NCBI GenBank assembly: GCA_019358835.1
Contig: JAHHIH010000017.1
Span: 1 to 64,000, forward strand
Source: Tildeniella torsiva UHER 1998/13D
Lineage (GTDB): Bacteria; Cyanobacteriota; Cyanobacteriia; Phormidesmidales; Phormidesmidaceae
DNA length: 64,000 nt
Direction of reading: 5' to 3'
This document shows, piece after piece, positions 1 through 64,000 of the stretch. Made by a program: the position numbers and the translations under genes. Each line of letters begins with the position of its first letter. The stretch's first letter is position 1. The notes under the pieces were generated by a model. It searched no databases. It saw nothing but the letters and a program-made list of their open reading frames with translations, and was not told the origin of the DNA.

Positions 1-332
1 GTGTCTTTCAACAACACCTTGAGGCTATCGGTTAACGCTAGAGGGGCAACATCCATCATCGAAGCTCGACAACAACACAGCTCTCTCCTAATCTAATGGA
101 TAGTTATTTGCTTGGGATACTCTAAGCGGTTCATAGCAGACCTCCTGATCTAAGCAGTTGCATTCATTTTGCCGAGCAAATAGAGCGTTGCCGTCCTTCA
201 AAAGGGTTAAATCGGTCTGGAGTAGAGGTGCGCTTTGCAACCTGCCCCACAACTCTCTACCTTTTGGCTGACTTTCTAGCACCTGGCACCCTCGCTATAG
301 TGATAGACGGCGGCTGTTGCGAGACTTTGACC
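1..332. other. Left edge, no assignable gene
   Basis: No convincing complete gene lies here. At the extreme left one plus-strand frame stays open from the edge to a TAA at 33-35 (reads VFQQHLEAIG), so the 3' end of a gene could enter the window, but ten codons are too few to judge. The rest, up to the ATG at 333, is taken as the leader of the molybdopterin oxidoreductase gene. A 64-codon minus-strand frame at 88-282 has no recognisable content. Confidence 0.3.
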
Positions 333-2642
333 ATGACCCAACTTGACCAGACCGAGGATTCCGCTCCTTCGACTGCCGCCAGCGATCGCGACTCGCCCCC
401 AAGCCCTCCTGTTGCCGAGCCCACTGCTGACTCTATGCCAATCGGCGGTGGTCTGCCGATCATTCAATATTGGGCACAAAAGACCCTCTCCCCCCAGGGG
501 CCGCAAATTTGGAAAACCCTGTTTCACAAGAGCGCTTGCCTGTCGTGCGCCTGGGGCACCGGGGGGCAAAATGGCGGCTTTATCAATGAGCTAGAAGAAC
601 CGCTCCAGCGCTGCATGAAGAGCGTGCAGGCTATCTCGTCAGAGCTGCAACCGGGCCTGAGCGATCATTTCTTTGCCCGCCACACCATTGCAGAACTGCA
701 AGCGCTCACCTCCCGCGAGGCCGATCGCCTGGGTCGCCTCAGCTTTCCGGTGATTCGCCGCGCCGGGTCTGACCACTACGAACGGGTGAGGTGGGACGAG
801 ATCTACCAGCTCACCACCGTTGGCTTTTCGCTGCCGCCAGAGCGGGTGGCCTCCTACAGTTCGGGGCGATCGTCCAACGAGGCGGCTTTTCTATTGCAGC
901 TGATGGTGCGGGCCTTGGGTTCTAACAACCTGGCCGACTGTTCTGACCTGTGCCACGCCCCCTCAACGGTCAGCTTGAATAAGGTCTTTGGCACAGGCAC
1001 CTCGCTAGTCAGCCTGGAAAGTCTGCGCCAAGCCGACTGCGTGGTGCTGGTGGGGTCAAACGCCCCCGCCAACCACCCCCGGCTGATGAATGAGCTGATT
1101 GAACTGCGCGATCGCGGCGGCAAAGTCATCGCCATCAACCCGGTCAAAGAGGTGGGCCTGGTCAAGTTTGGCTCCCCGGCCCATCCGCTGCGGCTGGTGC
1201 AGGGCGAAGAGATTGCCTCGCTGTTTTTGCAACCGATACCCGGCAGCGACCTGGCCCTGTTTGTGGGCATTCAAAAGGTGCTGTTAGAGCGGGGCTGGGT
1301 GCAGTTTGACTACCTCAAGGCCCATACCGAGAACTGGCAGGATGTGATCGACCAGGTGGCCGCTACCGGGTGGGAGGCGATCGTCGCCACCTGCGGCCTG
1401 ACGCTGACGGAAATTGTTGCCGCTGCGGAGATGATTCACAGCAGCCAGAACGTGGTTTTTGCCTGGGCTATGGGCATCACCCACCAGGCCAATAGCGTTG
1501 ACAACATCTATAGCATCGCCAATACCGCCCTGATGACCGGCAACGTCGGCAAACCCGGCGCGGGCCTAATGCCCATTCGCGGCCATTCCAACGTGCAGGG
1601 TTTTGGCTCGATGGGGGTGACGGCCCACCTCAAAGACAACATTCGCGAGGCGCTGGAGAAACTGCTGGGTAAATCGCTCAAGCGCGAACCGGGCTACGAC
1701 GCTCGCGCCCTGATCGAAGCGGCGGATGCGGGCGAAGTCGATGCCCTGCTGTGTCTGGGGGGCAACCTCTACGCCGCCAACCCCGACCTCACCCAGGCCA
1801 AACGCGCCCTCGGCAACATCGACACAATTGTCTACCTGGCCACCAAACCCAATCAGGGCCACTTCCACGGGCTGGCGCGACAAAACACCATTATTGTGCC
1901 GGTCTTTGCCCGCTTTGAGAACCCTCACAAAACCACCGTCGAGTCGGGCAACAACTTTGTGCGGCTCAACAGCCCCGGCAAAACCCATCTAAAGGGGGCC
2001 GATTTGGTGACGGAGATCGACTTTTTGGCAGAGCTGGCCCACCGCCTCCACGGTGACCAGCCCATCAACTGGCGACGACTGCACGATACCCGCTACGTGC
2101 GCCAGCTGATCGCCCAGACCATTCCCGGCTACGAAAAAATTGGCGAGATTGATGACACCAATGCCGAGTTCACTATTAGCGGGCGCATTTTTCTAGAGCC
2201 AAAATTTCCCACAACCTCAGGGAAGGCCGAAATGCAGCCGACGCCGCTGCCCAACCTGACGCTGCCGACGCTGCAAGACTTTGGCCTATCTGATGCCCAG
2301 CATCCCGCTTTGGTACTGGCTTTGATCACCGGACGCAGCTACGGTCAGCACAACACGGTGGTTTACAAAGAAGCCGATGAGTATCGGGGCATGCCCCACC
2401 GCCACTGCATTTTGATGCACCCTGACGATGCTCAGCGGGCAGGCTTTAGCCAAAATCAGCGGGTGAGCGTGCGGGGGGATGCGGGCCAGCTCGACGGCAT
2501 TGAGATTATTTTTGGAGAGGTGCGATCGGGCGCAGCACTGATGTTTTACCCCGAGGCAAATGTGCTGATGAAAGCGCGAATTGAGCCGAGGGCTGGGACA
2601 CCTGCCTATAAACGCGTACCTGTAGCGGTGTTCTTACGCTGA
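333..2642 (+). CDS. FdhF/YdeP-type molybdopterin oxidoreductase, alpha subunit
   Basis: The product belongs to the DMSO-reductase superfamily, close to YdeP/'formate dehydrogenase-like alpha subunit' proteins; the substrate is not known from sequence. About 769 residues from this ATG matches the family length (about 760). The N-terminal part has a Cys cluster (ACLSCAWGTGG), a central part contains GNVGKPGAGLMPIRGHSNVQG-type pterin-binding sequence, and the C-terminal 120 residues (ITGRSYGQHNT...) form the molybdopterin-dinucleotide domain. The frame stays open upstream to a GTG at 228, but the segment 228-332 has no family character, so ATG 333 is preferred. No Tat signal is seen, so it is probably cytoplasmic. 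It stands alone; the next gene starts 43 bp downstream with its own Shine-Dalgarno. Confidence 0.88.
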   Translation: MTQLDQTEDSAPSTAASDRDSPPSPPVAEPTADSMPIGGGLPIIQYWAQKTLSPQGPQIWKTLFHKSACLSCAWGTGGQNGGFINELEEPLQRCMKSVQAISSELQPGLSDHFFARHTIAELQALTSREADRLGRLSFPVIRRAGSDHYERVRWDEIYQLTTVGFSLPPERVASYSSGRSSNEAAFLLQLMVRALGSNNLADCSDLCHAPSTVSLNKVFGTGTSLVSLESLRQADCVVLVGSNAPANHPRLMNELIELRDRGGKVIAINPVKEVGLVKFGSPAHPLRLVQGEEIASLFLQPIPGSDLALFVGIQKVLLERGWVQFDYLKAHTENWQDVIDQVAATGWEAIVATCGLTLTEIVAAAEMIHSSQNVVFAWAMGITHQANSVDNIYSIANTALMTGNVGKPGAGLMPIRGHSNVQGFGSMGVTAHLKDNIREALEKLLGKSLKREPGYDARALIEAADAGEVDALLCLGGNLYAANPDLTQAKRALGNIDTIVYLATKPNQGHFHGLARQNTIIVPVFARFENPHKTTVESGNNFVRLNSPGKTHLKGADLVTEIDFLAELAHRLHGDQPINWRRLHDTRYVRQLIAQTIPGYEKIGEIDDTNAEFTISGRIFLEPKFPTTSGKAEMQPTPLPNLTLPTLQDFGLSDAQHPALVLALITGRSYGQHNTVVYKEADEYRGMPHRHCILMHPDDAQRAGFSQNQRVSVRGDAGQLDGIEIIFGEVRSGAALMFYPEANVLMKARIEPRAGTPAYKRVPVAVFLR

Positions 2643-2685
2643 TCTTAAAATAGGTATACAGGAACGATGGCCTAGGAGTTCTCCC

Positions 2686-3327
2686 ATGACCGCAGTTTTA
2701 GTTCCGCCCCAGCGCCAGGTGGTCTTGCAGGGGGTAAGCTGGGCCACTTACCAAAGCTTAAGCCGCGATTTGGAGGCCGCCCCCGGTAAGCGCCTCACCT
2801 ATGACCAGGGAGCCTTAGAAATTATGGTGCCACTGCCTCCCCACGAAATCTACAAAAAGCTGATGGGCCGTATGGTAGAGGTCACTACCGAAGAAACCGA
2901 CACCGAAATTCGCAGCCTGGGCTCTACCACTTGGAGTCGAGAAGACCTGAGCAAAGGGCTGGAACCCGACCAGTGCTACTACATTCAGCACGAGCAGGCG
3001 GTGCGCGGCAAGGATGAGATCGATTTGACCGTTGACCCGCCGCCTGATTTGGCTATTGAGGTCGATAACACCAGCAGCTCTCTAAATCGTATGGCGATCT
3101 ATGCGGCTTTGAGCGTACCGGAAGTCTGGCGGTTTGACGGCGTAACGCTGACGATATTCGCCTTGATCAACGGCGAGTATTGCTCTCAAGCGGTATCGAC
3201 TGTCTTACCACTCCTGAGGCAAGAGACTCTGCTGCGGTTTTTGCAAACCAGCCAAACTATGGGCGAAACCAGCTGGGTTAAAGTCTTTCGCCAATGGATT
3301 AGAGAACAGCACCGCAATACCAATTGA
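2686..3327 (+). CDS. Uma2 family (DUF820) restriction-endonuclease-like protein
   Basis: The 213-residue protein has the layout of the Uma2/DUF820 family, a PD-(D/E)XK nuclease fold greatly expanded in cyanobacteria and of unknown cellular role. Visible hallmarks are the early segment GKRLTYDQGALEIM, then PPHEIYKKLMGR, the DLTVDPPPDLAIEVD strand carrying the acidic catalytic positions, and the following MAIYAALSVPEVWRFD. AGGAGT at 2673-2678 lies eight bases before the ATG, supporting the start. It ends three bases before the convergent SWIM gene. The C-terminal 40 residues are variable in the family. DNA cleavage is inferred from fold only. Confidence 0.85.
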   Translation: MTAVLVPPQRQVVLQGVSWATYQSLSRDLEAAPGKRLTYDQGALEIMVPLPPHEIYKKLMGRMVEVTTEETDTEIRSLGSTTWSREDLSKGLEPDQCYYIQHEQAVRGKDEIDLTVDPPPDLAIEVDNTSSSLNRMAIYAALSVPEVWRFDGVTLTIFALINGEYCSQAVSTVLPLLRQETLLRFLQTSQTMGETSWVKVFRQWIREQHRNTN

Positions 3328-3330
3328 CCA

Positions 3331-4167
3331 CTACAGGCGATCTTTGTTTTTGTTGCGTATGCGATCGTACAAACCCTCCATCGCTTCAATGAACGAGTTG
3401 TCGCGAGTCCAGAAGGCGGGGAAGTCACCCTGTTTCTTGACCAAAATGGCCGGAACTGCTGATGGCGTAGCCACTTCAACGGTTTGAGGCAGTCGCTTCT
3501 CCCCTTGCCAAAATTCCTTTAAGTCGGGAGCTGATGCCTCAACAATTTGGGGCTGAGTGTAGTAGTGCTCTACCGGGACAGGAGGACGCTGCTGGGCCGA
3601 AAGCTCTGCCGAGAGCGCTTGCCCCAGGGGCGACTTGGCCAGCTCGGCTTTGAACTCTTCCCTGGGCAAACCCCGCAGCTCAAAGAGCAGGAAGGGATCG
3701 CGATCGAGTTCGGCGGCGATCAGGTAATAGACCCCGGCGATGTGTTTGCAGGGGTTGCTGTAGTCGGGGCAAGAGCATTTGGTTTTAAAGTCTTTGTCGC
3801 TGGCGGGCAGCAGATTCAGCCCCAGGGTCTTAAAGCTGTCTTCAATGTTGTCGGGAATTTCGTTGAGCAGCAGCCGAGAGATGAGGCTGGCTTTGGAGGC
3901 AATGAGGGCGATCGCAGCCGCCCACTTGGCTTTGCTAATGGGCGCAAAGTCAATGGTGGTGGTGTACAGCGGTTCTTTAGTCACCCCAAAGTAGGGGTTC
4001 ACCGACCCGCGCACTTTAGCGGTAACCAGTCCGCCGTTGATCTCGAAGCTCTTGACCTTGCCACCACTGGCGTAGGATCGCCCCCGCTGCAATCGGCCCG
4101 AGTCGGTCAGGCGCTCGATCGCATCAATAAACCTCTTTCCCCACCAGGTGCGGCTAAAGTTTGCCAT
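3331..4167 (-). CDS. SWIM zinc-finger protein
   Basis: The 278-residue protein starts MANFSRTWWGKRFIDAIE and carries a SWIM-type zinc motif, CSCPDYSNPCKHIAGVYY (CxCx6CxH), near residues 130-147. In this family the SWIM domain is thought to bind DNA or protein, and such genes often neighbour a SNF2 helicase. Here the helicase is on the same strand 730 bp upstream, with a toxin-antitoxin pair between them, so a joint role in DNA or chromatin handling is inferred. The C-terminal third is low in recognisable motifs. The start is the only sensible ATG; the intergenic spacing to vapC is 95 bp. Confidence 0.85.
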   Translation of the reverse strand: MANFSRTWWGKRFIDAIERLTDSGRLQRGRSYASGGKVKSFEINGGLVTAKVRGSVNPYFGVTKEPLYTTTIDFAPISKAKWAAAIALIASKASLISRLLLNEIPDNIEDSFKTLGLNLLPASDKDFKTKCSCPDYSNPCKHIAGVYYLIAAELDRDPFLLFELRGLPREEFKAELAKSPLGQALSAELSAQQRPPVPVEHYYTQPQIVEASAPDLKEFWQGEKRLPQTVEVATPSAVPAILVKKQGDFPAFWTRDNSFIEAMEGLYDRIRNKNKDRL

Positions 4168-4262
4168 CGCTAGCCTCCAGTGCTGGTTTTATTGTAGGTG
4201 AACCTGTAGATCGGACAAGAAATCAGAATTTAGAGTGGCTTCAATGCTGTCGGAAGATGTAG

Positions 4263-4640
4263 CTACCAGATGAGTTGGCAGTCGTAGCTTTTGAAGATGT
4301 CGTCGCGGCTGACTATCGTTGTCGATTCAACCCGACCTTGGGCAATAAGTAAGCGGTCAAATGGATCTCGATGGTATTGAGGCAGTTGCTCTAACGCCAG
4401 AATGTGCGGCAGGCTGATTGCCAACAACGCCATGCCGTTTTCCTGATGGTGCTCTACGAGATCCGGTAGAGACATGTTTAGATTGAGTTTGCCAAGCTGC
4501 GTTTTGATTTGAATTTCCCAGAGCGACACCAGGCTTAACAGCAGTTGTGGCTGGCGCATGAGTTGGAGGGTTGCTGGTGGAATTAAATTGGGTTCTCTAT
4601 CCCACCAGATGAAGGTGTGGGTATCGAGGAGGAGTTTCAT
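4263..4640 (-). CDS. PIN-domain toxin, VapC-like
   Basis: A 125-residue PIN-domain protein starting MKLLLDTHTFIWW. The PIN ribonuclease acid residues are visible: D6 in LLDTH, E in SLWEIQIK, and D in HRDPFDRLLIAQ, followed by SRDDIFKSY. In VapC toxins these bind Mg2+ and cut RNA. The ATG overlaps the stop of the upstream antitoxin gene (ATGA, 4637-4640), the usual coupling of these modules. The frame continues five codons further upstream (MAGRI), but the conserved start and the overlap point to 4640. Confidence 0.88.
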   Translation of the reverse strand: MKLLLDTHTFIWWDREPNLIPPATLQLMRQPQLLLSLVSLWEIQIKTQLGKLNLNMSLPDLVEHHQENGMALLAISLPHILALEQLPQYHRDPFDRLLIAQGRVESTTIVSRDDIFKSYDCQLIW

Positions 4641-4846
4641 GATTCTCCCAGCCAAAACTCGTCTGGTAAGGGAGCATCAAAATCATCGGCCATCCAATAG
4701 GGAATATCTTTGTGCAGGCCAGGTATAGGCTCTTTGAGAGCCATAGGTACCTTCTGTTGGAGGAAGGCGGCAAAGTCTAAAACGGCCTGCTGTTGTGCTG
4801 GGGTGAGAGAGCGTACCCGCTCTAGCAAGGCTTGTTCAATGTTCAC
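4637..4846 (-). CDS. Antitoxin, DUF2281/VapB-like
   Basis: This 69-residue protein starts at GTG and begins MNIEQALLERVRSLTPAQQQAVLDFAAFLQQK, a short amphipathic helix pattern typical of DUF2281 proteins that pair with PIN toxins. The C-terminal part (PYWMADDFDAPLPDEFW) is acidic and probably wraps the toxin. It is translated just before the toxin with a four-base overlap, so it is the antitoxin of the pair. There is no obvious AbrB or RHH DNA-binding domain, so autoregulation cannot be claimed from sequence. Confidence 0.8.
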   Translation of the reverse strand: MNIEQALLERVRSLTPAQQQAVLDFAAFLQQKVPMALKEPIPGLHKDIPYWMADDFDAPLPDEFWLGES

Positions 4847-4899
4847 GATATCTCTCTGGCGTGAAAGTGCTGTCTCAATTATGGAAGATGTCTAGGGCA

Positions 4900-7800
4900 T
4901 CAATCCATGATGGCGCTTTTGTTGAGGGCGATCAGTTTTTTGAATGCGTCGTTGTCTAGCTCGGTCAGCCACGATTCATCGGCTCCGACGATCGCCCCCG
5001 CCAGCTTTTTCTTATCCTCAATCATCTGATCGATGCGTTCTTCCAACGTGCCCATGGCGACAAACTTGTGGACGAAGACATTTTTCTTTTGGCCAATGCG
5101 GAAGGCGCGATCGGTGGCCTGGTCTTCGACGGCGGGGTTCCACCAGCGATCGAAGTGGAAGACGTGGTTGGCCTGGGTGAGGGTGATGCCTACACCAGCG
5201 GCTTTTAGGGACAGCACAAAGATCGCTGGCTCGGTGTCGGGGTTTTGAAAGTCGGCGATCATCTGTTCGCGCTTGTTGCGGTTGGTGCCGCCGTGGATGT
5301 AGTAGGTGTTGTAGTGGCAGGTGTGGCGTAGATGGTGTTCCAGGGCGTCACCAATTTCGCGAAACTGGCTGAAGACCAAGGCGCTTTCGCCTTCGGACAC
5401 CACTTCGTCGAGCATTTCCAGCAGGCGGCTGAGCTTGTGCGATCGCTCCGGCGTAAAGTCGCTGTTGTCCTGCAAAAACTGGCGGGGGTGGTTGCAGATT
5501 TGCTTCAGCTTGGTCAGGGTGGCGAGAATTAGCCCCTTGCGCTGAATGCCCTCGCTGGTTTCGAGCTGCTCGGTGACATCCTTGAGCACCGCTTCGTAGA
5601 GAGAGGCCTGCTCAGGGGTGAGGTTGCAGAACAGCTTTTGCTCGACCTTGTCGGGCAGGTCTTTGATGATCGACTGGTCGGTTTTGAGCCGCCGCAGAAT
5701 GAAGGGTTCCACCAGCTTTTTGAGGGTGGTGGAGCGGGTGGAGTTGTTTTCTTTTTGGATCGGCAGCTCGAACTGTTTGCGAAACTGGGTCTGGGTGCCC
5801 AGGTAGCCGGGGTTGAGGAAGTTGAAGATCGACCACAGATCCATCAGGCGGTTTTCGACCGGGGTGCCGGTGAGGGCGAGGCGATGGTTGGCGTTGAGCT
5901 TGAGAATGGCCTTGGTCTGGGCGGTTTTGGGGTTTTTGATGTTTTGGGCTTCGTCGAGCACAATGCGGTGCCAGGTGACGCCCTCCAGCAGCTTGACGTC
6001 TTTGCGGGCCAAAGTAAAAGAGGTGATCACCACGTCGTGGTCGCGGCAGAGGGCTTTGAAGGCTTTGGTGTCTTGGTTGCGATCGCCCCCGTGGTGCACC
6101 ACCGCCCGCAGATGCGGCGCAAACTTTTCGATCTCGTGGTACCAGTTGCCGACCACAGAAGTCGGCGCAATCAGCAGCGTGGGAGGAATCGGCTGGGCCG
6201 TTTTTTCTCGTTCTTGAATCAGGCGGGCGATCACCTGAATGGTCTTGCCCAGGCCCATGTCGTCAGCCAAACACCCGTTCAGGCCTAGATTTTCTAGGTA
6301 GTGCAGCCAGGACAGCCCGCGCTTTTGGTAGTCGCGCAGATTGCCCTGGAGCTGGTCGGGGTCGGGGGTGAGTGCGAGGCGAGTTTTGTCGCTGAGCTGG
6401 GTGAGCATGGTGGCCAGGGTGTCGTTGCGATCGAACTCGACCTCTAGGCTGTCGTCGGCCTCGCCGCTGGTCAGGCGCATGAAGTCGAGCAGGCTCATTT
6501 CGGGGTTTTCGGCCTGCTGCTGCTGCCAAAACTCCAGCATTTGCTGCATTTTGTCCTGGTCTAGCTCCATCCACTGGCCGCGAAACTTGACCAGGGGCGA
6601 CTTGGCGTTGACGAGCTGCTGCCACTCTTGCTCGGTGACGGGCTGGTCACCAATGGAGAGGTCGTACTGGTACTGCACCAGGGTGTCGTAGGAAAAGTAG
6701 CCCTTCGATTTGTCGCTGCCGCCCGCCGATTTGCCCTTGGCCCGCAGCCGTACTTTGGCCCGCTGGCGACCCTTGGGCGTCCACCAGGCGGGGACGATCA
6801 CCTTGTAGCCCGCGTCTTCCAGCACCCAAGCAGATTCTTTTAGAAAAGTGAAGGCGGTATCGAGGTTGAGGTGGATGCCAATGGGCTGATCGGTCTCTAG
6901 ACCACGCCACAGGTCTGGGTAGATGCGGGCAGCGTAGCCCAGATTCATCAGCAGGTTTTGTTCAAACCTATCTCCCATCTGAGCTTTGACCTGGGCCTGC
7001 TGCTTGGGGCGCATGCGCCAGTAGTCATCCAATGAGACTCTGAGGGAGGGATCGTGCTTGGGGGCAACCTGAAAGAGAAGTTGCCAGGGATCTTCTGGCT
7101 TGAACGGGTCTTGCAGATGAAAGTACAGATAAAAGGTCTGGTCGGTTTGGGTGCGAACAATGCGATCGCGCCAGCCCTGCCAATGCTGATACCGCTCCAA
7201 CGCCGCTGCCGATTTTCCTGGAGCATTGACTTGCAAGCAATCTTGAATCAGCGTATTCTCAACAGTCTTGAGGTAATTCTGGGGGATATTGGTACCCCGC
7301 ACTAAGTCGGTTACGAAGCACTCAGAGAAGTGGCGGAGTAGAGTTTCGCGGTTGTAGAAGGCGGGTGGGGCTGGTGGCTCCTCAAACCCGGCGACGCAGA
7401 GCAGGGGCATATAGTCGATATAGGTTTGAATGTGCTCGGTGTAGCGATCGCCAACGATCTCCCACCCCGGATAAATCTCAAACCCTGGCTCTGGCCCTGA
7501 TTTTGATGTAGCCGTCTGCTTTTTGGTCGCTGCCTTCGTCCCCGCTGCTTTGCGCCGAGTGGATGCCTTGGCAGCTGCAACCTGTCGATACTTCAGGGCC
7601 GGAATGTACTGATCGCGCAAGATTACCTGCTTAAACGCCTGGGTGTAGTGGTACCAAAACAGCAGGTCGGCCCCCAGTTGCACCTCCGCCAGGTTGTAGA
7701 CGGCAAGAAAGTGCAGATTATTCAGCACCGTGATCAGGTCAGAGAGCACCGGAATTTGGTAGCAATCGACCTGCCAGTACTGCCAGTCAAAGCGCTCTGG

Positions 7801-8100
7801 GGTTTCCACCTCCAGGTAGCGGGATAGCTCTAGGGAAGGCAGCGGCTGGTTGTCTACCGTGGGGAGTAAAAAGGTGCGGGGAGTGATGAAGGCGACTAGG
7901 GGGCGGCGATCGGGAGATTTTAGACCCAGCTCATCGCTTAGCACCGCCGCCAGGTCGGATTCTGGCAGGTGGCAGGGGTGGGTTTCTGGTGACAGGCGGC
8001 GACGGCTTTTTGCCTCGGTTTCTACCCACAGGTAAAAGTCCCCCGTCTGCACAAAGTCGGCGGCGGGCTGAGGTATCCAAGTGCCGTGGAGGATTTGCAT
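4900..8100 (-). CDS. SNF2-family DEAD/DEAH helicase
   Basis: A 1066-residue SNF2-type ATPase/translocase. The first half (about residues 1-590) is the bacterial SNF2-associated region with a Lys/Ala/Thr-rich linker around residues 175-200. The motor follows: motif I DDMGLGKT near 620, motif II DEAQ, motif III LTGTPVEN, and the second RecA lobe with YIHGGTNRNKR, ADFQNPD, LKAAGVGI and the motif VI segment DRAFRIGQ. Bacterial relatives (HepA/RapA-like group) move along DNA or displace bound proteins. The gene is the likely first member of a minus-strand set with the toxin-antitoxin pair and the SWIM gene; the gap to the antitoxin is 53 bp. Start MQILHGTWIPQP is conserved in type. Confidence 0.93.
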   Translation of the reverse strand: MQILHGTWIPQPAADFVQTGDFYLWVETEAKSRRRLSPETHPCHLPESDLAAVLSDELGLKSPDRRPLVAFITPRTFLLPTVDNQPLPSLELSRYLEVETPERFDWQYWQVDCYQIPVLSDLITVLNNLHFLAVYNLAEVQLGADLLFWYHYTQAFKQVILRDQYIPALKYRQVAAAKASTRRKAAGTKAATKKQTATSKSGPEPGFEIYPGWEIVGDRYTEHIQTYIDYMPLLCVAGFEEPPAPPAFYNRETLLRHFSECFVTDLVRGTNIPQNYLKTVENTLIQDCLQVNAPGKSAAALERYQHWQGWRDRIVRTQTDQTFYLYFHLQDPFKPEDPWQLLFQVAPKHDPSLRVSLDDYWRMRPKQQAQVKAQMGDRFEQNLLMNLGYAARIYPDLWRGLETDQPIGIHLNLDTAFTFLKESAWVLEDAGYKVIVPAWWTPKGRQRAKVRLRAKGKSAGGSDKSKGYFSYDTLVQYQYDLSIGDQPVTEQEWQQLVNAKSPLVKFRGQWMELDQDKMQQMLEFWQQQQAENPEMSLLDFMRLTSGEADDSLEVEFDRNDTLATMLTQLSDKTRLALTPDPDQLQGNLRDYQKRGLSWLHYLENLGLNGCLADDMGLGKTIQVIARLIQEREKTAQPIPPTLLIAPTSVVGNWYHEIEKFAPHLRAVVHHGGDRNQDTKAFKALCRDHDVVITSFTLARKDVKLLEGVTWHRIVLDEAQNIKNPKTAQTKAILKLNANHRLALTGTPVENRLMDLWSIFNFLNPGYLGTQTQFRKQFELPIQKENNSTRSTTLKKLVEPFILRRLKTDQSIIKDLPDKVEQKLFCNLTPEQASLYEAVLKDVTEQLETSEGIQRKGLILATLTKLKQICNHPRQFLQDNSDFTPERSHKLSRLLEMLDEVVSEGESALVFSQFREIGDALEHHLRHTCHYNTYYIHGGTNRNKREQMIADFQNPDTEPAIFVLSLKAAGVGITLTQANHVFHFDRWWNPAVEDQATDRAFRIGQKKNVFVHKFVAMGTLEERIDQMIEDKKKLAGAIVGADESWLTELDNDAFKKLIALNKSAIMD

Positions 8101-8335
8101 GATTCGATCTCGACAGTGGGGCGAACTGTCTAGTCAGCCCTGGTTCAGCTCTGCTCAAAGCAAGTGTCCCCAGGCTAGCAAGCATAGCAAGTGCTTACTT
8201 TTTACCATAAGCGCTTCGGGACTGTGCAGTTTGCCGTTACCCAACTTGATTAGCGCGGCAGAACTCGACCGCAGTGGGGAGAAATCTGAGCTGATGCTCA
8301 ACTATGATCTAACCGCAGACGCTACGGATAGTTCT

Positions 8336-8875
8336 ATGCTTGTGCTCTTCAATCGAATCAAGCTTCTCTGTTGTGCGGTGGGCCTTGGGTGCCTGATCTG
8401 GATGGCTGGCCCAGCCTACGCCGATGCGCTAACGACCCAAGCCGACCTGATTGATAACAGCGGCACCACCATTGGCACGGTGCAGGTTGAGCAGGGGCAC
8501 AAAGGGGTTTTGGTAAATCTCAAGGCCAAAGATTTGCCCCCCGGCTACCACGGCATGCACTTCCACGCCGTGGGCGACTGCTCTGATGTAGCGGCGTTTA
8601 AATCGGCGGGTGGGCATGTGAACCCCTTCGACCAACCCCACGGGTTTCGTAACCCCGATGGCCCCCATGAAGGCAATTTGCCCAACCTGGTGGTCGCCGC
8701 CGATGGCACGGTGGAAGTTGAGCTGTACAGCGACCTGGTAGCGCTAGATTCTGGAGCGGCCAAACTGCTGGATGAGGACGGCACGGCGCTGATCATCCAC
8801 ACCGATAAGGATGATCACTATTCACAACCCATTGGCGGCTCGGGTGGGCGCATCGCCTGTGCCGTGATTAAGTAG
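8336..8875 (+). CDS. sodC: Periplasmic Cu/Zn superoxide dismutase
   Basis: The 179-residue precursor disproportionates superoxide. From ATG 8336 it has a signal peptide (MLVLFNRIKLLCCAVG..., cleavage after about AYADA). Copper ligands are H75, H77, H94 and H155; zinc ligands are H94, H102, H111 and D123; the disulfide is C82-C175. All are present, so the enzyme should be active in the periplasm. The frame remains open upstream to 8081, but that extension overlaps the helicase promoter and lacks signal-peptide logic, so it is rejected. The gene is divergent from the SNF2 helicase, with 235 bp between the starts. Confidence 0.93.
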   Translation: MLVLFNRIKLLCCAVGLGCLIWMAGPAYADALTTQADLIDNSGTTIGTVQVEQGHKGVLVNLKAKDLPPGYHGMHFHAVGDCSDVAAFKSAGGHVNPFDQPHGFRNPDGPHEGNLPNLVVAADGTVEVELYSDLVALDSGAAKLLDEDGTALIIHTDKDDHYSQPIGGSGGRIACAVIK

Positions 8876-8914
8876 TGCCAGTGCGTGGGATGAGTATTAA
8901 TCTCGCAAATTTAC

Positions 8915-9145
8915 GAAGCTGAGTTCGCCATTCATGAAGCTAGGTTCGCCACTCACGAGGCTGGGTCTGCCATCCACGAGGCTGAGTTCGTCACCCGTGA
9001 AGCTGGGTTCGTTACTACTGAAGCTGGCTTCGTCATCGATGAAGCTGAGTTCGCTACTTACGAAGTTGGGTTCGTCAATGATTGGGTTAGATCCGTCACC
9101 GAGTAAGCTGAGTTTGTCACCCACGAAGCTGGGTTGGTGTCTCGT
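8915..9145. repeat. 21-bp tandem repeat, 11 copies
   Basis: Eleven consecutive 21-base units run without gaps, consensus gaagctgRgttcgtcaYYcay, phase set at 8915, 8936, 8957 and so on to 9125-9145. Copies differ at a few positions; copies 9 to 11 are the most diverged. Because 21 is a multiple of three, several frames on both strands read as heptapeptide repeats (for example KLGS-type on plus and EPSF-type on minus) without stops. No Shine-Dalgarno or homology supports translation. It lies between sodC and the pentapeptide-repeat gene. Confidence 0.93.
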
Positions 9146-9280
9146 GGAACTTCCTGCTGCAAGCTTAGGTGGGGGCCTATTGTGGGCATCAACCCTTTAG
9201 CCACAGGCCAAAAAAAGATACGGAACGGATGAGCGACAGCGCGTAGTCTAGGGTGAAGTGACAATGCAGGCTCAACGGCG

Positions 9281-10681
9281 ATGGCAAATGAAGAACAGGT
9301 CGCTTTGCTAAGGCAGGGTAGCAAGGTCTGGAATGCATGGAGAAAGGAAAATTCCGGCATTGAGATAGATCTTGAATCTGCCAAACTGACTGGAGTCAAT
9401 CTTAGCTTTGCCGATCTCAGGGCTGCCAACCTTGAATACGCTGATCTCAGAGCTGCCAACCTCACATACGCTGACCTTAGCAAGGCCTACTTAAACTCCA
9501 CTAACCTTAACAATGCAGATCTGAATGAAGCCAACCTCACACAGGCTCGCCTTGTCGGCGCTTATCTCTTCTCTGCCAATCTCAGATCCACCAATCTAAG
9601 AGAAGCCACCTTATTTTACGCTAATCTGGAATCCGCTGATCTCAGCGAGGCTAGACTCAGCTTCGCCGACCTCAATACATCGAACCTCACCTTTACAAAC
9701 TTCAAATCTGCTGATCTCAGCAAAGCTAATCTGAATGCATCTCAGGTCCTGTATGCTAATTTCACAAAGGCAACACTTACAGGAGCCTGTATAGCGGACT
9801 GGCAAATTAACAGTTTCACCAATCTTAAAGATGTGAAATGCGAATATGTTTTTCGCACATATGACTTTGAAGCGGAACAATTCTTGAGCCGTCTCCCCGT
9901 CGATCCTGGGAGCACCTTTGCCCCAGGGGAGTTCACTCAGCGATTTCAGATTATCGCCAGTGCTCTAGAAACCATTGACATCACCTTCACTGAGGGCATC
10001 GACTGGCAAGCCTTCTTCCAATCCTTCCAAGACCTGCGAGCCAGTCACCCCAACGAAGGCATTTCAATTCAAGGTATGGAGCGCAAGGGCGATGCCTTTA
10101 TTGTGCGGTTAGAGGTTGAGGCCGAGGCCGATAAAGCCGCCATTGAGACAGAGGTAAAGCGGCGCTACGCCCACCAACTCGCCGCCCTCGAAGCGCAGTA
10201 TCGAGAGCGGCTGCGCCTACAATCAGACGAAATTGCCCACCATCGGCAAACACAATCCTCGCTCCTTCACATTGTTCAAACCATGGCAGAAAAAGACTCT
10301 ATTTCTCAAACTTTCCATGGCCCAGTAGGCAATGTGGCAGGCACCAACCAGGGTCAAATGACCGCCTACATCAACCAAAATAATGAGGCCATCAGCCAGC
10401 TCATCGCCGCGCTGCGGGCATCAGCCCAGACCTTCCCCCCAGAGCAAAAAGACGACGTGCTCATGGAGCTAGAAGACCTGGAAGGCGATCTCAGCAAGCC
10501 AGAAAAGCAAGAGCCAAAACGCATCGGCAAACGCCTCCAACGGCTGATCGCAGCAGGGACAGCTGCCGCAACCCTTGCTGGGGGAGCCGCTACCTTTGCT
10601 GGCAACATCAACGAATTTACAGAAAACGTATTTGAGTTAGGCGAGAAAATTGGCTTGTCCAGAGACGCCGTACAGCCTTGA
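9281..10681 (+). CDS. Pentapeptide-repeat protein with C-terminal coiled-coil module
   Basis: A 466-residue protein. Residues about 30-165 are pentapeptide repeats of the A(D/N)LxX type (ADLRAANLEYADLRA...), which fold as a right-handed quadrilateral beta-helix. After a linker comes a segment DFEAEQFLSRLPVDPG and an alpha/beta domain to about residue 300, then an EAEADKAAIE coiled coil. A motif GPVGNVAGTNQG sits near residues 346-357, and the C-terminal 100 residues hold a helical stretch with an Ala/Gly-rich hydrophobic segment (AAGTAAATLAGGAATFAG) that may insert in a membrane. The function is unknown. Such multi-part cyanobacterial pentapeptide proteins are often linked to signalling or conflict, which is only inference here. 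Confidence 0.85.
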   Translation: MANEEQVALLRQGSKVWNAWRKENSGIEIDLESAKLTGVNLSFADLRAANLEYADLRAANLTYADLSKAYLNSTNLNNADLNEANLTQARLVGAYLFSANLRSTNLREATLFYANLESADLSEARLSFADLNTSNLTFTNFKSADLSKANLNASQVLYANFTKATLTGACIADWQINSFTNLKDVKCEYVFRTYDFEAEQFLSRLPVDPGSTFAPGEFTQRFQIIASALETIDITFTEGIDWQAFFQSFQDLRASHPNEGISIQGMERKGDAFIVRLEVEAEADKAAIETEVKRRYAHQLAALEAQYRERLRLQSDEIAHHRQTQSSLLHIVQTMAEKDSISQTFHGPVGNVAGTNQGQMTAYINQNNEAISQLIAALRASAQTFPPEQKDDVLMELEDLEGDLSKPEKQEPKRIGKRLQRLIAAGTAAATLAGGAATFAGNINEFTENVFELGEKIGLSRDAVQP

Positions 10682-10766
10682 TTCAATGCCTCCGCTAGGT
10701 TGCATTTGCGGCTTGTCATCCTCAGTCAACTGTCCAAGAATAGATCTTTTGGCTGCAAGGCAACGC

Positions 10767-11075
10767 CTACGGTGCCGATGTATCTGGGTCTACAGGATGA
10801 AAGCGCGGATGGAGGCGATCGCGCACCAATTCCCCTTTTCCTAAATGCTCTTCAACAATGCGCGGCACATCTTCCGGGGTGACCCGGCAGTACCAGGTGT
10901 TGCCGGGCATCACCTTCACCGTAGGCCCAGCGCTGCACTGGCCCATGCAGTCGCTCTCGGCCACCAAAATGTTGGGGCTCTGGTGCTGCTCAAACGCCGC
11001 CAGCACCGTTGCCGAACCGCCGCGATCGCACGATCGATGCCGACAGACCTGCACCAGCCAGCGCTTAGAAATCAC
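10767..11075 (-). CDS. Thioredoxin-like 2Fe-2S ferredoxin-domain protein
   Basis: A 102-residue protein with the thioredoxin-fold ferredoxin Cys pattern: CRHRSC near residues 11-16 and CMGQC near 43-47. This is the signature of (2Fe-2S) domain proteins related to NuoE/HoxE ends and to cyanobacterial small 2Fe-2S proteins. It probably carries electrons in the cytosol; no partner is encoded nearby. The start is GTG at 11075 (reads MISKRWLVQVC). The C-terminal tail after VEEHLGKGE is basic and unassigned. Confidence 0.82.
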   Translation of the reverse strand: MISKRWLVQVCRHRSCDRGGSATVLAAFEQHQSPNILVAESDCMGQCSAGPTVKVMPGNTWYCRVTPEDVPRIVEEHLGKGELVRDRLHPRFHPVDPDTSAP

Positions 11076-11151
11076 AGTATAGATATCCCTCTCGATTGAG
11101 CGAGTGTCTTACCGTTATAGCTGTCGCTAGTCTGGTTGAGGCATTTCCCCT

Positions 11152-11177
11152 AAAACGTTCAAACGTTTGAACGTTTT
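11152..11177. promoter_or_regulatory. 26-bp perfect palindrome
   Basis: AAAACGTTCAAACG and its exact complement form a gapless 26-base palindrome. It lies between the stop of the 11187-11492 gene and the GTG start of the ferredoxin-domain gene, both on the minus strand. No T-run follows on the minus strand, so an operator is as likely as a terminator. Confidence 0.4.
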
Positions 11178-11186
11178 GAAGCGGGC

Positions 11187-11492
11187 TTAGGAGCACGGCC
11201 CGCAGGCTGCCAGCACTTCGTTTACCCAGAGGGCATCGATCGCCGCCTGAAGTCGCCGCTGCTGCTGGTGAAGATTTTGGGGGCCAAGGCAGGGCTGCAA
11301 GCGTGCCACCAGCCCATCGGCCTCGTCGATTAAAAAATTGAGCAACGGCTCTGCTTCGGCTCGCTGCAAAATCTCGCCCATGCGCTCGGCAGCCGCTTGG
11401 TCGAGGGTGGGGCGCAGGGCAAGCTGGCAATATTCATAGACCGTGGGGCGGTAGGCCAGGGCGCTACCGAGCCATTCGTCAGAGTCTGGCAT
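11187..11492 (-). CDS. Conserved cyanobacterial hypothetical protein
   Basis: A 101-residue protein starting MPDSDEWLGSALAYRPTVYEYCQLALRPTL. It is predicted to be all helical, with two Cys near the end (ACGPCS) and an internal RLQPCLG. I recognise no domain. The frame runs 35 codons further upstream, but that part lacks regular protein character and the ATG at 11492 is a better start. It stands alone, convergent with no close partner; a perfect palindrome follows its stop. Confidence 0.62.
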   Translation of the reverse strand: MPDSDEWLGSALAYRPTVYEYCQLALRPTLDQAAAERMGEILQRAEAEPLLNFLIDEADGLVARLQPCLGPQNLHQQQRRLQAAIDALWVNEVLAACGPCS

Positions 11493-11735
11493 GGGGATTC
11501 TCCTACAGCCAATGGCCCGAGCCGCCGTGGCCCAGCCCAGGGTTTGCTCGACCAACACAGCGCAGATTGCCGTCGTGGGCAATCCACAAAACGCCAACTC
11601 TGGCCCATGACGATACCCAGGCCAAGGTTGGTTCCTTGAGGGTTAAGTGTACCCATCTGCATCGCCGTGACAAGGGTTTTGGTGAAGTTTATGCCCTGAG
11701 CAGCAGATCTGTTTGAAGGAATGACGAAGCCTGCC

Positions 11736-12431
11736 TTAGGCAGCTACTAGCGATCGCACCAAACCCTCAAACAGCGGCAGCCCGTCTACCCCGCCCAGCA
11801 CCGCATCGGCGGCCCGCTCGGGGTGGGGCATGAGGCCCAGCACGTTGCCCGCTCGGTTGCAGATACCTGCAATGTTGCCCAGGGAGCCATTGGGGTTGGC
11901 TTTCTCATCCACCGAACCATCTGGGCTACTGTAGCGAAACACAATTTGCCGGTTGGCTTCTAGCTCGGCCAGGGTGGCCTCGTCAGCGTAGTAGCAGCCC
12001 TCCCCGTGGGCGATGGGCAGGGTAATCACCTGGCCCGCAGAATAGTTAGCTGTCCACAGCAGGTCGGTGCGCTCGACTCTGAGGGGCACGCGATCGCAGA
12101 TAAACCGCATATCCCGGTTCCTTACTAACGCCCCCGGCAGCAGCCCCACCTCGGTCAAAATCTGGAAGCCGTTGCAGATGCCCAGCACTGGCTTGCCCGC
12201 CTTGGCGTGCTCCACTGTGGCCTGCATAGCGGGCGAAAAACGGGCGATCGCCCCACAGCGCAGGTAATCCCCATAGCTAAAGCCCCCCGGTACCACCACC
12301 ACATCCACATCGCCCAAGTCGCTGTCTTCATGCCAGACCATACGGGTAGGCTGGCCAAGAATGTCGCGGGTGACGTAGGCCACATCGCGATCGCAGTTGG
12401 CTCCGGGGAAGACGATGACGGCAAATTTCAT
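11736..12431 (-). CDS. purQ: Phosphoribosylformylglycinamidine synthase subunit PurQ
   Basis: The 231-residue protein is the glutaminase subunit of FGAM synthase in purine biosynthesis; it passes ammonia to PurL. The class-I glutamine amidotransferase triad is visible: the nucleophile Cys in [14 protein letters not shown], and the His-Glu pair in GLMPHPERA. The start [14 protein letters not shown] is the standard one, 27 codons inside the longer frame. The upstream neighbour purS is on the same strand with 97 bp between, carrying a hairpin-forming repeat. Confidence 0.96.
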
Positions 12432-12442
12432 GGGGAAGGGGG

Positions 12443-12518
12443 AGTAAGGGGAAAATTTTGAATTTTGAATTTTGAGTGTTGAATGGGTTCCCCTGAACTC
12501 AAAACTAAACACTCAAAA
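12443..12518. repeat. AT-rich repeat with inverted arms between purS and purQ
   Basis: The segment contains three ttttgaa units followed by ttttgagtgtt (12470-12480) and its complement aacactcaaaa (12508-12518), so the transcript between purS and purQ can form a hairpin of 11 base pairs with a 27-base loop. Similar ttttgaa/ttcaaaa arrays are common dispersed repeats of filamentous cyanobacteria. Confidence 0.6.
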
Positions 12519-12528
12519 CTCAAAACTT

Positions 12529-12792
12529 CTAAGCCGTTGCCAGGGTCTGTAGCTCAAAGCGATAGTTCTCAATCACCGGGTTGGCCAGGAGCTGGTCGCA
12601 CATGCGATCGAGCTGCTGGCTGGCGGCGGCTTCATTCTCAGCCTCTAGGGTTAGCTCAATGTATTTGCCAATGCGAATGGGGCCAACGTTGGTGTAGCCC
12701 ATGTGGGCCAGCCCAGACTGCACCGCCGTGCCCGCTGGGTCGAGTACCGAGGGGCGCAGGGTGACGTAGATGCGGGCGCTGTAGTGGGGCAC
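12529..12792 (-). CDS. purS: Phosphoribosylformylglycinamidine synthase subunit PurS
   Basis: The 87-residue small subunit of FGAM synthase, which bridges PurQ and PurL. MPHYSARIYVTLRPSVLDPAGTAV and IRIGKYIELTLEA are characteristic of PurS. It is followed on the same strand by purQ, so the pair is likely one transcript with a hairpin-bearing spacer. The gene is divergent from the Fur-family regulator. Confidence 0.95.
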   Translation of the reverse strand: MPHYSARIYVTLRPSVLDPAGTAVQSGLAHMGYTNVGPIRIGKYIELTLEAENEAAASQQLDRMCDQLLANPVIENYRFELQTLATA

Positions 12793-12847
12793 GGCTGACT
12801 CCGGTGGCGGGGAAAATCATAATATATTGGCACCCCTCATCCTACCG

Positions 12848-12863
12848 TATCAACCGATTGATA
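12848..12863. promoter_or_regulatory. Candidate operator TATCAA-N4-TTGATA
   Basis: A 16-base inverted repeat with perfect six-base arms and the spacer CCGA lies 27 bases before the ATG of the Fur-family regulator. Fur-type proteins often bind AT-rich dyads at their own promoter. The match to a published Zur or Fur box is not exact, so this is a suggestion only. Confidence 0.35.
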
Positions 12864-12890
12864 AAATTGAGTCAGTACAAGTGAGCCAGC

Positions 12891-13298
12891 ATGGTACGAC
12901 GCACCCGCAGCCAAGAGAAAGTTTTGACCGTTCTGAAGGGGTTGAGTAAGCCAATTTCGGCCCAAGATCTCTACGTTGAAATGCGGCAAGACGGCAACAC
13001 CACGGGGCTTGCCACGGTCTACCGAGCGCTCGATGCCCTCAAGCTGGAGGGGTCTGTGCAAATGCGCACTCTGCCCTCGGGTGAGGCCCTCTACAGCCTG
13101 CCCCAAGAAGACCGCCATCACCTCACCTGCCTTCAGTGCGGCAACACCATTGCCATTGACCAGTGCCCCGTCCACGACTTAGAGAAACAGCTGCACAAGG
13201 CCCACGAGTTCAAAATTTTCTACCACACCCTAGAGTTCTTCGGCCTCTGTCCCCGTTGCCAGGGCAGCCTATCCACCACCGAAGCTTCGGTCTCCTGA
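12891..13298 (+). CDS. Fur-family metalloregulator, probably Zur
   Basis: A 135-residue Fur-fold repressor. The N-terminal winged helix (RRTRSQEKVLTVL...ATVYRALDAL) binds DNA; the C-terminal dimer domain has the HHLTCLQCG site and the two structural-zinc pairs CLQC and CPRC. Among the cyanobacterial paralogues (Fur, PerR, Zur) the TRSQE start resembles the Zur type, but ligand identity cannot be settled from sequence. It is followed after 11 bp by fluC, so both are probably co-transcribed. A dyad in front of the gene may be its own operator. Confidence 0.85.
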   Translation: MVRRTRSQEKVLTVLKGLSKPISAQDLYVEMRQDGNTTGLATVYRALDALKLEGSVQMRTLPSGEALYSLPQEDRHHLTCLQCGNTIAIDQCPVHDLEKQLHKAHEFKIFYHTLEFFGLCPRCQGSLSTTEASVS

Positions 13299-13309
13299 GG
13301 CTGTGGTGA

Positions 13310-13702
13310 ATGGATTGGACTCCGGTTTCTATTAGTGCTGGCGCGGTTGTGGGTGCCCTTGGGCGCTACTACGCCAACCAGTTTTGGGTAGCCCGTCAGG
13401 GCACCGGCTTTCCCTATGGCACGCTGTTTGTAAACTTGACCGGGGCCTTTGGGATTGGTTTCGCGGCCACCGTGCTAGAGCAATGGCTGAACTCACCTCC
13501 TCAGCTGACCAATGTTCTGCTGGTGGGTTTTTTAGGGGCCTACACCACGTTTTCTACCTATGTTCTAGAGATCGACAACCTGCGGCGGGCCAAGGTCTAT
13601 GGGGTGGTTTTGCTCTACGGCTTGGGTACCCCAGCGCTGGGTTTTTTGTTGGTTGAACTCGGTCGGCTATTGGCGCTGGGTTATTTAGGCTTTAGCCTGT
13701 AG
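13310..13702 (+). CDS. crcB: Fluoride channel FluC/CrcB, copy 1
   Basis: The 130-residue inner-membrane protein exports fluoride. It has four hydrophobic segments and family motifs GALGRYYANQF, GTLFVNLTGAFGIG (with the conserved Asn lining the pore) and GFLGAYTTFSTY (the Phe-box and Na+ site). The gene lies 11 bp after the Fur-family gene. A second fluC on the opposite strand follows 86 bp after the stop. FluC works as a dimer with antiparallel topology, and gene pairs often form heterodimers, which is likely here. Confidence 0.93.
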   Translation: MDWTPVSISAGAVVGALGRYYANQFWVARQGTGFPYGTLFVNLTGAFGIGFAATVLEQWLNSPPQLTNVLLVGFLGAYTTFSTYVLEIDNLRRAKVYGVVLLYGLGTPALGFLLVELGRLLALGYLGFSL

Positions 13703-13788
13703 GTCTGCGACCAAACCCTAATCACACAACGCCGCTCCCCAACAGGCCAAACTTTGGAATCATGGCGCTGTGCTCGTTCTCAGATGAC

Positions 13789-14205
13789 TCAATTGCCGGA
13801 CTGGCCTTCGGGGTGGGATTTTCGGCCCAGGGCTATGCCGCTCCATAGGCACAGCAGCCCCAGCAGAGGGCTGCCCACCCAGTAGATTCCGGCTAGCCAC
13901 CCTTGGCGCATTGCCGTCAGATGGGCCACGTCTAACTCGTAGGATGAAAAGGTGGTAAACGAGCCGATGAACCCCGTCACCACCATGAGTCTAAATTCGG
14001 GGCTGACGGGCCATTTTTTTAGGGTTAGGGTCAAAAAGAGACCCAGCAAAAAACAGCCCAGCAGGTTGACGCCCAGGGTGCCTATAGGGAAGTCGGGCAT
14101 TCCTGCCATGGTGGCTAAGCCTTTGCCGAGATAGTACCGGCTCAATGCCCCAGGGATCGCCCCGAGGGCCACGGCGATGGGGGCTCTTAACCCAGGTGAG
14201 ACCAT
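13789..14205 (-). CDS. crcB: Fluoride channel FluC/CrcB, copy 2
   Basis: A second 138-residue fluoride channel subunit, with GAIPGALSRYYLGKG, GTLGVNLLGCFLLG and GFIGSFTTFSSYELD. All pore motifs are intact. It is convergent with copy 1 and must have its own promoter at 14206-14400. I looked there for a fluoride riboswitch (crcB motif) and saw no convincing one. Confidence 0.93.
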   Translation of the reverse strand: MVSPGLRAPIAVALGAIPGALSRYYLGKGLATMAGMPDFPIGTLGVNLLGCFLLGLFLTLTLKKWPVSPEFRLMVVTGFIGSFTTFSSYELDVAHLTAMRQGWLAGIYWVGSPLLGLLCLWSGIALGRKSHPEGQSGN

Positions 14206-14409
14206 AACCGGCTGATCCTTTGAGGCGGGTGGCAGTTAACGGCAGTCTTCCATGGGATGCTGCCTACACTTAATCGTAGCGATCGCGATCGCACCCCACT
14301 ACCTCAGCCGTAGTATTCGCCTGAAAAAAGTCATGCTTCAGACAGGTGCAATCTCTTCGCAGCAGCGCAACTCTGTAGACAGTTAAAGTTTGCAGGCTTT
14401 GCTGGAAAG

Positions 14410-14844
14410 ATGCCCTGGACCTACGACGACTATCCAACCTCCCTGAAAAATTTGACCGCTGAGGTGCGGCGCAAGGCGATTGATATTGCCAACGCTCTGC
14501 TGGAGGATGGCTATGGAGACGGTCGGGCGATCGCGATCGCCACCGCCCAGGCGGAAAAATGGGCCAAACGTCGCGACAAACAAATTGCTAAGAAAAATAC
14601 TGGCGGCACCACGGGTCAGGCCGTAGCTGACGACGCTGATAAAGGCGATGAAGAATCCATTCACGTCTTGGCTGACCCGGAAGAGTCGGGCTGGATTGCC
14701 ACCCAGGGCCAAAAACGAGTCGCCCAGGGCCGCACAAAAGCCGATGTAGTAGACAAAGCGAAAGAAAAAGCTAAATCCCAAAAGACAGAACTCTGCATTC
14801 ACAACAAGCAGGGCGATCTCATTGAAGAGCGGGACTATTCCTAA
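14410..14844 (+). CDS. DUF2188-domain protein
   Basis: A 144-residue basic protein. The N-terminal half (MPWTYDDYPTSLKNLTAEVRRKAIDIANALLED) resembles ChaB/plasmid-type helical stretches; the C-terminal half (HVLADPEESGWIATQGQKR...) is the DUF2188 fold, a small unit found in stress-related proteins of many bacteria. Function unknown. It stands alone; no Shine-Dalgarno stronger than GGAAAG at 14403-14408 is seen. Confidence 0.75.
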   Translation: MPWTYDDYPTSLKNLTAEVRRKAIDIANALLEDGYGDGRAIAIATAQAEKWAKRRDKQIAKKNTGGTTGQAVADDADKGDEESIHVLADPEESGWIATQGQKRVAQGRTKADVVDKAKEKAKSQKTELCIHNKQGDLIEERDYS

Positions 14845-15251
14845 TATTGTTGCTTCAGCATGCAAGCATCACCCCCTGGTTAGAAGCCATAGACTAGGTT
14901 GCCGCCCTGCTGCGGGTGATTCTTAGGGGATTCTAAGAATTTGTGGAGCCTTAACCTGAAGCCGGTACTATGCAGAGGCATCAACGGTTCCCATCGAGAT
15001 GCGATCGCAGGCCAGAATTTGCGCCTAGACAGATTTCTGCAAGTATGGGCCTGGTTGGTTTACTGGGGTGTCAAGCCGTCGCCCCAGAATTAGATGACTC
15101 GCTGCACCGATCGCCTAAACGGTGGCCGAAGTGACGTTAGAAGAAGGCTTTCACCCGGTAGGATACTACAGGATAATTGAACGCTTCAGCGCGATCGCCC
15201 GAAATGGCGGGGTCTGCAACGGTCTATGGAATTACCAACGGAGTAATGGTT
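14845..15251. other. Intergenic region before eno
   Basis: About 400 bases without a clear gene. A hairpin at 14929-14950 (ATTCTTAG/CTAAGAAT, six-base loop) may end the upstream transcript. A 54-codon plus-strand frame at 14970-15134 contains VGLLGCQAVAPE, which looks like a short lipobox, but has no supporting ribosome-binding site or homology. The eno promoter must lie in the last 150 bases; GGAG at 15240-15243 is the eno Shine-Dalgarno. Confidence 0.5.
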
Positions 15252-16550
15252 ATGGTCGCAATTACATCGGTTCACAGCAGGCAGATTCTAGACTCGCGAG
15301 GCAACCCCACGGTTGAGGTCGATGTGGTGCTAGAGGGTGGGGCCAAGGGTCGGGCTGGCGTGCCCTCTGGGGCCTCCACCGGCATTCGCGAAGCCCTAGA
15401 ACTGCGGGATGGCGACAAGGCTGTCTACGGCGGCAAGGGCGTGCTCAAGGCCGTAGCCAACGTCAATGACACCATTGCCCCCGCCATTCTGGGTATGGAT
15501 GCGATGGATCTCGCCGCCGTAGACCACAAAATGCTGGCCCTAGATGGCACCGACAACAAGGGCACCCTGGGCGCTAACGCCATTTTAGGGGTGTCGATGG
15601 CCGTGGCTCGGGCGGCCTCGGTTGCCGCCGATATTCCCCTCTACGTGCATCTGGGTGGCCCCGATTCGGTGCTGCTGCCGGTGCCCTGCTTCAACATCAT
15701 CAACGGCGGTGCCCACGCCGACAACAGCGTTGATTTTCAAGAATTTATGATTGCCCCGGTGGGTGCGCCGACCTTTTCTGAGGCGCTGCGCTACGGGGCC
15801 GAGGTCTACCACGCCCTCAAATCGGTGCTCAAAGACGCGGGCTACAGCACCGCCATTGGCGACGAGGGCGGCTTTGCCCCCAACCTCAAGAGCAATGTAG
15901 AGGCGATCGAGGTGATTCTCAAGGGCATTGAGAAGGCGGGGCTCAAGCCGGGGGATGACATTGCGATCGCCCTCGACCCCGCCGTCAGCGAGCTGTACCA
16001 AGAGGACGGCAGCTACCTGTTTTACAAATCAGACAACAGCCGCAAGTCCACCGCCGACATGATCGACCTGTGGGAAAGCTGGGTTGACCAGTTCCCCATT
16101 GTGTCGATTGAAGACGGTCTCGGTGAGCAAGACTGGGCGGGCTGGCAGGCCATGACCCAGCGACTGGGCGATCGCATTCAGCTGGTGGGCGACGATGCTT
16201 TTGTCACTAACCCCGCCATCATTGCCCAGGCGATCAAAGACGGCGTTGGCAACTCGACCCTGGTCAAGGTCAACCAAATTGGCTCCATTACCGAAACCCT
16301 CGAAGCCATCAAAATGTCCCACGATGCGGGCTACACCTGCATGGTCAGCCACCGCTCCGGCGAAACCCCCGACGACTTCATCGCCGACCTAGTGGTGGGT
16401 GCCATGACCGGCCAGATCAAGTCCGGTGCCCCCTGCCGGGGCGAGCGCCTTTCAAAGTACAACCAGCTCCTGCGCATCGAAGAAGAACTGGGTGCTAAGG
16501 CCCAATACGCTGGTCTCAACACCTTCAAGCGCAAAACTCTGGCGGCCTAA
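15252..16550 (+). CDS. eno: Enolase
   Basis: Converts 2-phosphoglycerate to phosphoenolpyruvate in glycolysis. The 432-residue length is the family norm. Substrate and Mg sites are visible: [15 protein letters not shown], the Lys-Glu pair in [11 protein letters not shown], metal ligands in [21 protein letters not shown] and [10 protein letters not shown], and the SHRSGET loop. Two ATGs are adjacent (15246 and 15252); GGAG at 15240-15243 is eight bases from the second and only two from the first, so 15252 is chosen. The frame extends upstream to 15177 without family character. Confidence 0.97.
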
Positions 16551-16578
16551 AGACGCCCCATCATCCTCTAAATCCCTC

Positions 16579-16610
16579 CCGTAGGTGCTGAGCATGCTCA
16601 GCACCTACGG
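16579..16610. repeat. 32-bp perfect palindrome after eno
   Basis: CCGTAGGTGCTGAGCA followed by its exact complement, with no spacer. It starts 29 bases after the eno stop. No T-run follows, so it is not a classical terminator; it may be a repeat element or an mRNA 3'-end stabiliser. Confidence 0.6.
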
Positions 16611-16643
16611 AGTTCACCAAACAGCATTCGGTGAGAATAAAAA

Positions 16644-16681
16644 ATCCCGGCTTGACCCAGCCGGGATACTCATGCCTTTTT
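16644..16681. terminator. Bidirectional terminator
   Basis: The stem ATCCCGGCT/AGCCGGGAT (9 bp, six-base loop) is flanked by an A-run before it and a T-rich stretch with TTTTT (16677-16681) after it, so it can stop transcripts from eno on the plus strand and from the small gene on the minus strand. Confidence 0.65.
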
Positions 16682-16699
16682 AGTCCGAACGACTGCACC

Positions 16700-16906
16700 T
16701 TAGGGATCGCTCAGATGAAACCCCTCTGGCAGTTCACACTGCCCTCCTGGCCCCATTACCCTGACGTACCCTCTGCCATCCTGCAATTCCATCTCAAACT
16801 CCCCCTGAAATTCAGACAGCACCAGCGCCACTAGCGCCCCGACCAACACAAACCCCGCCGCCGCTGCCACCCCTTTCAAACCCTGCTGAAACGATTCACT
16901 CAACAT
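16700..16906 (-). CDS. Small single-span membrane protein, hypothetical
   Basis: A 68-residue protein with one hydrophobic helix at about residues 12-30 (GVAAAAGFVLVGALVALVL) followed by an acidic soluble tail ending CELPEGFHLSDP. The tail has two short Gly-rich strands (DGRGYVRVMGPGG). I recognise no family. Support for it being real is a proper ATG, the charge pattern, and a terminator placed right after its stop. It is convergent with eno. Confidence 0.55.
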   Translation of the reverse strand: MLSESFQQGLKGVAAAAGFVLVGALVALVLSEFQGEFEMELQDGRGYVRVMGPGGQCELPEGFHLSDP

Positions 16907-16999
16907 CCCCGCCCCCTCGGCAATGCCTAAACAACCCTCTAGTGGTTAGTAAACATTGGTGAGCAACTGAGACAGTGGGCTAGGTGCGGTTATCTTTGC

Positions 17000-19168
17000 C
17001 TAGGGTCGCAAATATTGCCGAAAAAACTCGATTTGCAGCTGTGCCGCCAGGGGTTGATAGCCCGACCCGTATAGACTGTGCCCTACCCCCTGAAACTCGT
17101 AGAGGGTGACGGGTACCTCGGCTCGGTCAATCACATCGTGGAAGTTGCGGGCCACATCGACCTGCAAAAAATCCTCAGACCCGTGGAACAGCAGCGTCGG
17201 GGTACGAATCGAGTCAGCGTTATAGAGGGGGGATGCCTGGAGGTAGGCGTTGGGGGCTTCCATCGGCGTTTGCCCCACCAGGTACGACAGCAGCGACGAA
17301 TAGCCCAGCTGCCACTCGGTCAGCGTATCAAGCAGCGAGCACTGGGGGTTAGCCGCCGCCGCTAGCCGAGGGAACTGGCTCGTAAATTGGGCCGTGTAGT
17401 AGCCCCCGTAGGAGCAGCCCGTGATCCCCACCTGGGCGGCGGTTGTCCACCCCTGCTCAATCATTTGCCGAACGATCTCAGCCCCCTCTTGGAGGTCGAT
17501 CTGGCCAAAGTTTTGGTTGTCGGCCAGGGCGCGGTAAAACTCTGGGCCAAACCCCTCCCGCCCCGACAGGGGCACCACCAGCACCGCCAGGCCAAAGTTG
17601 GGCAGCAGATTCAGCGGCATCTCGACCTCGGTGGCAAACTCATTCACCATCGAGAAGCCCGGCCCCCCCTGCTGCCAAACGACGATCGGCACCCCCTGGG
17701 GCGGAAAGGCGCTGCCCGCAGGCTGAACTAAGAAGCCTTGGCGATCGCCCTGACCAGTGGTAAAGCTCACCGGATCCATTCGCACCCGGTTGCTGCTGGC
17801 AACGGCCTCGTTGAGGGTGGTGAGCGATCGCGGCTCCGACCCGCCATCGGTTGCGAGCGCAAATAGTGCTGGCGGCTGCGTCACCGATGAAAAGCCGTAG
17901 ACCACGGTATCGCCATTCTCACTGGCAACAATAGATGCCGGATCCACAGCACCGGGTGGTAACGGTAGGGGCGTGAGGGTGCGCTGGCCTAGGTCATAGA
18001 CATGCAGGTGGCGGTTGATGCTTTCGGTGCCCCAAAACAGCAGGCGCTCCCCCCCCAAAAACTGCCCCCCCGACTCTGTTGGCCCCCGCAGGGCGTCAGC
18101 CGTAATAGTATCCAGCACCGTCCCCGCCAGGTCATAGACCTCGAAATAGGCCGACTCAGGAAACACGTAGGAGGGGTATTCTCGGCCCGCCACTGCGCTG
18201 GGCCGATAGCGCTTCAGTAGCAGCCGTTGGCCATCGGGGCTGAGGCTGGCCCCGGCAAAGGGGTCGCCGCCATAGGCTGGGGCTGTTAGCTCTAGGCGCA
18301 GCGGTTCAGTCTGGGTAAAGTCGAATACCCGCACGGTGCTGTGCTGGTGGAAAGGGTTGTCTGCCGGAGCTAGGCGACCCAGGGCGTCTTGCACCACGGG
18401 CTGGGCCAGGCTGGGGGTGTTGGGGGTGCGATCGTAAAGCTGGCGTTCTTCCCCCGACGACATCACCAGAGCCACCTGGTCGCCGCTCTCTGACCAGGTC
18501 AGCGGTTGAATCTGCAATTCCTCCGGCAGTTTGGCCACCTCCAGGCGACGCAGCGAGGGCAAAAACACCACGTAGATGGTGTCTTCGTCTTCGCCGTAGA
18601 CCCGCAGGGCAAACTTAGAAAAGTCTGGGGCCATCCCCAAAATTTCCCCCTCCTCGGGCTGGGTGGGGTAGACCTGGGTGCGCGACGCAATCTCCGTCAC
18701 CCGGTTCACGCTGATGATCTCCCACGGGCCGTAGGGATCCTGCTGTACAAACCGCAGGGTGTCGTTGTTAATCCAGCGCAGGGGCAGGTCGGGGTTGACC
18801 AGGTCATACTCCAACGCGAGGGCATCGCTCAGGGCACCCGTGCGCAGGTTGAGGAAATGCAGACTGCGCTCCTCGGTAAAAATGCGGCTGCTGACGGCCA
18901 CTACCAGAGTAGAATCGTCGGGGCTGAGGGTGCTGAGCACCTCAATCTGCCGCACCCCGAGCAGGGCGTCGAGCCGGGCTTGCTCGGCCTCGGGCAGGGG
19001 CGGCACCTCGAATCCATCCAGCTCCACAGAGATAATTTCCGCCTGCCCAGCAGTAGCCGCGATCAGAGCTGTGAGCACGGCCAGGGTGAGCGATCGCAAC
19101 CTCCCAGCCCGAGCCAGCCCCCTCAATCCACTGCCCCAACCACCCAAATTACGCCAGGAATTCGCCAC
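17000..19168 (-). CDS. Exported S9-family peptidase (prolyl oligopeptidase fold)
   Basis: A 722-residue serine peptidase. The N-terminus (RLRSLTLAVLTALIAATAGQA) is a signal peptide or anchor, so the enzyme acts in the periplasm or outside. Residues about 60-440 form a WD/propeller-like domain that gates the active site. The C-terminal alpha/beta hydrolase has the nucleophile in GITGCSYGGYY, the acid in FHGSEDFLQ and the His in GVGHSLYG, so the triad is complete. It probably cleaves oligopeptides after proline or basic residues. The gene is divergent from the CHAT-domain gene with 70 bp between the starts. Confidence 0.9.
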   Translation of the reverse strand: MANSWRNLGGWGSGLRGLARAGRLRSLTLAVLTALIAATAGQAEIISVELDGFEVPPLPEAEQARLDALLGVRQIEVLSTLSPDDSTLVVAVSSRIFTEERSLHFLNLRTGALSDALALEYDLVNPDLPLRWINNDTLRFVQQDPYGPWEIISVNRVTEIASRTQVYPTQPEEGEILGMAPDFSKFALRVYGEDEDTIYVVFLPSLRRLEVAKLPEELQIQPLTWSESGDQVALVMSSGEERQLYDRTPNTPSLAQPVVQDALGRLAPADNPFHQHSTVRVFDFTQTEPLRLELTAPAYGGDPFAGASLSPDGQRLLLKRYRPSAVAGREYPSYVFPESAYFEVYDLAGTVLDTITADALRGPTESGGQFLGGERLLFWGTESINRHLHVYDLGQRTLTPLPLPPGAVDPASIVASENGDTVVYGFSSVTQPPALFALATDGGSEPRSLTTLNEAVASSNRVRMDPVSFTTGQGDRQGFLVQPAGSAFPPQGVPIVVWQQGGPGFSMVNEFATEVEMPLNLLPNFGLAVLVVPLSGREGFGPEFYRALADNQNFGQIDLQEGAEIVRQMIEQGWTTAAQVGITGCSYGGYYTAQFTSQFPRLAAAANPQCSLLDTLTEWQLGYSSLLSYLVGQTPMEAPNAYLQASPLYNADSIRTPTLLFHGSEDFLQVDVARNFHDVIDRAEVPVTLYEFQGVGHSLYGSGYQPLAAQLQIEFFRQYLRP

Positions 19169-19238
19169 CGAGGCCCTGTAAATAAAGACAAGTCATCATA
19201 GCGCCATCCCTCCAACGGGCGGGCAATCTAACCGGAGT

Positions 19239-21734
19239 TTGTTAACAACCCCGCCGCCCCTATCCCCGAGATCAACCCAGCAAGCTACCGTGAAAGAAAC
19301 TCACCCCCTACCGCCCGTGACCCAGGCCGCGACCCAGGAATTTCAGCTTTCGATCACCCCTGTTGGGCCAGATGCCTATCTGCTGCGCACCGAAGACGTG
19401 GCCTCTGGGGTACCCCTGGCCGAGGCCCAGGTCACCTGGCCTCTGGAGACTTGGCTGGCCCAGGCCGAGGAACTGTTTCAAGATCCTCTCCAGGCTCTGT
19501 TGACTACACCCGCCCCCCTTGCCCTTGGCCCCGACAGCCCCTGGATTCAGCTTGGCCAGACTCTGTATCAGGGTCTTTTTCAGGGCCGGATCCGCGATAG
19601 CTGGGTCGCCGCCCAGGGAGTGGCCCAAAACCGGCGACAGCCTTTGCGCCTACGCTTGGGGTTTAAAGACAGCCGGGTGCAGCGCCTGCCTTGGGAACTG
19701 CTGTACGACGGCGATCGCCCCCTGGCCACCGGGCTCGATGTCACCCTGTGCCGCTACTACCAAGCTCAGACGGTAACCGACCTGGCGGCGATGGTGCCCC
19801 TCTCTCCCGCCAGCGATCCCATCCGCTTACTGGTGATTATCTCGGCCCCCAGCGATCAGGAGCGTCTAGCCCTGCGCCAGGAGGTGCAAAATCTCAGCGA
19901 AAGCCTCCGAGCGACTCGACCCGGCCATCCAGCGTTAGATCTGACGATTTTAGAACAGCCGGGGCGGCCTGAGCTTGCCCAGGCTCTAGAGCAGGGCAAG
20001 TTCCAGATTCTTCACTACGCGGGCCACAGCGACGCGGGCGAGACCGGCGGCGATCTGTTTTTAGTGAATCGGCAAACGGGTCTGACGGAGCGGCTCAGCG
20101 GCGAAGACCTGGCGGGTCTGCTGGTCAACAACGGCGTCCGCCTAGCGGTGTTTAACTCCTGCCGGGGTGCCTATACCCCCCACGACGATGCCCAGGCGGG
20201 TTGGCGCGACCAAAACCTGGTGCAGGCCCTGGTTAACCGGGGGGTACCCGGCATCATCGCCATGGCCGATCGCATTTCCGACGACGTGGCCCTCACCTTT
20301 ACCCAACTGCTCTACCGCAACCTGCACCAGGGGCACCCCATCGACCTGTGTCTCAGCCGGGTGCGCCAGGGGCTGATGTCGGCCTACGGCTCAGACCAGC
20401 CCTTCTGGATGCTGCCTCTGCTCTATCTGCGCCCCGACTTCGACGGCTATCTTTACGCCCATGATGGCTCTGCGGCTTCAGGCAATGACTTGGGTGATGA
20501 TGGTCTAGCCGAGTCCGCCCTGCTGCTGCCTGACTACAGCAGTGACCCCGAGATCTCCAGTCTGGCGGCGGAGGTGTTTACGCAGCAGGCTCAGGATACC
20601 GCCAGCGATCGCGCTGCCTCACCCCTCTACGACTGGCTGCAAGATCTAGAGCAGCCCGAACCTGGCGATGCCGATACTGCTGTGATCAACCTTGTGCAGC
20701 AGTTGTCTCAGCCCCAGCCGACCTCGACCAACGGGGCGGTTTCTGGCGATCGCCCTCTGCTGGCTGACCCCGCCGAAAGTCTGCTGCCCCAGGCGCAGCC
20801 CGTGCCTACGGCTCTATACCCTTCCCCTCCCCAACCATCCCTCGATGCGACAACCGCAGCCCCTGTGCCGCCGCTGACCTGGCCCCTCCTGCGCCGCTGG
20901 TCGGTATCCCCTAAGCTGCTGGTGTGGGGCAGCCTGGGTCTGGCGGGTCTAGGGGCGGCGCTGGGGCTGGCCATCATCACCCTGACCACAATCAATCGCC
21001 CAACGGTGAGCGATCCCGCCGAGCTACCGGTGGCCAGCGGCGATCTCGCGGGTTCCTCTGTCAACAGTTCAGCGCTGCTGTCGGGGGCGCTGAATGCGAT
21101 CGCCCTGGGGCGCAACGACACTGCTCGCACCCTGCTCGAACAACTGCTCGAACGCGGTGATCTGACCGCCGTCGAGTCAGTGGTGAGCGCTATTCCTGGA
21201 TCTCAACTGCTCGATCCCGATATTGCCTACGTGCGGGGGCGACTGGCCTGGCAGCAAATGGTCGCTGGCAGCGCCGCCGAAACCTCCCCCAGCGATGCCC
21301 TGCGCGCCTGGACTGATGCCGTTGAGGGTCGCCCCGCCTTTCTCGAAGCCTGGGTGGCGCTGGGGTTTGCCCACATGGCTATGAATGACTACGACCAGGC
21401 TATAACGGCCTGGCAGCGGGCGATCGACATTGACCAGCGTCAGCGGCGCGACATTAATCCCAACAGCCCTCAGGTGGCCCTTCCTATCACGGTCAATGCC
21501 TACGCGGGGCTGGCCCTGGCCTACCACAAAAACAGCGAGCTGGCCATTGTGGCCGCAGAGCAGGCGCAGCTCCAGCAGCAGGCGCAGGCCTATTTTGCCC
21601 AGACCCTCGCCCTCGATTCCACCATGGTCAACCCCAATACCCTATCCCTCCACTGGCAATGGTCACCAGCTTTGATCGGCAACTGGCAAACCGCCATTGC
21701 GCAATTGGCCGTCAGCAGCAGCGAGCTACCCTAA
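19239..21734 (+). CDS. CHAT-domain (caspase-like) protein with TM and TPR
   Basis: An 831-residue protein if started at TTG 19239; CCGGAG at 19232-19237 is close to it, and a GTG at 19290 is an alternative. Residues about 100-405 form the CHAT protease domain, with the catalytic His in HYAGHSD (H263) and the Cys in FNSCRG (C308), both intact. A Pro/Gln-rich linker (residues 470-550) leads to a transmembrane helix (about 560-582), then TPR-like helices (about 610-815). By family, CHAT proteins are cysteine proteases in bacterial signalling or conflict; the topology suggests a cytosolic protease and a periplasmic TPR sensor. The substrate is unknown. Confidence 0.87.
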   Translation: MLTTPPPLSPRSTQQATVKETHPLPPVTQAATQEFQLSITPVGPDAYLLRTEDVASGVPLAEAQVTWPLETWLAQAEELFQDPLQALLTTPAPLALGPDSPWIQLGQTLYQGLFQGRIRDSWVAAQGVAQNRRQPLRLRLGFKDSRVQRLPWELLYDGDRPLATGLDVTLCRYYQAQTVTDLAAMVPLSPASDPIRLLVIISAPSDQERLALRQEVQNLSESLRATRPGHPALDLTILEQPGRPELAQALEQGKFQILHYAGHSDAGETGGDLFLVNRQTGLTERLSGEDLAGLLVNNGVRLAVFNSCRGAYTPHDDAQAGWRDQNLVQALVNRGVPGIIAMADRISDDVALTFTQLLYRNLHQGHPIDLCLSRVRQGLMSAYGSDQPFWMLPLLYLRPDFDGYLYAHDGSAASGNDLGDDGLAESALLLPDYSSDPEISSLAAEVFTQQAQDTASDRAASPLYDWLQDLEQPEPGDADTAVINLVQQLSQPQPTSTNGAVSGDRPLLADPAESLLPQAQPVPTALYPSPPQPSLDATTAAPVPPLTWPLLRRWSVSPKLLVWGSLGLAGLGAALGLAIITLTTINRPTVSDPAELPVASGDLAGSSVNSSALLSGALNAIALGRNDTARTLLEQLLERGDLTAVESVVSAIPGSQLLDPDIAYVRGRLAWQQMVAGSAAETSPSDALRAWTDAVEGRPAFLEAWVALGFAHMAMNDYDQAITAWQRAIDIDQRQRRDINPNSPQVALPITVNAYAGLALAYHKNSELAIVAAEQAQLQQQAQAYFAQTLALDSTMVNPNTLSLHWQWSPALIGNWQTAIAQLAVSSSELP

Positions 21735-21804
21735 GGCCCCAGAACGGAGCTTTTCTGACCACCTAACGGGGGTGGTAGCATAGGTAGATTACTGAGATTC
21801 CTCT

Positions 21805-23109
21805 ATGCCCAGCACCCTCGCTATTCTGGCCCATCCCACCCAGGTTACCTTCGTCCTAGATTGGCTCTCGAAGCACGAAGGGGTGTTGACCCACTTTCAA
21901 ATCATGGCTCCGGCAGAAATGGCCCGGGGCATTGAACAGGGCTGGGATCTCAAAAATATTGAGCTTATTGCCCTGAAAGAATCTAGTCAGGGGGGCGACA
22001 TTGAGCTGGCCAGCCATATTATTGCTGGGGATGTGGCTGGGGTAATTTTCTTTACCGATCCAGAGGCGATCGCCACCGCCTTTCCCAGCTTTAGCCTAGT
22101 GCTGCGGGCCTGCCAGATCCAGGGCATTCCCGCTGCCCTCAACGATGTGTCAGCTACCCTGCTGCTGCGGGGCATTGCCGAAAGCCAAATTGCCTACCTG
22201 ATCTTCAACCCGGTGGCGGGGCAGGGCAACCCCAACGCCGACCTAGCGCTGATTAAAGAGGTGCTTGAGCCCCAGATCCTCGTCAATGTGATCATGACCA
22301 AGCCTGACGCGGATCCGGCAGAGCAGGCGCGGGAGGTAATTGACCACATCCACTCCAAAAACGAGCACGACATGGGCCGCAGCCTGATTATTGCCTCCGG
22401 CGGCGACGGTACGGTGTCGGCGGTGGCGGGGGCCACTATCGGCACCGGCATTCCCCTGGGCGTTGTTCCACGGGGTACCGCCAACGCGTTTTCGGTGGGG
22501 TTGGGCATACCGACCAATCTGCGCGCCGCCTGCGAAACGATTTTGGCTGGCAATACCCACGTGATCGACGCTGCCCGCTGTAACGACATCCCGATGATTT
22601 TGCTGGCGGGGGTAGGGTTTGAGGCCGGTATGGTTGACGGGGCAAGTCGCCAGCTCAAAAACGAGCTGGGCAACCTGGCCTACGTGCTCTCGGGGGTTCG
22701 GCAGCTGGCTGCTGCCGAACCCTTTACCGCCACCCTCGAAATCGAAGGTGAGGTCTCAACTGTCACTACCAACGCCATTACGATCGCCAATGTGGCTCCC
22801 CCAACCTCAGTACTGGCCCAGGGTATGGGCGAAGTCATTCCCGATGACGGCCTGCTTGAGGTAACGATTGCCACCAGCACCACCCGGCTCCAGGGGATCA
22901 ATGCCCTGGCCTCGCTGATGGCCGCTGCCGCCTGGGGCAATCCGACTCAGCGAGACGACATCACCTGCCTGCGCACCAATCGCATCAAGGTCACCACCGA
23001 CCCACCGCAAAAGCTGGTGATCGACGGCGAGATTTTGGAAGCCAACCCTATGGTGTTTGAGTGTCTGCCCGATGCACTTACGGTCTTTGCACCCCTCAAA
23101 ACCTTGTAG
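21805..23109 (+). CDS. Methylglyoxal-synthase-like domain fused to YegS/DAGK lipid kinase
   Basis: A 434-residue fusion. Residues 1-125 (MPSTLAILAHPTQVTFVLDWL...) resemble the methylglyoxal-synthase fold, including ADLND-equivalent NDVSATLLLRG. Residues about 130-430 are a diacylglycerol/sphingosine kinase catalytic domain: FNPVAGQGN, the nucleotide loop SGGDGTVSAVAGA, PRGTANAFSVGLGIP and VGFEAGMVDGA. The kinase half probably phosphorylates a lipid with ATP; the N-terminal half may sense a phosphorylated metabolite. The ATG at 21805 is the only start giving the full first domain. The gene is alone on its strand. Confidence 0.88.
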   Translation: MPSTLAILAHPTQVTFVLDWLSKHEGVLTHFQIMAPAEMARGIEQGWDLKNIELIALKESSQGGDIELASHIIAGDVAGVIFFTDPEAIATAFPSFSLVLRACQIQGIPAALNDVSATLLLRGIAESQIAYLIFNPVAGQGNPNADLALIKEVLEPQILVNVIMTKPDADPAEQAREVIDHIHSKNEHDMGRSLIIASGGDGTVSAVAGATIGTGIPLGVVPRGTANAFSVGLGIPTNLRAACETILAGNTHVIDAARCNDIPMILLAGVGFEAGMVDGASRQLKNELGNLAYVLSGVRQLAAAEPFTATLEIEGEVSTVTTNAITIANVAPPTSVLAQGMGEVIPDDGLLEVTIATSTTRLQGINALASLMAAAAWGNPTQRDDITCLRTNRIKVTTDPPQKLVIDGEILEANPMVFECLPDALTVFAPLKTL

Positions 23110-23293
23110 CTGTGACCCCACGGCAAGGGCACAAGAGACAGCTGCCTGGCTAGCGCCAATCCTATGCACCCAGTCTGAACCTAGGATCCAAAGTTACACA
23201 AGGGTGATCTTTAGGGGCGATCGCATTCCCTACAACTTTTGCTGAGCCATCGCGCTGAGCAGCCTACCCACCCGAGACAGTCAGCACTTGCCG

Positions 23294-23452
23294 TTAAGAG
23301 CTATGGTGGCGCTCGGGTCGATACTCTCGCAGCCAGCAGCGTTCGAGGTAGCGCACCTGGTGCAAGTACCAAAACCGCCAAGGATTCAGAACGGTTTTGT
23401 AATTGCGACAGAAAACCGGTTGGTAAAGATAAGGCAAGATAGGAAACCGCAT
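23294..23452 (-). CDS. Small protein, 52 residues, hypothetical
   Basis: This short frame reads MRFPILPYLYQPVFCRNY, then continues with WRFWYLHQVRYLERCWLREY near residues 26-45 and ends HHSS. The aromatic and Arg-rich helix-like pattern is far more protein-like than the other frames of this gap, where no longer gene exists. There is no clear Shine-Dalgarno, so translation is uncertain. It lies on the same strand as tmRNA, about 115 bases beyond the tmRNA terminator. I recognise no family. Confidence 0.45.
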   Translation of the reverse strand: MRFPILPYLYQPVFCRNYKTVLNPWRFWYLHQVRYLERCWLREYRPERHHSS

Positions 23453-23566
23453 TGTTCTAAATAGGTTTGATCAATAGTGACGAAGCTGGACTAGCGTTCG
23501 CTCAAGGGCTTATTGGAAGGGCAACACAGCAGTCAGCCAGGGCTGCTTTCTCAGTATAGGCAGATG

Positions 23567-23593
23567 AAAAAAGAGACCCAACACTGGGTCTCT
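23567..23593 (-). terminator. tmRNA terminator
   Basis: On the minus strand the stem AGAGACCCA/TGGGTCTCT with a four-base loop is followed by six T residues. It lies about 110 bases downstream of the mature tmRNA 3' end and fits a Rho-independent terminator. Confidence 0.75.
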
Positions 23594-23703
23594 CAGATGG
23601 AAAGATAATTAATAATCGAACACAGATTTATACTGTTGGCCGAGTAGCTTGCCCCGTCAGCGGTCTATCAACGCGACGACTGGGAGCTACCTGGCGTGGG
23701 AAA

Positions 23704-24104
23704 TGGAGCTGACGGGAGTCGAACCCGTGTCCGCTCTGAGTATTAACACACCACTCATTCACAGGCTTAGCCCCTCTAACCCTCGGGGCCGGAACCGCCA
23801 CTTATCCCGGACGGCGGGATTCTCTGGCTAAGTCTTAGTCAATGAATCCACCAGAGGAGAACCATTGAAGCATCCGTTGGGGTTTGTCCATAGCTCTTAA
23901 CGGAGTCAAACTATGAACGCTCGCTAACTAGGTTAGAACTAAACTAGGTTTAGATTAAGCGGCAACAGGTGCAGCTTTACGAGCAAAAGGAACGATGTTG
24001 TTCGCATTTACGTTTGTTTTGAGCCTTGATTTGCGAGAGTAGACTCCCTCTCGGCCTGTATCACAGCGTGACTTTCGTCAAAACGTCGAAACCGTTACAG
24101 CCCC
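23704..24104 (-). ncRNA. ssrA: tmRNA
   Basis: tmRNA rescues stalled ribosomes with trans-translation. The 5' end GGGGCTGTAACGG (from 24104) pairs with the 3' end CAGCTCCA (to 23704); the T-arm reads GGACACGGGTTCGACTCCCGTC, which shows the tRNA-like half. The resume frame at 23955-24005 gives the tag ANNIVPFARKAAPVAA with TAA, the typical cyanobacterial degradation tag. CCA is not needed in the gene to see the acceptor stem. One-piece form, not permuted. The terminator follows at 23567-23593. Confidence 0.96.
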
Positions 24105-24196
24105 ACGATGTTGCTTACCCATCCATTATAGATCATTGTTTTGGATGATCAGAGGTTCCTTGTGACCTGGATCCTTTGAGCAAGCTTTGTGAACGA

Positions 24197-24244
24197 CTCC
24201 GTCCATAGGACGGAGATGGCTGGCTGAGCGGAGTCGAAGCCAGC
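24197..24244. repeat. REP-like double hairpin
   Basis: CTCCGTCC-ATA-GGACGGAG forms a tight hairpin (24197-24215) and GCTGGCT...AGCCAGC (24219-24244) a second with a 12-base loop that includes GAGCGGAGTCGA. Sequences of this last type (gctgagcggagtcgaagcc) are widespread dispersed palindromes in bacteria. It lies in the divergent region before tmRNA and the 24477 gene. Confidence 0.5.
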
Positions 24245-24476
24245 GTACTGGGGCTATCCCCGGTAGAAATCTCTTATGCCGACAATAACCTTTCGTAAAC
24301 TCGATGGTGTAGTCATCAAAGTATAATAATTGCTTAATGGTTCTGCTTATGGCGGGGGTTGCCCACTGGCAGCATGCGCCGAGGCAGTCTCTCGATTATT
24401 AATCACTTTTCATAGTCATAACCAGCGTTGTGCCCACCGGGCCGCTGTTTGCAGCAATAAGGACTTGTTTACCCCT

Positions 24477-24917
24477 ATGACCACGACCAACGACTCTAGC
24501 AACGGCAGTGCCGACACCCCTGAGAAAGAACCCGCCCGCTCTACTCGAGGCACCCGCAACAAGCGTAGTGCGGCCTCCGAAGGCGGAATCGTGAAGGCCA
24601 GCCCGAAAAACAGCGATGTTCTGGTGCTGTCTGACAATACTCGGGTGGTTGAAACCGATAGCCTGCCGAATCACCGCCCCATTGCCCTGAGCAACTTTGA
24701 AATAGTGGGCACCCTCGGCCCTAGTCGCCCCATGGGTCGTCCCATCGGGGCCAATACCTTTGAGATTTCGACTGTCGATACCCTGCCGGGTCACCGTCCG
24801 GTCGGCGTTAGCACGCTGCACATTGCCGATATCCACACCCTGCCCGGCGATCGCCCCATTGCCCCTAATGACGAGTTGGATCCCCATCCTTCTATTTTGA
24901 TGGGCTATTTAGACTAA
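24477..24917 (+). CDS. Conserved cyanobacterial repeat protein, function unknown
   Basis: A 146-residue protein starting MTTTNDSSNGSADTPEKEPARSTRG with a disordered N-terminal third. The rest has about four diverged units of roughly 25 residues, each with the core LPxxRPI/V (LPNHRPI, PMGRPIG, LPGHRPVG, LPGDRPIA), and ends SILMGYLD. This repeat type and the C-terminal MGYLD are found in other cyanobacteria, but no function is known to me. The long upstream frame (to 24330) is not used. It ends just before a strong shared terminator. Confidence 0.72.
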   Translation: MTTTNDSSNGSADTPEKEPARSTRGTRNKRSAASEGGIVKASPKNSDVLVLSDNTRVVETDSLPNHRPIALSNFEIVGTLGPSRPMGRPIGANTFEISTVDTLPGHRPVGVSTLHIADIHTLPGDRPIAPNDELDPHPSILMGYLD

Positions 24918-24924
24918 GCATCCG

Positions 24925-24966
24925 CCAATAAAAAATCGCCTCGATATCGAGGCGATTTTTTATTGG
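24925..24966. terminator. Bidirectional terminator, 42-bp palindrome
   Basis: CCAATAAAAAATCGCCTCGA and its exact complement: the GC-rich core ATCGCCTCGATATCGAGGCGAT is flanked by A6 and T6. It serves both the 24477 gene (plus) and rpmA (minus). Confidence 0.9.
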
Positions 24967-24985
24967 TGTTTTTGAAAGCTGCAAT

Positions 24986-25264
24986 CTATTCAGCAGCTAC
25001 AGCAGGAATCGCAGCGGGATAAACGCTGACTTTCTTGCCGTTTTTGCCCCGACGCTCGAAGGTGACAATGCCTTCTATGAGCGCAAACAAAGTGTCATCA
25101 CCGCCGCGACCCACGTTGTTGCCAGGGTGAATTTTGGTGCCCCGCTGCCGAATCAGAATGTTGCCCGCGATCACGGCTTCGCCACCGTAGCGCTTGACGC
25201 CGAGGCGCTTAGAGTTTGAGTCGCGCCCGTTGCGAGTACTGCCTGTACCTTTCTTGTGAGCCAT
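24986..25264 (-). CDS. rpmA: 50S ribosomal protein L27
   Basis: 92 residues; starts [17 protein letters not shown] and contains [22 protein letters not shown]. The N-terminal tail reaches the peptidyl-transferase centre; no Firmicute-type cleavable extension. It follows rplU by 53 bp on the same strand, as in most bacteria, and ends at a strong terminator. Confidence 0.97.
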
Positions 25265-25317
25265 GGGTGTATTCCTTCAACCTACCTACTGTTTAATCTA
25301 GCGCGAGTTGGGGAGGC

Positions 25318-25716
25318 TTAGCTCTCGGCTTCGGCCTCAACCGCTGTCTGCTCAGGGGCAGTTTCTTGAGCGGCGGCAGCTTCGCCTGCGATCGCCTTGC
25401 CGTTCATCTCAATGGAGTTGATCATCACTCGGGTGAGTTCTTGGCGGTGGCCCTGCTTTTTGCGGGTTTTCTTTTTGGGCTGCATCTTATAGACGATGAT
25501 TTTGCGACCCCGCAGGTGGCTGACTACGCTGCCTACCACGGTTGCCCCTTCTACCACGGGCTGCCCCACGAGAGATTCGCCATCGTTGTTGACAAACAGC
25601 ACCCGCTCAAGGGTGACCTGGTCATCTACCTCTAAGGCTAAGCGATCCACGTCGTAGAAGCGACCGGGCTCTACCCGCAGCTGCTTTCCACTGGTTTCAA
25701 CAATTGCGTACGTCAT
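25318..25716 (-). CDS. rplU: 50S ribosomal protein L21
   Basis: 132 residues. Core [26 protein letters not shown], with GATVVGSV and the basic [16 protein letters not shown] that binds 23S rRNA. The C-terminal 30 residues are an acidic Ala/Glu-rich extension ([19 protein letters not shown]), seen in many cyanobacterial L21. First gene of the rplU-rpmA pair; promoter presumably in the 271-bp region to 25988. Confidence 0.97.
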
Positions 25717-25987
25717 TTTTTACCTCATAACCGCCGTACAGGTGCCAACTGACCCCAGGTCTGGGGCTCCACTGCGGGAGGCGTTAGCCTTAGGAACCTG
25801 ATCCGAGCGCATAAACACAGTCTTCCATTATTACGAAGCGGTTCCGGCTCTGTCAAGGGGTAAGGCAACTCTCTAGGAGTGCCGCTGGAGTGAATTTAGG
25901 GTTGCCCATCGTCTGGTGGTCTAAATAGCGGCAGAATACGGCGTTTCATCCTGATGGGCGATCGCCTGGCCTGGAGAAAGAATTGGC

Positions 25988-27025
25988 ATGGTGAGGCAAA
26001 GCGCAGGCATGGATATTTGGCTATTGGCGGCTCAGCTGGCGTTGGGCAGTGGAGCAACCCCTTTAGGGATGGCGGAGACAGAGGCCCCGCTCCCGTGGAG
26101 CGGCGGCGTCGCCAACGCGGCCCTGCCCTCCCTATCTGACCCAGAACTGTGCTCCACGGCTGTCAACCCTAACGGGGCTGAGGCCTGCCCCGCTCGTGGG
26201 AGCGGTATGGCGACGGCTGCCCCCCAACAGCGGTCTGGGTCGATGGGGGCCGCCGCCCGCTGGCCCAGACCCGAACAGGTGATGACCCCTAGCCGTCGCC
26301 CCACCGTTCCTCAAATAGACCCTGGAGCGCGCCCTGTTACCGGCGCTCAGCTATACCAGTTTCGTGCCGCCGCCCTCCAGGCTGGAGAACTCTATACCCA
26401 GGTGGCTCCGTACCAATACATACATCAGTGGCAGCGGGCGTTTGTCTCCCCTACCCATGGCGATTGGCAAGCGCTGCTGGCGGCAGAGGCCACGGCTATG
26501 GCGCACCGCCAGGGACAGGCCCCGCTGACGGTGATGGTGGGCGATTCGCTGGCGCTGTGGCTACCGGTCAACGAACTGCCCAGTGGCCAGCTGTGGCTGA
26601 ACCAGAGCATCTCGGGAGAAACCACGACCCACATGCTGGGGCGGCTGCACTACTTTGCCGATACCCGGCCCCAAACCATTCACCTGATGGCCGGAATTAA
26701 CGACCTGAAGAATGGGGTACCCGAGGCCCAGGTCATCGACAATCTCTATCAAATGATGGCCCGTCTCAAGCAGCAGCATCCCCAGGCGCGGTTGGTGGTG
26801 TACTCCGTTTTGCCGACGCGGCTGCGGGAGGTGTCAAGCGATCGCATTCAGCGAGTCAACCGGCAGCTGGCTGCCCTGGCCACCCACCAGGGTGCAACCT
26901 ACGTTGACCTATACACCATCTTTAGCGACAGCCAGGGGCTATTGCGGACAGACCTCACCACCGACGGCCTGCACCTGAGTTCCCAGGGCTACACCCTGTG
27001 GCAGGCGGCACTAGCCAGCTATTGA
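25988..27025 (+). CDS. SGNH/GDSL-type hydrolase
   Basis: A 345-residue protein. A hydrophobic stretch near the N-terminus (WLLAAQLALGSGATPLG) may be a signal or anchor; residues 40-115 are low complexity, Pro/Ala-rich. The hydrolase domain is about residues 175-345: block I VMVGDSLALWLP with the Ser, NQSISGETT (Gly block), AGINDLKNG (Asn block) and DGLHLSSQGY with the catalytic Asp and His. All four SGNH blocks are present. It probably cleaves acyl or acetyl esters from a lipid or polysaccharide in the cell envelope. Confidence 0.85.
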   Translation: MVRQSAGMDIWLLAAQLALGSGATPLGMAETEAPLPWSGGVANAALPSLSDPELCSTAVNPNGAEACPARGSGMATAAPQQRSGSMGAAARWPRPEQVMTPSRRPTVPQIDPGARPVTGAQLYQFRAAALQAGELYTQVAPYQYIHQWQRAFVSPTHGDWQALLAAEATAMAHRQGQAPLTVMVGDSLALWLPVNELPSGQLWLNQSISGETTTHMLGRLHYFADTRPQTIHLMAGINDLKNGVPEAQVIDNLYQMMARLKQQHPQARLVVYSVLPTRLREVSSDRIQRVNRQLAALATHQGATYVDLYTIFSDSQGLLRTDLTTDGLHLSSQGYTLWQAALASY

Positions 27026-27141
27026 TTGGCCCCACATTCTAGGGTGGCTAAGGTGAAACGCAGCCAGGACGGGGCATCGTTGTGGGTCGGCGGCACGCCA
27101 TAATAGGATCAACAACTGCCCTCTGCCAGAGCGAATTACCT

Positions 27142-28191
27142 GTGCCTAAGCGAGCTGCCAAACCCAAGCTGGGACGACTGGAAAAACTCGACCCCACCGA
27201 CTATTGGCAAACCCAGGCCGATTTTCAGCAGTGGCTCACCGAGGCAGAAACCCTAGACCTACTCGGTGAAGCGGCGGGGCTGAGCTTAGACCCGCCCGAC
27301 GACGATCCTCTCCCTGAACTCGACTACGCCCTGCTAACCGAGGCCGACAGTGGGGCACTGGTGCTGGTGGCGGCTCACCGGTCGGGGGCTGAGCTGAGCG
27401 ATCTGGGCCAGCTATTGGCTTGGGCCGCTGCCGAGAACGCGGCTACGGTGGTTTGGGTCGCCTCGGATTTTGCTGCGTCAGTGGCACTGACCCTGGATTG
27501 GCTCAACCAGAGCAGCGAGATCACGTTTTTAGGCCTGACGGTTGAGCTGTGGCAAATTGGCCAGACGGCGCTGGCCGCCAACTTTATTTCGGTGTGCGGG
27601 GCTGTGGAAAGCGGCGAGAGCGATCCAGAGGCCGAGGAACTTGAGGAAACCGTCGTGAGTGAGCCGGAGCCGGAACCCCTGACGCCCCTACAGCAGGAGA
27701 ATGTGGAATTTTGGAGCGGGTTGTGCGATCGCATGGATCGCCAGGGCAGCCTGGTGAAACCAGGTTCCCCCACCCCTGAGGTCTCGATGGGCTTTGCGAT
27801 TGCCCGAGCTGGGTTTCGCCTCAACGCCATTCTCGATCGCGACCACGGCAGCCTCTACACCGAGCTGCTGCTCTCGGGCATTGATGCCCAGCCCCACTTT
27901 CACCTGCTAGCCGAGGAGCGCGAGGCCATCGCCGACGAAATGGGCCTGCCCCTGATCTGGGATGGGGCGGGCGACCAGGCCTGCATGATTGCCAGTACCC
28001 TAGCGGCGGTAGATTTGGGCGATCGCGATCGCTGGCCCGAGTATCAGTCCTGGTTTTGTGACTGCCTGGAGCGGTTCTACGAAGCCTTCTTTGACCGCAT
28101 TAAGCGGCTCGATGCCAACGGCTATCAGCCCCTGCCCAAGCGGGCGAGTTTGACGGATACGCTGGTTTTGCCGGCGCGGCCTCGGGGGTAG
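27142..28191 (+). CDS. DUF4268-domain protein, nuclease-like
   Basis: About 349 residues from GTG 27142, starting PKRAAKPKLGRLEKLDPTDYW after the initiator. The N-terminal half (WLTEAETLDLLGEAAGLSL, then ...SGALVLVAAHRSGAELSDLGQLLAWAA) resembles restriction-endonuclease-like folds; the C-terminal half from about residue 195 (QQENVEFWSGLCDRM) is DUF4268. An acidic linker (SGESDPEAEELEETVVSEPEPEP) joins them. A longer frame starts at 27082, but the extra 20 codons lack family sequence. In related proteins this domain pair is attributed to DNA-processing; no partner gene is nearby. Confidence 0.7.
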   Translation: MPKRAAKPKLGRLEKLDPTDYWQTQADFQQWLTEAETLDLLGEAAGLSLDPPDDDPLPELDYALLTEADSGALVLVAAHRSGAELSDLGQLLAWAAAENAATVVWVASDFAASVALTLDWLNQSSEITFLGLTVELWQIGQTALAANFISVCGAVESGESDPEAEELEETVVSEPEPEPLTPLQQENVEFWSGLCDRMDRQGSLVKPGSPTPEVSMGFAIARAGFRLNAILDRDHGSLYTELLLSGIDAQPHFHLLAEEREAIADEMGLPLIWDGAGDQACMIASTLAAVDLGDRDRWPEYQSWFCDCLERFYEAFFDRIKRLDANGYQPLPKRASLTDTLVLPARPRG

Positions 28192-28195
28192 AAGA

Positions 28196-28232
28196 GTGGA
28201 TGGGTGAGTGAGTGGATGGGTGGGTGGGTAGC
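28196..28232. repeat. GTGAGTGGATGG-type short repeat
   Basis: Tandem tetra/hepta units (ggatgggtgagtgagtggatgggtgggtgggta) between the DUF4268 gene and the ychJ-like gene. The same type recurs at 32738-32817 and 34404-34483, where both arms of a hairpin are present; here only the G-rich arm is seen. Confidence 0.55.
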
Positions 28233-28234
28233 GC

Positions 28235-28711
28235 ATGGGGATAGGGGCTGCGGAGCGGTGTCCTTGCGGCAGTGGGGACTTTGGGAATTGTTGTCAGCCG
28301 TATCTATTGGGTGATGCCAATGCGCCGACGGCAGAGGTGCTGATGCGATCGCGCTATACGGCCTACCACCAGGGCAACATCGACTATCTGATCGCTACCC
28401 ACCACCCGACCCAGCGGTATGGAGGGCAGCGGGCGGCGATCGCGCAAAGCGTGGCGACTACCACCTGGCTGGGGCTGCGGGTAATAACGACCGAGGCCGG
28501 ACAGGCGGCTGACAACAAAGGCGTTGTCGAGTTTATTGCCTACCACCAAGATCCTAAACCGGGTCAAGTGCATGAGCGATCGCGCTTTGTGCGGCAAAAA
28601 GACCGCTGGTTTTATATGGATGGCGATGCGCTGCCCCCGGTGGAGCCCAAGCGCAGCGATCCCTGTTGGTGCGGCAGCGGCCAAAAGTACAAAGCCTGCC
28701 ACGGTCGCTGA
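28235..28711 (+). CDS. YchJ/UPF0225-family SEC-C protein
   Basis: A 158-residue protein with two zinc-binding SEC-C-like motifs, CPCGSGDFGNCCQPYL at the N-terminus and CWCGSGQKYKACHGR at the C-terminus, around a NTF2-like middle (MRSRYTAYHQGNIDYLIATHHPTQR). This is the standard YchJ arrangement; the molecular role is not established. The ATG at 28235 is preceded by the G-rich repeat and has no strong Shine-Dalgarno. It ends 107 bp before the acyltransferase. Confidence 0.85.
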   Translation: MGIGAAERCPCGSGDFGNCCQPYLLGDANAPTAEVLMRSRYTAYHQGNIDYLIATHHPTQRYGGQRAAIAQSVATTTWLGLRVITTEAGQAADNKGVVEFIAYHQDPKPGQVHERSRFVRQKDRWFYMDGDALPPVEPKRSDPCWCGSGQKYKACHGR

Positions 28712-28818
28712 GGAAACTTGAAGAATTACCGGCAACTTTAGCCATCCTCGGCGGCGGCAATTCATACTCATGGCAATTCTGTCCTGGGGCTTTGTCAGGA
28801 CGCACCTAGGCCACTGCC

Positions 28819-29754
28819 ATGACCGACACCCTCCAGCCCGCTGAGCTGACCGCTGCATCGACGCCATTGACGCCAGAAGCCATCGCTCGGGTGCGTGAGG
28901 GGGTAGCCACATCGCAAAATTCAGCAGTGCGCCAGTGCATTGAGCTGGATCTGGCTGAGCTGAGCGCGATCGCCCAGGGCACCGCTGACCGGCGAGTCAG
29001 CGGCCCCGTGCGTCGCTGGCTGATGCGGCGCTTTATCAAAGCCTGCTTTCAGGTACGCATCGAGAATCCAGAGCATATTCCCACCGAACCCAACGTGCTC
29101 ACTGCCAACCATCTCAGCCATTTAGACCCGTTTCTGCTGCTGGCCTTTTGCCCTCCCACCCCCTATTACTACATTCTGGGTGATGCCCGCACCCTCTACA
29201 ACAAACGCTGGAAGCGCTGGCTGATCGGCTGGGCCGGAGGCGTCATCCCCCTAGAGCGCTGGTGGAAAGAAGAAATGGCCGTCATGGCCGCCGCAGACAG
29301 TGGGCAGTATGACCTAAAACCGCTGGCAGCCGAAATTCGCGCTCACGTGCCCAACGGCAGCTCCATTCAGCAGATGCGGCAGATCGACCAGGCGGTGCAG
29401 GCTCTGCTCGCCCGAGGCGACGGCATTATGCTGTTTCCCGAAGGTCGCCTGGGAGAGCGGGAAGGACATATGCATTCCCTTCGGCGCGGTACCGTGCTCT
29501 ACGCCATGCGCTCTGGAGTCCCCATCTACCCGGTGGCGATTATCGGCACCAAAATCCTCTACTTTCGCAAACAAATTACCCTGAGGTTTGGCCCGGCAGT
29601 TCATGTGCCCCATCAACCTCGACCCAAGCGAGTGGCCATTGACGCCGCCCTAGACGAACTAGAGACAGCCTTTCAAGCCTTGTTGCCAGCTCACTACCAA
29701 GAGCCAGTGGGGCCGCAGCCGCTGCGCCACTGGCTTAATCGCCTATTCTGGTAA
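28819..29754 (+). CDS. 1-acylglycerol-3-phosphate acyltransferase family (PlsC-like)
   Basis: A 311-residue acyltransferase of the PlsC type, transferring an acyl group to lysophosphatidate or a related acceptor at the membrane. The HX4D box is NHLSHLDPF (residues about 95-103), and the FPEGRLGEREG and VYPVAIIGTK blocks follow. The first 60 residues are extra relative to the shortest family members. A terminator follows at 29831-29860. Confidence 0.88.
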   Translation: MTDTLQPAELTAASTPLTPEAIARVREGVATSQNSAVRQCIELDLAELSAIAQGTADRRVSGPVRRWLMRRFIKACFQVRIENPEHIPTEPNVLTANHLSHLDPFLLLAFCPPTPYYYILGDARTLYNKRWKRWLIGWAGGVIPLERWWKEEMAVMAAADSGQYDLKPLAAEIRAHVPNGSSIQQMRQIDQAVQALLARGDGIMLFPEGRLGEREGHMHSLRRGTVLYAMRSGVPIYPVAIIGTKILYFRKQITLRFGPAVHVPHQPRPKRVAIDAALDELETAFQALLPAHYQEPVGPQPLRHWLNRLFW

Positions 29755-29830
29755 GCGACTCAGCCGCTTTGCCGGGCAGTAATATAAAAAACGAATTTTG
29801 TAGGTGCCGCTGCAGCCCTTGGGGCGATCG

Positions 29831-29860
29831 CCCTGGGGAATTATCATTAATTCCCCAGGG
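29831..29860 (+). terminator. Hairpin terminator after plsC-like gene
   Basis: Stem CCCTGGGGAATTA/TAATTCCCCAGGG (13 bp, four-base loop), followed by TTTGTCACG. It begins 77 bases after the acyltransferase stop. The T-run is short, so moderate strength. Confidence 0.55.
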
Positions 29861-29947
29861 TTTGTCACGAATTTTGCCTGCAAGCCTGCGGGGTAGCCTG
29901 TAGGGCAGCTTTAATCTGCTCTGCCACAATCTGCATGAGTCTTGGGA

Positions 29948-30019
<72 letters not shown>

Positions 30020-30032
30020 AAGTTGTCGTGGA

Positions 30033-30114
30033 TGGGCCGGGCTGGATTTGAACCAGCGTAGGCGTAGCCAGCGGATTTACAGTCCGCCCCCATTAACCAC
30101 TCGGGCACCGACCC
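30033..30114 (-). tRNA. trnY: tRNA-Tyr(GTA)
   Basis: An 82-base class-II tRNA with a long variable arm: acceptor GGGTCGG/CCGGCCC, anticodon stem GCGGA/TCCGC around CTGTAAA giving GTA, variable arm TGGCTACGCC, and T-arm CTGGTTCAAATCCAG. CCA is not encoded. It is followed by tRNA-Thr after 13 bases. Confidence 0.95.
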
Positions 30115-30202
30115 GCTCTATCCACGATTTATAATCCTAGCATGGTAAGGGAATTACTTTTGGGCAACTTAAAAAAGTTCTGCTTGTTTTTTGCCGAGTA
30201 GG

Positions 30203-30583
30203 TTATTGGGCATAGACAAACCAGGCCAAAACCCAGCCCAGCAATAGCCCCAGCCCACCAAACCGCACCGCCTGCCAGAACGGTTCTTGGAGATGCTGCC
30301 ACGATACAACTCGGCTGGCCAGCTCCATCTCAAAGCTATCGGCGGCTTCCTGTAAACGCATCACCTCCTGGGCCGAATGCTGAGCATCCTCCTCCGCACC
30401 GTTTGCTTGAATCTGCTGGAGCTGTAGCAAATTCGAGACGCCGACCCTAAGCTGGTGTAGGCGTGCTTCTAGCCCCTCTAGCTGGTGCATCAGCTCAGCC
30501 AGAGAACGGGGGGCATCGTCGGCGGTACCGCCTAGGGCGCCTCTCTGACTGTGGTATCGCTTTTGCCGGTGGCCTGGGTTCAT
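30203..30583 (-). CDS. Coiled-coil protein with C-terminal membrane helix
   Basis: A 126-residue protein: a basic start (MNPGHRQKRYHSQRG), a heptad-like coiled coil at about residues 28-100 (LAELMHQLEGLEARLHQL, then QHSAQEVMRLQEA), and a C-terminal transmembrane segment (FGGLGLLLGWVLAWFVY) at about 108-124. This looks like a tail-anchored cytosolic protein. The layout is seen in cyanobacterial conserved hypothetical proteins, but I know no function. It is divergent from the 30671 gene with 87 bp between starts. Confidence 0.65.
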   Translation of the reverse strand: MNPGHRQKRYHSQRGALGGTADDAPRSLAELMHQLEGLEARLHQLRVGVSNLLQLQQIQANGAEEDAQHSAQEVMRLQEAADSFEMELASRVVSWQHLQEPFWQAVRFGGLGLLLGWVLAWFVYAQ

Positions 30584-30670
30584 GGTGCAAAATAGAGGAA
30601 GGTGTCTGCCCTAGCGGAGTTGCCGAGGCAGGGTATATCTTCTAGTTAACCCCAACTGGTTTCAGTAACT

Positions 30671-30982
30671 ATGGCTTTTTCGTTTGATCCGTCGATGACA
30701 CCTCAGGCGATCGCCAGGGCAGCTAAACCTGCCGCCGATCTGAGCGACCTGGAACTGGCTCAAATCCTGGCGGAGCGTTTAGCCGTCAAGCCCGCTGATT
30801 GGCACCGTCTCAACCGCGATCGCCGGGTGCGCGCTAGGGAACAACTGGCGGCGGCGCTAGTGTTTTTGCTCAAGCAAAATTCTGAGGAAGCCCTGGTGCG
30901 GGTCGAGCAGGCGGCTGGCTGGCTGAACCGCAGTCTGCAAGCGCCTCCTTGCCCCACCCACGGCGATCGCAAGACCCCCTGA
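30671..30982 (+). CDS. Conserved small cyanobacterial protein (DUF6439-like)
   Basis: A 103-residue helical protein: MAFSFDPSMTPQAIARAAKPAADLSDLELAQILAERL, then WHRLNRDRRVRAREQLAAALVFLL and EALVRVEQAAGWLNRSL. It resembles a small conserved cyanobacterial family (I believe DUF6439). There is no catalytic motif. The last 12 residues (PCPTHGDRKTP) are probably disordered. Confidence 0.62.
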   Translation: MAFSFDPSMTPQAIARAAKPAADLSDLELAQILAERLAVKPADWHRLNRDRRVRAREQLAAALVFLLKQNSEEALVRVEQAAGWLNRSLQAPPCPTHGDRKTP

Positions 30983-31064
30983 GCTAGTCATAGGAATTCT
31001 CCCCACAAGAATGAGTTCAGCCTCAACCAGCTTGAACAGATGGCCCCAGCGATTAACAGGCCAA

Positions 31065-31514
31065 TCAGCGAATAAGTGGTAGCCTGCGGGGCTGCCGCAC
31101 GACCTTGCCTAGATGCAGCTCACAGCCTCCGTTGTACCAGGTCACCTGGTCAAATATTTGGTAAAGAATATAAAGACCTCTACCGCATTCCCCAGGGTGA
31201 GAGGAGCAGTCGCCGCTATCGGTTTCGTCGCACCCGCAGGGATGGCTAAAGCCACCTCCCTGGTCTGTGATGACCCACCATAGGTGAGAGGCCGATGCCG
31301 TGTACTTAACAGAAATGCACTTAGCTGGGTCAAGACGATTGCCGTGTTTGGCAGCATTTACAAGAGCTTCTTGTAGCCCTAATCGCACCTCGGCTTGCCA
31401 TGTTGTTGGCACATTTCTCAGCAGAAGTTCTAGAACAGGCTGCAAGTATAGGGTGGACACGAAACTCAGGGTGTCCCACTTTTGCTGCTGTGCAGATGGA
31501 GAAGTTGCTATCAC
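31065..31514 (-). CDS. Anti-sigma regulatory factor (RsbW-like kinase)
   Basis: A 149-residue GHKL ATPase-fold protein. The N box is LQEALVNAAKHGNRLD and the G box WWVITDQGGGF, followed by a G2 segment GRGLYILYQIFD. Such proteins bind sigma factors or phosphorylate anti-anti-sigma proteins, controlling stress regulons. A Cys/Asp-rich insert (GCDETDSGDCSSHPGECG) between the G boxes is unusual and could bind a metal. No STAS or sigma gene is adjacent. Confidence 0.82.
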   Translation of the reverse strand: MIATSPSAQQQKWDTLSFVSTLYLQPVLELLLRNVPTTWQAEVRLGLQEALVNAAKHGNRLDPAKCISVKYTASASHLWWVITDQGGGFSHPCGCDETDSGDCSSHPGECGRGLYILYQIFDQVTWYNGGCELHLGKVVRQPRRLPLIR

Positions 31515-32005
31515 TCAGGCCATCTCCAATGTCTTGAGTTGAATGATGGTTTGGGACTCTAACTTTTCGGCCAGAGATTAACCAGTAAAAACGAATGGTA
31601 ACGACTGATAAAATATTTGTATTTTTTATGGCTTGCTTAGGGATGGCTTTTGTGCATATCCCTTAACAACGCTTTCCCTACATAAAGCCTAATCCCAAAC
31701 AGTATTTGGGCTAGAAACTTCGGGGGATGAAATTGCTGTGGGCGGAGCAATACGACCACTACTTAACTATAGCAAACTTTGCCGGGGCTTCGTCAATGGC
31801 CGGTACATTGTGGGTCAATTCCCTATTTCAGAGCCCTTTTATCTGCATAGGCGCTGGTTTGGGCTGATCTAACGTTTGCCACAACAAGCACAACGCTATC
31901 TACGCTAAACGCGATCTTGCGGCGGGGAAACGCATCCTGAAGGAGAGGTTGCGTAATATTAAGCCGGTTAATATTGGTCAGCTCATCTGGACAAAGGCCA
32001 TATTG
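31515..32005. other. Intergenic region
   Basis: About 490 bases without a gene I can support, between two minus-strand genes. The left part is AT-rich (TAAAATATTTGTATTTTTTATGG near 31610-31632) and would be a natural promoter area for the anti-sigma gene. A 23-codon plus-strand frame with hydrophobic content occurs near 31593-31666, too short to call. Confidence 0.4.
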
Positions 32006-32668
32006 CTAAAGGCCTAGGTGCTGTCGAGCAGTGCCAGCGACAATGTCAGAGTCATCGTGGGTGAGCTGTTGCAGGGCCGCCTCAGCGTCTGGCCCAGAGA
32101 ACTGCGCTAGGGACTGCACCAAACGATGGCGCACCTGCCAATCGGGATGAGTGGTGTAGTTGAGCAGCAAGGGTAGGGCGCGGCGATCGCCCAGTTCACC
32201 CAGGGCACCAATGGCGGCCGTGGCAATCAGCTCGTTATCTGAGGTGAGGGCTTCTTGCAAAAGGTCAAAGGCCTGGGGTTCACCCAGCTCGCCCAGAGCT
32301 GCCACAATGCTAAATTTCACCAGCCACTCGTCGGTGCTGTGGTAGAGCGCGGCCAGTTCGGGGTAGGCACTTTTGAGTTTGAGCCCGCCAATGGTGTCGG
32401 CGGCGGCGGCCTGGACATCGGGGTCAGGGTCTTCGGTGAGCGATCGCCGCAGCAACGGCTCTACGGTAGCTATATCCTGCTGCCCCAAACTGGCGATTTG
32501 GCTAATGGCGGCATAGCGAACTCGGGCGTTGCCATCGTTAGCGGCCAGTTGCACTAGCTCAAAGGCAGCGGCGGAGTCTAATTCACGCATTTGGTTGACC
32601 GCCCGCAGCCGATCCCCGTAGTCGTCAGAGTGGAGCAGTTCTCGAACCGAATCTGGGGTAATAGCCAT
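32006..32668 (-). CDS. nblB: HEAT-repeat protein, NblB-like
   Basis: A 220-residue protein made of about six HEAT/PBS-lyase repeats (units such as AAISQIASLG, ADTIGGLKLK, VAALGELGEP, IGALGELGDRRALPLLL). The start AITPDSVRELLHSDDYGDRLRAVNQMRELD and overall length match NblB, which takes part in phycobilisome disassembly and chromophore removal under nutrient stress. The paralogous CpcE/F lyases are longer. No phycobilisome genes are nearby, so the assignment rests on sequence. A CBS protein lies upstream on the same strand, separated by a hairpin repeat. Confidence 0.72.
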   Translation of the reverse strand: MAITPDSVRELLHSDDYGDRLRAVNQMRELDSAAAFELVQLAANDGNARVRYAAISQIASLGQQDIATVEPLLRRSLTEDPDPDVQAAAADTIGGLKLKSAYPELAALYHSTDEWLVKFSIVAALGELGEPQAFDLLQEALTSDNELIATAAIGALGELGDRRALPLLLNYTTHPDWQVRHRLVQSLAQFSGPDAEAALQQLTHDDSDIVAGTARQHLGL

Positions 32669-32737
32669 TTTGTAGAGATAAATACAAATTTGCTTTCTCT
32701 ACTATCGGCCATTTTGGGGATCAGCGATAGGGATATG

Positions 32738-32817
32738 TGGGGAGTAAGTGGGTGGATGAGTAGGTGGGTAGATGGATATTAACTCACCCACTCATCCACT
32801 CACCTACTCACTCACCC
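32738..32817. repeat. GTGAGTGGATGG-type hairpin repeat
   Basis: A G/T-rich arm (32738-32774, ggagtaagtgggtggatgag...) faces a C/A-rich arm (32781-32817, ctcacccactcatccactcac...), giving an imperfect hairpin. It touches the stop codon of the CBS gene and may act as its 3' end. Related copies are at 28196-28232 and 34404-34483. Confidence 0.65.
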
Positions 32818-33281
32818 TAAGCGTAGCTATTCGCCATTTCGCGGACAATATCGCCTCGCGTGAGAATGCCGACCACCTGTTGGTCACCATCCACAACGGG
32901 CAGACGGCGCACCTGCTTGTCGTGCATCAGGTGGGCGGCTTCGCGGAGAGATTTGTCGGGGGCAATGGTGACGACGTGATCGGTCATGACGTCTTTGACC
33001 AGTTGGCCGAGGGCTTTGTGGAGTTCTTGGTTGTACTGGGTAGGGTTCTTCAGATAAATCACGCTGTCGAGCAGCATGATATAAGCGGGCATATCGACCC
33101 CGGTAGTTTGCCACATCAGGTCAGACTCTGACAAAATGCCGACTAGATGATTGTCTGCATTGATCACCGGCAGCCCGCCCACATGGTTGTCGGCCATCAG
33201 CTGAATGGCATCCTTCAGCACGGTGTCGGGGGCTACCGAGATCGGGTTTGAGGTCATTACATCCGCGACGGTTTTGGCCAT
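32817..33281 (-). CDS. CBS-domain protein
   Basis: A 154-residue protein made of two CBS domains (MAKTVADVMTSNPISVAPDTVLKDAIQLM... and VKDVMTDHVVTIAPDKSLREAAHLM...), which together bind an adenine nucleotide. An insert of about 25 residues (MWQTTGVDMPAYIMLLDSVI) between them is typical of cyanobacterial homologues. It is a stand-alone regulator whose target is unknown. The 3' end runs into a hairpin repeat, and nblB-like lies downstream. Confidence 0.88.
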   Translation of the reverse strand: MAKTVADVMTSNPISVAPDTVLKDAIQLMADNHVGGLPVINADNHLVGILSESDLMWQTTGVDMPAYIMLLDSVIYLKNPTQYNQELHKALGQLVKDVMTDHVVTIAPDKSLREAAHLMHDKQVRRLPVVDGDQQVVGILTRGDIVREMANSYA

Positions 33282-33359
33282 AGGTTAATTCGATAGGGGT
33301 TTGATGGGTTAGCTGGCTGATTTCATTCTAGAAAAGGTTCACAGCCAACCGTGGGGCTG

Positions 33360-34394
33360 TCACAGGTCGTTACAGTAGTGCTCTAGAATGTCGGTGCAGT
33401 GGGCGATCGCCCCTAAATGCGCGATCTCATAGCCGTGGGTGTTGTGGGTGGGGAAGCTGAGGCAGGCGGCCCGCGACACATGGCCAAACTTCATAGCGAT
33501 CGAGGCATCGCTGCCAAAACCGCTAATCACCGCCATTTGAATGGGCAGATCGTGGGCGGTTGCAGCCCGGCGCAATTCTGCGTTTAGGCCTTCATCGTAG
33601 AGGCCGTAGCCATCCTGACTCAGCAGCACCGGCACCTCGCCCGGCTGAATGGAATACTCCGCTGCCAGAGGGCAAATCTCTAGGGCAATCAACGCTTCTA
33701 GTCGGTGGCGCTGGGAGAAATACAGAGCGCCGATCGCCCCCACTTCTTCCTTAGCAGAAGCCACCAGATAGACGGTCAAAGGCGGCTCCTTCAGCCGCTC
33801 GGCTAGCCTCAGCAAAATCGCCAGAGAGGCCTTGTTGTCGAGGGTGTAGCTGGCGATATAGTCGCCCATGCGAAAGGGCTGTTTGCGGTGCTTGCCCACC
33901 ACTACCCTGGTGCCGGGGCGAATGCCAGCGGCAGCGAGTTCTTGGGGCGATCGCTTGGTTTCAACCCAGGCCGTTTCCCAGGTGACGGGCTTGCTCTCCT
34001 GCTGCAATTTCTGGGGCGACTCGTGGGAAACATGGCGCGAACCAAAGCTCAAAATGCCACTAATGGTCTGATGATCCCCGAGTAGATCCATCACACCTTC
34101 GCCATAGACCCAAGGGAACGAGCCGCCTAGCTTGCGTACCGATACCCGACCGTCGGCGTAGATGCTTTTGACTAGGGTGCCAATCTCGTCCTTGTGGGCG
34201 GTGATGGCGATCGCTCGGCTATCGTCGCGCCCTGGGATCTTGGCGATCACGTTGTCGGCCTCATCCCGCCAGTGCTCTACCCCTAGACGCGCTAGATCAG
34301 CCATTAAATGCTGATTGATTTCATCCTCCGCACCGCTGGGCGAATGGCACATGACGAGGTCTGAAATTTTCGTAAATAGAGCGTCGTAGGGCAT
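33360..34394 (-). CDS. M42-family metallopeptidase
   Basis: 344 residues from the ATG at 34394 (MPYDALFTKISDLVMCHSPSGAEDEIN). A dinuclear-metal aminopeptidase of the glutamyl aminopeptidase/FrvX group: metal ligands include the His of AITAHKDEIG, the Asp of SYTLDNKASL, the catalytic Glu pair SAKEEVGAIG, the Asp/Glu of ALEICP and the final His of FPTHNTHGYE. All are present. The upstream 27 codons of the frame lie in a repeat and are rejected. The enzyme probably trims peptides in the cytosol as a large oligomer. Confidence 0.88.
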   Translation of the reverse strand: MPYDALFTKISDLVMCHSPSGAEDEINQHLMADLARLGVEHWRDEADNVIAKIPGRDDSRAIAITAHKDEIGTLVKSIYADGRVSVRKLGGSFPWVYGEGVMDLLGDHQTISGILSFGSRHVSHESPQKLQQESKPVTWETAWVETKRSPQELAAAGIRPGTRVVVGKHRKQPFRMGDYIASYTLDNKASLAILLRLAERLKEPPLTVYLVASAKEEVGAIGALYFSQRHRLEALIALEICPLAAEYSIQPGEVPVLLSQDGYGLYDEGLNAELRRAATAHDLPIQMAVISGFGSDASIAMKFGHVSRAACLSFPTHNTHGYEIAHLGAIAHCTDILEHYCNDL

Positions 34395-34403
34395 GGGGTA
34401 GTT

Positions 34404-34483
34404 GAGTAAGTGGGTAGGTGAGTAGGTGAGTGTTGCTGCCTCTATTTTCACACCCACACACCTACTCACCCGCACCCACCCAC
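34404..34483. repeat. GTGAGTGGATGG-type hairpin repeat
   Basis: Left arm gagtaagtgggtaggtgagt (34404-34432) and right arm cacccacacacctactcacc (34451-34483) pair imperfectly across an 18-base AT-rich loop. It sits directly before the M42 peptidase start and belongs to the same family as 32738-32817. Confidence 0.6.
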
Positions 34484-34551
34484 ATCTCCCTCCCCGTTAG
34501 CCAATCCGTTCTCGTGGGCTGACTATAAACAGAAAAGTTCTCTTAAAGCTT

Positions 34552-35979
34552 GTGCATCTACTACCAAAATCTCCCTGGGTGCGCTGGGGGATCGGGTTTG
34601 GGATTGGACTCCTGCTGTTTGTGGGGGTCAGTAGCCAGTTTCGCAGCGAGGCTACGCTTCCCACGCTCGATCCTCTGCCGCAGGATCCGTATATTCAAGC
34701 GTACTTTAACCACAACCAGGCGGCAGTCTACACCGATCCCTACCGCAAGATTACCCGCCACGGCGATAATTTGGAGCAGGTAGTTGTGGATGCGATCGCC
34801 ACCGCCCAAACCTCCATTGACGTAGCGGTGCATGAGTTCTCGCTGCCGGGGATCGCCCACGCCCTGGCCGATCGCAAGGCTGCCGGGGTAGCGGTGAGGG
34901 TGGTTGTCGAGAATACCTACAGCACGCCGGTAGCCCAGCGAAATTCTGGGGCATTGGCTGAGCTAGACGAGCATTCCCAGGACAAAGTCAACGATCTGTA
35001 CGCCTTCATCGATGTTGATCAAGACGGGGTGCTGAGTGATGGAGAGTTGCGCGATCGCGATGCCCTCACCATCCTCACCCAAGCCAACATCCCCCTGATT
35101 GACGACACCGCCGATGGCAGCAAGGGCAGTGGCCTGATGCACCACAAATTTATGGTGATCGATGGTCGCACCGTCGTCACTGGCTCGGCTAATTGGACGT
35201 TGAGTTGCACTCACGGAGATTTTTCGGATCCAGATAGCCGGGGAAACGCTAACAGTATTTTGGTGATCGACAGCCAGCCCCTGGCCCAGCGATTTCAGAC
35301 AGAATTTAGCATGATGTGGGGCGACGGTTCTGGGGGCCGAGACGATAGCCTATTTGGCCTGCAAAAACCCCATCGCACCTCGGCTTTGGTTTCGACCCCT
35401 GGCTCGGTGCTGGAGGTGCAGTTTTCGCCGACTTCAAAGACTCAGCCCTGGGCGCAGAGCGTCAACGGGCTAATTGCCAAAACTCTGGGCCAAGCGACCC
35501 AGAGCGTTCACCTGGCGCTGTTCGTGTTCTCTGAACAGGCAATTAGCAACCAGCTTTTGCCGTTGGCCAACCGGGGAGTGCCCATCAAAACTCTAATTGA
35601 CCCCGGTTTTGCCTACCGCAGCTATAGCGAAGGGCTCGACATGCTGGGGATCACGCTGCCCGACCACAACTGCAAGCGAGACAATAGCGTGCCCTGGGCG
35701 AATCCCATTACTACTGTGGGGGTACCGGCGCTGCCGCCTAGCGATAAGCTGCACCACAAGTTTGCGGTGCTCGACCAAAACATTGTGATGGTTGGCTCGC
35801 AAAACTGGAGCCAGGCCGCCAACACCACCAACGATGAAAACCTGCTGGTGATTCGCAATGCCACGGTGGCGGCTCACTTTGAGCGCGAGTTTCAGCGGCT
35901 GTACGATGGGGCTGAGCTGGGCATGACGCCGCAGCTGCAAGGGGCGATCGCCCGGCAGCAAGAAAAATGTGGCCTGTAG
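34552..35979 (+). CDS. Phospholipase-D-like protein with EF-hand loop
   Basis: A 475-residue protein starting at GTG. The N-terminal hydrophobic segment (WGIGFGIGLLLFVGVSS) is a signal or anchor, so the enzyme faces the periplasm. Two HKD motifs are present, HHKFMVID (H197, K199, D204) and HHKFAVLD (H401, K403, D408), each followed by the GSxNW block, so the phosphodiesterase site is complete. Between the first strand and HKD1 sits DVDQDGVLSDGE (residues 154-165), a canonical EF-hand/dockerin calcium loop. Substrate may be a phospholipid or nucleic acid. It stands alone and is convergent with the 35982 gene (2-bp gap). Confidence 0.85.
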   Translation: MHLLPKSPWVRWGIGFGIGLLLFVGVSSQFRSEATLPTLDPLPQDPYIQAYFNHNQAAVYTDPYRKITRHGDNLEQVVVDAIATAQTSIDVAVHEFSLPGIAHALADRKAAGVAVRVVVENTYSTPVAQRNSGALAELDEHSQDKVNDLYAFIDVDQDGVLSDGELRDRDALTILTQANIPLIDDTADGSKGSGLMHHKFMVIDGRTVVTGSANWTLSCTHGDFSDPDSRGNANSILVIDSQPLAQRFQTEFSMMWGDGSGGRDDSLFGLQKPHRTSALVSTPGSVLEVQFSPTSKTQPWAQSVNGLIAKTLGQATQSVHLALFVFSEQAISNQLLPLANRGVPIKTLIDPGFAYRSYSEGLDMLGITLPDHNCKRDNSVPWANPITTVGVPALPPSDKLHHKFAVLDQNIVMVGSQNWSQAANTTNDENLLVIRNATVAAHFEREFQRLYDGAELGMTPQLQGAIARQQEKCGL

Positions 35980-35981
35980 CG

Positions 35982-36314
35982 TCACGCCACTGACTTACCA
36001 AACCAAAGCGCCTTGGCATCGTCCCAGCTAACGCGATCGCCCAGCGGATCTTCCTCAATCAGCGTATCGACATGGGCTGGCTGGAGTTCTAGCCAGCGCA
36101 GAGTTTGGCGCAGGCTCCAGCCTCGATATTGGGCAATGCCGTAAATGTCTTGCAGAGTAATGACTGGCCAAGCCGCCTTGAGCCAATGGCTGAGGGTATG
36201 GGGATGCACCTGCAATGCCGTTGATAGATCGCGATAACTACCGTGGTAGCTCAGTTCTAGCTCAAGCCATTCGACCAGGGCCTGTACATTCCAAGGGTAA
36301 TACGCGGTGCTCAT
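35982..36314 (-). CDS. Helix-turn-helix-like hypothetical protein
   Basis: A 110-residue protein. The central part (YRDLSTALQVHPHTLSHWLKAAWPVITLQDIYGIAQYRGWSLRQTLRWL) has the pattern of a lambda-repressor-type HTH with a following helix. The rest shows no domain. It may be a small DNA-binding protein; no target is evident. Starts at ATG 36314, ends two bases after the phospholipase-like gene on the other strand. Confidence 0.58.
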   Translation of the reverse strand: MSTAYYPWNVQALVEWLELELSYHGSYRDLSTALQVHPHTLSHWLKAAWPVITLQDIYGIAQYRGWSLRQTLRWLELQPAHVDTLIEEDPLGDRVSWDDAKALWFGKSVA

Positions 36315-36510
36315 GGGTAAAACCTCGCTGGGTTAGCCCCATCAAACTATAGATATAGACCTATGTTCCTCGGCACCATACTTGGGCAGCAGGTTTTTAC
36401 AATCCAGTTGATTTTCTCAATTCGATGCTTGAGAACTGCATCCACTTGTCTTAGTGGCACGTATCTAAAAATGCCTGTTTGACTCGATAGGAATACGTTT
36501 TCAGAAAAAG

Positions 36511-36586
36511 CATCCTCAGGACTGTCCAGGAGACGGGTTTTTAGGCGATACTGGTTCAACATCCTGAGGATTGTCCAAAGGACAGC
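36511..36586. promoter_or_regulatory. Two TCCTSAGGA/TGTCC sites before the HTH gene
   Basis: Two direct copies of CATCCTNAGGANTGTCCA begin at 36511 and 36560, 49 bases apart. Each contains the dyad TCCTSAGGA (36513-36521 and 36562-36570); the second also has TGTCC-AAA-GGACA. They cover the ribosome-binding region of the HTH gene at 36588, so binding there would block its expression. Four more TCCTSAGGA sites lie downstream of that gene. Confidence 0.55.
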
Positions 36587-36587
36587 G

Positions 36588-37163
36588 ATGAACCCTGGGG
36601 AAATTGATCAGTTTCCGGTTAGCCAACTGCAAAGCCGCTACGACTTAGCCCGCAGCGCCGTGTATAAACGCATGGAGCAGTTGGGCATTGTGCCTAAGCG
36701 CGTGGGGAAGCATTCGCACATTAGCGGCCAGCAACTGCGGCTGATGGATGAACTGCACGTATTTATTAACCAGGGTGGCAGTGCCGCTGAGTTTGTGGAG
36801 GCGCGCGGGCTACAACAGCGACCGGGCAACAACAACGGTAACGGCCAATCGGGGGGTGGCTCTGCCTTGACCACCACCCCCGGAGACTTTGGCGGATTGA
36901 TCAGCGCCATCGTTTCGGAGGTGATGAGTCGCGTTGGCCTAGGGCCTGAACCCGACCCGCTTAAATATTTTGAAACCCTAGAGAATGCGGCCAGAAATGG
37001 CTGGCTGTTTAGCACTAGCGAACTGGCTGGGCTAGTTGACCTGTCGCCTAGGGAAATTGAGCGCTACGGCGATCGCTTCTCTGAGGCTGGGTTCATCTTT
37101 AGCCGCTCTGGGTACCGAAAAAATGGTGAAATTGCCTGGAAGGTCACAAAGCGTTTAAAATAA
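36588..37163 (+). CDS. DNA-binding protein, unnamed cyanobacterial HTH family
   Basis: A 191-residue protein. The N-terminal part (IDQFPVSQLQSRYDLARSAVYKRMEQLGIVPKRVGKHSHISGQQLRLMDELHVFI) looks like a MerR/excisionase-type winged helix. A Gly/Asn-rich linker (NNNGNGQSGGGS) leads to a C-terminal domain (YFETLENAARNGWLFSTSELAGLVDLSPREIERYGDRFSEAGFIF) that resembles a second HTH. The combination suggests a two-headed DNA binder. The start ATG at 36588 lies just after the TCCTGAGGA...GGACA site, and a clustered set of the same sites follows the gene, so self-regulation is inferred. Function otherwise unknown. Confidence 0.65.
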   Translation: MNPGEIDQFPVSQLQSRYDLARSAVYKRMEQLGIVPKRVGKHSHISGQQLRLMDELHVFINQGGSAAEFVEARGLQQRPGNNNGNGQSGGGSALTTTPGDFGGLISAIVSEVMSRVGLGPEPDPLKYFETLENAARNGWLFSTSELAGLVDLSPREIERYGDRFSEAGFIFSRSGYRKNGEIAWKVTKRLK

Positions 37164-37165
37164 AA

Positions 37166-37190
37166 AGACCAGCAGTTCCAGTGCTGGTCT
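37166..37190 (+). terminator. Terminator of the HTH gene
   Basis: Stem AGACCAGCA/TGCTGGTCT (9 bp, seven-base loop) begins three bases after the stop codon. The following AAATGC has no T-run, so it may work as a 3' stabiliser instead. Confidence 0.5.
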
Positions 37191-37375
37191 AAATGCAAGT
37201 TAGTTGTTTTCTTTTTTTCCTTTGGTGGTGATGTTGGTGGTAGCACTGGCATCACCTCTCTTTTGGGGAGGGTGACGGGCTGTCAGCCGCTCTGGCGTCA
37301 AGAGTTTGCCAGCGGGAGCTTGACCCACCAGTGGGGGCGGTGTCTCCCTAGGCCCTTCAACCTTGGTCTTATACT

Positions 37376-37439
37376 AACACGTCCTCAGGAATATCCTGAG
37401 GACGTGTTCAAGAAATTCCTGAGGATATTCCTGAGGACA
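37376..37439. promoter_or_regulatory. Cluster of four TCCTSAGGA sites
   Basis: The first two sites sit in a perfect 33-base inverted repeat (AACACGTCCTCAGGA-ATA-TCCTGAGGACGTGTT, 37376-37408). Two further copies are at 37417-37425 and 37429-37437. Within each pair the sites start 12 bases apart, and the pairs are 35 bases apart. They lie in the gap between the HTH gene and the PchB-like gene. Arrays like this are typical of protein-binding operators or iterons. Confidence 0.6.
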
Positions 37440-37639
37440 GCTGATTATTCAGCTTCACTCCCTAGCTGGGCCTATTGTCGCTTCAGCGTCACATCTCGGT
37501 GATAGGGTTCATCTGAATGATAAGGGGTTCAGACGGCCGAGATTCTGTGAGTGCTGCACTATGCTAATGCCGTAGCGCCCTGGACTAAACGCTGCAGGGA
37601 GAAAGTTTTGAGTAGGCGGGCGAGTGAGCTGTCCTAGGA

Positions 37640-37942
37640 TTACTCGGGCTGAGCCTGTTGCCAGTGCTTCAGTTCTTCGGCGATGAAGTGGTTGACCAGG
37701 TCGCGGTATAAGGATGCGATCGCATCCCCATTCAGCCCTTCTTCCTCGGCCCACACCCGGCGCTGCTGGAGCATGGCCTGAACGCGATCAGGGGCTTTGA
37801 CCGCCGCTCCACTGGTTTTGAATTTAGATGCGGCTTTGACATAGGCAAACCGCTGGCCCAGCAGGGCAATTACCTGGCGATCGAGGCGATCGATCTCGGC
37901 GCGAATGTCGGCCATAGTTTGGCACTGGTCGGGAGTAGGCAT
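37640..37942 (-). CDS. pchB: PchB-like isochorismate pyruvate lyase / chorismate mutase
   Basis: A 100-residue AroQ-fold protein, closest in sequence type to PchB: CQTMADIRAEIDRLDRQVIALLGQRFAYVKAASKFK, then APDRVQAMLQQRRVWAEEEGL. PchB turns isochorismate into salicylate and pyruvate. Arg and Lys residues expected for the active site are present (R/K of RFAYVKAASKFK, RV of APDRV). It starts four bases after the gluconokinase stop, on the same strand. Without an isochorismate synthase nearby, salicylate formation is only inferred; chorismate mutase activity is the alternative. Confidence 0.75.
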   Translation of the reverse strand: MPTPDQCQTMADIRAEIDRLDRQVIALLGQRFAYVKAASKFKTSGAAVKAPDRVQAMLQQRRVWAEEEGLNGDAIASLYRDLVNHFIAEELKHWQQAQPE

Positions 37943-37946
37943 GGGT

Positions 37947-39503
37947 TTAGGGTAGGGCGATGTTGCTTAGCTCGGCTTGCAGGGCAGCGATCGCATCATA
38001 CTCCCGCTCAAACACCACCGTCAGGTGCTCGAACAGAGGCAAAATCTTCTGGTAAGCCGTCACATTCTCTGCGATCGGCTGATGGCGATAGGTTTCGCCA
38101 ATCATCGTAGTCACCGCTTCTAGCGACGGCACCCGGCCCAGGGCGTAGAGGCCCAGCACGGCGGCTCCCAGGCAAGAGCTTTCGTAATGCTCGGGAATAG
38201 TTACCTCGCGGTTAAAAATATCGGCCATCATCTGCCGCCACAGGGCCGACTCGGCAAAGCCCCCCGTCGCCTGAATGAGGGTGGCCGGGCCAGCGAAGGC
38301 TTCCAGCGCTTTAAGCACCAGGTAGAGGTTGTAGACAATACCCTCCAGCACCGATCGCACCAGGTGCGACTTGGTGTGCTTGACGCTGAGGCCAAAGAAT
38401 GAGGCCCGCGCGTTGGCGTTCCACAGGGGCGATCGCTCGCCCATCAGGTAGGGATGAAACAGCAGCCCCTCGGAACCGGGAGACACGGTTCCAGCCATGG
38501 TCATTAGCAGACTGTACACGTCTTGGCCGAGGCGTTTGGCGGTGGCCACCTCGGCATCGGCGAGCTGATCGCGCACCCAGCGCAGGGCGATGCCGCCGTT
38601 GTTGACCGCGCCGCCAATCACCCAGTGGTGCTCGGTGAGAGGGTAGCAAAATAGCCGCTCTTGGGGATCGGTCATGGGGCGATCGACCACAGCCCGCACC
38701 GCACCGCTGGTGCCCACGGTAACGGCCACCAATCCGGGAGAAATCGCTCCCACCCCTAAATTCGACAGCACGCCATCGCTGGCCCCAGCGATCAGCGGGG
38801 TTTCCACTCGCAGGCCCATGGCCTCGGCCATAGTGGGTTTCAACCCGGTGAGCACGGCGGTGGTGGGCACCAGCTCGGATAGGGAAGCGAGGCTGACTCC
38901 GGCGATCGCCAGCGCCTCCGGATCCCAATCCAACGTTTCTAGATTCAGCAGCCCCATGGCCGTGGCAATAGAGTGATCGACCACGTAGCGGCCCAGCAGC
39001 CGGTAAAACACAAATTCTTTGATCGAAATAAACCGCGCCGCCTGCTGAAACAGTTCGGGCTGCTCGTGGCGCAGCCAGGTGAGTTTGACCAGCGGCGACA
39101 TCGGATGCAGGGGCATGCCCGTGCGCCGATAGACGGCGTGGCCATTCATATCGTTTTTAATGCGCTTTTCCCACCCGGCGCTGCGGTTGTCGGCCCAGGT
39201 GATGCTGCGGGTGAGGGGCTGATCGGCGGCATCGACCAAGATCAGGCTGTGCATGGCCGAGCTAAAGCACAGCCCCAACACCTGCGCTGGGGCAAGGGCG
39301 TGGGCATCGACTAGCCCCCGCACAGTTTTGACCACGGCGGCAAAAATTTCTTCAGGGTCTTGCTCGGCGGTGGCTACGTTGGGGGTGTAGAGCGGGTAGG
39401 TGACTAGGGCTTTGCCCACCACCTGCCCCGCTTCGGTAAACAGCACTGACTTGGTGCTGGTGGTGCCAATATCGACCCCGATTATGTAGTTCTGGTTGGT
39501 CAT
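37947..39503 (-). CDS. gntK: Gluconokinase, FGGY family
   Basis: A 518-residue sugar kinase with the FGGY layout: phosphate-1 loop IGVDIGTTSTKSVLF, DPEEIFAAVVKTV, and the ATP motifs GTSGAVR and QATGGFAESALWRQMMADIFNREV. The relatives closest in pattern are gluconate kinases; xylulokinase and related substrates cannot be excluded. The enzyme would feed 6-phosphogluconate to the pentose-phosphate pathway. It is followed after four bases by pchB-like, so the two are probably one transcript. Confidence 0.85.
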   Translation of the reverse strand: MTNQNYIIGVDIGTTSTKSVLFTEAGQVVGKALVTYPLYTPNVATAEQDPEEIFAAVVKTVRGLVDAHALAPAQVLGLCFSSAMHSLILVDAADQPLTRSITWADNRSAGWEKRIKNDMNGHAVYRRTGMPLHPMSPLVKLTWLRHEQPELFQQAARFISIKEFVFYRLLGRYVVDHSIATAMGLLNLETLDWDPEALAIAGVSLASLSELVPTTAVLTGLKPTMAEAMGLRVETPLIAGASDGVLSNLGVGAISPGLVAVTVGTSGAVRAVVDRPMTDPQERLFCYPLTEHHWVIGGAVNNGGIALRWVRDQLADAEVATAKRLGQDVYSLLMTMAGTVSPGSEGLLFHPYLMGERSPLWNANARASFFGLSVKHTKSHLVRSVLEGIVYNLYLVLKALEAFAGPATLIQATGGFAESALWRQMMADIFNREVTIPEHYESSCLGAAVLGLYALGRVPSLEAVTTMIGETYRHQPIAENVTAYQKILPLFEHLTVVFEREYDAIAALQAELSNIALP

Positions 39504-39668
39504 AGGTCATGGCCTAGTACAGCAGCGATCGCCCGGTGCGCTTAATCAGGCTATACCCCAGTGGCACCGACGACAAAACCAACGCCGCGTCAAATTATGT
39601 TGCAGGCCATACAACTCGGCCCCATACCCAGTGGGGAGGAGGCCGAGCCGCAGGTTAAGCGGCGATCG

Positions 39669-40733
39669 CTACCCTTTGGTATGGTTTCGCATGGCCTTGT
39701 GGATGGTCTTCCAGCGGCGCTTGCTGTTGATCGCGGCGCGGGTATCTTGGCGCTGGTCGATCCACTGCTGCTCGCGCTGGAGTTTGTGGTAGCTGTGGAG
39801 GCGATCGCGCCCTAGCCCACCGGCCCCAATGGCCCCCTCCACCGCACAGCCCGGTTCTCCCTGGTGCCGACAGTCACGAAACCGACAGTTCTCTGCCAGT
39901 TCCTCAATGTCGGCAAAGGTGGCCTCCAGCCCCTCGCTGGTCGTCCAGAGCTGGAGCTCGCGCATCCCCGGCGTGTCGATCAGCAGCGCCCCCGAGGGCA
40001 GGGGCAGCAGGTGCCGCCCGGTGGTGGTGTGTCGCCCACGACTGTCGTCGTCGCGCACCACCTGGGTGGGTTGTTGCGGGCTGCCCAAGAAGAAGTTCGT
40101 CAGCGTCGATTTGCCCACCCCCGATGACCCAATCAGCGCCACGGTTTGCCCTGGCCCCAGGTAGGGTTCTAGCTGCTCTAGCCCGGCTCCCGTGACGGCG
40201 CTGACGGCGTGAACCGGCACGCCCAAGGCAATAGATTCAACCTGATTCACCAGCTCGTCCAAGTCGGGGCAGGTGTCGGCCTTGTTCAACACAATCACAG
40301 GGGTAGCCCGGCTTTCCCAGGCGGCCACCAGGTAGCGCTCAAGGCGGCGCAGATTGAAGTCGCCATCGAGACCCGTCACCAAAAACACCGTGTCGATATT
40401 GGCGGCCACTACCTGTCCTTCGGTTTTGCCGCCTGCCGCCTTGCGCACAAACTCGCTCTGGCGGGGCAGCACCGCATGGATGACGGCGTGGGCACCCTCA
40501 TCCTGCCGCTGCATTACCACCCAATCGCCCACCGCCGGGAAGGTCTGAATGTCTTCAGCCTGGTGACGAAACTGCCCAGCTATTTCTGCTGACAGCTCTC
40601 CGTCTGGGGTTAAGAGTCGGTAGGCACCGCGATGCTCCAGCGCGACTCGGCCCGCTTCAAAACTCGCCTCTGCCCAAGGGGCAAAGGCGCGATCGCAGGT
40701 GGCATTCCACCCGCCTAATTCAGTTAAGTTCAA
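39669..40733 (-). CDS. rsgA: Ribosome small-subunit-dependent GTPase A
   Basis: A 354-residue circularly permuted GTPase that acts in 30S maturation. An N-terminal OB-fold (about residues 25-110) precedes the GTPase motifs in permuted order: G4 LNKAD, G5 SAVTG, G1 GSSGVGKSTL, G3 DTPGM. The C-terminal zinc site is CRFRDCRHQGEPGC. All are intact. It is divergent from the membrane protein at 41083; a small hairpin (TGAAGCCT/AGGCTTCA, 40749-40774) lies just upstream of the ATG in its leader. Confidence 0.94.
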   Translation of the reverse strand: MNLTELGGWNATCDRAFAPWAEASFEAGRVALEHRGAYRLLTPDGELSAEIAGQFRHQAEDIQTFPAVGDWVVMQRQDEGAHAVIHAVLPRQSEFVRKAAGGKTEGQVVAANIDTVFLVTGLDGDFNLRRLERYLVAAWESRATPVIVLNKADTCPDLDELVNQVESIALGVPVHAVSAVTGAGLEQLEPYLGPGQTVALIGSSGVGKSTLTNFFLGSPQQPTQVVRDDDSRGRHTTTGRHLLPLPSGALLIDTPGMRELQLWTTSEGLEATFADIEELAENCRFRDCRHQGEPGCAVEGAIGAGGLGRDRLHSYHKLQREQQWIDQRQDTRAAINSKRRWKTIHKAMRNHTKG

Positions 40734-40740
40734 GGGTCTT

Positions 40741-41082
40741 TCCTCAAATGAAGCCTACGTGGGGCAAGGCTTCACGCGGTCTGCCCAATCTTAGGTACCG
40801 CCTAGCCTTGCCAAGAAAAATGTTGGTTGCCGCACAATACCGACTCAGCCATAGGTCACCTTCTTAGCACTTGTTTGCAGGGCTCCAAAACCATTCATGG
40901 CTTGGTTGTGGGTTCGCCCAGATTCAAGCATAGAGCGATCGCTCTAACACTGGGGATAGTACCGTTGACTTTGAAGCAAATCTACAAATATGGAGGCAGG
41001 GGCTAAAATTCTGCTCCGTTAGGGGAACACTAGCGCCCAGAGAACTTTCTCTAGTAAACCAGTGACTGTTTAAGGGATAGTG
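40741..41082. other. Divergent intergenic region
   Basis: About 340 bases between rsgA (minus) and the membrane-protein gene (plus). The left end holds the 8-bp hairpin 40749-40774 in the rsgA leader. No other element or small ORF is convincing. Confidence 0.4.
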
Positions 41083-41526
41083 ATGATCAATGTTACTGCG
41101 GCTATCTTGTTGGCGCTTGGCATAACACTAGATTCTCTAGGAGAAAACTATACGCTTTTGGCGGCGATTGGCATTCTATTTGCCATGGCGTTCTTTTTAT
41201 TGATGTATCTCCAATATCCGGTGATGTTTACCGGCGCGGCGCGATATCCCTTAGCTAGAAAGTATTTTCCGCTGGTTCGCTGGGCCATCTTTGGCATTTA
41301 CTTCGCTGACCTGTCTATGACGCTCATGCGCTACTACGATGGCCCTGAGATGAGCGTTTCTGTCCATGCCTACAGCATTTGGGCTGGGGTTTACTTGGTG
41401 GCCTATAGCCTGGCGATCTTGACGGGGCCGCCCAAGCAGCGGCGGCGCAAGAAGATTTTTCGCCACTACCAAGGGCGGCAGTGGGAAGGGCAACTGGTTC
41501 CAGTACGAATTTCGACGCTACGGTAG
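41083..41526 (+). CDS. Membrane protein, hypothetical, about four helices
   Basis: A 147-residue protein with hydrophobic segments at about residues 3-20, 25-48, 65-90 and 100-115 and a basic C-terminal tail (KQRRRKKIFRHYQGRQ). I recognise no family. An in-frame GTG lies three bases before the chosen ATG, and AAGGGATAG precedes both, so the start is either. It overlaps the convergent flavoprotein gene by nine bases. Confidence 0.62.
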   Translation: MINVTAAILLALGITLDSLGENYTLLAAIGILFAMAFFLLMYLQYPVMFTGAARYPLARKYFPLVRWAIFGIYFADLSMTLMRYYDGPEMSVSVHAYSIWAGVYLVAYSLAILTGPPKQRRRKKIFRHYQGRQWEGQLVPVRISTLR

Positions 41527-43041
41527 CCAAAACTGCGGCAACCCCTGCAATCCCTGCCTTAGCAAACGATTGACCGATCGCATCACCTGAATATGCGGCT
41601 CGTCAGGGATCACCGGCAAAATCTCCGCAGGCTGTCCTTGTCCCAGGTTCGCAATCACTCGGTTCGCCGCCTCTAACCCCGTCACGTAGGCCTTCTCCTG
41701 CGACCAAGAGCCGTGGCGGGTGACAATCCAATCGCCCGCCATAAACAGGTTGTCGAAGCTGGTGGTGGTTGGCAGCAGGTAGCGGTAGCTACCGGGGGCA
41801 AAGTGCGTCACCCCCTGAGGAATGCGCACCACAGCATGATCGATAATCTTGGCTTCCCCAAAGGCAGGAATGCACCTGGCCAAATCTTGCTGCACCTGCT
41901 GGAGCACCTGGTCGTCATCCATCGCTAGGAGCTGGTTGGCGTGGTAGTAGTCGGCCTCAACCACGGTGCCCGGCTCGTCGCGATACTCATCGTGCAGGGT
42001 GTTGAGGTCAAAGAAGGTCCACCCCGTGGTGGGGTGAAAGCCAAAGCAGGCGTTTGAGGGCAGGGGAATGTTGACTTTGCGATCGAGCCAGAGGCGGGTG
42101 GCGAGAACGTCAACCGCTCCCAAATTGCGGATATTGCTAAACTCGGTACGATCTCTGAGTTGCGGCGACTGCTCCACAATTTTCTTCAGCCCGCTGATGC
42201 CAACGGCAAACACCACCGCATCAGCCTCAAACACCTCGTCGCCGCAGACCACCGCCGTCACTCGGTTATTCTCCACCCGCACATCCGACACCCGGTGGTT
42301 GGCGAGAATTTTGCCCCCTGCTTGCTCGATTGCCTCAGTCCAGGGCCGAAAGATCTGCGCCCCCACCGTGCCCCGACACCAGCGCACGTCAAAATCGGGT
42401 TGGTGGGCGAGGATGAAGTAGTAGAGCATCCCTAATGCCGCCGCCGCCGAGCACTGCTCCCCAGGGGCAAACAGCCCCACCAGCAGCATCGGCTCAAACG
42501 ATTCGTGGTAGAGCCGGGCCGATACACCGTACTGGCGAAACAGCTCACGGGCGGTGATGCGATCGTACTTTTGCCAGGCCTCGTCAGAGTTGTCGAAGTC
42601 GATCAGCGCTTGCAGCAGAGGCAGGGCCGAGAGGCGATCGATCAGTGGCAGGCGCTTAAAGTCGGTGTAGAGAAACGTGCCCAGGGGCGTCGGCAGGTAG
42701 GGCTGATCCTGAAACAGCGGCGACTCGACCTCTAGCCCCTGGGGCGAATACTGGGCCGATCGCGTCCACTCGGTAAAGGGCTGAATGCCCAGATGGTCGG
42801 TGAGGGCAAAAATGTTGCGGTAGGGGTACCAAAACCCGTGGATACCGGCCTCGACGGCGCGACCCTGGGGCGTTTGCCAGCCCGCGACCAGGCCGCCGGG
42901 GTAGGCTCCGGCTTCTAGCAGCGTCACGGCGTAGCCCTGGCGGGCCAGGTGATAGGCGGATCCCAATCCGGCCCAGCCTGCGCCCACGACTACCACTCGC
43001 TTTTGTCCGGTACCTTCCATGTTCTCGCCCCCGTTGCCCAT
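41518..43041 (-). CDS. FAD-dependent oxidoreductase, carotenoid-desaturase-like
   Basis: A 507-residue flavoprotein with the FAD-binding VVVVGAGWAGLGSAYHLARQGYAVTLLEA-type Rossmann motif and the amine-oxidase/desaturase GAYPGGLV block. The C-terminal FMAGDWIVTRHGSWSQEKAYVTGLEAANRV is typical of phytoene/zeta-carotene desaturase relatives, where it closes the FAD site. It may act on a carotenoid or a sterol/hopanoid precursor. Two starts (43041 and 43020) are possible; GAAGGTCT precedes the first. The gene is convergent with the membrane-protein gene. Confidence 0.85.
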   Translation of the reverse strand: MGNGGENMEGTGQKRVVVVGAGWAGLGSAYHLARQGYAVTLLEAGAYPGGLVAGWQTPQGRAVEAGIHGFWYPYRNIFALTDHLGIQPFTEWTRSAQYSPQGLEVESPLFQDQPYLPTPLGTFLYTDFKRLPLIDRLSALPLLQALIDFDNSDEAWQKYDRITARELFRQYGVSARLYHESFEPMLLVGLFAPGEQCSAAAALGMLYYFILAHQPDFDVRWCRGTVGAQIFRPWTEAIEQAGGKILANHRVSDVRVENNRVTAVVCGDEVFEADAVVFAVGISGLKKIVEQSPQLRDRTEFSNIRNLGAVDVLATRLWLDRKVNIPLPSNACFGFHPTTGWTFFDLNTLHDEYRDEPGTVVEADYYHANQLLAMDDDQVLQQVQQDLARCIPAFGEAKIIDHAVVRIPQGVTHFAPGSYRYLLPTTTSFDNLFMAGDWIVTRHGSWSQEKAYVTGLEAANRVIANLGQGQPAEILPVIPDEPHIQVMRSVNRLLRQGLQGLPQFWLP

Positions 43042-43125
43042 AGACCTTCTTTACTCTATCGGTAGCGGCGTCGGGTAGGGTTTAGGATCAGGGGTAGGCT
43101 GGGGGCTAACTGGTATGCCAACTTC

Positions 43126-43165
43126 TCGAATCCCCTCACCCCCAACCCCTCTCCCAGGGGGAGCA
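43126..43165. repeat. cccctctccc-type dispersed repeat
   Basis: CCCCTCACCCCCAACCCCTCTCCCAGGGGGAGCAAGG can fold CTCCCAGGGGGAG-type short hairpins. The same kind of sequence occurs as a perfect hairpin at 57366-57390, so both are copies of a dispersed element between genes. Confidence 0.45.
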
Positions 43166-43205
43166 AGGAGCCGAACCATCTCTGATAAACCACTTTTTTA
43201 GCCTG

Positions 43206-43946
43206 ATGAGCAATAACAAACTTGTGAAAAGCGGCGTCAATAGGGTGATGGGGGTCAATGAAGCCACCCGCGACACCACTATTCGCACTAATCTAGAAAA
43301 TCCTCAGTGGGATAAGAAAGCCACGCTGACCTACCTGGGGGCGACGATCGCCCAGATAGCCGCGATGTCAACGCTGCTATGGGCTATGGATGTGGTCTTT
43401 GGATACTTCGACCTGGGTGCGTTAGCTCCTTGGGCAACGACAGCGATCGCCTGCGCGTTTTTTGTCTTTGTGACGCTGCGATCGCGCTTCTTCTCTCTGC
43501 TCGACAACACCCGCAACAGCGGTCGCTACAAGTCGCTCCAGCGTCCCGGCTGGGCACCGCCGCCCCTGGCCTTTCCCATCGTGTGGATGAGTATTGCCGT
43601 GCTGCGGGTGGTCTCGGCCTACCTGGTATGGTCGGCGATGGGGCAGACCTTTTTGAGCTGGCCACTGATTCTCTACGTGGTGCACCTTAGCCTAGGCGAC
43701 ACCTGGAACACAATTTTCACGGTGGAAGGTCGTTTGGGTGCAGCGGTGCCAATGGTAATTCTGGGGCCGTTGCTCTCGGTGGTAGCAGTGACAGTTGGCT
43801 ACTTTCAGGTGGTGCCGCTGGCGGGATGGATTATTTTGCCGTCGCTGGTGTGGCTAGCGATCGCCACTGCCCTATGCATCAGCCTCTGGCGCTTAAATGG
43901 CCAGGAGCCTTTGTATCCAGTGGTATCGGCGCCCCAAGGCTCGTAG
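43206..43946 (+). CDS. TspO/MBR-family tryptophan-rich membrane protein
   Basis: A 246-residue membrane protein: the TspO core is from about residue 100 onwards (RPGWAPPPLAFPIVWMSIAVLRVVSAYLVW, WPLILYVVHLSLGDTWNTIF, and a C-terminal WLAIATALCISLWRLNGQEP). TspO binds tetrapyrroles or porphyrins and takes part in stress responses. Two additional helices at about residues 40-85 make it longer than the usual five-helix form, which has about 160 residues. A hairpin follows at 44032-44069. Confidence 0.82.
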   Translation: MSNNKLVKSGVNRVMGVNEATRDTTIRTNLENPQWDKKATLTYLGATIAQIAAMSTLLWAMDVVFGYFDLGALAPWATTAIACAFFVFVTLRSRFFSLLDNTRNSGRYKSLQRPGWAPPPLAFPIVWMSIAVLRVVSAYLVWSAMGQTFLSWPLILYVVHLSLGDTWNTIFTVEGRLGAAVPMVILGPLLSVVAVTVGYFQVVPLAGWIILPSLVWLAIATALCISLWRLNGQEPLYPVVSAPQGS

Positions 43947-44031
43947 CAAAGCGCCTGATTTTGTGCTTCTGCAACAACCCAAGTAGATGCGATCGCACCG
44001 ATGCCGACTCCTGCTGCGGTATCAAATGGGA

Positions 44032-44069
44032 AATCCTTGAGGACGCAGCATGTCACGCCCTCAAGGATT
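44032..44069. terminator. Hairpin between tspO and the 44107 gene
   Basis: AATCCTTGAGG and its complement CCTCAAGGATT enclose a 16-base loop. It lies between convergent genes, so it may end either transcript, but the loop is long and no T-run follows. Confidence 0.4.
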
Positions 44070-44106
44070 GGCGAAACCAGACGGCGTGCCGCCGATCGCA
44101 GCTAGG

Positions 44107-44967
44107 CTATTCGGCCTCAGCCGTCAGATCGCTCCAGGCTTGCACTACGGTTTGGAGTGCGGGTGGGGCATCGTCGATGGCTAGGTCAATGTAGGTGGTT
44201 TCGTAATACATGGCCGATAGCTGCACCGTGGGGTAATCGGCAAAGGCCGCATCGGTGATGTAGCGCAGGCGGTTGAGGTTGGGGAAGCGCTGGTCTGCTA
44301 AAACCTGCTCAAAGGCTGCTACTTGCCCTGCCGAGAGCTGCCTTTCTGAAACAACTTTGTCGTTCTCTTTCCGCAAAAGTCGCCCGTCGGGTAGAAGCAC
44401 GGTCTCAAACTGGGTGCCCATTAAGCTGCCCGATTCGACCGAGCGAAAGATGTAGGGTTCGGGGTCTGCTTCAGGCTCCGACATCACCGGGGGAATAAAG
44501 TCGGGAATCAAACCGTTGCGGCTAATGGCCGTGGGGTTTTGCACCATGCCCTGGCCATCTTGGCGGGCGTGGTAGACCCAGCTTTGATCGCCATCGGTAA
44601 TGACGAGGCGCAGCCCCGCAATGGCGATCGCAGTGCAGAGCTGGTCGGGCTCATAGATGCCCATGCAGCCATCCCAGGTGGCGGTTTCGGCGGCGGCAAT
44701 GCGCAGGTCGGCAACGGGGCGATCGACCTCGGCGGCAGCGGTTTGCATAATGCGATCGCGCACCTCTGGTGACAGCAGTTCATCTGCTGTCACATCTTCC
44801 CAGTTCTCGGCGATGGGCTCTAGGGCGGGGCGGGGTTCGCTCTGTTCTAGAAACTCGCCGGGTTCTGCGCCAGGGGGCATACAGGCCGCTGCCACGCCTT
44901 GAACGGCGATCGTACCCAGGGCCAGCAGCGCAATTAGAGACTTAGTTTTAAGAGGTAAGGGAGCCAT
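44107..44967 (-). CDS. Exported hypothetical protein
   Basis: A 286-residue protein with a signal peptide (SLIALLALGTIAVQGVAAA) and a Cys at the predicted cleavage point (AAAC), so a lipoprotein is possible. The mature part has a region with AAAETATWDGCMGIYEPDQLCTAIAIAGLRLVI (two more Cys, perhaps a disulfide) and a C-terminal segment that ends VQAWSDLTAEAE. No domain is recognised. Its position does not hint at a partner. Confidence 0.6.
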   Translation of the reverse strand: MAPLPLKTKSLIALLALGTIAVQGVAAACMPPGAEPGEFLEQSEPRPALEPIAENWEDVTADELLSPEVRDRIMQTAAAEVDRPVADLRIAAAETATWDGCMGIYEPDQLCTAIAIAGLRLVITDGDQSWVYHARQDGQGMVQNPTAISRNGLIPDFIPPVMSEPEADPEPYIFRSVESGSLMGTQFETVLLPDGRLLRKENDKVVSERQLSAGQVAAFEQVLADQRFPNLNRLRYITDAAFADYPTVQLSAMYYETTYIDLAIDDAPPALQTVVQAWSDLTAEAE

Positions 44968-45124
44968 AGTCTTAACACTGATTTAGCTTTGCCCCATCAC
45001 CATAGCCAGCTCTCTTTGGCCTCAAGGCGTGGTTACAAAATTGGCTACGGGTTTTCCGCAGCGCGCTAGCCGCTCAACCTGAACCCCCTTGAGCGACCCC
45101 GATTTAGGACAGGTAATCTGCGCC

Positions 45125-46045
45125 CTAGGAGCCATAGCCAAGGTTGTCGGTTAGGCAAAACGGCAAAACGTCTGGGCCGGTGGCCTGCTGTTTTACGCCC
45201 ATGCAGGCCGTATCTGACAACGACTGCTCTAGCTCCACTAGATATACATTGGTAAACAGGCGGGCTATGACCTCACGCCCCTGGGCCGTGACCGCCAAAT
45301 ACCGCAGTGCCGCCTGAATAAACGGATACACCACATACCAATAAAAGTGGGGATAGTTAGCCCGCAAATCGGCTACCGATTCATACCCCAGGGCGGCGTT
45401 AGTGCCGGTTTCCGCAAATTCGCAAAAGAGTGACGAGAGCTTCTTTAAATAGTCTGGATCGCTTAGCTGCCCCAGCAAATCGGCGGCTCGGCACAGCCCC
45501 GGCAGATCGTTGGTGGTTTGATATTTAGCCCCAGGTGGAACCGGGAACCGGGTATGTTCAATACAGTTTACTACGGTGTCAAGATCGATCAGGGGATGTG
45601 CGGCCAAACGATGGCGCACAAACCGCTGCCCTCGGCCCACATGGTAGGGGGTTAAGCTGGCATCCGTTGAACGAGAGGTCAGCGTTACCCAGTTGTCTTC
45701 TTGCCCGGTGACAAAGTGGTTAATAGAGCCATCATCGCCAGGGCAAATACCTCGCACATAGCCGATGTCGTGGCAAAGTAGGGCCACCATAACATTGAGC
45801 CAGTCTTGGGGCGTAAGGTCGTGGTGTTGTAGATAGCGCCCCTCTAAAACTGTCTGCCCTACCAGCATCACTTGCAGCGTGTGGTCAGCATTGTGGTAAG
45901 GGGCATCAGTCCCTTGTAGGTAGGGCATAATCTCATTGGCCACGGCGGCAAAACATTGCCAATAGCCCAGTGCGGTACAGCCGAACATGGCGCTGTAGCT
46001 CTTCCAAAGATGGCCTTCTATCGACTTAAAAAGATTCTGAGACAT
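45125..46045 (-). CDS. Npun_R2479-type HD-domain metalloprotein
   Basis: A 306-residue HD-superfamily protein. The metal His/Asp are in HNADHTLQVM and LLCHDIGYVRG, with later His in GRGQRFVRHRLAAHP and VNCIEHTRFP. It matches the cyanobacterial Npun_R2479 HD group; such proteins are phosphohydrolases whose substrate (possibly a cyclic nucleotide) is not settled. The C-terminal 100 residues (PHFYWYVVYPFIQAALRYLAVT) look membrane-adjacent. It is divergent from the VMAP-N gene. Confidence 0.8.
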   Translation of the reverse strand: MSQNLFKSIEGHLWKSYSAMFGCTALGYWQCFAAVANEIMPYLQGTDAPYHNADHTLQVMLVGQTVLEGRYLQHHDLTPQDWLNVMVALLCHDIGYVRGICPGDDGSINHFVTGQEDNWVTLTSRSTDASLTPYHVGRGQRFVRHRLAAHPLIDLDTVVNCIEHTRFPVPPGAKYQTTNDLPGLCRAADLLGQLSDPDYLKKLSSLFCEFAETGTNAALGYESVADLRANYPHFYWYVVYPFIQAALRYLAVTAQGREVIARLFTNVYLVELEQSLSDTACMGVKQQATGPDVLPFCLTDNLGYGS

Positions 46046-46504
46046 GGTTTCCCTCCGCTAATCTAATGCAATGTTTAACCGAGCCGAAGTGGCACCCTAG
46101 GAAGAGAGAACATAGCCATAGTGTTCCTATTTTGAGCAATTTTATCAACCATAAAAACTCACCTATCCAGCTAAGAGGTATGAGCATGAATTTGCCTTTA
46201 TAGGCTGCTATGAAAACCGCTTGCCTGCTGAAAAACTCTTAAAATCTCACGGTTCCCCTCAATTTCTCAACAGAGGTTTGAGTCCCTGATTAGTTGTGGG
46301 TAAAGCCTAACGAAATCCATAGGATTTGAGTGTGATTTTTGTGACTTTGTAGGCCCGTATTATCACGCTTGAATGTGATCTGGATCAGCTTTTGGCATGG
46401 CTGCCAGGCCTAGACTAATGCATAAATTTCAGTCTCTACAACCCTGTGCTTTGCCATCTCACATGGAGAGAACTCTTTTTAATGCGGCTTAAGAGGTACC
46501 CACA
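46046..46504. other. Divergent intergenic region with CRP-like site
   Basis: About 460 bases without a gene. At 46374-46389 the sequence TGTGATCTGGATCAGC matches the CRP dyad TGTGA-N6-TCACA in the first half fully and the second half in three of five positions. TAGACTAAT near 46412-46420 could be a -10 element for the VMAP-N gene. The remaining region shows no structure. Confidence 0.4.
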
Positions 46505-47116
46505 ATGCGAGATCAGTTAAGTACAATAAACCCCGAAGATGTTACACCTCATGAGGCCCTCACCCTTGTCGATAATGCTCTTTTTAAGGCTGTGGGGCGA
46601 CGCCTTAACGATTTGGAAAGCAGTGTGTTTCTCGGCTCTTGGGAAGGCAAAACCTATGAAGAAATCTATCCCTCTAACCCTGAATATATTGAAAAATCGG
46701 TGGGCTATAAGCTGTGGCAAAAGCTATCGATCGCACTGGGAGAGAAGGTGAGCAAAAAACGCATCCGCAGTGCGGTCATGCGCCACTATCGAGAGCTAGA
46801 ACGAAATCTGGGGCGAAATCTGAGGAGTGCCCCCTGTGCGGCTGAAACTCTGGCTCAAGAGGCAAAGCACGCTGTCATCTGGCAGAGAGAGCCCGCTTTG
46901 GCGGATCAATCGGCGATTCAGGCCTTGAGCGGTTGCCTCGAAGATATGGGCTACCGGGTGCGCTGCGGCGTCAGCAGCCAAGCTCCAGGGGTTGAATCGC
47001 CACATCCCGAATTTTTGCGCGGGCTTGCTGAAACTCAGTGTGACGATGTGCTAGTAATCACGTTTTTAGCTCAGGGCGGCATGACGGACGCAATGACCTT
47101 GTTTAGCCGCGACTGA
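46505..47116 (+). CDS. Stand-alone VMAP-N HTH protein
   Basis: A 203-residue protein whose first 95 residues (LTLVDNALFKAVGRRLNDLESSVFLGSWEGKTYEEIYPSNPEYIEKSVGYKLWQKLSIALGEKV) match the vWA-MoxR-associated protein N-terminal HTH domain. In cyanobacteria this domain is usually the front of a large NB-ARC/WD40 or protease protein; here the C-terminal part is only about 100 residues and unassigned. It may be a truncated adaptor. A six-PAS hybrid kinase follows 353 bp downstream on the same strand. Confidence 0.8.
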   Translation: MRDQLSTINPEDVTPHEALTLVDNALFKAVGRRLNDLESSVFLGSWEGKTYEEIYPSNPEYIEKSVGYKLWQKLSIALGEKVSKKRIRSAVMRHYRELERNLGRNLRSAPCAAETLAQEAKHAVIWQREPALADQSAIQALSGCLEDMGYRVRCGVSSQAPGVESPHPEFLRGLAETQCDDVLVITFLAQGGMTDAMTLFSRD

Positions 47117-47469
47117 GGCAGCGATCGGCGCTTTGGCGATGAAGTTTTTCCCATTGAGGGCAGCGCCAGCAGCGCCTAGGAACGGCGCGGTCAAGGGAGT
47201 AATACTCTAGGTATTTCTTCCCTTAGATATATTCCTGTTGTGCTGGCAGACACTATAAAATCCCCTCAGCAATCTGCGGCTTAGCCTTGCCTTCGAGGCT
47301 TGCGGCTTTTTCTAAAGTTGTGCATGGCTTGACTGTTAGGGTTCAGGGATCGATTCACGTTGCCTAAAGTCTGTGACATTCCATAAATGGGAACCGACTC
47401 AGCACGAGTACTCCTCCGCCCATTGCAGTGCAGAGGAGCAAATTCAAGGTTTGAACTATCAGTCTTGCC
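47117..47469. other. Intergenic region before the hybrid kinase
   Basis: About 350 bases with no supported gene. A weak hairpin (AGCC...GGCT followed by TGCGGCTTTTT near 47283-47313) could end the upstream transcript. No operator-like repeat was seen. Confidence 0.35.
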
Positions 47470-50400
47470 ATGTCATCCCCAGAGCACACAGTTCTATTGG
47501 TCACTAGCTTGCCTGGGCAGGCCAATAGTTATGGGCAGATGCTGCGGGGTGAGACGGCGGTCTGCTATCGGGTCGTTGAAGCAACCGGCGATGGGCAGAT
47601 GGCTAACCAGTACCAGCCTGGCCAGATCAAGGGTGTGCTGATTGACGCTGATGGCTCAGAGGGATGTGGCTTAAACCTGCTCCAGCAGCTGAAACAAACA
47701 TGGGGAAACGCCTGCCCGCCCGTCCTTGTGATGGGTGGGGACGATCTTAAAACGGCGGTGGCGGCTATTAAGGCCGGGGCGGCTGACTATTTGGTAAAAG
47801 ACCACCTCACTCCAGAGGGACTGTGCTTGGCGTTGCGAGACGCGATTTTTGGGGGAAACGCTGCGCGAAGCGCCCCAACACCCAGTGAGCCCCAGACAGC
47901 AGCGGCGATCGCGCCTCCCCAGCCGCCCCCTGTAGTGCTGGCGGATGTAGCGCTGGCGGAGGCTCTGCCCCAAATGGTGTGGATGGCCGATCGCACCGGA
48001 GCCATCCACTACTGGAACCAACGTTGGTATGAGTACACCGGGTTGAGCGCCGCCGAGTCGGTGGGTCTGGCCGGAGCCAGCTACGTTCATTCCCAGGACT
48101 ATTGCCCGACCCTGGTGAAGTGGACTGAAGCCATTACCGCAGGCACCGCCTTTGAAATCGAGCACCGCCTTCGCCGCCACGATGGCGTCTACCGCTGGTT
48201 TATGAACCGGGGCTTACCAACGCGCGATCGCGATGGGCAGATCACCGGCTGGGTGGGCACCGTCGTCGATATCGACGGGCACAAGCAGCTAGAGGAGCGC
48301 TTGCAGCTGGTGGTGCAGGCGGTGAACGGGATGGTGTTTGACGCCAGCGAGGTCAACCTAAGCGGAGACGACTGCGTCTACCGCTCTGAGCAATTGTTCG
48401 ATCTCATTGGAGTGTCTGCCAGCGAGGCCCCGCCCACCTCTCGGTGGTGGGAAGAGCGCATTCACCCTGACGATCGAGCGCGGTTGCGCCACCGCATGGA
48501 GGAACTCTTCGCCAGCGAGAGCCAGCTCTACGAGTCAGACTATCGGGTGCGCCACCAAGACAGTCGCTGGGTCGATGTCTGGGAGCGGGGCTGCCTGGTG
48601 CGCGACGAGCAGGGGCAAGTGATTCGCGTGGTGGGCTCTACGGTTGATATCAGCCAGCAGCAGGCGGCCCTGCGCGATCGCAACAAAGCTGAGCGGCGGC
48701 TGCAAAAGGCCCATATTCAGCTCGAAGCCGCCCTTTCGGCTGGCTCAATCTACACCTGGTGCTGGAATATTTTAGAGAATCGGGTGGTGGCCAACCGCAG
48801 CTTTGCCCAGCTGTTTGGCCTCGACCCCGAGCGCGTTGCCGCCGGAGTGCGCCTGGAGAAATTTATCAACATCATTCATGCCGACGATCAGGCGCGGGTG
48901 GCGGCGGCCATTGACCAGGCGATCGCCAGCGGCGAGAGCTGCGCCACCGAGTTTCGCATCTGCAATCCCCAGGGAGAAGAGCGCTGGGTGATTGCGCGGG
49001 GGCAGGTGGAGTACGACAGCCAGGGCCGAGCCGTGACCTTTCCCGGTGCCCTGGCGGACATTAGCGATCGCAAGCAGGCCGAGCTGCGGCTGCAAGAAAA
49101 CGAAGAGCGCTTTCGCACCCTGGCCGATAACATCTCGCAATTTACCTGGATGACCGACGCCACCGGGTGGATTTTTTGGTACAACCAGCGGTGGTTTGAC
49201 TACACCGGCACCACCTTCGACGCCATGCAGGGCTGGGGCTGGCAGCAGGTTCACCATCCCGACCATGTCGATCGCGTGGTGAGCAAGTTTCGGCGCTGCA
49301 TTGCAACCGGCGAAACCTGGGAAGACACCTTTCCCCTGCGCGGCAAAGACGGCACCTATCGCTGGTTTCTCTCCCGTGCCATTCCGGTGCGCGACGAGCA
49401 GGGTCAGGTGGTGCGCTGGTTTGGCACCAACACCGACATCACCGATCTGCGCCAGACCGAGCAGACGCTGCAACAGACCACAGAGCGCCTCAACATTGCC
49501 CTCAAGAGTGCGCCCATCAGTCTGTTTAACCACGATCTTGACCTGCGCTACACCTGGATTTACAACCCCACCCACGATTTATCTGTAGACCAAGTAATTG
49601 GCCAGCGCGACGAAGATCTCGCGTCGCCCGAGACTGCCGCCCGCCTGACCCACCTCAAGCGCCGGGTAATCGCCACCGGCATTGGCCTGCGCGAAGAAGT
49701 CAAGGTGGTCAGCAATGGCCAGACCGCCTACTACGATCTGACCATCGACCCCATTCACGATGCCCAAAATGCCATCGTCGGCGTCACCTGCGCCGCCGTG
49801 GATATCAGCGAAAGAATCTACATTGCCACCGAACACCAGCAGGCCGAACTGGCCCTTCAGGAAAGCGAAGACTGCCTGCGCATGGCGATCGAGTCGGCCC
49901 GCATAGGCATTTGGGACTGGAACCTGACGACTAACAGTCTCACCTGGGATGCAGGCTGCAAAGCCATCTTTGGTCTGCCGCCCGCCGCCGACAGCAGCGT
50001 TGAGCGGTTTTACGAGGGGCTGCATCCCGACGATCGCGATCGCGTTCAAGCGGTCATCGCAGACTCGCTAACCGTGGCCAGCGGCGGCAGTTACGATGTC
50101 GAATACCGCGTGATTGGCCTGCAAGACCGGGTGGAGCGGTGGGTGAGGGCCAGGGGGCAAGTCTATTTTGACGACGATGGCACCCCCCTGCGCTTTATTG
50201 GCACCGTGCTAGACATTACCCAGAAAAAACAGGCCGAAGCCGTCCGCGAGCAGATGCTGCGCCAAGAGCAGGCCGCCCGCGAGGCCGCTGAGCGAGCCAA
50301 CCGCATTAAAGATGAATTTTTGGCGATTTTATCCCACGAGCTGAGGTCGCCCCTCAACCCAATTTTGGGCTGGGCCAAGCTCCTGCAAACCAAAAAACTC

Positions 50401-51405
50401 GATGCCGAAAAAACCGCCCGCGCCCTGGCCACCATTGAGCGCAATGCCAAGCTGCAAACCCAGCTGATCGACGACCTGTTGGATATCGCCAAGATCCTGC
50501 GCGGCAAGCTCAAGATCGAACCCGCCTCGGTCGATCCGGTGTTTGTGATCGAGTCGGCGATCGAAACGGTTCAGGCCGCCGCCGATGCCAAGGGGATCCG
50601 CATCCAGAGCGATCTGCCCGACATTGGGTTAATCCAGGGCGACGGGGCGCGCATTCAGCAAATCGTCTGGAATCTGCTGACCAACGCCATCAAATTCACC
50701 CCCGAGCAGGGCCAGATTACGATTCAGCTGGCTCAGGTCGGCCACTGGGCTCAGCTCAAGGTCATCGACACCGGCCGAGGCATTTCTCCAGAATTTCTGC
50801 CCCACATTTTTGACTCCTTTCGCCAGGCCGATACCTCGATTACCCGGCAATTCGGCGGCCTGGGGCTAGGGCTGGCGATCGTGCGCTACCTGGCGGAGGC
50901 CCACGGCGGCACCATTGCCGCCGATAGCCCCGGCGAGGGACAGGGAGCCGCCTTTACCGTGAGTTTGCCGCTGCTGAGCGATCGCCCAAACCAGCGGGTA
51001 GCAACGGTTTTGCCCGGCCAGATCGATCTGACTGGCGTGCGGGTGATTGCTGTGGATGACAACCCCGATGGGTTGGCCCTGCTGACTCTGCTGTTAGGCG
51101 AGTACGGGGCCGAGGTGGTGGGCCTTGAGTCTGCCGCTGAAGTGCTCACCACCCTAGACGGCTTCAACCCCCACGTATTGGTCAGCGACATCGGCATGCC
51201 CGAGATGGATGGCTATGCGCTGATTCAGCAGATTCGCGCTCTGCCCCCAGAGCAGGGAGGGCAGGTGCCGGCGATCGCCCTCACTGCCTATGTGCGCGAA
51301 GAAGACGCCCAAAAAGCCATCGACAGCGGCTTTCAGCTGCACCTGGCTAAGCCCATCGAGCCCGACACCATTGCTCGGGCCGTCGCCCGGCTAGCCAAGG
51401 CATAA
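47470..51405 (+). CDS. Six-PAS hybrid histidine kinase
   Basis: A 1311-residue cytosolic kinase. An N-terminal receiver-like domain (residues about 8-130, with a possible phospho-Asp in GVLIDADG and Lys in LVKDHL) is followed by six PAS/PAC units at about 165-280, 285-395, 420-530, 545-660, 680-790 and 800-915. The HisKA domain has H956 in ILSHELRSPLNPI; the ATPase domain follows at about 1050-1160 (NLLTNAIKFTP, DTGRGISPEFLPHIF, GLGLGLAIVRYLAEAHGG). A C-terminal receiver has the Asp at 1240 (VSDIGMPEMDG). PAS motifs EYTGLSAAES and WFDYTGTTFDAM suggest flavin- or heme-free sensing; the signal is unknown. It is convergent with the GH13 gene. Confidence 0.92.
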   Translation: MSSPEHTVLLVTSLPGQANSYGQMLRGETAVCYRVVEATGDGQMANQYQPGQIKGVLIDADGSEGCGLNLLQQLKQTWGNACPPVLVMGGDDLKTAVAAIKAGAADYLVKDHLTPEGLCLALRDAIFGGNAARSAPTPSEPQTAAAIAPPQPPPVVLADVALAEALPQMVWMADRTGAIHYWNQRWYEYTGLSAAESVGLAGASYVHSQDYCPTLVKWTEAITAGTAFEIEHRLRRHDGVYRWFMNRGLPTRDRDGQITGWVGTVVDIDGHKQLEERLQLVVQAVNGMVFDASEVNLSGDDCVYRSEQLFDLIGVSASEAPPTSRWWEERIHPDDRARLRHRMEELFASESQLYESDYRVRHQDSRWVDVWERGCLVRDEQGQVIRVVGSTVDISQQQAALRDRNKAERRLQKAHIQLEAALSAGSIYTWCWNILENRVVANRSFAQLFGLDPERVAAGVRLEKFINIIHADDQARVAAAIDQAIASGESCATEFRICNPQGEERWVIARGQVEYDSQGRAVTFPGALADISDRKQAELRLQENEERFRTLADNISQFTWMTDATGWIFWYNQRWFDYTGTTFDAMQGWGWQQVHHPDHVDRVVSKFRRCIATGETWEDTFPLRGKDGTYRWFLSRAIPVRDEQGQVVRWFGTNTDITDLRQTEQTLQQTTERLNIALKSAPISLFNHDLDLRYTWIYNPTHDLSVDQVIGQRDEDLASPETAARLTHLKRRVIATGIGLREEVKVVSNGQTAYYDLTIDPIHDAQNAIVGVTCAAVDISERIYIATEHQQAELALQESEDCLRMAIESARIGIWDWNLTTNSLTWDAGCKAIFGLPPAADSSVERFYEGLHPDDRDRVQAVIADSLTVASGGSYDVEYRVIGLQDRVERWVRARGQVYFDDDGTPLRFIGTVLDITQKKQAEAVREQMLRQEQAAREAAERANRIKDEFLAILSHELRSPLNPILGWAKLLQTKKLDAEKTARALATIERNAKLQTQLIDDLLDIAKILRGKLKIEPASVDPVFVIESAIETVQAAADAKGIRIQSDLPDIGLIQGDGARIQQIVWNLLTNAIKFTPEQGQITIQLAQVGHWAQLKVIDTGRGISPEFLPHIFDSFRQADTSITRQFGGLGLGLAIVRYLAEAHGGTIAADSPGEGQGAAFTVSLPLLSDRPNQRVATVLPGQIDLTGVRVIAVDDNPDGLALLTLLLGEYGAEVVGLESAAEVLTTLDGFNPHVLVSDIGMPEMDGYALIQQIRALPPEQGGQVPAIALTAYVREEDAQKAIDSGFQLHLAKPIEPDTIARAVARLAKA

Positions 51406-51488
51406 TTTTCTGGAACTGGTGCGATCGGGCCGGATGCCGCGATCGGTTGGGGATGTCCCGCCGAACTTTTAAAGAATATAGACGCTCT

Positions 51489-53135
51489 TTAACCAGCCGG
51501 ATGCCCCACCTGAAACCAGCGGTAGCCATACCCAGGCAGGTGAATGTCGTAGGCAGGCTCTGAGATCACATCCTCCGGCTGGTCTTCGAATAGATCGATC
51601 AGGCATTTGCCCACGTCATCCTTTAGCTTTAGCGTGGCCTTGCAGTCAGATTTGCTGAAGTTGTGTACCGCGATCACCGCCTTGCCTCGCCACTCGCAGC
51701 GGTGGGCAAAAACGCTGTTATGGCCAGTGTCTAATAGTTGCGATTGGCCCCAGCCAAACTCCGGGCATTCCTTACGTAGGCGAATCGCCCGCTCCATCCA
51801 GTTCAGTAGCGAGTTGGGGTCGCGCTGCTGGGTGTTGACGTTGAGCCGCTTGTAACTGTAGTCGCCGGAGGAAACCACCGGCAGCACCACCTGGTCAACG
51901 GGCGCGGTCGAAAATCCGCCATTGGGGGCCTTTGACCACTGCATGGGGGTGCGGGCGGGCTTGCGTTCCTCTAGCGATAGGTCGTCGCCCATGCCGAGCT
52001 CTTCGCCGTAGTTGACTACGGGCGTGCCGGGCAGGGTGAACAGCAGGCTGTAGGTGAGCTTGAGCCGTTGCAAATTGCCGTCGAGCAGCGGCGCAAACCG
52101 ACGACGAATGCCGCGATCGAAGATCCACATGGTGTCGCGATCGGGGGCAAAGGCCGCCGCAATCTCGTCCTGCTCGTCAGCGGAGAGTTTGTCTAGACTC
52201 AGCTCATCGTGGTTGCGCACAAAATTGGCCCACTGCCCGGTGGGCGGCGATGGGGGCAACTCCGTCATGGCCTGGGCTAGGGGAGCCGCTGATTGGCGAG
52301 CGAGGGCCAGCATCAGGTATTGGTTGCCCCAAAAGTTAAACAACATCTGCATGCGATCGCCGTCACCGAAGTATTTCGGCAATTTTTCTAGAGACTCGTT
52401 GGCCTCAGCCAGCAAAATAGCATCGCCCCGCCGCCACGAGAGAAAATCACGTAGTTCGTTGATGTAAATAAAGGGATTCTCAACCTTTTCGAATACGTTA
52501 TCGGCCTGGGTCAGCTCAATTAAGAACGGGGCGGCGTCGATGCGAAATCCAGATACCCCCAGCTCTAGCCAAAAGCCCATCATCTTTTTGATTTCTGTTC
52601 TGACTTCAGGATTGGTAATATTTAAGTCGGCTTGGTGACTATAAAATCTATGGGCATAATAAGCACCCACCTCGGGCTGATAGGTCCAGGTTGACTTTTG
52701 TAAACCCGGAAAAACAATACCTTCATCAATATCTTCGGGTTCTTTCTCGGACCAAAAATAGTAGTCAAAATATTTTGAGTTCTTGTCTTTAATTGCGGCC
52801 TGAAACCAGGGGTGCTGGTCAGAGGTGTGGTTGACTACCAGGTCGATCAGAATGCGAATGCCCCGTTCGCTGGCTTGGCGGGCGAACTCCACAAAATCGC
52901 CCAGCGAACCCAGCCGAGGGTCAACGGTGTAATAATCCATTACGTCGTAGCCGTTGTCTTTGTTGGGCGATGGGTAAAAGGGCATCAGCCAAACGCAGGT
53001 AATGCCGAGGCCAGCAATGTAGTCTAAACGCTGGGTCAGCCCCACGAAATCGCCCACGCCATCCCCGTTGCCATCCATGTAGGTCTCTACATCGAGGCAA
53101 TACAGAACTGCATTTTTGTACCAAAGATCTAACAT
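51489..53135 (-). CDS. GH13 alpha-amylase/trehalose-synthase-like enzyme
   Basis: A 548-residue (beta/alpha)8-barrel glycoside hydrolase. From MLDLWYKNAVLYCLDVETYMDGNGDGVGDF the resemblance is to trehalose synthase N-terminal domains. The catalytic set is GFRIDAAPF (nucleophile Asp), ILLAEANE (acid/base Glu) and FVRNHDEL (Asp), all intact. A C-terminal beta-domain follows. The upstream five codons (MFRFP) are optional. Products cannot be predicted: trehalose, maltose and glucans are candidates. A flavin-dependent oxidoreductase gene precedes it on the same strand, a known neighbour pair. Confidence 0.88.
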   Translation of the reverse strand: MLDLWYKNAVLYCLDVETYMDGNGDGVGDFVGLTQRLDYIAGLGITCVWLMPFYPSPNKDNGYDVMDYYTVDPRLGSLGDFVEFARQASERGIRILIDLVVNHTSDQHPWFQAAIKDKNSKYFDYYFWSEKEPEDIDEGIVFPGLQKSTWTYQPEVGAYYAHRFYSHQADLNITNPEVRTEIKKMMGFWLELGVSGFRIDAAPFLIELTQADNVFEKVENPFIYINELRDFLSWRRGDAILLAEANESLEKLPKYFGDGDRMQMLFNFWGNQYLMLALARQSAAPLAQAMTELPPSPPTGQWANFVRNHDELSLDKLSADEQDEIAAAFAPDRDTMWIFDRGIRRRFAPLLDGNLQRLKLTYSLLFTLPGTPVVNYGEELGMGDDLSLEERKPARTPMQWSKAPNGGFSTAPVDQVVLPVVSSGDYSYKRLNVNTQQRDPNSLLNWMERAIRLRKECPEFGWGQSQLLDTGHNSVFAHRCEWRGKAVIAVHNFSKSDCKATLKLKDDVGKCLIDLFEDQPEDVISEPAYDIHLPGYGYRWFQVGHPAG

Positions 53136-53329
53136 AGGAAACCTAAACAAACCGACATATAGGAAAAGATCGAAGATAGAAGAGTAAAAAATGAAAAGCT
53201 ACTGGCAGGCTTTGGCTTTGAGGTGTCTCAATTCAGATTTCATTAAAGCCTAGTTCTTAGATGTCCTTGGCTTTTGACTAAGGCCCAGAGAATCGTCCAC
53301 TACGCGCAAGATAAATCCTCCCTGTTCAA

Positions 53330-54289
53330 CTATTTGAGAAGCGGCAAGACCTTCTCGCCAAAGACCTCGATAAACTGCTGCTGTTCGCGATTGACGTTGT
53401 GCAAAGAAATGGTCTCAAAGCCCAGTTCTATATCCTTTTGCAGCCACTCAATGTGCTGCTGAGGGTCAGCGGAAACGCGCACATGGTGGTACATGTCGTC
53501 GGGTTTGACAAAGGTGGCAGCGGCATCAAACTGGCTAGGCACCCTAAAATCGGCCAGCACCTGGCTTTCAAAAATATTGGTGCGCCACTGGTCGTAGGCC
53601 CCTTGCAGAGCCGTCTCTTGATCGGAGGCGTAGGAGAGCTGCACCTTTAGATACATGGGTTTGTGCTCACCGCCGCCGCGTCGAAAGGCTTCGACTATCT
53701 CCCGCAGTTTGTCTTGGGGGTGAGAAATGGTGATCAAGCCATCGGCCCAGCTCCCCACCCACTCAGCGGTTTTGGGGGTAATGGCGGCCCCCATAATGCG
53801 GGGCGGGTTGGCGGGGCGGGAGTAGAGTTTGGCCTCTTCTACCTGCACTAGACCGTGGTGGGTGACGGTTTCGCCAGCCCAGAGGGCGCGGATCACCTCG
53901 ACGCATTCTTTGAGTCGGGCATTGCGCTCGGCTTTGACCGGCCAGGGCTGGCCGGTAATCGCTTCATTCATCGCCTGGCCGCTGCCGAGGGCGACCCAAA
54001 AGCGATCGCGAAACATTTCCCCCAGGGTCGCTGCCGCCTGGGCAATGATGGCGGGGTGGTAGCGCTGACCGGGGGCACACACAACGCCAAAGGGCAGCGA
54101 GGTTGCCTGCATCGCCGCCCCTAGCCAAGTCCAGGCAAAGCCGCATTCTCCCTGGCGCTCGCTCCAGGGGTGAAAGTGGTCAGAGGAGGTGACAGCGGTA
54201 AAGCCAGCCTGCTCTGCCTGCTGAGCCCAGCCCAGCAGCGCACTGGGAGCAAACTGCTCGTGGGAGGCGTGGTAAGCAAATTTCACCAT
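53330..54289 (-). CDS. LLM-class flavin-dependent oxidoreductase (TIGR03885-like)
   Basis: A 319-residue luciferase-like barrel protein. From ATG 54289 it reads MVKFAYHASHEQFAPSALLGWAQQAEQAGFTAVTSSDHFHPWSERQG..., then GVVCAPGQRYHPAIIAQAAATLGEMFRDRFWVALGSGQ, typical of F420/FMN-dependent LLM enzymes. Cyanobacterial members are usually ascribed to FMN. It lies upstream of the GH13 gene on the same strand (194 bp gap), and this pairing is common in other genomes, so a link to glycan or trehalose metabolism is inferred. The upstream 32 codons of the frame are not part of the family. Confidence 0.85.
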   Translation of the reverse strand: MVKFAYHASHEQFAPSALLGWAQQAEQAGFTAVTSSDHFHPWSERQGECGFAWTWLGAAMQATSLPFGVVCAPGQRYHPAIIAQAAATLGEMFRDRFWVALGSGQAMNEAITGQPWPVKAERNARLKECVEVIRALWAGETVTHHGLVQVEEAKLYSRPANPPRIMGAAITPKTAEWVGSWADGLITISHPQDKLREIVEAFRRGGGEHKPMYLKVQLSYASDQETALQGAYDQWRTNIFESQVLADFRVPSQFDAAATFVKPDDMYHHVRVSADPQQHIEWLQKDIELGFETISLHNVNREQQQFIEVFGEKVLPLLK

Positions 54290-54634
54290 AATTTTGTAGC
54301 CCTGAGCTTGGTTCTGTCTGGCCGGTCTAACCTGGGTTTTATGCCCAACAGTTTTGCAAGAGTGCGATTTTTCAACATCTATCAAATGCGGTAGTTCAGG
54401 CTTTAGAAAGCTGGCTGGCTACAAATCGTGGTGCTGATAATCTTCAGCAGTTTTATTGGGCGAACAGCTTTGGGGAACCGGGCATAGGGGCGATCGCATC
54501 TACACCGAAATGCCTACCAAGCCTGACAGCGAGTTACTGTCCCCATGCACAACCAAGTACGCTGCAAGGCTGCGGCGCGGCTCCCCGACAGGGTAAAATC
54601 TGACGTTGGTTGAGCAACTTGAGAGGACAGACCC

Positions 54635-55996
54635 CTGAAAACCCGCGTAATTATCGTTCGTCACGGGCAGAGCACCTACAATCAGCAAAAGCGCATTCAA
54701 GGCCACTGCGACGAGTCAGAGCTAACCCCGGCGGGCGAGGCCCAGGCGCTGCAAGTGGGTCAGGCGCTGGTGGGCATTCCCTTTGATGCGGTGTGGGCCA
54801 GTCCATTCAAGCGCGCCCGAAAAACGGCAGAAATTATCACGGCAGAACTGCAAAAGGCGACCCCCGACCTGGCGTCACCGACATTTTCAGACAACCTCAA
54901 AGAAATCAGCCTGCCGCTGTGGGAGGGGGTGCCCTTTACCGAGGCCGAGGCTCAACATCCTGAAATCTTTGATCAGTGGCGCACTGACCCCGCCAATATG
55001 GTCATGGCTGTGCCCCAGCCCGATGGCGCGATCGTAGACTTTTACCCCATTCGCGAGCTGTATCAGCAGGCGGCGCGGTTTTGGCCAGAGCTGTTGGCGG
55101 CTTACCAGGGCAAGACTATTCTCATCGTGGCCCACAGCGCCATTAACCGAGCGCTGATTAGCACCGCCATTGGCCTGGGGCCAGAATATTTCAACAACCT
55201 CAACCAGGCCAACTGCAACATCAGCGTGCTCAACTTTGAGGGCGGCTGGGGCAGCCCAGTGCAGGTCGAGGCCATGAACCTGACCAGCCACATGGGGGCA
55301 CCGCTGCCGGAAATGCGGCGCGGCCACAAAGGCCCGCGCATGCTGCTGGTGCGCCACGGCGAAACCGAGTGGAACCGCCAGGGTCGCTTTCAGGGCCAGA
55401 TCGATGTGCCGCTGAACGACAACGGTCGCGCCCAGGGGGCGAAGGCGGCGGAGTTTCTCAAACCCGTGGCGATCGATGCGGCCTACACCAGCTTTATGGC
55501 GCGACCGAAGGAAACGGCAGAAATCATTCTTCAGCACCATCCAGGGCTGACGCTGCACTCGGTGAACGAGCTGCAAGAGATTAGCCACGGCGAATGGGAA
55601 GGGCTCTACGAATCGGAGATCGAGAGCAACTATCCGGGGATGTTGGAGCAGTGGCAGAGTGCTCCCGAAACGGTGCAAATGCCGGGGGGCGAAAACCTGG
55701 AGCAGGTGTGGGTGCGATCGATCGCCGCCTGGAAGGAAATCGTCGCGGCCCACAGCGGCGGCGACACGGTGCAGACCATTCTCGTTGTCGCCCACGATGC
55801 GGTCAACAAGGCGCTGCTCTGCCACGTGCTGGGGATGGGGCCAGAGTCGTTTTGGCGGTTTAAGCAGGGCAATGGGGCGGTGAGCGTGATTGACTACCCT
55901 AACGGCATCGACAGCGCCCCGGTGCTGGTCACGGCCAACATTACCATTCACCTATCGGGCAGCGTGCTCGATAAGACCGCAGCGGGGGCCCTGTGA
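54635..55996 (+). CDS. Tandem histidine phosphatase (two PGM-like domains)
   Basis: A 453-residue protein with two histidine-phosphatase domains. The first has the RHG motif in RVIIVRHGQSTYNQ (H10) and a second His in VAHSAIN (H167); the second has LLVRHGETEWNRQGRFQG (H241) and VVAHDAVNKALL. The motif of domain 1 lies upstream of every ATG/GTG start in the frame except non-catalytic ones, and the frame is closed by TGA at 54620. The only plausible start is CTG 54635, with GAGAGGA at 54621-54627 eight bases before it. It probably dephosphorylates small phosphoesters. The stop overlaps the next gene (GTGA). Confidence 0.85.
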   Translation: MKTRVIIVRHGQSTYNQQKRIQGHCDESELTPAGEAQALQVGQALVGIPFDAVWASPFKRARKTAEIITAELQKATPDLASPTFSDNLKEISLPLWEGVPFTEAEAQHPEIFDQWRTDPANMVMAVPQPDGAIVDFYPIRELYQQAARFWPELLAAYQGKTILIVAHSAINRALISTAIGLGPEYFNNLNQANCNISVLNFEGGWGSPVQVEAMNLTSHMGAPLPEMRRGHKGPRMLLVRHGETEWNRQGRFQGQIDVPLNDNGRAQGAKAAEFLKPVAIDAAYTSFMARPKETAEIILQHHPGLTLHSVNELQEISHGEWEGLYESEIESNYPGMLEQWQSAPETVQMPGGENLEQVWVRSIAAWKEIVAAHSGGDTVQTILVVAHDAVNKALLCHVLGMGPESFWRFKQGNGAVSVIDYPNGIDSAPVLVTANITIHLSGSVLDKTAAGAL

Positions 55997-57291
55997 CCGA
56001 GGTTGTTGGGAGCGGGGCGCAGCTAATTCAGCAGGTGCGGGTGCTGGATGCGGTGACCCAGACCGATCAGGTCGCCGATGTGCTGGTGCAGGACGGTGTG
56101 GTGACGGAAATCGCCGCATCTCTGACCGTCATCCCCGCCAGCGCTGAAATGGTTCAGGGCCAGGGAAAGGTCTTGCTGCCGGGCCTGGTCGATCTCTACA
56201 GCCACTCGGGGGAGCCGGGCCACGAGCCGAGGGAAACCCTGGCCTCGCTGCTGGCAGCGGGGCAGGCGGGCGGCTTTACCCGACTGGGCATTTTGCCGAA
56301 TACCGAGCCTGCGATCGACCATCCGGCAATGGTCGAGAAGCTGCTGGGGCGGCGAGCAACCCTTGCCCAAACTAATCCCTCTCTACCGCATCTATATCCC
56401 TGGGGTGCGCTGACCCAGGGTGCCCAGGGCCAGCAAATGGTGGAGTTGGTGGAGCTGTCTGAGGCGGCGATCGCAGGCTTTGCCGACGGTCGAGCGATTC
56501 AAAATCCACTACTGACCCAGCGGCTGTTGCAGTACCTAAAGCCCTTGGGTAAGCCGGTGGCGCTGTACTGCTGCGATCGCACCCTGCGCGACAGCGGCGT
56601 GGCCCGCGAAGGCCCGTTTTCGCTGATCTACGGCCTGGTGGGCGACCCGGCCAGCTCTGAGACCGCCGCCCTGGCGGCGCTGTTGGAATGCGTCGCCGAG
56701 GTGGGCACCCCCGTTCACCTGATGCGGATTTCTACGGGGCGCGGGGTCGAGCTGGTGCGCCAGGCCAAGGAGCGCGGCTTGCCTGTCACCGCCAGCACCA
56801 CCTGGATGCATCTGCTGTGGAGCGCCAAGGATCTGGGTGGCTACGACCCCAACCTGCGCTTGTCGCCGCCGTTGGGCAATCCCGAAGACCAGGCGGCGCT
56901 GATTGAGGGGGTGAAGGCGGGGGTGGTGGATGCGATCGCGATCGACCATACTCCCCACACCTACGAAGACAAAACCGTGGGCTTTCCTTCGGCCCCGCCT
57001 GGAGCCATTGGCCTGGAGCTGGCCTTGGGCATTTTGTGGGATACCTTTGTCACCCAGGGCGACTGGTCGCCGCTGACGCTGGTGCAGGCGCTGAGCACAA
57101 ACTCTGCTGCGTGCTGGGGTCAGACGCCGCCGACTATTCAGCCCCAGCAGCCTGCGGAAATGATTTTGTTTGACCCCGGCACTACCTGGACGGTTACGCC
57201 CTCAACCCTGTGCTCTTTATCTGCCAATACCCCCTGGTTGGGGAAAGCGATCCCCGGTCGAGTTCTGCGTACTTGGGTGCCGCCGCGTTAG
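55993..57291 (+). CDS. Dihydroorotase homologue without full metal site (PyrC'-like)
   Basis: A 432-residue amidohydrolase-fold protein starting at GTG, overlapping the phosphatase stop. The canonical VDxHxHxREPG is VDLYSHSGEPG: the first His is Y69 and the substrate Arg is G73, while H71 remains. The HAED position is YCCD (192-195), and the second His of HxxHxST is R245 in VHLMRIST. Later AIDHTPHTYED is kept. So several metal ligands are lost, as in non-catalytic PyrC' partners of aspartate transcarbamoylase. Catalysis is unlikely; a role as structural partner or regulator is inferred. The same variant occurs in other cyanobacteria. Confidence 0.85.
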   Translation: MTEVVGSGAQLIQQVRVLDAVTQTDQVADVLVQDGVVTEIAASLTVIPASAEMVQGQGKVLLPGLVDLYSHSGEPGHEPRETLASLLAAGQAGGFTRLGILPNTEPAIDHPAMVEKLLGRRATLAQTNPSLPHLYPWGALTQGAQGQQMVELVELSEAAIAGFADGRAIQNPLLTQRLLQYLKPLGKPVALYCCDRTLRDSGVAREGPFSLIYGLVGDPASSETAALAALLECVAEVGTPVHLMRISTGRGVELVRQAKERGLPVTASTTWMHLLWSAKDLGGYDPNLRLSPPLGNPEDQAALIEGVKAGVVDAIAIDHTPHTYEDKTVGFPSAPPGAIGLELALGILWDTFVTQGDWSPLTLVQALSTNSAACWGQTPPTIQPQQPAEMILFDPGTTWTVTPSTLCSLSANTPWLGKAIPGRVLRTWVPPR

Positions 57292-57365
57292 CCGCCTTTT
57301 ACTTACTCAACCTCAATTTGGGTTAGGCATAGTTAGCGATGTTCCCCGGCAGCCCTTTTCCCCCA

Positions 57366-57390
57366 GCCCCTCTCCCACAAGGAGAGGGGC
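57366..57390. repeat. Perfect hairpin repeat GCCCCTCTCC
   Basis: GCCCCTCTCC-CACAA-GGAGAGGGGC, a 10-bp perfect stem. The same unit type (cccctctccc) is seen at 43126-43165. It lies between pyrC' and a decayed locus and may end the pyrC' transcript. Confidence 0.65.
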
Positions 57391-57494
57391 CACAACGCCA
57401 GCCAAGCGAAGGCACACAGCGGTTGCAATGCCGGGCTTATCCCAAACTCAGGTTACTCACTTAGCTCAACCTGACTATTGGATTCACCAGCCTG

Positions 57495-57635
57495 ATGTTG
57501 CGTAGGTTAGAGCATTAGCGGCAGCGTTCGAAAAGGCCGGGTTTGAGGAACGATAAGGCAGAGGCTTTTGCCAGTGAGGCCATCACGGTCTATCGACGGC
57601 GCAAAGGCAACCCCTTTGAGGACCCTGGATCATGA
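57495..57635 (+). pseudogene. Small gene remnant with frameshifts
   Basis: Protein-like sequence is spread over two frames: ATG 57495 gives MLRRLE, then another frame gives ALAAAFEKAGFEE, and from about 57549 the first frame continues NDKAEAFASEAITVYRRRKGNPF and ends EDPGS with TGA at 57633-57635. Compensating indels around 57510 and 57548 would restore about 46 codons. The TGA overlaps the ATG of the next gene (ATGA), as in coupled pairs. No family was recognised. Confidence 0.45.
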
Positions 57636-58254
57636 TGCAACACGAGCCCCCGCCAGTTTGGCAGACTGCTTTGTTTCACATCCTGCTATCGGTGATTTCT
57701 GGAGCAACGAGTGTCATGTTTGGTGGCACGATCGCTGCCTTGAGAAACGGGGCCGCTCGCGTGACGGAGGCCTGTGGTATGGGCATTGCGGGTTGCGGAG
57801 CCTCACAGCACTGGGCTATGTGGAGTTTGCAGTGGCTGTTCTCTTCTATGCCGGAATCATGAATAGCCTGATTTTGGGGAGTATCCATGGGTCTGCAATG
57901 ACCTCTACGCGGGGTTCAGACCTGTCATTGGTACTGATTAGATGGATGGGACGTAATCTCGATGCTGCCAAAGCTTCACCTCGCGTCAAGCAGGGGCTGA
58001 TATTGAGCGTGCTGCTTGGCCTGCTCGGGGTCATGGCTAGTGCTGCGATCGGGGGAGCCGTTGGTGGGTTTGTGTACGGCAACTTTATCACTGGTCTGGG
58101 AGCCGCCCATGGGGTTTCTGCTGTTGGCTGGCTCTTTGGCATCATGTTTGGCCTGACTGCTGCTGCATTCAGTGCAATGCTGTTTGGCGGCATTTCTGGA
58201 GTCGTCTCAGGCGTGATGCTGCGGCACCAACCGCGATCGCCCAGGCGGTCTTGA
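57632..58254 (+). pseudogene. Membrane protein gene split by a frameshift
   Basis: From ATG 57632 the frame reads MMQHEPPPVWQTALFHILLSV... and becomes unrelated after about 57800 (GIAGCG), ending by 57862. The adjacent frame takes over with SLTALGYVEFAVAVLFYAG and runs to 58254, with two more hydrophobic segments (GLILSVLLGLLGVMASAAIGG and GWLFGIMFGLTAAAFSAMLFGG). One lost base near 57785-57810 would join both halves into a 207-residue polytopic membrane protein. Either it is a true pseudogene or a sequence error. No family was recognised. Confidence 0.6.
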
Positions 58255-58295
58255 GAGAACGTTTGAACAGTCTGATTTCTTGAAGCGAAAATGAA

Positions 58296-58334
58296 GATCC
58301 CCCTGATCCCTTTTCAAGGGGGATCAGGGGGATC
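58296..58334. terminator. 15-bp perfect hairpin gatccccctgatccc
   Basis: GATCCCCCTGATCCC and its complement with a nine-base loop (58296-58310 and 58320-58334). The sequence type recurs in many cyanobacterial genomes as a dispersed palindrome. It lies between a decayed gene and the 58385 gene, convergent, so it may end both transcripts. Confidence 0.6.
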
Positions 58335-58384
58335 AGCAGGCGACTAAAAGCTACAGCAGATCGCTTTTAAACGCCCTCTTGGGG

Positions 58385-58750
58385 TTAAGCAACGTTCATA
58401 GTATTGGCGGTGCGGCGAGTGCGCTTTTGGCGGTCAGATTTGCGGCGGCCTCCGGCCATTTCGTATTCAGAGCTGTCTTTTCCATAGCGAACGCCGAAGC
58501 CGGAGAGCATGTGGTCAGAAAAATCCATTAGCTTGCGCTCGGCCATCAGCATGTCGTTGTAGGCACCGTCTACCATCGACAGCATGCGGTTGTAGGCCAT
58601 GAGCTTTTCTTGCATAGTCTGAATGTGCTCTTCATAGGCTTCTATGGTGTAGCCGTTACCAAAATCAACAGCCCTGGTGACAGACTGCATACCGGCGAGG
58701 CGGCGATGGGCTTTTTCTAGAGTTGGGGAACTTCTCTTTTGTCTAGGCAT
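58385..58750 (-). CDS. Conserved small hypothetical protein
   Basis: A 121-residue protein starting MPRQKRSSPTLEKAHRRLAGMQSV. The body is helical with LDFGNGYTIEAYEEHIQTMQ-like pattern and many Met (MLSMVDGAYNDMLMAERKLMDFSDHMLSGFGVRYGKDSSEYEMAGG). The C-terminal tail is basic (RRKSDRQKRTRR). A basic tail and coiled helices could bind nucleic acid, but nothing supports this beyond composition. The longer frame upstream (to 58870) is not used. Confidence 0.62.
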   Translation of the reverse strand: MPRQKRSSPTLEKAHRRLAGMQSVTRAVDFGNGYTIEAYEEHIQTMQEKLMAYNRMLSMVDGAYNDMLMAERKLMDFSDHMLSGFGVRYGKDSSEYEMAGGRRKSDRQKRTRRTANTMNVA

Positions 58751-59386
58751 TTGGGTGTCTCCACAATAAAAACGGTAAGACTGAGTTTTGCAGCAGTCGG
58801 GTAATGGATTTGGCAATCTCAACGGGCTTTTATAGGTAACTAAAAAAGCGTTATGGCTTACCGTTTCCAAGATGCATCCCTGGATTTGTGCGGCTCAGTT
58901 ATTTACCCAATTTAGGCGGCAGAAAAGGGCAATTGCTTGAGTAGCTATTCGGAATTGCCGATGTCTCAAATTTCTCCGCTAGATCTGTGTAGATACGGAA
59001 AATTAGCGCTGAGATGCAAGCCATAGTCGCTAATGCCTGGGCGTTTGGTCAAACCGGGTAGGCAATGTGGACTATTGCTTATACGTTAGTAGCTATGGCT
59101 TAAGCAATGCTAATTCTTAGGGCTTAGGCTCTGTGGTTAGTACGGAGGTGGGTTTTGATAGGGTTGGCGATCGGTCAAATCTTTGGGTCAACTATAGGCA
59201 TTTTTTAAGCGTTAGTTTATATTGCTTAAGCGCTAGTTATAATTCGTGTGCTTTTTCCTCGCTCACCTCAGTAAATCAAGGGTGGGTGGTAAGTAAATGG
59301 GATGGCTGGTAGTGCCCACTACTGATGCAAGATCCCAGCGTAGATGTAAATATCATTTGCAGTTTCTTAGCCAGAACGTCGGACGA
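58751..59386. other. Divergent intergenic region with three TTAAGCGYTAGT-like sites
   Basis: About 640 bases between two divergent genes without a supported gene. Three related sites are seen: TTATACGTTAGT (59079-59090), TTAAGCGTTAGT (59205-59216) and TTAAGCGCTAGT (59226-59237). The last two are 21 bases apart, two helical turns. They are candidate regulator sites. Confidence 0.4.
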
Positions 59387-59953
59387 ATGCCTACACACAA
59401 AAAAGGGCTGGAAGCCGTGATACCCGACAGAATTCAAACTGAACGACTCCTACTGCGGCCTTGGGTGCTCGAGGATGTGGGTGATGTTCTTCTCTATGCG
59501 ACGGACGAGGAGTGGGGGCGATTTTTGCCGCTTCCTCAGCCCTATGGAGAGGAAGACGCTCGCAGATTCGTCGCAACCCAAGTGCTGTTGAATTGGCATG
59601 AGCACCCTTCCTGGGCCATAGAGCACCAGGGTTCCGTACTTGGCGGCATCAATATGCGTCTGTTCTTGGGTGGGCGCATCGGCGAGATCGGCTACTCTAT
59701 CTCCAGGTCGCACTGGCGACGCGGCTTTGCTACGGAGGCAGCACGCGCAGTCGTGAATTCCGCCTTCCACAGTTGCCCTGACCTATTGAAGTTGAGGGCT
59801 ATGGCGGATTTTCGCAACCAAGCATCCATTCGGGTACTAGAGAAGATTCCCATGCAGCGGGAGGGTGTTCTACGCTTAAACCAGCTTACCCGCGACCAAC
59901 TCGTTGATGAGGTCTGGTTCGGCCTCTTGCGATCGGAATGGATTCCCGATTGA
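59387..59953 (+). CDS. GNAT-family N-acetyltransferase
   Basis: A 188-residue acetyltransferase of the RimJ/RimL type: TERLLLRPWVLEDVGDVLLYATDEEWGRFLPLP, the acetyl-CoA loop GEIGYSISRSHWRRGFATEAARAVV, and the closing NQASIRVLEKIPMQREGVLRLNQ. It probably modifies a protein N-terminus, an antibiotic or a small amine. The ATG at 59387 is the natural start; the upstream 30 codons lack family sequence. It precedes the beta-lactamase-like gene by 149 bp on the same strand. Confidence 0.85.
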   Translation: MPTHKKGLEAVIPDRIQTERLLLRPWVLEDVGDVLLYATDEEWGRFLPLPQPYGEEDARRFVATQVLLNWHEHPSWAIEHQGSVLGGINMRLFLGGRIGEIGYSISRSHWRRGFATEAARAVVNSAFHSCPDLLKLRAMADFRNQASIRVLEKIPMQREGVLRLNQLTRDQLVDEVWFGLLRSEWIPD

Positions 59954-60102
59954 GTCTTTTTCAGTGCTTTGACGACAGCGAGCAGTGCGGACGAGACCAG
60001 TTTGCTAACTCCTTTACCGTAGAGGACAGTATTAGGGTAGGCAATGCCCACTTTCAATGACCTTGTAAATGGGCAGAACGATAGTATTGGGAGGCAGCTG
60101 AG

Positions 60103-61149
60103 ATGGCTATAGATCAAGCCGAGATCGAGCAAATATTGAATATTTCTATTGAAGAGCAGGCTTTTTCAGGGGTTATCTCTATTCGTCAAAAGGATCATGT
60201 TCTCTATGCGAGAGCGGCAGGCTATGCCGATCGGAGCAACAAGATCGAGAATTCGCTAGAAACACGCTTCGGCATCGCTTCAGGAACAAAATTCTTCACC
60301 GCCTTAGCTATTGGCAAACTAATTGAGGCTCAGAAACTCTCGTTTTCCACTCCACTGAAGGATTGTATCACTCTCGATTTCCCACGCTATTCCCAGGAGA
60401 TCACGATACAGCACTTGCTCACCCATACATCTGGTATTCCTGACTACTATGATGAAGACAGAATAGAAGACTTTGACAACGTTACCCTCAGCATCCCATG
60501 GTATTCCTTGAGAGGGCCAAAAGACTACCTAGCTACATTTCCAGATGAGGCGATGAAATTCGCACCTGGAGAACGGTTCTCCTATTCAAATGGCGGCTAT
60601 ATCCTTCTGGGAGTAGTGATTGAAGAACTGACTGGCATGAAGTATCAGGATTTTGTTGAACAGGCCATATTTAAGGCGATCGGCATGAATCACTCCGGAT
60701 ATTTCGCGCTGAATAAACTTCCCGAAAAGACGGCGATGGGTTATGTGGAAGAAGAGAATAGCTGGCGAACGAATATCTATAATCTTCCCATTGTCGGGGC
60801 ATCCGATGGAGGGGCATTTACAACAGTGGACGATATCACGACTTTATGGAAGGTATTCTGGGGTTATCAGATCTTGCCGAAAGAACTAGTCGAGATCTAT
60901 GCCCAGCCTTATGTGAAAGCTGAGACGGAAGGTGAGCATACGTATTACGGTCACGGGCTCTGGATCTGTGAGAAAGAGGATTGCAACCGTGAAGAATACA
61001 TTATCGGTTGCGACGCGGGGGTTTCATTCATGTCGACTGTAAATCGCGTCAACGAGATGCAGGTTACTGTGATATCCAATACTACCGATGGAGCATGGTC
61101 AATGTTGAGAGATATTGATGCCACCTTGAAGGAAGAAAGCGTGCGGTGA
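60103..61149 (+). CDS. Serine hydrolase, class-C beta-lactamase fold
   Basis: A 348-residue protein. Active-site Ser-x-x-Lys is S60-GTK63, and the Tyr motif is Y161-S-N163; the LLTHTSGIPDYYD stretch and GHGLWI (third motif region) are present. No signal peptide, so it is cytosolic and may be an esterase or D-aminopeptidase rather than a beta-lactamase. The gene is AT-richer than its neighbours and has almost no HIP1 sites, suggesting transfer. It stands alone. Confidence 0.84.
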   Translation: MAIDQAEIEQILNISIEEQAFSGVISIRQKDHVLYARAAGYADRSNKIENSLETRFGIASGTKFFTALAIGKLIEAQKLSFSTPLKDCITLDFPRYSQEITIQHLLTHTSGIPDYYDEDRIEDFDNVTLSIPWYSLRGPKDYLATFPDEAMKFAPGERFSYSNGGYILLGVVIEELTGMKYQDFVEQAIFKAIGMNHSGYFALNKLPEKTAMGYVEEENSWRTNIYNLPIVGASDGGAFTTVDDITTLWKVFWGYQILPKELVEIYAQPYVKAETEGEHTYYGHGLWICEKEDCNREEYIIGCDAGVSFMSTVNRVNEMQVTVISNTTDGAWSMLRDIDATLKEESVR

Positions 61150-61379
61150 TGGAAGGCCGCCTAAGGTGGTCTCACACATACTAGAAGCGACAGATCCTTC
61201 AATGCTGAGTAAACGTAAGATCGTTAAAATCCAATCATACGGAGCGATCTGACAAGTTAAATGTAGCGGATGGTAGAAAGCTGCTAATGGATTGCCGAGG
61301 TTCTCACTTCACTGTTCGCTGGCCGAGACCTGTCTATGGGCGATCGCTAACTTCCTAAACGAACTGGCCAGCACTATAT

Positions 61380-62822
61380 TTACTCACTCATCCAAGTGCC
61401 GTGAAAACTGTGGGACACCACCTCCGGCAGCCCTAGTCGACAGATCGGCCCCTTCTCCAGGTCGTGTCCTTCATAAACCCACAGTTCGCTGGCATGCTGG
61501 GTGCCGTCGTAGACCACGGTGAGCACCCAGGGCTGCTGGGGGTTCGCCGGGTTCGCGACAACGATCGGTTCAGAAGGGTAGCGGCCCTCCCCAGCATCGG
61601 CAACGGTGAGGCCAGTTTTAGGGTCAAGGCGGGCGATCGCCCCAAACAGCTCATCTACCGGGGTGGGCACTGTGCGATGCACATTTAGATAGGTGGTCGC
61701 CGTCTCATCGTCGCCAAACGCGACCGGAAACTCGCAGTGGCGATCGATCAAACAATTCTGGTCGAGAATCTTGCCGGTTTTGGGGTCGATGCGGTACTGC
61801 CAAAGCTGGGCATCAGCGGGGGTAGAGGTCTGGCCCGAGGCCACTTCTTTGAAGAACTGGTTGCTGGCAAAATCGTTGTAGCGAGCCACATCAAACACGA
61901 TAGAGCCGTCAAAATCGAGGTAGCTGTGGCCAAAGTGCCACTGAAACCAGGGGTCGGCGGCCTCCAGGGCGATCGCCTCCAGACTGTCGGCATCCACCAC
62001 AATAATCTGGGTGCCCTGCTGGGGCTGCCACTGAAGCGCATCGCTAAAGCTAGAGAGACCAAACAGCGCGGGCAACGGGCTGAGTCGCACGGGCGACACG
62101 CAAAACACCAGGTAGCGATCGGCCAGCACAAAGTCGTGCAGCAGCGGAATCCCCGCCAGGGGAATCGTGCCTGTTTTCTCTACGACCCCAGCGGCGCTAC
62201 AGCGGTAAATCTGAAGAGTGGCATTGCCCCCCGGAATCGTGCCAAAGCTAAAGATCTGGCCGGTGCGGGGGTGGCGCTTAGGGTGGGCCGTAAAGGTGTC
62301 GCTGGCCTTGAGGCTCCCCAGATTGTCTAGGCCAAGGGTCTCCAGGGTCTCTAGATCCATGCGGTGAGGTAGGCCCCCTTCCCACAGGGCCAGCAGGCGA
62401 TCGGGCAGGGCCAGCACCGAGGTATTCGCGGCATTTTTGACCTGGGTCTGCCAGTGCTGCCAGAACGGGCCGGGGGGCAGACTGCCATAGCCCCGATAGA
62501 GACACCGCTCGGCCTCCTCTTCCTCCACATATCCAGCCGAGCGCACGTAGCGGTAGGTGGCCACGGCACTGTCACCATCAAAATTCACCCGCAGCACCGC
62601 CCCATCGCCATCGAACCAGTGGTTCACTCGGGTGCCGCTGCGCTCAAACCGGGCCGGGCCGTTGCGGTAGAGGGTGCCCCGCAGGCCATCCGGTAACTGC
62701 CCCTCCAGCACAGACAGCGTGGTGGCAGTAAATTCTGTCGCGGGCTGGGCGATCGCCCCCGCCCACAGAGCCGCAGCGGGTGCAGCAGCAGGTTGCGATC
62801 GCGACGGTGCCAAAGGAGCCAT
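61380..62822 (-). CDS. Carotenoid oxygenase
   Basis: A 480-residue iron-dependent dioxygenase (CCD/RPE65 family) that cleaves carotenoids or apocarotenoids. Four iron His are visible in context: TAHPKRHPRTGQ, LLHDFVLADRY, WHFGHSYLDFDG and VSHSFHGTWMSE. Signal-peptide character is absent. It would produce retinal- or apocarotenal-type products. The gene is on the minus strand, before an anti-sigma gene of the same orientation with 84 bp between. Confidence 0.92.
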   Translation of the reverse strand: MAPLAPSRSQPAAAPAAALWAGAIAQPATEFTATTLSVLEGQLPDGLRGTLYRNGPARFERSGTRVNHWFDGDGAVLRVNFDGDSAVATYRYVRSAGYVEEEEAERCLYRGYGSLPPGPFWQHWQTQVKNAANTSVLALPDRLLALWEGGLPHRMDLETLETLGLDNLGSLKASDTFTAHPKRHPRTGQIFSFGTIPGGNATLQIYRCSAAGVVEKTGTIPLAGIPLLHDFVLADRYLVFCVSPVRLSPLPALFGLSSFSDALQWQPQQGTQIIVVDADSLEAIALEAADPWFQWHFGHSYLDFDGSIVFDVARYNDFASNQFFKEVASGQTSTPADAQLWQYRIDPKTGKILDQNCLIDRHCEFPVAFGDDETATTYLNVHRTVPTPVDELFGAIARLDPKTGLTVADAGEGRYPSEPIVVANPANPQQPWVLTVVYDGTQHASELWVYEGHDLEKGPICRLGLPEVVSHSFHGTWMSE

Positions 62823-62906
62823 AGGTAGAGCGGTAAATATTGCTTGCTCTATTGTGACCCAGGATGCCCTAAAGGGTTGGGCGATCGCCCCCTCACCCCC
62901 TACTCC

Positions 62907-63695
62907 CTACCCCTCACTCTGCATTACCAAATCCCCTGCCGGTACCGGTGGATCGTCCGCCCGCTCGGTCGTAATCAACATCTGCACTGGGGCAGTGCCA
63001 CACACAGCATCGGGCAGCGCCCACTGATTCGTGTCTTCAGCCGTGGCTGGGTTAAATTCTCCGCAAAACACAGGGTCGCTGTCGGCCAGCGCCCAGAGCC
63101 GGTAGATCTGCTCCTCACCCAGAGGCGGCAGATCGGTGGTGACGATCAGCGCGGTTTGGTCGGCGGGGTTGACCACCAGGCGGGCGTTGGCCTGGGGCTC
63201 GGCCTCGGTGCCCGCCAGGGTGTAGAGGCGGTTGGCGGGCTGGCTAAAGCTGGCCACCACAGTCTCGGTTTGGCGCAGGGCCAGGCGCAGGCGCTGGTTT
63301 TCTTGCAGGGCAAAGGCCAGGGCCAGGGCGGTGGCGGCCCAGCCTAGGGCTAGCCCGACTCGACCCCAAGGGAATCGGCGGCGAGGTATCGGCGCTGCAC
63401 TTGGGAACTGATTCGGAATGAGGATCTCTGCGGGACTTGCAGGCTCAGCAGGCACGGCGGCAGCGGCTATAGCGGCGGCTAAGGTGCGATCGCGCAGTTC
63501 GGGTGGCGGCGCTACGGTCGAAAGGCCTAGGGGAAGGCAATCCCAGGTGGCCTGGAGGGACGCCAGTTCAGTTGTCACTTCGGGATGGTGCTCGATCCAC
63601 TGCTCGACCTGGGCCGCTTCTTCAGCGGTGAGGTCGTCGAGCACATACCCGGCCAGCAGCGATCGCCAGTTTTCAGGAAGGGGAGGGGAGGTCAT
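62907..63695 (-). CDS. Anti-sigma factor (RskA-like)
   Basis: A 262-residue single-span membrane protein. The N-terminal domain (MTSPPLPENWRSLLAGYVLDDLTAEEAAQVEQWIEHHPE) resembles anti-sigma-K/ZAS-type sigma-binding regions, though the Cys/His zinc ligands are not obvious. One membrane helix near residues 105-127 (WGRVGLALGWAATALALAFAL) and a C-terminal periplasmic part (GEEQIYRLWALADSDPVFCGEFNPA) follow. It probably sequesters the ECF sigma factor encoded 55 bp upstream on the same strand. The spacer is a C-rich repeat. Confidence 0.85.
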   Translation of the reverse strand: MTSPPLPENWRSLLAGYVLDDLTAEEAAQVEQWIEHHPEVTTELASLQATWDCLPLGLSTVAPPPELRDRTLAAAIAAAAVPAEPASPAEILIPNQFPSAAPIPRRRFPWGRVGLALGWAATALALAFALQENQRLRLALRQTETVVASFSQPANRLYTLAGTEAEPQANARLVVNPADQTALIVTTDLPPLGEEQIYRLWALADSDPVFCGEFNPATAEDTNQWALPDAVCGTAPVQMLITTERADDPPVPAGDLVMQSEG

Positions 63696-63749
63696 CGGTG
63701 GGAGGGGTGAGGGGTGGAGGGTGTGGTGTGGGGGGTAGGGAGTAGGGGG

Positions 63750-64000
63750 TTAGTTTTGGTGGGGTTGGAGGAGGGTGCGGAGGCGGAGGAGGCCTTGGCG
63801 GCAGCGAGATTTGACGGTGCCTAGGGGAATACCGAGCTGGGCGGAGATTTCGGCTTGGGTGAGGCCTTGAAAGTAGGCGATTTCTAGCACTTCGCGTTCG
63901 GTGGAGGGGAGCTGGGCGAGGGCGGCGCGTAGGTGCTCATGCTGTTCATGTTGGGTGGCGTAGTCAACCGGGCTGGGCGATCGCGCCGAGGCTTCGGTAA
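63750..64000 (-). CDS. ECF-type sigma factor, C-terminal part (cut by window edge)
   Basis: The minus strand reads, at its end, LPSTEREVLEIAYFQGLTQ-AEISAQLGIPLGTVKSRCRQGLLRLRTLL and TAA, which is sigma region 4 with its HTH. Only 83 codons are inside the window; the start lies beyond 64000. It precedes the anti-sigma gene on the same strand. The pair is likely co-transcribed and autoregulated, as usual for ECF systems. Confidence 0.88.
   Translation of the reverse strand, partial: TEASARSPSPVDYATQHEQHEHLRAALAQLPSTEREVLEIAYFQGLTQAEISAQLGIPLGTVKSRCRQGLLRLRTLLQPHQN

Follow-up and report, generated by a model that had tools for sequence, protein, structure and literature searches.

We find that the gene at positions 55,993 to 57,291 of the window, by which we mean the whole 64,000-nucleotide stretch of Tildeniella torsiva DNA analyzed here, encodes a homolog of dihydroorotase (DHO) in which part of the zinc site has been replaced. 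Our preferred reading, which we hold with moderate confidence, is that this pseudo-DHO lost its catalytic site once, carries an Arg-Asp pair in the former metal site and has been kept as a non-catalytic subunit, most likely of the aspartate transcarbamoylase (ATCase) PyrB. More generally, the protein is probably a structural or regulatory partner. The features used below all lie on the forward strand, and counts out of 182 refer to the aligned family members described in the second section.

54635..55996, + strand: two-domain histidine phosphatase directly upstream of the pseudo-DHO; PF00300, 352.7 bits over two stretches; start probably CTG at 54635
55993..57291, + strand: pseudo-dihydroorotase gene (NF005614/PRK07369); GTG start, 432 aa (coding part 55993-57288); NF005614, 592.6 bits
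56197..56211, + strand: Y69-S-H71-S-G73, once the HxHxR motif; position 61 is Y in 178, F in 3 and H in 1 of 182
56485..56487, + strand: D165, zinc-ligand Asp kept (Aquifex D153), next to a one-residue deletion; D in 136, E in 4 and Y in 1 of 141
56566..56577, + strand: YCCD (192-195), where an HCED-type motif once carried a beta-site His (Aquifex H180); none of the 182 has His
56725..56727, + strand: R245, replacing the second beta-site His (Aquifex H232); R in 172, G in 7, N in 2 and H in 1 of 182
56944..56946, + strand: D318, Asp kept (Aquifex D305), co-varying with R245; D in 172, N in 9 and E in 1 of 182

Fold and active site of the window protein

In a profile search the 432-amino acid product was a full member of the NCBIfam family NF005614/PRK07369, which is named "dihydroorotase" (592.6 bits, cut-off 456), and it also scored above the cut-off of TIGR00857 (337 bits, cut-off 279.05); a Pfam search at E 0.001 gave no match. 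An AF2 model built from 46 sequences has a mean pLDDT of 95.7 and a pTM of 0.94, and a Foldseek search with this model returned the DHO of Aquifex aeolicus in its ATC-bound form (3d6n_A) as the closest PDB structure, with a TM score of 0.90 over the query and 30% identity. Both the family profile (TIGR00857) and the TIM-barrel of the model are those of a type I dihydroorotase, and the DHO fold is predicted to be intact, as the initial annotation had claimed. Comparison of the window gene with its ten nearest named orthologs gave dN/dS values of 0.09-0.17 (median 0.128 over 55 pairs), and purifying selection still acts on the gene. Named orthologs at 82-94% identity come mostly from Nodosilinea and Leptolyngbya. 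A decaying local pseudogene was considered and ruled out, given the open frame, the dN/dS of ~0.1 and the conserved orthologs.

Active-site residues were numbered according to the Aquifex DHO, to which the window protein was aligned. The residues that we take to be the substrate-carboxylate set (Aquifex R65, N95 and H309) are kept at two positions, as N103 and H322, and the Arg has become G73. The zinc ligand set of an active type I DHO (HxH, Asp, His, His and a late Asp) corresponds to H61, H63, D153, H180, H232 and D305 of Aquifex, whose roles are described in PMC3880350. Three of these six are replaced in the window protein (H61 by Y69, H180 by Y192 and H232 by R245) and three are unchanged (H71, D165 and D318). 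The alignment thereby bears out the initial annotation, which had listed Y69, G73, YCCD and R245 as replacements, counted at least three lost ligand positions and noted that the late Asp region is kept. Because an H180A/H232A double mutant of the Aquifex enzyme is described as active in the same paper (PMC3880350), the loss of the beta-site His residues alone is no proof of inactivity, and the case for a dead enzyme therefore rests on the loss of H61 and R65 too. Judged by its residues, the window protein would lack DHO activity.

Ligand loss across the family

The NF005614 profile was searched against a phylum sample of 292 genomes, of which 183 gave some match and 103 a match above the cut-off; in the control genomes a match was found in 14/14 and exceeded the cut-off in 1/14. 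The alignment used for counting ligands contains 182 sequences, made up of 102 of the 103 genomes (G087 was left out) and 80 named loci from GTDB genomes, including Nodosilinea, Planktothrix, Nostoc, Microcystis and Arthrospira. L069, which is the same gene as L017, and the truncated L271 (G066) were left out, and since some genomes still enter twice (e.g. L067/L194 and L017/L185) the counts are of sequences and not of independent genomes. For position 153 a separate set of 141 sequences was used.

The replacements listed above for positions 61, 180, 232 and 305 recur throughout the alignment. The substrate Arg at position 65 is absent from all 182 sequences, and the residue at the H180 position varies. 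H63 is retained in 141 and replaced in 41, while 113 sequences have D at position 95 and 130 have Y at position 309. The full ligand set occurs in 0/182, and the 25 diverged picocyanobacterial sequences that fall below the NF005614 cut-off are without it too. Since the same positions are replaced family-wide in a gene under purifying selection, the change of ligands is beyond chance. It appears from these sequences that most oxygen-producing cyanobacteria in the sample share this altered form, and that it represents a class-wide family with one apparent origin instead of a local oddity, the class of the window presumably being the photosynthetic one. As no class sequence has the full ligand set, the functional label "dihydroorotase" of NF005614 is doubtful. 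No description of a cyanobacterial pseudo-DHO family or of its metal-site ion pair was found among the titles and abstract openings of the open-licence PMC literature.

Two further observations were made in these sequences. L249 (G135, family f9) keeps HxH (H61 and H63) and has lost R65, H180 and H232; its sister L075 has Y61 and R63. The pseudo-DHO frames of L083 (G085), L096 (G241) and L090 (G177) are open for 650, 584 and 707 codons, respectively, well upstream of the usual start.

Evolutionary history

Among relatives outside the class of the window, all nine tabulated positions are intact in 21/21 fetched sequences, which is why catalysis was probably lost once. The nearest intact homologs in the phylum sample, the type I PyrC proteins of families f31 and f38, served as the tree outgroup; they differ from the pseudo-DHO in their nine intact positions and, in f31, in having pyrB as a neighbor. 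Family f20 and its genus g34 are presumably Synechococcus/Prochlorococcus-like. In 25 of the 35 f20 genomes a diverged form below the NF005614 cut-off is present, and all 25 sequences have H at position 61 and have lost H63, R65, H180, H232 and D305.

A tree of 112 rows was built by a quick method after removal of the functional columns. All class members, the picocyanobacterial ones nested among them, form one clade with an SH-aLRT of 100 that excludes Aquifex and the intact relatives; 42 of the 109 inner branches have support below 80, and one picocyanobacterial row is very long. The single clade at SH-aLRT 100 means that catalysis was most simply lost once and early, and on the sequences sampled the loss probably preceded the divergence of the class members.

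In g34, a genus of small genomes, the pseudo-DHO was not found in 10/11 genomes, also when a picocyanobacteria-specific profile was used, and three of the ten lacking genomes still have its neighbors, from between which it has been cleanly removed. In these three loci (L318, L320 and L321) the phosphatase gene and a convergent gene flank the site from which the pseudo-DHO gene is absent; the same-genus genome G217 (L319) keeps the pseudo-DHO gene. A hidden divergent pseudo-DHO in g34 was rejected, as the specific profile gave no match in 10/11 and synteny shows absence in the three fetched loci.

Covariation in the former zinc site

The initial annotation did not extend to the covariation of R245 and D318. 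The joint states at positions 232/305 in the 182 sequences are R/D 171, R/E 1, G/N 7, N/N 2 and H/D 1 (Fisher p 2e-13, with relatedness ignored), and in the 25 picocyanobacterial sequences they are N/H 22, N/N 2 and G/H 1. Mapped on the tree, the two sites show 6 changes each (5 for site 305 if Glu is counted as Asp), and 5 branches, including the picocyanobacterial stem, are common to both. This places 232/305 at the top of the 1,653 site pairs in the range of 4-8 changes, among which 12 pairs share 3 branches and none shares 4; site 257, with 16 changes and so outside this range, shares 4 with site 232. When the well-supported branches alone are used, 3 independent pairs are left, a number so small that the sign test gives p 0.25. 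According to PMC3880350, D305 and H232 of Aquifex both face the metal centre, and because of this Arg245 would lie in the former zinc site against Asp318. The pattern in the sequences suggests an ion pair between R245 and D318 in the place of the metal.

The conserved replacements could instead mean that the pocket has been re-used, for the binding of a new ligand or for metal-independent catalysis on Y69, H71, R245 and D318. The high counts of Tyr at 61, Arg at 232 and Asp at 305 (178, 172 and 172 of 182) would fit such a pocket, as would the entropy percentiles of position 61 (6th) and position 232 (19th), where the lowest are the most conserved. However, H71 is among the residues replaced in 41/182, the H180 position is variable, R245 and D318 were both swapped for other residues on 5 branches, and the picocyanobacterial members have lost more of the site, so that we regard a re-used pocket as distinctly unlikely.

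Other dihydroorotases in the genomes

The initial annotation had proposed a search of the genome for a second, intact pyrC, and a profile search found one. The type II PyrC at G000:C45:109103-110119 scores 515 bits (cut-off 292.95) and carries the motifs HLHLR, KYYPAG, LLHGEV, LEHVTT and GTDSAPH expected by comparison with the E. coli PyrC ligands (PMC2770081). A second TIGR00857 match, on contig C19, is a dihydropyrimidinase by profile (TIGR02033, 573 bits). Across the 103 genomes with NF005614, NF005751 alone is over its cut-off in 79, TIGR00856 alone in 21, both in 1 and neither in 2, so that another DHO match over the cut-off is present in 101/103. The DHO step would then be carried by another gene, NF005751-type in most genomes and type II PyrC here and in others.

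In the two exceptions, G131 and G245, no other DHO was found with TIGR00856, NF005751, TIGR00857 or an NF005751-type protein query; with PF01979, G131 shows two matches in addition to the pseudo-DHO, and G245 shows four. The G131 assembly is a draft in ~170 contigs. Two genomes of the same genus as G245 have NF005751 next to a gene whose match in G245 is only 47%, so a missing segment or a deletion is possible there. G185 may be a third exception without an intact recognized DHO: its NF005751 match (G185:C31:12116-13360) holds three stops and no TIGR00856 PyrC is over the cut-off. These genomes, the retained N103 and H322 and the activity described for the Aquifex H180A/H232A mutant are what one would cite for a pseudo-DHO that still works as a DHO with a remnant site. 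We consider this most improbable, since the window protein has lost His61 of the alpha site, both His residues of the beta site and the substrate Arg (Arg65), an intact PyrC is present in the window genome and another DHO match in 101/103, and the gaps in G131 and G245 may lie in a fragmented draft or in a deletion.

Inspection of the coordinates by eye picked out ten genomes in which the pseudo-DHO and NF005751 genes are 0.8-1.9 kb apart; three of these (G062, G185 and G197) have an NF005751 match that is partial or contains stops. Proximity of this kind fits a role in pyrimidine synthesis and could point to an inactive partner that regulates or stabilizes the active NF005751-type DHO, yet the pseudo-DHO persists where NF005751 is absent: in 21 genomes that have a type II PyrC but lack an NF005751 match above the cut-off, the window genome included, and as the diverged form in 25/35 f20 genomes. 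We therefore judge a partnership with the NF005751-type DHO to be very unlikely. As a separate observation, G251, G284, G062 and G197 have a type II PyrC (TIGR00856) together with an NF005751-type match that is partial or has stop codons, as if one DHO displacing the other had been caught in progress.

The upstream histidine phosphatase

The pseudo-DHO gene overlaps the phosphatase gene, as the initial annotation had pointed out; the overlap is 4 nt (GTGA at 55993-55996). Before the first RHG motif the phosphatase frame has no ATG, GTG or TTG, and the CTG at 54635, with AGAGGA upstream, is probably its start. A phosphatase with a broken N-terminus, as the listed ORF start at 54755 might imply, was ruled out because the frame is open to the first RHG motif, with the probable CTG start. 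A phosphatase ORF lies upstream on the same strand in 60/71 named, 16/30 sampled and 5/5 picocyanobacterial loci (those with at least 1.2 kb upstream were counted), and in 0/4 intact relatives from outside the class. From this arrangement and the 4-nt overlap, the pseudo-DHO could be a scaffold or regulator of the overlapping, probably translationally coupled phosphatase and not a partner of ATCase. The arrangement is, however, absent in 14/30 sampled loci, and the phosphatase is retained in 10/10 g34 genomes without the pseudo-DHO. We consider a partnership with the phosphatase unlikely, and the preferred partner of the pseudo-DHO is still PyrB.

PyrB and aspartate transcarbamoylase

The TIGR00670 transcarbamoylase profile matches with E 1e-66 or better in 103/103 genomes and in 35/35 f20 genomes. 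In six genomes (G060, G062, G068, G101, G167 and G278) the transcarbamoylase profile matches three times and its best score is lower (E ~1e-67 to 1e-69), as if pyrB were interrupted. The window-genome PyrB scored 155 bits against 2at2/3r7d, presumably the B. subtilis enzyme, 147 against 6pnz and 141 against Aquifex; these scores are uninformative as to class.

In Pseudomonas the pyrB and pDHO genes are adjacent. Of the features of a class A2 ATCase, the window genome has by sequence an inactive-type DHO homolog together with a separate intact DHO gene (PyrC on C45), and it lacks adjacency, as pyrB (C41:24950) and the pseudo-DHO (C48) are on different contigs. The intact DHO gene and pyrB of f31 lie on the same strand within ~60 nt of each other (match ends) in 11/11 genomes with both places given; in f38 the two genes occupy separate contigs in 5/5. 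Since ten of 11 g34 genomes keep pyrB without the pseudo-DHO, PyrB can work without it in that genus. Among PyrB columns that are invariant elsewhere, 6 are changed in six tested genomes out of the ten that lack the pseudo-DHO. The number is 5 in G217, a member of the same genus that keeps the gene, and 0-1 in five other picocyanobacterial genomes; this conserved-column comparison of six genomes gave no clear sign of a released PyrB interface where the pseudo-DHO is missing.

The pDHO of P. aeruginosa is described as inactive yet required for ATCase (PMC7053772). Given this precedent, the fold and the gene history (the pyrB neighbor in f31), the most likely role would be that of a non-catalytic ATCase subunit as in Pseudomonas, support for ATCase being one of the roles that the initial annotation had suggested. 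We infer both a physical ion pair and a partnership with PyrB. An ancestral zinc-dependent type I DHO would have lost its catalytic site a single time, ahead of the divergence of the sampled class members; Arg245 would have replaced one beta-site His and paired with the retained Asp318, so that the barrel could stay closed without zinc; and the protein would have been kept as a non-catalytic subunit, most likely one that holds or tunes the PyrB trimer like the pDHO of Pseudomonas. A more sweeping version, which we put forward tentatively, is that the pseudoenzyme arose at the base of the oxygenic cyanobacteria with an Arg-Asp pair in place of zinc, forms an ATCase holoenzyme as a non-catalytic and possibly ligand-sensing subunit, was dismantled further in picocyanobacteria and was deleted in the smallest genomes.

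Significance and comparison with known systems

The family named dihydroorotase in cyanobacteria by NF005614 is very probably not a dihydroorotase, and metabolic models and annotations may therefore err at the DHO step. The family also offers a system for asking what makes cells retain inactive enzymes and how the place of a metal is taken once the metal is gone. Its assets are one early loss, intact relatives, conserved replacements, five branches on which Arg and Asp change together and naturally occurring deletions in small-genome picocyanobacteria, and the quaternary structure of cyanobacterial ATCase becomes directly testable.

Several known systems can be set beside it. By score the window protein belongs fully to the NF005614 equivalog; the name is doubtful in view of the ligand sets of the class sequences. 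The type I DHO of Aquifex aeolicus in the DHO-ATC complex (3d6n, 4bjh) is the top structural match, but the wild-type enzyme still has its zinc ligands and is catalytically active as part of the complex (PMC3880350). The likeness to the pDHO of Pseudomonas (PyrC', class A2 ATCase) is drawn from published descriptions. It lies in a ~45 kDa inactive DHO homolog needed for ATCase (PMC7053772), in a genome that encodes an active DHO besides it (PMC2770081); the adjacent pyrB of Pseudomonas is a difference. The fungal CAD-like pseudo-DHO domain of Ura2 likewise has, as described in PMC7053772, a DHO fold without zinc ligands in a protein of the pyrimidine pathway; it is a domain of a fused protein, whereas the cyanobacterial pseudo-DHO is encoded by a separate gene.
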